11,442 bases of DNA. Source: Candidatus Omnitrophota bacterium. GTDB taxonomy: Bacteria; Omnitrophota; Koll11; Gygaellales; JAQTUY01. The position numbers and the translations under genes were made by a program. Of the stretch, positions 1 through 11,442 are shown piece by piece (within the stretch, counting starts at the first letter, position 1; every line of letters begins with the position of its first letter). Below the pieces are notes generated by a model. The model did not search any database. It was not told the origin of the DNA and was given only the letters and a program-made list of their open reading frames with translations. Location: positions 1 to 11,442 of the forward strand of contig JAQTUY010000042.1 of assembly GCA_028707105.1 (NCBI GenBank), in the 5' to 3' direction.

Positions 1-2
1 TG

Positions 3-191
3 GCTGATATCCAGCCTGACGGCGGCGTAAATTTTTGCGTGGATTTCCCCGATTATGTGATAGGTAATATCCGTCAGGATACTTTGGAGCATATATGGAA
101 AGGCCCGCAAGCCGGTAAATTCCGGGCTTACCTGAAGAACAGATCATTGGCGGTATGCCGCCGGTGCGGCGCGCAGTATATACCAGGATAA
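3..191 (+). CDS. C-terminal end of a radical SAM/SPASM-type protein (5' partial)
   Basis: Only the last 62 codons are present; the reading frame is open to the left edge and stops with TAA at 189-191. The peptide begins ADIQPDGGVNFC and continues with a GNI motif, then an HIWKGP segment, and ends with a CRRCG motif just before the stop. A cysteine after a short strand, then 'GNI....L..IW', then a terminal CxxC is the usual C-terminal pattern of SPASM/twitch domains, which bind auxiliary Fe-S clusters in radical SAM maturases and related enzymes. The radical SAM core itself lies outside the window, so the substrate cannot be named. No gene follows for 291 bp and an intrinsic terminator lies downstream, so this is probably the last gene of its transcript. 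Confidence 0.7.
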   Translation, partial: ADIQPDGGVNFCVDFPDYVIGNIRQDTLEHIWKGPQAGKFRAYLKNRSLAVCRRCGAQYIPG

Positions 192-224
192 AAAGGAGCC
201 CGTGCGTAAGTTATGCGATTAAAT

Positions 225-270
225 AAAATGAGCAGGAAACTGTTTCCAAAATGAGCAGGAAACTGTTTCC
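225..270. repeat. Two tandem copies of a 23-bp palindrome-containing unit
   Basis: Positions 225-247 and 248-270 are identical 23-bp units in direct tandem. Each contains the perfect inverted repeat GGAAAC-T-GTTTCC (235-247 and 258-270). Each copy also reads as a tiny frame, MSRKLFP plus one residue and a stop, with the first stop overlapping the second ATG; this follows from the repeat and is probably not meaningful. The unit could be a tandem operator, a REP-like remnant or a replication-slippage product. No CRISPR-like spacer separates the copies. Confidence 0.8.
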
Positions 271-310
271 AGGGTGAACGGGACAGTGGGCCGGTGGCAT
301 AATTTAAGTG

Positions 311-345
311 ATTACCGCCTTGTGAAAACGGGGCGGTAATTTTTT
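311..345 (+). terminator. Rho-independent terminator
   Basis: ATTACCGCC (311-319) pairs perfectly with GGCGGTAAT (332-340) across a 12-nt loop and is followed by a run of six T (340-345). It lies about 120 bp past the radical SAM stop codon and before the toxin-antitoxin promoter, so it separates the two transcripts. The rest of 192-482 holds the tandem repeat, this terminator and the promoter/operator; I see no gene there. Confidence 0.85.
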
Positions 346-424
346 GCCTAAAAACCTGTTAGATTTGGTTTCTTTTTACGTCTATTGTAGATAGAGAGGA
401 GGCGCGCGACGGGATTTAGGCACC

Positions 425-452
425 TTGACAAAGATATAAAATGTGATACAAT
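425..452 (+). promoter_or_regulatory. Sigma70-type promoter of the toxin-antitoxin pair
   Basis: A consensus TTGACA (425-430) and TACAAT (447-452) are separated by 16 bp, with a TG one base upstream of the -10 box (extended -10). Transcription should start near 459, giving a leader of about 24 nt before the ATG at 483, which has no clear Shine-Dalgarno sequence. Confidence 0.8.
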
Positions 453-463
453 TGTATATACAA
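446..463. promoter_or_regulatory. Putative antitoxin operator: three alternating half-sites
   Basis: ATACAA (446-451), TTGTAT (452-457) and ATACAA (458-463) abut, making two overlapping perfect 12-bp palindromes. They cover the -10 box and the expected transcription start. Ribbon-helix-helix proteins typically bind arrays of short inverted half-sites cooperatively, and the second gene of the pair encodes such a protein, so autorepression by the antitoxin or the toxin-antitoxin complex is the natural reading. Binding itself is inferred. Confidence 0.65.
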
Positions 464-482
464 GATATCGCGCAAGCCGGTC

Positions 483-803
483 ATGAAGGAAATTAAATGG
501 AATCCGTTGAAAAGCGAACGGTTGAAACGTACACGCGGTGCTTCTTTTGAAGAGATAATCACGGCCAAGCTGGTTAGTGTTCAGGATCATTCACGCAAGG
601 AACATCAGAGAATATATCTTTTTGAGTATAAGAACTATATCTGGGTAGTCCCGTTTGTCGAAACTGAGAATGAGATTTTCTTAAAAACATTGTATCCTTG
701 CCGGAAGTATACCAAAGTTTACAAAAGAGGAGGAAATAAAAATGAGACGGATCAAGCTTACAAAGGAAGAGAGGGCGATCGAGGACGCCTTAGTCAGGGG
801 TGA
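483..803 (+). CDS. BrnT-like toxin of a type II toxin-antitoxin system
   Basis: A protein of 106 residues. The first 80 or so fit the BrnT/RelE-like fold pattern: an N-terminal 'KEIKWNPLKSERLKRTRGASFEEI' type segment, where BrnT proteins usually have W(D/N)xxKxxxNxxxHGVxFEE, then a QRIYLFEYKNY strand pair and a final KTLYPCRKYTKVYKR basic strand. BrnT proteins are ribosome-dependent or general ribonucleases that stop translation and are neutralised by a CopG/BrnA partner. The last 20 residues (742-803) overlap the antitoxin gene in another frame, are polar and look unstructured, so they are probably dispensable. Start chosen at ATG 483 because it lies 24 nt past the predicted transcription start; there is no good ribosome binding site. 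A looser assignment to another small RelE-superfamily toxin is possible. Confidence 0.7.
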   Translation: MKEIKWNPLKSERLKRTRGASFEEIITAKLVSVQDHSRKEHQRIYLFEYKNYIWVVPFVETENEIFLKTLYPCRKYTKVYKRGGNKNETDQAYKGREGDRGRLSQG

Positions 804-993
804 GTATATAAACATCAGCAAAAAAGAATTCGTGGAGATTGCGGCGGCGCTTGAAGCGCGTAAGAAAAATGCCGTCTTGAACATACGCGTAAACAGGCAT
901 GATTTGGATATTCTTAGGCATAAAGCGCAAAAAGCAGGGATCAAATATCAGACCTTTATTTCCGAGATCCTGCATAAAGTCGCGGAGGCGTAA
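742..993 (+). CDS. CopG/BrnA-family ribbon-helix-helix antitoxin
   Basis: A protein of 83 residues. The C-terminal half has the pattern of COG5304/CopG_antitoxin proteins: strand VLNIRVNRHDLDILRHKAQ, then KAGIKYQTFISEILHKVAE, i.e. a ribbon strand followed by two helices that dimerise and bind DNA. The N-terminal 40 residues are charged and would be the toxin-binding tail. A clear Shine-Dalgarno (AGGAGG near 727-733) precedes the ATG, so it should be translated better than the toxin, as expected for an antitoxin. Its first 62 bp lie inside the end of the toxin frame. The order toxin then antitoxin is that of brnTA modules. It probably represses its own promoter through the half-sites at 446-463. 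Confidence 0.82.
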   Translation: MRRIKLTKEERAIEDALVRGEYINISKKEFVEIAAALEARKKNAVLNIRVNRHDLDILRHKAQKAGIKYQTFISEILHKVAEA

Positions 994-1064
994 AATACAG
1001 CCGGTAGGATATAAGTAATTGATAGTAGATACTTAGTAGTTTTCGATCTCATGCGTAATTGCGC

Positions 1065-1093
1065 TTGGGATTTTTTCATATGAGAGTTATAAT
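1065..1093 (+). promoter_or_regulatory. Sigma70-type promoter of the flavoprotein-YajQ operon
   Basis: TTGGGA (1065-1070), a 17-bp spacer and a perfect TATAAT (1088-1093). Expected start near 1100, about 20 nt before the ATG at 1122, with a purine-rich ribosome binding site (AAAGGGGGA) in between. The rest of 994-1064 shows no gene and no convincing terminator for the toxin-antitoxin transcript. Confidence 0.75.
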
Positions 1094-1121
1094 ATAGGGA
1101 ATTCATCAAAGGGGGACCACA

Positions 1122-1709
1122 ATGAAAGTCGTCGCATTTAACGGGAGCGCGCGCAGGAATGGGAATACCGCGATCCTGATAAGACATGTTTTTAAGGAGT
1201 TGGAAAGAGAAGGTATCCAGACCGAGCTTATCCAGCTCGCGGAGCATAAGGTCCAGGGTTGTATTGCCTGTCGTAAGTGTTTTACGGAAAAAAACAAGCG
1301 CTGCGCCGTGGGCGATGATATTATAAATGAGTGTATCGTTAAAATGCTTGAGGCGGACGGGATAATCCTGGGTTCGCCGACCTATTTCGCCGATTGCACT
1401 GCTTCGATAAAAGCCTTGATAGAGCGGGCGGGGATGGTCGCCCGCGCCAATGACGACATGTTCAAGCGCAAGCTGGGGGCGGCAGTGGTGGCGGTCAGGC
1501 GTTCAGGTGCCATCCATGCCTTTGATTCGCTGAATCATTTCTTTACCATAGGGCAGATGATAGTCGTGGGCTCTTCATACTGGAGTATCGGCATAGGGGG
1601 GCGTGACAGCGGGGATGTGGAAAGGGACGCTGAAGGGCTTAAGACTATGACTACCCTTGGCAGGAATATGGCCTGGCTTATAAAAAAAATAAACGGCCAG
1701 GAGGCTTAG
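1122..1709 (+). CDS. Iron-sulfur flavoprotein (Isf-like), NADPH-dependent FMN reductase family
   Basis: A protein of 195 residues with a flavodoxin-like fold. The FMN phosphate-binding loop is GSARRNGNT (8-16) after the first strand. GSPTYF (84-89) is the second flavin-contacting loop. Cysteines 47, 50, 53 and 61 form C-x2-C-x2-C-x7-C, the compact motif that holds the 4Fe-4S cluster in archaeal and anaerobic bacterial Isf proteins. Such proteins pass electrons from ferredoxin or NAD(P)H to oxygen, peroxide or other acceptors; the acceptor here is unknown. It is cytoplasmic. It is the first gene of an apparent operon with its own promoter, and a membrane-anchored protein follows after 1 bp, suggesting translational coupling. 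Confidence 0.85.
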   Translation: MKVVAFNGSARRNGNTAILIRHVFKELEREGIQTELIQLAEHKVQGCIACRKCFTEKNKRCAVGDDIINECIVKMLEADGIILGSPTYFADCTASIKALIERAGMVARANDDMFKRKLGAAVVAVRRSGAIHAFDSLNHFFTIGQMIVVGSSYWSIGIGGRDSGDVERDAEGLKTMTTLGRNMAWLIKKINGQEA

Positions 1710-1710
1710 T

Positions 1711-1938
1711 ATGACCGTTAAACAGAGATGGTTTTTAATCGCGGCGATGTGGATAGCCCTTTTCTTCGGGGTATTCGCGTTTTATTGGGTCATGGTCAGG
1801 CCGGTAAGCGTAAGGCGGATGTGCGCCGAGAAGGCGATGAAGGTGTCTATGGACGCTAAATCCGGCACGGCTGACATGTTGGAGATAAACCGGGCTGTGT
1901 ACCTGGAATGTTTAAAGTGTAATGGGGTAAAACAATAA
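1711..1938 (+). CDS. Small single-span membrane protein, function unknown
   Basis: A protein of 75 residues, not recognised. A hydrophobic segment spans about residues 7-29 (WFLIAAMWIALFFGVFAFYW), flanked by K4/R6 and by R30, R35 and R36, so topology is ambiguous. The soluble tail of about 45 residues contains C38 and a C-terminal C67-x2-C70 pair. The ATG lies 1 bp after the flavoprotein stop and its ribosome binding site (CAGGAGG) is inside that gene, so the two are probably coupled. A membrane partner or anchor for the flavoprotein is possible, but this is inference from position only. Confidence 0.65.
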   Translation: MTVKQRWFLIAAMWIALFFGVFAFYWVMVRPVSVRRMCAEKAMKVSMDAKSGTADMLEINRAVYLECLKCNGVKQ

Positions 1939-1950
1939 TGGAGGCGTAAA

Positions 1951-2328
1951 ATGAAGACAGCGAGGATCCTGGTTTTGGCAGTGATCGCGTTGGCGCTTGG
2001 GTCGGGAGCCGTGTTCGCGCAGGCGGACAATGCCGCTCCGGCGCCGGATAAGGGCCCAAGCACGACGATGGCTATGAATATGATGGGGTTCATTCCTAAG
2101 CAGATGGTCGCCAGCAATGACGGCGGAGTTATAATCCTCGCCGGCAATAAGCTGATGAAATATGATAAGGACCTGAATCTGGTAAAAGAGGTTGAGATAA
2201 AGAGCGTAGCCGAGTTAAAGATCGACGCCAGCTCGGTGCAGGATATGATAAATAAGATGAAGGATAAATACGGCAAGGGTAAAGATAAGTCCGAACCGGC
2301 GCCCGCGCCCGCCGCGGAAACAAAATAA
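1951..2328 (+). CDS. Small exported protein, function unknown
   Basis: A protein of 125 residues with a clear signal peptide: K2 and R5, hydrophobic core ILVLAVIALALGSGAV, and probable cleavage after VFA (residue 23) or AQA (25). There is no lipobox cysteine. The mature part has one recognisable stretch, ASNDGGVIILAGNKLMKYDKD, which resembles a single beta-propeller-like strand repeat of the 'NGGVIVLAGNKLYKYD' kind, then a lysine-rich helix. The tail is low-complexity Pro/Ala (PAPAPAA). It follows the membrane protein by 12 bp with GGAG upstream and precedes yajQ by 20 bp, so it is part of the same operon. Probably periplasmic or secreted; no function can be assigned. Confidence 0.65.
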   Translation: MKTARILVLAVIALALGSGAVFAQADNAAPAPDKGPSTTMAMNMMGFIPKQMVASNDGGVIILAGNKLMKYDKDLNLVKEVEIKSVAELKIDASSVQDMINKMKDKYGKGKDKSEPAPAPAAETK

Positions 2329-2348
2329 GATATTGAAAGGCCCGAAAT

Positions 2349-2843
2349 ATGCCCAATTTTTCATTTGAGATAGTATCAGAGGTGGATCTGCAGGAAGTGG
2401 ATAACGCGGTAAACCAGGCGGCTAAAGAGATGTCCCAGCGTTATGATTTTAAGGACAGTAAGGCTTCTATCGCCTTCGACCGCAAGGAAAAGAAGCTTAC
2501 CCTTGTGGCGGATGACCATTTGAAGCTTAAGGCTGTCGTGGACATCCTGACCACCCGGATGGCCAAGAGGGGGATCTCCTATAAATCCCTGAAGTTCAAC
2601 GAGCCGCAGAAGGCTTTTGAGGGGTATCTTCGCCAGACAGTTGATATCTGTACCGGCATTGAGAAGGAAAAGGCCAAAGAGCTTACGGCGATCATAAAAA
2701 AGCTGGGCTTAAAGGTGCAGGCGCAGATAGAAGGCGAGAAGGTCAAAGTCAGCGCGCCCAAGAAGGACGACCTGCAGGCGGTCATCGAGCACGTCAGGGG
2801 GTTAGATTTTCCCCTACCGCTGGGTTTTTGTAATTACAGGTAG
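2349..2843 (+). CDS. yajQ: YajQ family nucleotide-binding protein
   Basis: A protein of 164 residues, almost the same length as other YajQ/DUF520 members (about 160-165), covering the whole family pattern: N-terminal SFEIVSEVDLQEVDNAVNQA, RYDFKDSKA near 31-40, a second half with KKLGLKVQAQIEGEKVKV, and KKDDLQAVIEHVRG near the C-terminus. The fold is two ferredoxin-like domains. YajQ proteins bind nucleotides and RNA; in Xanthomonas the protein is a c-di-GMP receptor controlling virulence genes. The usual ending '..L..PLQF.NYR' is kept (PLPLGFCNYR). Two PilZ genes about 3 kb downstream make a c-di-GMP role plausible here, but ligand binding cannot be read from the sequence. Confidence 0.93.
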   Translation: MPNFSFEIVSEVDLQEVDNAVNQAAKEMSQRYDFKDSKASIAFDRKEKKLTLVADDHLKLKAVVDILTTRMAKRGISYKSLKFNEPQKAFEGYLRQTVDICTGIEKEKAKELTAIIKKLGLKVQAQIEGEKVKVSAPKKDDLQAVIEHVRGLDFPLPLGFCNYR

Positions 2844-2865
2844 TTTTCCTAAAGGAGAGCCGGTT

Positions 2866-3285
2866 ATGAAAGTCATTGTCGCGGCGGTGGCGGACCATGC
2901 CTGGGTCGAGAACGGGTGTCTGTCCGTATCCAGGACCTTCGACGGCATCAACGCCGATAAGTTCCCTTATATATTACAGAGGATGAGCGTGGCTTTGAGG
3001 GTGCTTATCCCCCGGTCCGAAGCCGGAGAACATAAGCTTCGTTTTTCCTTGTCCGATTCCGACGGAAAAAAGCTGATGAACAGCGAGATGAACATCAATT
3101 TCAGTCCGCCTCAAGGTTCAGTCCCCGAGTCCTCATTTTCTTTCGCCCTTAACGGGCAGAATGTCGTTTTCCCCAAAGCCGGAGATTACGCGGTCGATAT
3201 ATTTATCGATGGCCGGATCGAAGCCAGTATCCCCATTTACGCCAGGGAGATGGTTGTTCCTCCGAATATCCCGGGCCGCGCCTAG
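2866..3285 (+). CDS. DUF6941 family protein
   Basis: A protein of 139 residues resembling a small family of unknown function (DUF6941). Recognisable points are ADHAWVENGCLSVSRTFDGI (9-28), where family members have 'AD.A....GKL.I.GTFD.I', then KFPYILQRMSVALRV, then EAGEHKLRFSLSDSDGK, and a C-terminal GDYAVDIFIDGRIEASIPIYA beta hairpin. The predicted fold is an all-beta sandwich and there is no signal peptide. The start is supported by AAAGGAGAG (2851-2859). It is 22 bp after yajQ and is the last gene of the operon; an 18-bp palindrome follows it directly. Its role is unknown. Confidence 0.72.
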   Translation: MKVIVAAVADHAWVENGCLSVSRTFDGINADKFPYILQRMSVALRVLIPRSEAGEHKLRFSLSDSDGKKLMNSEMNINFSPPQGSVPESSFSFALNGQNVVFPKAGDYAVDIFIDGRIEASIPIYAREMVVPPNIPGRA

Positions 3286-3287
3286 CC

Positions 3288-3305
3288 GGCAGGAAATTTC
3301 CTGCC
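3288..3305. repeat. 18-bp perfect palindrome after the DUF6941 gene
   Basis: GGCAGGAAATTTCCTGCC is its own reverse complement, beginning 3 bp after the stop codon. There is no T-run behind it, so it is not a standard intrinsic terminator. It could stabilise the 3' end of the operon mRNA or be a protein-binding site. It shares GCAGGAAA and TTTCC with the tandem unit at 225-270, which may be chance. Confidence 0.6.
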
Positions 3306-3359
3306 AACGCCTTAAATACCAACCCTTCCGTTACATACTCCTGTTGTGTAATTTATTAG

Positions 3360-3387
3360 TTGACAGCTTTTTTTACAGATGTAGAAT
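3360..3387 (+). promoter_or_regulatory. Promoter giving a nearly leaderless mRNA
   Basis: TTGACA (3360-3365), a 16-bp spacer and TAGAAT (3382-3387). The ATG of the next gene is at 3398, only 10 nt after the -10 box, so transcription should start about 3-5 nt before it. No Shine-Dalgarno sequence is present, consistent with leaderless translation. Confidence 0.72.
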
Positions 3388-3397
3388 ATCATTACAA

Positions 3398-4075
3398 ATG
3401 AGTACGCCTAAAAAAGAAAAAATCCTATTTTGCTGGAGCGCCGGAAAAGACAGCGCCATGGCGCTTTATAAACTTCATAGCAGCGGGAAGTATGAGATCG
3501 CCTGCCTGCTGACCACCGTAACCGAGGGTTATGACCGGGTCGGGATGCACGGGGTGCGCAGGGAATTGCTTAAGAAACAGGTCAAGGAGCTGGGGATACC
3601 TTGTGAAGAAGTTTTTATCCCTAAGGATTCCTCTAACGGGGAGTATGAAGCCAGGATGCAGGCGGTGCTTTCTAAATACCACGAGATGGGGGTGGAGAAG
3701 GTGGCCTTTGGGGATATATTCCTGGAGGATGTAGCCGGCTACCGGCTTTCCCGCCTGGCCAGGATAGGAATGAAAGCTATATTCCCGCTCTGGGGGAGCA
3801 ACACATCCGAGCTTGCCCGGGAATTCATAAATACGGGTTTCAAGGCCGTGATCACCTGCGTTGATACCCAGTTCCTGAACCGGCAATTCTGCGGGAAAGA
3901 GTTTGATCAAGAGTTTGTCGCCAGTTTACCCGCGGGAGTGGACCCCTGCGGTGAGAACGGGGAGTTCCATACCTTTGTCTTCGCCGGGCCGCTCTTTAGT
4001 AAAAACATTGATTATGATAAGGGCGATATCGTCCTGAGGGATAATCGTTTTTATTACTGCGACCTGTTACCATAA
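3398..4075 (+). CDS. Dph6-related ATP pyrophosphatase (adenine nucleotide alpha-hydrolase fold)
   Basis: A protein of 225 residues. The PP-loop for ATP pyrophosphate is SAGKDSA (14-20) after the strand ILFCW. Next come GMHGVRRELLKKQ, the middle segment VAFGDIFLEDVAGYR, and the C-terminal signature DPCGENGEFHTFVFAGP (182-198), which define the diphthine-ammonia ligase (Dph6, Diphthami_syn_2) family. In archaea and eukaryotes Dph6 adenylates diphthine and amidates it to diphthamide on elongation factor 2. Bacterial EF-G has no diphthamide, so the bacterial homologues must act on another substrate. The frame is open upstream to 3161, but that extension would overlap the DUF6941 gene, is uncharacteristic, and lies before the promoter; ATG 3398 matches the family N-terminus. 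It probably heads an operon with the three genes behind it. Confidence 0.85.
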   Translation: MSTPKKEKILFCWSAGKDSAMALYKLHSSGKYEIACLLTTVTEGYDRVGMHGVRRELLKKQVKELGIPCEEVFIPKDSSNGEYEARMQAVLSKYHEMGVEKVAFGDIFLEDVAGYRLSRLARIGMKAIFPLWGSNTSELAREFINTGFKAVITCVDTQFLNRQFCGKEFDQEFVASLPAGVDPCGENGEFHTFVFAGPLFSKNIDYDKGDIVLRDNRFYYCDLLP

Positions 4076-4099
4076 ATAAGCAGGCTTAAGGAAGATAAG

Positions 4100-4234
4100 A
4101 TGCCCAAAAGATGTAAAAAATGCGGGGTTCCTCTCGAGGGGTTTCTCTATGAATGGATATTATCCAGGTTATTCGGGATAAAACCTTCGGAAAAGGAGCC
4201 GGATGTCTGCAATAACTGTGAAAGCCGGGGATAA
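4100..4234 (+). CDS. 44-residue zinc-ribbon protein
   Basis: A small gene with ATG at 4100, TAA at 4232-4234 and an AAGGAAG ribosome binding site (4088-4094). The protein begins MPKRCKKCGVPLEGFLYEW and ends DVCNNCESRG. Two CxxC knuckles (C5/C8 and C37/C40) about 28 residues apart are the layout of a zinc ribbon. The middle contains an aromatic, hydrophobic stretch (FLYEWILSRLFGIKP). It lies 24 bp after the Dph6-like gene and 22 bp before the first ACT gene, inside the same apparent operon. A role in protein or nucleic acid contact is possible; none can be assigned. Confidence 0.7.
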   Translation: MPKRCKKCGVPLEGFLYEWILSRLFGIKPSEKEPDVCNNCESRG

Positions 4235-4256
4235 AACCTGATATGGGAGGAGTAAG

Positions 4257-4658
4257 ATGACTGAACACGTGTATACGGGAAAACAAATATTGATAACCAT
4301 GCCCAATAAGGTCGGTTTATTGTCTAATATCACGACGGTAATAATGAGCCTGGGGATCAATATCGAAGGGGTCAGCGCCAGCGCCAGCGGCGAACAGGCC
4401 CAAATAATGATAGTGACTGAGGACAACCGCACCGCGATAGAAGCTTTGAGGACCAAGGGTTATGTGGTTAAGGAAGATGATGTGGTCATGATGGAACTGG
4501 AAGACGATCCGGGGACGCTGGAGGATGCCTGTTCCAGGCTCGCGGCAGAGAATATCGATATCAAGTATATTTACGGCACTAGCTGCCCAAGCGGATGCCC
4601 GGCCCAGCTGGTCATTAATACAAGCAATAATACCAAGGCGATGTCAATATTGAAGTAG
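4257..4658 (+). CDS. Double-ACT-domain protein, copy 1
   Basis: A protein of 133 residues made of two ACT domains (about 9-72 and 74-133). The first has ITMPNKVGLLSNITTVIMSLGINIEG, the second MMELEDDPGTLEDACSRLAAENIDIKYIYG; 'N/D-x-x-G-x-L' followed by 'I-N-I' or 'I-D-I' is the ACT ligand-loop pattern. ACT pairs bind amino acids or other small ligands at domain interfaces and usually regulate a partner. There is no catalytic domain, so this is a stand-alone sensor or regulatory subunit. C92 and the C110-P-S-G-C114 pair are kept in copy 2. A strong ribosome binding site GGGAGGAG sits 4 nt before the ATG. The partner is unknown; the Dph6-like enzyme and the zinc-ribbon protein are the nearest candidates. 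Confidence 0.85.
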   Translation: MTEHVYTGKQILITMPNKVGLLSNITTVIMSLGINIEGVSASASGEQAQIMIVTEDNRTAIEALRTKGYVVKEDDVVMMELEDDPGTLEDACSRLAAENIDIKYIYGTSCPSGCPAQLVINTSNNTKAMSILK

Positions 4659-4715
4659 GGTAAGCAGGCGCGGAGGATATCCTGGCGTATTCCCAGGAAA
4701 AGGAGGGGCAAGGCG

Positions 4716-5123
4716 ATGGCAAAATATGTGCGTCTATGCAATGAAATATACGTGACAGTTTCCAATAAGATCGGGGTCCTGGCGGATATCTCCAGGGTGG
4801 CAGAACAGCTTAGCATCAATATCGAGGCTGTCGCCGGCTACGCCACCGAGACCGATGAAGCCAGGCTGCTGGTAGTTACTTTTGATAACGCGCGCCTGAT
4901 CCAGGCCCTGAAAAGCAAAGGCTATATCCTGATCAAGGAGATAGAAGTCCTTCTTATCGAGCTGGAAAATAAAGTGGGGTCGCTGGAAGATATGTGTTCA
5001 AAACTATCCGCCGAGGATATAGATATCAAGCATATTTACGGGTCGACCTGTCCCGCCGGATGCCCGGCGCAGATAGTCATGTCCACCAGCGATAATAAAA
5101 AAGCCCTGGCGGTATTGAAATAA
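4716..5123 (+). CDS. Double-ACT-domain protein, copy 2
   Basis: A protein of 135 residues that aligns with copy 1 over its whole length and evidently arose by tandem duplication. The first ACT domain contains VTVSNKIGVLADISRVAEQLSINIEA, the second LIELENKVGSLEDMCSKLSAEDIDIKHIYG. The two copies differ at many positions but keep the cysteine signature C94 and C112-P-A-G-C116-PAQ, and both end in a '(A/S)(V/I)LK' tail. The gap to copy 1 is 57 bp, with a small hairpin (4680-4698) and the ribosome binding site AGGAGGGG (4701-4708). Retention of both copies suggests hetero-oligomers or two ligands. No ligand can be named from the sequence. Confidence 0.85.
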   Translation: MAKYVRLCNEIYVTVSNKIGVLADISRVAEQLSINIEAVAGYATETDEARLLVVTFDNARLIQALKSKGYILIKEIEVLLIELENKVGSLEDMCSKLSAEDIDIKHIYGSTCPAGCPAQIVMSTSDNKKALAVLK

Positions 5124-5136
5124 AATATTTCCGGCC

Positions 5137-5204
5137 CCTCTTGAAATTTAAGGCAATATAGGCTATACTTAAAAAGTGAAACGTTCGGTAATACTTTCAA
5201 GAGG
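5137..5204. repeat. 10-bp inverted repeat flanking the first PilZ promoter
   Basis: CCTCTTGAAA (5137-5146) and its exact complement TTTCAAGAGG (5195-5204) are 48 bp apart. The left arm contains the -35 box TTGAAA; the right arm lies about 20 nt inside the transcript. They could be paired sites for a dimeric regulator, or form a stem only in read-through RNA from the ACT genes. Confidence 0.5.
5141..5169 (+). promoter_or_regulatory. Sigma70-type promoter of the first PilZ leader
   Basis: TTGAAA (5141-5146), a 17-bp spacer and TATACT (5164-5169). Expected start near 5175-5177. It lies 18 bp past the second ACT gene and about 135 nt before the PilZ start codon, so the transcript has a long leader. 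Confidence 0.75.
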
Positions 5205-5285
5205 AGGGAAGCGCCCGGTGAGTACGGGCACAACAGCCACGGAAAGATTGCCGCGTGCAATCTTTTGAAGATCCGTGGTTTTTTT
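5176..5285 (+). promoter_or_regulatory. Structured leader of the first PilZ gene, candidate attenuator or riboswitch
   Basis: About 110 nt between the predicted transcription start and the end of a terminator, all before the PilZ start at 5310. Visible structure: a weak hairpin TGAAA/TTTCA (about 5177-5199), a stem GCCCG/CGGGC (5213-5217 with 5225-5229) with loop GTGAGTA, a linker ACAACA, then the GCCACGG hairpin that ends in seven T. A promoter followed by folded RNA, a terminator and then the gene is the standard layout of a transcription attenuator. I could not match it to the GEMM-I or GEMM-II c-di-GMP riboswitches or to other classes I know. A similar GCCACGG hairpin precedes the second PilZ gene. 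Confidence 0.6.
5237..5285 (+). terminator. Intrinsic terminator inside the first PilZ leader
   Basis: CCACGGA (5237-5243) pairs with TCCGTGG (5272-5278). Directly inside, AAGATTGC (5244-5251) pairs with GCAATCTT (5257-5264) around the loop CGCGT. Seven bases, TTGAAGA (5265-5271), bulge on the 3' side only. Seven T (5279-5285) follow. It stands 24 bp before the PilZ start codon, so full-length mRNA requires read-through or antitermination. Confidence 0.82.
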
Positions 5286-5309
5286 GTTTGATGAGGAGCG
5301 AGGAGCAAT

Positions 5310-5702
5310 ATGGAACGCAACTATTTAGCGGAGAACAGGCGTAAATCCGACCGGCTTAAGATAAATCTTGCGGCGTGGTATAAAGTGGTCGGTCCGGTTA
5401 ACCGCGGCAAGGAAACTGAAGTTGAAATGCTGGACTTGAGCCAGGGTGGAATGGCTTTTTTAACCCGGGATAATATTCCGGCCCGGAGCACGCTTTTGAT
5501 CAAGTTTGTTTTATTTAAAGTAGATAGAAAGGGTTTTCTTAAGCTGCACGGCCCGGTGAAGCTGGCCGGCGAGGTATGCTCCAGCAGGAGTTCTGCGAAT
5601 AATCAGCGCCGCCTGGGGGTAACGTTCAAGGAAGTATGCCTGGACGATAAGTTCCAGATCAGGGATTTCGTAGATTTTACCCGCAGCAAGATCAAGGGTT
5701 AG
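5310..5702 (+). CDS. PilZ domain protein, copy 1 (putative c-di-GMP receptor)
   Basis: A protein of 130 residues, essentially a lone PilZ domain. Both c-di-GMP motifs are intact: R11-x3-R15 (RKSDR) near the N-terminus and D42-x-S44-x-x-G47 (DLSQGG) at the start of the beta barrel. The barrel strands follow (STLLIKFVLFKV, VKLAGEVCS, RRLGVTFKEV), then a C-terminal helix. Lone PilZ proteins act as adaptors that bind a partner when c-di-GMP is present, often in pilus, flagellar or exopolysaccharide control. A double GGAG ribosome binding site (GAGGAGCGAGGAG) precedes the ATG. Expression is probably gated by the terminator at 5237-5285. The partner is unknown. Confidence 0.88.
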   Translation: MERNYLAENRRKSDRLKINLAAWYKVVGPVNRGKETEVEMLDLSQGGMAFLTRDNIPARSTLLIKFVLFKVDRKGFLKLHGPVKLAGEVCSSRSSANNQRRLGVTFKEVCLDDKFQIRDFVDFTRSKIKG

Positions 5703-5713
5703 TAAGCAGGCGG

Positions 5714-5789
5714 TAAACGATAGTTTAGTAAAGCCACGGAAATAAAAGGTGATCTTAGCGCTTTAACCTTTTGACCGTGGCTTTATGTT
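5714..5789 (+). promoter_or_regulatory. Hairpin element before the second PilZ gene, related to the first PilZ leader
   Basis: TAAAGCCACGG (5729-5739) pairs with CCGTGGCTTTA (5775-5785), an 11-bp stem; inside it AAAAGGT (5744-5750) pairs with ACCTTTT (5766-5772) around a 15-nt loop. A small hairpin TAAAC/GTTTA (5714-5718 with 5723-5727) precedes it. As in the first leader, the sequence reads GCCACGGAAA, then an inner stem of different sequence, then CTTTTGA, then CCGTGG. The T-rich stretch behind it (ATGTTTT) is weaker than a standard terminator. I see no strong promoter of its own, so it would act on read-through transcription from copy 1. Confidence 0.6.
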
Positions 5790-5809
5790 TTATATAACAG
5801 GAGGCAATT

Positions 5810-6208
5810 ATGTATAATCGGAGTTGGGGAGCGGACAGGCGCAGGTTCCAGCGTTTAAGCGTCAATCTTAGCGTAGCCTACGAGGTCTACAGCCCGGAGA
5901 ATATCCGCCAGATGCTCGGCGGCAAAGAAGTGGAAGCCACTGCTCTGGACCTGGGCGGAGGAGGAATGGCGGTCCTGACCAAGCATAATATCCCGATCTG
6001 GAGCACCCTTTTGATAAAATTCCTCTTTTTTAAGACCGATCCTAACGGGCTGGTGAGTTTTTCCGAGCCTGTAGATATAGTTGGAGAGGTCCGTTCTACG
6101 ATCGCCTACCCGCGTAATGAATACCGCCTCGGCATAGCCTTTAAGGGCATTGAAAACAGGCGCGAAAACCGGGTCGCGGATCTCGCGCACGCCCTGAGCC
6201 GGCCTTAA
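5810..6208 (+). CDS. PilZ domain protein, copy 2, with degenerate DxSxxG motif
   Basis: A protein of 132 residues, paralogous to copy 1 along its full length. Shared segments include the N-terminal RRxxxRL, GGGMAVLTKHNIP versus GGMAFLTRDNIP, the strand STLLIKFLFFKTD and the closing YRLGIAFKG. R11-x3-R15 (RRFQR) is present. The second motif reads D47-L-G49-G-G-G52, so the serine of DxSxxG is glycine. That serine contacts the ligand in structures of PilZ domains, so binding may be weaker or altered. AGGAGG ribosome binding site 7 nt before the ATG. It lies 107 bp after copy 1 and is preceded by a hairpin like that of the first leader. Confidence 0.85.
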   Translation: MYNRSWGADRRRFQRLSVNLSVAYEVYSPENIRQMLGGKEVEATALDLGGGGMAVLTKHNIPIWSTLLIKFLFFKTDPNGLVSFSEPVDIVGEVRSTIAYPRNEYRLGIAFKGIENRRENRVADLAHALSRP

Positions 6209-6227
6209 AACCCTGTAAAACCTCTAT

Positions 6228-6257
6228 AAAACAAAAAACCCCCTGTTTCTCCAGGGG
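6228..6257 (-). terminator. Intrinsic terminator, mainly for the minus-strand RNA
   Basis: Read on the minus strand, CCCCTG (6257-6252) pairs with CAGGGG (6245-6240) around loop GAGAAA, followed by one G and then TTTTTT-G-TTTT (6238-6228). Read on the + strand the same stem is followed by TTTCTT, a weaker tail that may still end the PilZ transcript, so it can work in both directions. Confidence 0.75.
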
Positions 6258-6343
6258 TTTCTTGTAGGTGATAGGCCTGACTAGCTTCCGCTATCCGGTC
6301 TGCCTCCTGCTGCTGTTGGTGACCTCAACTCTTTCTAACGCCT
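6233..6343 (-). ncRNA. Putative small RNA gene of unknown family
   Basis: About 110 nt on the minus strand bounded by a good promoter (-35 TTGAAA, -10 TATCTT) and an intrinsic terminator with a strong U-tract. No protein frame of note lies inside. Possible structures in the RNA: GUUG/CAAC closing the loop AGGUCAC near the 5' end; a middle arm with AGGC/GCCU, GAC/GUC and UAGC/GCUA stems capped by a GGAA tetraloop; then the terminator hairpin. The middle contains CAGCAGCAGGAGGCAG, which could be an anti-Shine-Dalgarno-like or target-pairing region. The GGAA loop recalls 4.5S/SRP RNA, but the flanking asymmetric-loop bases do not fit that family. It is the only transcript predicted on the minus strand in this window. 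Confidence 0.55.
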
Positions 6344-6349
6344 AGTGTA

Positions 6350-6378
6350 AAGATAACACATTACCCGGAAGATTTCAA
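6350..6378 (-). promoter_or_regulatory. Minus-strand promoter of the small RNA
   Basis: On the minus strand, TTGAAA (6378-6373), a 17-bp spacer and TATCTT (6355-6350), with TG one base before the -10 box (extended -10). Expected start near 6343-6342. Confidence 0.65.
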
Positions 6379-6396
6379 GGGGCCGTATAAAATATA

Positions 6397-6425
6397 TTGA
6401 CTTTTTTTTGAGACGGTGTTAAAAA
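6397..6425 (+). promoter_or_regulatory. Weak promoter that would give a leaderless BatD-like mRNA
   Basis: TTGACT (6397-6402), a 17-bp spacer rich in T, and TAAAAA (6420-6425). Six bases separate the -10 box from the ATG at 6432, so transcription would begin at the start codon. The -10 match is poor, so this is tentative. No Shine-Dalgarno sequence precedes the gene. Confidence 0.4.
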
Positions 6426-6431
6426 AGAATC

Positions 6432-6890
6432 ATGAAAAAGATCGCAGCAGCCTGGTTAATCTTTGCCTTTTCTTTCATTAGCGCCTCTTTCGCCGGAGAA
6501 ATAATCAAGGCTGAGGTGGATAAGTTTGAAGCTACTACTGACGAGGAAATAATCTACAAGCTGAACATAATCTTAGAAAAAAATACCCGTTCCAACCCGC
6601 AGCTGCCCGATTTTAAGGGCTTCAAGGTCATATCCCAGGCTCAGTCTACCACGGTATCCTTCCAGGAGGGGCAGTCGGAAATATTGATGACCTACGTTTA
6701 TATCCTCATCCCTGTTGCCGCCGGAAAGTTTACCATCGGTCCCAGCAGTATCAAGGTCGACGGCAAGGTTTATTTCACCCCAAGCTTTGAGATCGAGGTA
6801 GCCCAGGGCAAAAAGCCTCCCCGGCCTGAGCCCGATCAAGAGTCAGACGAAGATGGATCTGACGCGGAAGCGCCCGAATTCACTCTTTAG
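6432..6890 (+). CDS. Exported single-domain BatD-like protein
   Basis: A protein of 152 residues. The signal peptide has K2/K3, the hydrophobic core AAAWLIFAFSFISAS and likely cleavage after SFA (21). The mature part matches the first immunoglobulin-like domain of BatD/oxygen-tolerance proteins: VDKFEATTDEEIIYKLNI, then LPDFKGFKVISQAQSTTVSF, MTYVYILIPVAAGKFTIGPSSIKVDGKVY. Full BatD proteins have several such domains, a membrane anchor and neighbours batA/B/C and a MoxR ATPase; none is present here. The protein ends in an acidic, disordered tail (about residues 126-152). It may be a shortened, free-standing relative exported to the periplasm. It is followed 39 bp later by recG, which has its own -10 box. 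Confidence 0.75.
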   Translation: MKKIAAAWLIFAFSFISASFAGEIIKAEVDKFEATTDEEIIYKLNIILEKNTRSNPQLPDFKGFKVISQAQSTTVSFQEGQSEILMTYVYILIPVAAGKFTIGPSSIKVDGKVYFTPSFEIEVAQGKKPPRPEPDQESDEDGSDAEAPEFTL

Positions 6891-6892
6891 TG

Positions 6893-6921
6893 TTTATTTC
6901 CCGCGATTTATATACTATAAT
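6893..6921 (+). promoter_or_regulatory. Promoter giving a nearly leaderless recG mRNA
   Basis: A perfect TATAAT (6916-6921) lies 8 nt before the recG ATG; a weak -35 TTTATT (6893-6898) stands 17 bp upstream. Transcription should start 0-3 nt before the ATG, and no ribosome binding site is visible. Confidence 0.6.
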
Positions 6922-6929
6922 ACCTTCTT

Positions 6930-9035
6930 ATGGAGCATTTGTACGATATCCCCATCCGTTACTTAAAAGGCATCGGGCCGAAACGGGCGAAAGTATTCTC
7001 CGCGGCCGGGATCGATAATATTGAGGACCTGCTTTATTATTTTCCCCATCGCTATGACGACCGGACCAAATTAAGCCAGATCTGCCAGGTCGAGGAAGGC
7101 GGGGTTTATACTATTAAAGGAGAGATACTTCTGAAGAACCACCGTCGTTCTTTCAGGCGGCGCGCCTTTAGTATCCTGGAGTTAAAGATCGGGGATAAAA
7201 CCGGGAAATTAAGCTGTGTCTGGTTTAACCAGCCGTATCTTAATGATTATTTTAAGGAAGGCCAGAGCGTTATTCTTAACGGCAAGGTGGAGAATTATTC
7301 CGGACGGCTGCAGATGAGCTCTCCTGAATTTGAGATTATTTCCGGCGTCCGGGCTGAAGAGGACGGGCCGGTTCCCGCGGAGGCGGATGAGGCATTGAAC
7401 GTGGGCAGGATCGTCCCGTTCTATTCCCTTCCCGAGGGGATGACCCAGCGTTATCTGCGCCGGGTGATCAAGAAAACCCTGGATGAATACCTGCCGCGGG
7501 TGAATGAATTTCTTCCCTATGATATCCGCTCCAGGAACAACCTGCTTAACCTGGCCAAAAGCCTGCGTAATATCCATTTTCCGGAGAACGACGCCCTGCA
7601 AAAAGAGGCTTACGAAAGGCTGGCGTTCGAGGAGTTCTTCCTTTTTCAGGTACCGTTGGTATTACGGAAGTTAAAGCGCAGGGAAAAGCGGGGGATAGCC
7701 CATACGGTGGAAGGAGCCCTGCTTGAGGATTTTATCGCCGCCCTGCCTTTCCAGCTTACCGAAGGGCAGAACAAGGCCATTAGTGAAATAAAACAGGATA
7801 TGGCCAGTCCCAGGCCTATGCAGCGCCTCTTACAGGGCGATGTGGGTTCCGGAAAGACCGTAGTCGCGGTTATCGCCAGCTTGATGGCGGTCCAGGGGGG
7901 TTACCAGGTGGCTTTTATGGTGCCTACCGAGATACTGGCCAGGCAGCATTATGAGAAGATAAAACATCAGGAAAAAAGCATAAAGACAGGATTACTGGTC
8001 AGCAGCCTTAAGCCGAAGGAAAAAGAGAAGATCTTTAAAGAGGCCAAAGACGGCAAGCTGGACCTGTTGATCGGCACCCACGCTTTATTGGAAGGGGCGG
8101 TTGATTTTAAGGATCTGGGGCTGGTAGTGATCGATGAACAGCATAAGTTCGGGGTCGCCCAGCGGGCTCTCCTGCCTAAAAAGGGGAGCAACCCCGATAT
8201 CCTGATCATGACCGCTACCCCCATACCGCGGACCCTGGCTATCACGCTATACGGCGACCTGGATATATCCGTGATCAAGGAAATGCCCGCGGGCAGGAAA
8301 CCGGTTACCACCCGGTTTGTCTCGGAGGGCCAGCGCCGCCAGGTATATAAATTTATCGCTTCTAAAGTCAAGGAAGGCCGTCAGGCTTATATCGTTTATC
8401 CGGTCATCGAGGCTTCTTATCTGACCGACCTTTCGGCTGCCGAGGATATGTATAAGGAGTTGAGTAAACAGGTCTTTCCGGAGCTTCGGGTGGGCCTGGT
8501 CCATGGCCGGCTCAAGTCCCGGGAACAGGACAGCGTAATGGATAAATTCAGGAAAGGGGAACTGGATATCCTGGTTTCAACTACCGTACTGGAGGTCGGC
8601 ATCGATGTGGCAAATGCTTCGGTCATGGTTATTGAAAATGCCGAGAGGTTCGGGCTTTCGCAATTGCACCAGCTGCGCGGCCGCATCGGCAGGGGGCCCT
8701 ATGATTCCCAGTGTATCCTGATCGCGCATCCCCAGACCGAAGAGGCAAGGCTGCGGATCAAAGCTATTGTTGAGAACTGTGATGGTTTCCGGATCGCCGA
8801 AGAGGACCTGAAGATCAGGGGCCCGGGGGAATTTTTCGGCAAGCGTCAGAGCGGGCTTACCGAATTAAAGATAGCTAATCCTTTGACCCAGATGCATTTG
8901 TTAAAAAAAGCCAGGGAAGAAGCCCTTAAGCTTATCGATAAAGACCCGAAAATGGAAGAACATCAGGATGTTCCGTTAAGAGATAAATTGCTCCAGCGTT
9001 TCCCGGGGTATGAAAAACTGATTATGGTAGGATAA
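6930..9035 (+). CDS. recG: ATP-dependent DNA helicase RecG
   Basis: A protein of 701 residues, the normal length for RecG. It acts on stalled replication forks and Holliday junctions, driving branch migration and fork reversal. Domains in order: N-terminal wedge region beginning YLKGIGPKRAKVF and containing the OB fold (about 50-150) that splits the fork; helicase domain 1 with Walker A GDVGSGKT (303-310), DEQH box (402-405) and TATP (428-431); helicase domain 2 with TTVLEVGIDV and the motif VI region QLHQLRGRIGR (578-588); and the C-terminal TRG/hook part with DLKIRGPGEFFGKRQSG. All core motifs are intact. ATG 6930 gives the usual family N-terminus. Its stop codon overlaps the first base of a large inverted repeat. 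Confidence 0.98.
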   Translation: MEHLYDIPIRYLKGIGPKRAKVFSAAGIDNIEDLLYYFPHRYDDRTKLSQICQVEEGGVYTIKGEILLKNHRRSFRRRAFSILELKIGDKTGKLSCVWFNQPYLNDYFKEGQSVILNGKVENYSGRLQMSSPEFEIISGVRAEEDGPVPAEADEALNVGRIVPFYSLPEGMTQRYLRRVIKKTLDEYLPRVNEFLPYDIRSRNNLLNLAKSLRNIHFPENDALQKEAYERLAFEEFFLFQVPLVLRKLKRREKRGIAHTVEGALLEDFIAALPFQLTEGQNKAISEIKQDMASPRPMQRLLQGDVGSGKTVVAVIASLMAVQGGYQVAFMVPTEILARQHYEKIKHQEKSIKTGLLVSSLKPKEKEKIFKEAKDGKLDLLIGTHALLEGAVDFKDLGLVVIDEQHKFGVAQRALLPKKGSNPDILIMTATPIPRTLAITLYGDLDISVIKEMPAGRKPVTTRFVSEGQRRQVYKFIASKVKEGRQAYIVYPVIEASYLTDLSAAEDMYKELSKQVFPELRVGLVHGRLKSREQDSVMDKFRKGELDILVSTTVLEVGIDVANASVMVIENAERFGLSQLHQLRGRIGRGPYDSQCILIAHPQTEEARLRIKAIVENCDGFRIAEEDLKIRGPGEFFGKRQSGLTELKIANPLTQMHLLKKAREEALKLIDKDPKMEEHQDVPLRDKLLQRFPGYEKLIMVG

Positions 9036-9101
9036 AAACGGGGTCAGACCTAATTTTTATCCTATGTTATAGCGTGAAAAAATTAGGTCTGACCCCGTTT
9101 T
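9035..9101. repeat. REP-type long perfect inverted repeat
   Basis: Arm 9035-9058 is exactly complementary to arm 9078-9101 (24 bp), around a 19-nt loop. The arms carry the core GGGGTCAGACC followed by TAATTTTT. This core is very common in dispersed palindromes of bacterial and metagenomic genomes, typically near REP-associated tyrosine transposases (RAYT, TnpA_REP). The last base of the recG stop codon is the first base of the left arm. The right arm ends 7 bp before the rsmD ATG. As RNA it would form a very stable hairpin that may act as a terminator or mRNA stabiliser. No transposase gene lies in the window. Confidence 0.85.
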
Positions 9102-9108
9102 CTAAACT

Positions 9109-9681
9109 ATGCGTATAATAACAGGTAAATACAAGAACAGGTTAATAAAAATACCTAAGGGTATCCGGCCGACCCAAAATAAGGTAAGGAAGGCTATTTT
9201 TGATATCCTGGGGGATGTTGAAGGGCTTTCGTTCCTGGAGCTTTTTGCCGGTTCAGGCGCCGTAGGCCTGGAGGCTCTTTCTCAGGGCGTCAAAGAGGCG
9301 GTATTTGTGGAGAGCGGCCCTGAATGCCTCAGTGTCCTTAAGGCTAACCTGGCCTGGGCCGAGCCGGGAAGTTATTATTTATTGGCGATGGACGTGGAAA
9401 GGGCGGTCAGGGAATTGGCTAAGAAGCGCAAATTCGACATTATCTTTCTTGATCCGCCTTATTATCAGGATTTATCAAAAAAAACCTTGCAAATGCTTAT
9501 TGCTTGTGATATATTAGCGCCCAATGGTTTAATAGTGGCGCAGCATTTTCAAGAGGATAATCTCCCGTTGCACACGGGAGATTTAGTCTTATTGAAGCAA
9601 GCCGGGTACGGAGATACCGTACTTTCCATCTATAGAAGGGGAAGCGATGTGCCAGAAGGCGATCTATCCGGGAACGTTTGA
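9109..9681 (+). CDS. rsmD: 16S rRNA (guanine966-N2)-methyltransferase RsmD
   Basis: A protein of 190 residues, typical length. It methylates G966 of 16S rRNA during 30S assembly, using S-adenosylmethionine. Visible: MRIITGKYKNRLIKIPKG at the N-terminus, the RPTQNKVRKAIFDIL segment, SAM-binding LELFAGSGA (43-51), VFVESGPECL as the acidic strand-2 motif, and the catalytic DPPY (115-118). The ATG lies just after the REP hairpin with no ribosome binding site, so translation may depend on the hairpin being unfolded or on leaderless initiation. Its last 35 bp overlap coaD in another frame, a common arrangement since rsmD and coaD are adjacent in many bacteria. The last 15 residues are probably a by-product of that overlap. 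Confidence 0.95.
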   Translation: MRIITGKYKNRLIKIPKGIRPTQNKVRKAIFDILGDVEGLSFLELFAGSGAVGLEALSQGVKEAVFVESGPECLSVLKANLAWAEPGSYYLLAMDVERAVRELAKKRKFDIIFLDPPYYQDLSKKTLQMLIACDILAPNGLIVAQHFQEDNLPLHTGDLVLLKQAGYGDTVLSIYRRGSDVPEGDLSGNV

Positions 9682-10126
9682 TCCCATGACTTACGGGCAC
9701 CTTGATATCATAAAGAGGGCGCGGGAAATATTCGAAGAGGTCATCGTAGTGGTGGCGCAAAAGCCCAATAAAGACACCCTTTTTACCTTTAAAGAAAGGC
9801 TGGAGTTTATCAAGCGCGCTGTCAGCGGTTTAGATAATGTCAGCGTGGAGGGTTTTAGCGGGCTTACTATAGATTACGCCGCTAAAAAGAAGGTTAAGGT
9901 CCTGATAAGGGGCCTGAGGATGATCTCCGACTTTGAATATGAATTCCAGATGGCGCTTACCAACCGCAAGCTTTCCGCCGAGGTGGAGACCATATTCCTG
10001 ATGCCCCATGAATCTTACAGTTATCTTTCATCAAAACTTATAAAAGAAGCGGCTTCCCTGGGGGCGAACCTGTCGCCATTCGTCCCTGATTTCGTGGAAA
10101 AAGCCCTCAAAAAGAAATTACGCTAA
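9647..10126 (+). CDS. coaD: Phosphopantetheine adenylyltransferase
   Basis: A protein of 159 residues, the usual size. It transfers AMP from ATP to 4'-phosphopantetheine, the penultimate step of coenzyme A synthesis, in the cytoplasm. The nucleotidyltransferase signature is complete: YPGTFDPMTYGH (7-18) with the T/HxGH motif at 15-18, then the central RGLRMISDFEYEFQMALTNR, and the C-terminal YSYLSSKLIKE that replaces ISSTxxR. AAGGGGAAG (about 9637-9645) lies directly before the ATG, inside rsmD. A valine or other start upstream is not needed; the family begins at this position. It overlaps rsmD by 35 bp and is followed 4 bp later by the DUF177 gene. Confidence 0.97.
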   Translation: MCQKAIYPGTFDPMTYGHLDIIKRAREIFEEVIVVVAQKPNKDTLFTFKERLEFIKRAVSGLDNVSVEGFSGLTIDYAAKKKVKVLIRGLRMISDFEYEFQMALTNRKLSAEVETIFLMPHESYSYLSSKLIKEAASLGANLSPFVPDFVEKALKKKLR

Positions 10127-10130
10127 AAAA

Positions 10131-10553
10131 TTGCTCTCTAAAACTCTGCTGAAGATAGATCTAAACCGGATGCCTGTCGAGGGTTTAGTGTTAGAGGAGA
10201 ATATAAACGCCTCGGACCTGGACACCGACAGCGAGTTTATAAAGGCCAACGGCCCGATAAAGGTGCGGGCTGAAGTTTCCCGGATTACCAACGCGGTGAC
10301 GGTCGCCCTGGAAATGAACGCCGCGCTGAAGATGAACTGCGGCCGCTGCCTGGAAGATTTTGAGGCGCCCCTTAAAAAGGGCGTGGTCCTTAATTATTTC
10401 GTTGAAAGCTCGCAGAGAGCCATTGACCTGACCCCGGATATAAGGGAGGAGTTCCTCCTCGCTTATCCGATGAATCCGCTGTGCAGCCCGGGATGCAAGG
10501 GGTTATGCCCTAAATGCGGACAGAACCTTAACAAACAGAAATGCGCGTGTTAA
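10131..10553 (+). CDS. DUF177/YceD family protein (23S rRNA accumulation)
   Basis: A protein of about 140 residues if it starts at TTG 10131; the alternative ATG at 10170 would cut off the conserved LLKIDLNRMPVEG start, so TTG is preferred. No clear ribosome binding site is seen. Family features: beta-rich middle with IKVRAEVSRITNAVTVALEMNAALKMNC, the C70-GR-C73 pair (family CxRCL), and a C-terminal cluster of cysteines at 118, 122, 126, 129, 138 and 140 (CSPGCKGLCPKCGQNL pattern) likely to bind zinc. Homologues are needed for normal 23S rRNA levels and are nearly always encoded beside rpmF and plsX, exactly as here. Confidence 0.9.
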   Translation: MLSKTLLKIDLNRMPVEGLVLEENINASDLDTDSEFIKANGPIKVRAEVSRITNAVTVALEMNAALKMNCGRCLEDFEAPLKKGVVLNYFVESSQRAIDLTPDIREEFLLAYPMNPLCSPGCKGLCPKCGQNLNKQKCAC

Positions 10554-10581
10554 TTACCTGACGCGAACAAGGAGATAAATC

Positions 10582-10785
10582 ATGCCATTACCAAAGCAAC
10601 GACATTCTAAACAGCGCGGCAGAAAACGCCGTACTCATTGGAAATTGCCCAAGCCTAATCTCGTGCCATGCCCGCAGTGTAAAGAGCTTAAGCTCATCCA
10701 CCATGTATGCAAGGTGTGCGGTTTTTACGACGGCAAGCAGGTAGTCGAGATAAAGGTTAAGACCAAAGAGAAGAAAACCCGTTAG
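10582..10785 (+). CDS. rpmF: 50S ribosomal protein L32
   Basis: A protein of 67 residues. The start MPLPKQRHSKQRGRKRRTHWKL is the L32 N-terminus (usually MAVPK.K.SKSR...RR.H). Cysteines 30, 33, 43 and 46 form the zinc ribbon, so this is the zinc-binding (C+) form. The tail is lysine-rich. AGGAG ribosome binding site 8 nt before the ATG. It sits 28 bp after the DUF177 gene and 17 bp before plsX, in the common yceD-rpmF-plsX order that links ribosome and lipid synthesis. Confidence 0.97.
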   Translation: MPLPKQRHSKQRGRKRRTHWKLPKPNLVPCPQCKELKLIHHVCKVCGFYDGKQVVEIKVKTKEKKTR

Positions 10786-10802
10786 TCAAACCCGGTTAAA
10801 AT

Positions 10803-11442
10803 ATGAAGATCATCATTGATGCTATGGGCGGAGATCACGCTCCGGAAGTGGTAATAGAGGGAGCGATCGCCGCGGTCAAGGAATACGGAGTCGATATTAT
10901 TCTTACCGGCGATGAGGCCAGGATCAAGGGCCTGCTTGCCGGAAAGCATTATACCGGAGATAAGATCGCGATCCATCCCACCACCGAGATTATCGGGATG
11001 TCCGAGCCCGCCGCGGTCAGCGTGCGGAAAAAGAGGCATTCTTCCATTAGCGTGGGCTTGAACCTCCTCAAAGAAAACGGCCAGGGCGCTTTTTTTAGCG
11101 CGGGCAACACCGGCGCGGTCGTGTGCGCCGCGACTTTGACCCTCGGGCTTTTACCGGGAGTGGAAAGGCCGGGGATCGCCATAGTTTGTCCTACCTTAAA
11201 AGAGATAAGTTTGATGGTCGATGTCGGAGCTAATATTGACGCCAAGCCTCTTCATATCCTCCAGTATGCCGCGATGGCGGACGCTTATTCCCGTTCGGTC
11301 CTGAACAAGGTCAAACCGACCATAGGCCTTCTGAATATCGGAGAAGAAGCTACCAAGGGAACGGATTTTGTCAAGGAGACCTACAATTTATTATCCCAGA
11401 GTAATATTAATTTTATCGGGAACATAGAAGGCAAGGATCTGT
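10803..11442 (+). CDS. plsX: Phosphate acyltransferase PlsX (3' partial)
   Basis: The first 213 codons of an estimated 330 or so; the frame is open at the right edge. PlsX converts acyl-ACP and phosphate to acyl-phosphate, feeding PlsY for phosphatidic acid synthesis at the membrane. Visible: MKIIIDAMGGDHAPEVVIEGA at the start (family AMGGDxAP), SEPAAVSVRKKRHSSISVGL, SAGNTGAVV in the middle, LMVDVGAN and LLNIGEEATKG. The ATG 17 bp after rpmF has no strong ribosome binding site, so translation may be coupled to rpmF. Fatty-acid synthesis genes (fabH, fabD) are commonly next. Confidence 0.97.
   Translation, partial: MKIIIDAMGGDHAPEVVIEGAIAAVKEYGVDIILTGDEARIKGLLAGKHYTGDKIAIHPTTEIIGMSEPAAVSVRKKRHSSISVGLNLLKENGQGAFFSAGNTGAVVCAATLTLGLLPGVERPGIAIVCPTLKEISLMVDVGANIDAKPLHILQYAAMADAYSRSVLNKVKPTIGLLNIGEEATKGTDFVKETYNLLSQSNINFIGNIEGKDL

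What the first reader, a model, noticed from the sequence alone, without database searches (positions are those of the whole stretch)
5141..5309. Promoter, folded leader and terminator before a PilZ gene: candidate riboswitch
A 110-nt leader with its own promoter ends in a textbook intrinsic terminator 24 bp before the start codon. Its product is a PilZ protein with intact c-di-GMP motifs, so a nucleotide signal, possibly c-di-GMP, is an attractive ligand. The sequence does not show the GEMM-I core (GGGCAAACC, GGGACGCAAAGCC) that I know.
Basis: partly seen in the sequence, partly recalled or inferred. Interest (0 to 1): 0.7.

Follow-up and report, generated by a model that had tools for sequence, protein, structure and literature searches.

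The report
Shared hairpin switch before PilZ genes
A short RNA hairpin with a fixed seven-letter arm sits at the start of genes for signal receptors and large exported proteins in a number of uncultured Omnitrophota bacteria, so these genes may be switched together by a regulator that is not yet known.

Summary
In detail: window 5141-5309 has a sigma70-type promoter, a leader of about 110 nt and a terminator-like hairpin 24 nt before a PilZ gene. A second hairpin with the same arm precedes the next PilZ gene. Neither matches Rfam.

Comparison extends the finding. The hairpin (GCCACGG, variable inner hairpin, CGTGG[C/T], T-run) recurs in Omnitrophota, usually just after a promoter and just before a gene. 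Of 64 downstream proteins 29 are PilZ, 4 have kinase/receiver domains, and others are exported proteins, including N-termini of very large ones. In 10 further genomes, 17 of 17 new copies precede genes, 9 of them PilZ; several are orthologues of training copies. Most PilZ genes lack the element.

The seventh base of the 5' arm is fixed even where unpaired. In four PilZ genes the likely start codon lies inside the 3' arm. Best reading: a regulated hairpin (terminator or start-masking) whose 5' arm is recognised by an unknown trans factor. NusG paralogues and CsrA are unlikely. A c-di-GMP aptamer is not supported, because the upper half is not conserved, but is not excluded. Regulation itself is inferred, not shown.

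The parts
5141..5169 (+). sigma70-type promoter TTGAAA-17-TATACT; start of transcription expected near 5176 (inferred)
5213..5229 (+). extra small hairpin of leader 1 (GCCCGGTGAGTACGGGC); not seen in the other copies
5236..5242 (+). GCCACGG, conserved 5' arm of element 1
5243..5265 (+). variable inner hairpin of element 1 (AAAGATTGC / GCAATCTTT)
5273..5285 (+). 3' arm CCGTGGT and run of seven T (terminator-like end)
5310..5702 (+). PilZ gene 1
5729..5785 (+). element 2 between the PilZ genes: GCCACGG 5733-5739, CCGTGGC 5775-5781, T-run broken; no good promoter of its own found upstream (7 of 12)
5810..6208 (+). PilZ gene 2

Best explanation
The leader is one copy of a recurring cis-regulatory hairpin that serves a shared set of genes in Omnitrophota (PilZ receptors, two-component proteins, large exported proteins). 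Left alone, GCCACGG pairs with CGUGGY and the hairpin stops transcription at the U-run or, in one PilZ subgroup, hides the ribosome site and start codon. A trans-acting factor, most likely an unidentified RNA-binding protein, less likely a small RNA, binds the GCCACGG strand, stops the hairpin forming and lets the genes be expressed. Shown: the recurring element, its position, the target bias, the fixed seventh base, and two kinds of placement relative to the start codon. Inferred: that it is regulated, the direction of control, and the factor.
For: Recurrence: 61 places in 46 of 384 genomes, 21 for the backward pattern; covariance model, 51 of 384 genomes at E <= 0.01, one genome with seven copies. 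Target bias: 29 of 64 downstream proteins are PilZ against 572 PilZ matches in 42 such genomes of about 75 Mb. Further genomes: 17 of 17 copies before genes, 9 of 17 PilZ. Chosen by protein only: 16 of the 26 PilZ upstream regions that have any hairpin with T-run carry this arm. Promoter in 55 of 64, about 9 expected. Base 7 of the arm, left free by the pattern, is G in 41 of 42 while its partner is C 17, T 13, G 7, A 5. Inner stretch folds better than 95% of shuffles in 54 of 71. Likely start codon inside the 3' arm in four PilZ genes.
Against: No expression or binding data. At least 82 of the 99 PilZ upstream regions read lack GCCACG. About a third of the pattern places may be chance (61 against 21), and some model hits look like ordinary terminators beside unrelated genes (L099, L173, L175, L176). 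Several copies are near-palindromes that the model also finds on the other strand (searches does not test this), so some could be two-way terminators. The fixed first six bases of the arm were part of my search pattern, so their conservation is not measured freely; one pair of near-identical copies has GCCGCGG. Element 2 of the window has a broken T-run. No trans factor was found; only NusG and CsrA were tested. At E <= 0.01 the model also hits 6 of 79 and 11 of 118 genomes of two other phyla.
Confidence: 0.45

Rival explanations
1. A riboswitch: the leader RNA binds a small molecule, possibly c-di-GMP, and the hairpin is its expression platform.
For: Targets are rich in c-di-GMP receptors. 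Two kinds of output, terminator and start masking, hang on one core. A more complex leader type with a GGAG-capped hairpin plus GCCACG and terminator precedes relatives of the same exported family.
Against: No Rfam match. In the simple type nothing above the lower stem is conserved, and the inner part can be as short as 5 nt.
Confidence: 0.2
2. An unregulated start-proximal terminator or 5' stabilising hairpin: it simply lowers or steadies expression, and the common arm is inherited.
For: In 10 of 64 copies the -10 box ends 7 or 8 nt before the hairpin, so the RNA would begin with it. The hairpin and T-run have the form of an ordinary terminator.
Against: Inner parts differ completely while the base letters recur. 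Base 7 is fixed where unpaired. The arm recurs before non-homologous genes.
Confidence: 0.25
3. A DNA operator: the inverted repeat GCCACG/CGTGGC is a binding site of a DNA-binding protein near the transcription start.
For: Two half sites in inverted orientation near the start in many copies.
Against: The distance between half sites varies from 5 to 56 nt, the distance from the -10 box from 4 to more than 80 nt. The T-run follows, although the pattern asked for it.
Confidence: 0.07

Closest known systems
c-di-GMP-I (GEMM) riboswitch
   Same: Leader control of genes of c-di-GMP signalling and surface functions (PMC7266159, passages)
   Different: No Rfam match to it; no conserved aptamer core in the simple hairpin
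Antitermination by proteins that bind the terminator's 5' side or an overlapping hairpin (BglG/LicT type, ANTAR type; recalled)
   Same: One strand of a terminator kept by sequence, targets shared across loci
   Different: No separate antiterminator hairpin of the recalled RAT or two-hexaloop ANTAR kind noticed; no such proteins searched for
LoaP / NusG-paralogue antitermination (search listing)
   Same: A leader hairpin as signal for long exported or biosynthetic genes (recalled)
   Different: 31 of 31 element-bearing genomes tested have one NusG match only
CsrA/RsmE sites (recalled)
   Same: GGA in a hairpin cap occurs in the complex leader type; start-codon masking
   Different: 0 of 31 element-bearing genomes tested have CsrA over the Pfam cut-off

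Membership tests
c-di-GMP-I / any Rfam riboswitch class | Score over the curated threshold of the covariance model | tested here: not met
   for the window; for the complex leaders
c-di-GMP-I / any Rfam riboswitch class | Ligand binding by the RNA | not testable with these tools
   needs in-line probing
Intrinsic terminator / transcription attenuator | GC-rich hairpin followed by a run of T, between promoter and gene | tested here: met
   element 2 of the window has only a broken T-run
Intrinsic terminator / transcription attenuator | Regulated read-through | not testable with these tools
   no expression data
NusG-paralogue (LoaP/RfaH) antitermination | A second NusG-type protein in the genome | tested here: not met
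   one match in each of 31 genomes with the element
CsrA regulation | CsrA in the genome | tested here: not met
   0 of 31 over the cut-off; one weak match below it in G343
BglG/LicT or ANTAR antitermination | The RNA-binding domain protein in the genome | not tested

The most novel reading that the evidence does not exclude
The simple GCCACGG hairpin and the complex leader (GGAG-capped hairpin, GCCACG, terminator) are two forms of one new RNA sensor class of Omnitrophota. It reads a second messenger, perhaps c-di-GMP, and sets the amounts of c-di-GMP receptors and of very large exported proteins through terminator or start-codon control.
Probability: 0.15. Interest if true: 0.85.

Novelty: new variant of a known kind. 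Interest (0 to 1): 0.6.

Why it matters
Omnitrophota have not been isolated, and a large survey discusses their pili and giant reading frames as possible means of attachment or predation (PMC10066038, start of abstract and passages). A common leader element would be a handle on how these bacteria coordinate c-di-GMP receptors with very large exported proteins. It can be tested outside the uncultured host, because in vitro transcription and a reporter in a laboratory strain need only the leader.

Tried and rejected
GEMM or another Rfam class: no match. A cobalamin-like core that I suspected in leader 1: not among the matches up to E 10. Leader peptide: the base before GCCACGG is A in 15, T in 21, C in 3 and G in 3 of 42 copies, so a start codon is not kept. 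NusG paralogue and CsrA as the factor: not supported. Spread over other phyla: only weak hits in the two tested. Phage origin: no similar DNA in 50,697 phage records. A first genome scan with an alignment of PilZ1 and PilZ2 relatives found nothing; the upstream ACT protein gave the loci. The L033 row was read on the wrong strand by my rule and was not used from there.

Rows dropped: of 61 pattern places 49 were fetched and 12 not read at that step. Of the 49, eight were left out before the model (seven inside reading frames, one without a gene); also left out were L099 (atypical arm, unrelated gene), one duplicate and the opposite-strand readings of palindromic copies. From 70 model hits, four without a readable gene and two near-duplicates were left out of the 64 proteins. 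For the promoter count six of 70 were left out (L099, L167, L170, L173, L175, L176). Eleven of 110 PilZ places were not fetched; one of 50 large-protein loci could not be read. In one search a script rule lost 4 of the 17 further copies; their arms were read by eye instead.

Full report
What is in the window. The window is Omnitrophota DNA by its relatives: the nearest PilZ protein (98% identity) is named so, and 17 of 32 loci found with the upstream ACT protein are titled Omnitrophota. No whole genome is held for it. Two PilZ genes follow two ACT-domain genes. Before PilZ1 lie a promoter (5141-5169), a leader of about 110 nt and a hairpin with seven T, 24 nt before the ATG. Between PilZ1 and PilZ2 lies a second hairpin (5729-5785) with no good promoter of its own and a broken T-run. 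The two hairpins share AGCCACGGAAA and AA[T/C]CTTTTGA. Rfam has no match.

The same hairpin elsewhere. PilZ relatives were sought in 384 Omnitrophota genomes; 73 have a match at E <= 1e-15. Of 34 upstream regions read by eye, 9 clearly show the design: promoter like TTGAAA..TATACTT, a few nt, GCCACGG, a changing inner hairpin, CCGTGGC or similar, T-run, then the gene. A pattern fixing GCCACG, CGTGGY and TTTT found 61 places in 46 of 384 genomes; the pattern read backwards found 21. Of the 61, 49 were fetched; seven lie inside reading frames and one has no gene. A covariance model from 42 copies matched 51 of 384 genomes at E <= 0.01, one of them (G219) seven times. At the same limit it matched 6 of 79 genomes of the phylum of an Endomicrobium and 11 of 118 of the phylum of a deltaproteobacterium, so weak matches are partly background. 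At E <= 0.001 these two give 0 of 79 and 1 of 118, and the order of G219 gives 28 of 128; 18 of those 28 genomes belong to the 384 from which the model was made.

Controls against my own selection. First, PilZ genes were taken by protein alone: 99 of 110 upstream regions were read with a hairpin finder that asks for no particular letters; 26 had a hairpin with T-run and 16 of these had the GCCACGG arm. So most PilZ genes lack the element. Second, 10 genomes outside the 384 gave 17 new copies; all 17 lie before a gene on the same strand, and 9 of the 17 genes are PilZ over the Pfam cut-off. Several are orthologues of training copies, so this is a partial hold-out. Third, promoters: 55 of 64 elements have at least 10 of 12 matches within 120 nt, about 9 expected from shuffled upstream DNA; the scoring allowed TTGAAA and TATACT, chosen after seeing copies, but equally for the shuffles.

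What the genes are. Of 64 downstream proteins 29 match PilZ at E <= 1e-3, and 4 each match receiver, HisKA and HATPase domains; in the one shown singly (L123) all three are in one protein. Four PilZ genes in the set had been read from wrong starts or frames; read from GTG all four are PilZ; I did not see how many of them are among the 29. PilZ is otherwise found 572 times in 42 such genomes of about 75 Mb, below 1% of genes if one gene per kb is assumed. The PilZ proteins fall into visibly different groups by eye (DRRRFQRL, RYFPRWEV, IFARFPVEF, ERRxFRRI, RRRFxRW). Another target is an exported family with a conserved N-terminus that begins reading frames of up to 5601 aa and has up to 22 copies per genome; the members tested have no Pfam, NCBIfam or convincing PDB match. 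Single cases are MscL, an outer-membrane barrel and a beta-helix protein. Signal peptides were judged by eye only.

Which letters are fixed. In the 42 training copies base 7 was left free by the pattern, yet it is G in 41, while the opposite base is C 17, T 13, G 7, A 5. In the 17 further copies, found with the model, base 7 is G in all, opposite C 9, A 6, G 1, T 1 (read). In 62 copies the 3' arm is CGTGGC 31, CGTGGT 24, TGTGGC 4, TGTGGT 3, changes that keep G-C or G-U pairs, while the 5' arm stays; here the pattern fixed the first six bases of the 5' arm, and one pair of near-identical copies has GCCGCGG. The inner stretch is 5 to 56 nt (67 copies) and in 54 of 71 cases folds better than 95% of its shuffles. 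So the base of the hairpin is held by letters and the top only by folding, and at least base 7 of the 5' strand is held beyond what pairing needs.

Two kinds of placement. In most copies read, the gene starts after the T-run, so the hairpin can act as a terminator. In L101, L102, L104 and L164 the reading frame can start at GTG inside the 3' arm, with GGAGG (GAGG in L102) inside the hairpin; the T-run then codes for phenylalanine (MAFFI..). For these, masking of the start is the natural reading. L101, L102 and L104 also have other in-frame start codons further upstream, so this start is likely, not proven. In 10 of 64 elements the -10 box ends 7 or 8 nt before GCCACGG, so the RNA should begin with it.

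How it probably works. One strand carries the fixed letters, two kinds of output hang on it, and the targets form a set. The account I favour is a trans factor that recognises GCCACGG while single-stranded and keeps the hairpin from forming. NusG paralogues are unlikely (one NusG match in 31 of 31 genomes with the element; 4 of 31 without it have two), as is CsrA (0 of 31 over the cut-off; 6 of 31 genomes without the element have it). A small RNA, another RNA-binding protein or a ligand remain. A c-di-GMP aptamer in the simple hairpin is unlikely because nothing in its upper half is conserved. All of this is inference from sequence.

A related, more complex leader. Among 49 upstream regions of the exported family, taken by protein, 7 have the simple hairpin (five GCCACG, two GCCGCG) and 14 carry a hairpin capped by GGAG, then GCCACG, then a terminator, 13 of the 14 with a visible promoter by eye. 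Eight folded examples have z from -3.2 to -5.9. In an automatic scan 10 of 11 GGAG-capped hairpins followed by a T-run had GCCACG within 110 nt; many of the 14 are homologous to each other. No Rfam family fits. One PilZ leader (G152, L201) has a GGAG-containing hairpin ahead of its GCCACGG hairpin. This links the two types but does not prove one class. Leader 1 of the window has an extra hairpin (5213-5229) and the letters GGAGG upstream, but not the capped hairpin.

Literature. In the held open-licence library no paper pairs Omnitrophota or Omnitrophica with riboswitch, or Omnitrophota with c-di-GMP. A survey of Omnitrophota has no occurrence of PilZ, riboswitch or c-di-GMP in its main text (passages). 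A search for PilZ-linked RNA motifs (listing of 16) showed no title on such an element.

Verdict. The reading as a regulatory leader is supported and extended to a recurring element of Omnitrophota. The c-di-GMP riboswitch reading is not supported for the element in the window; a sensor role of the wider family stays open.

Noticed in passing
window 6240-6340, minus strand: A conserved stretch (GGATAGCGGAAGCTA..AGGCCTATCACCTAC) ending in an intrinsic terminator, with look-alikes in L002, L057 and L318 and a more distant one in L280; no Rfam match. Candidate small RNA or other structured RNA.
   Followed up: partly
L266, L268, L270, L271, L276, L283, L285, L296, L298, L299, L301, L303, L304, L305: Leaders of a large exported protein family with a GGAG-capped hairpin, GCCACG and a terminator; no Rfam match. 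Possible new structured leader class.
   Followed up: partly
G142:C4, G263 and other genomes: An exported family with a conserved N-terminus starts reading frames of up to 5601 aa and occurs up to 22 times per genome; members tested have no Pfam match.
   Followed up: partly
upstream of the exported family, e.g. L273, L274, L280: Imperfect palindromes like GAAAGCGCTTTC before the promoters, resembling recalled LacI-type operators.
   Followed up: no
L103 (G134): Same element, but the frame from GTG in the 3' arm ends after MAFFI, unlike its four relatives; decay, assembly error or a short leader peptide.
   Followed up: no
window 5137-5146 and 5195-5204: A perfect 10-nt inverted repeat (CCTCTTGAAA / TTTCAAGAGG) flanks the start region and overlaps the -35 box; possible operator.
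   Followed up: no
window 483-993: Two overlapping small genes with weak similarity to a BrnT/BrnA or CopG toxin-antitoxin pair, mostly below or near the Pfam cut-offs.
   Followed up: no
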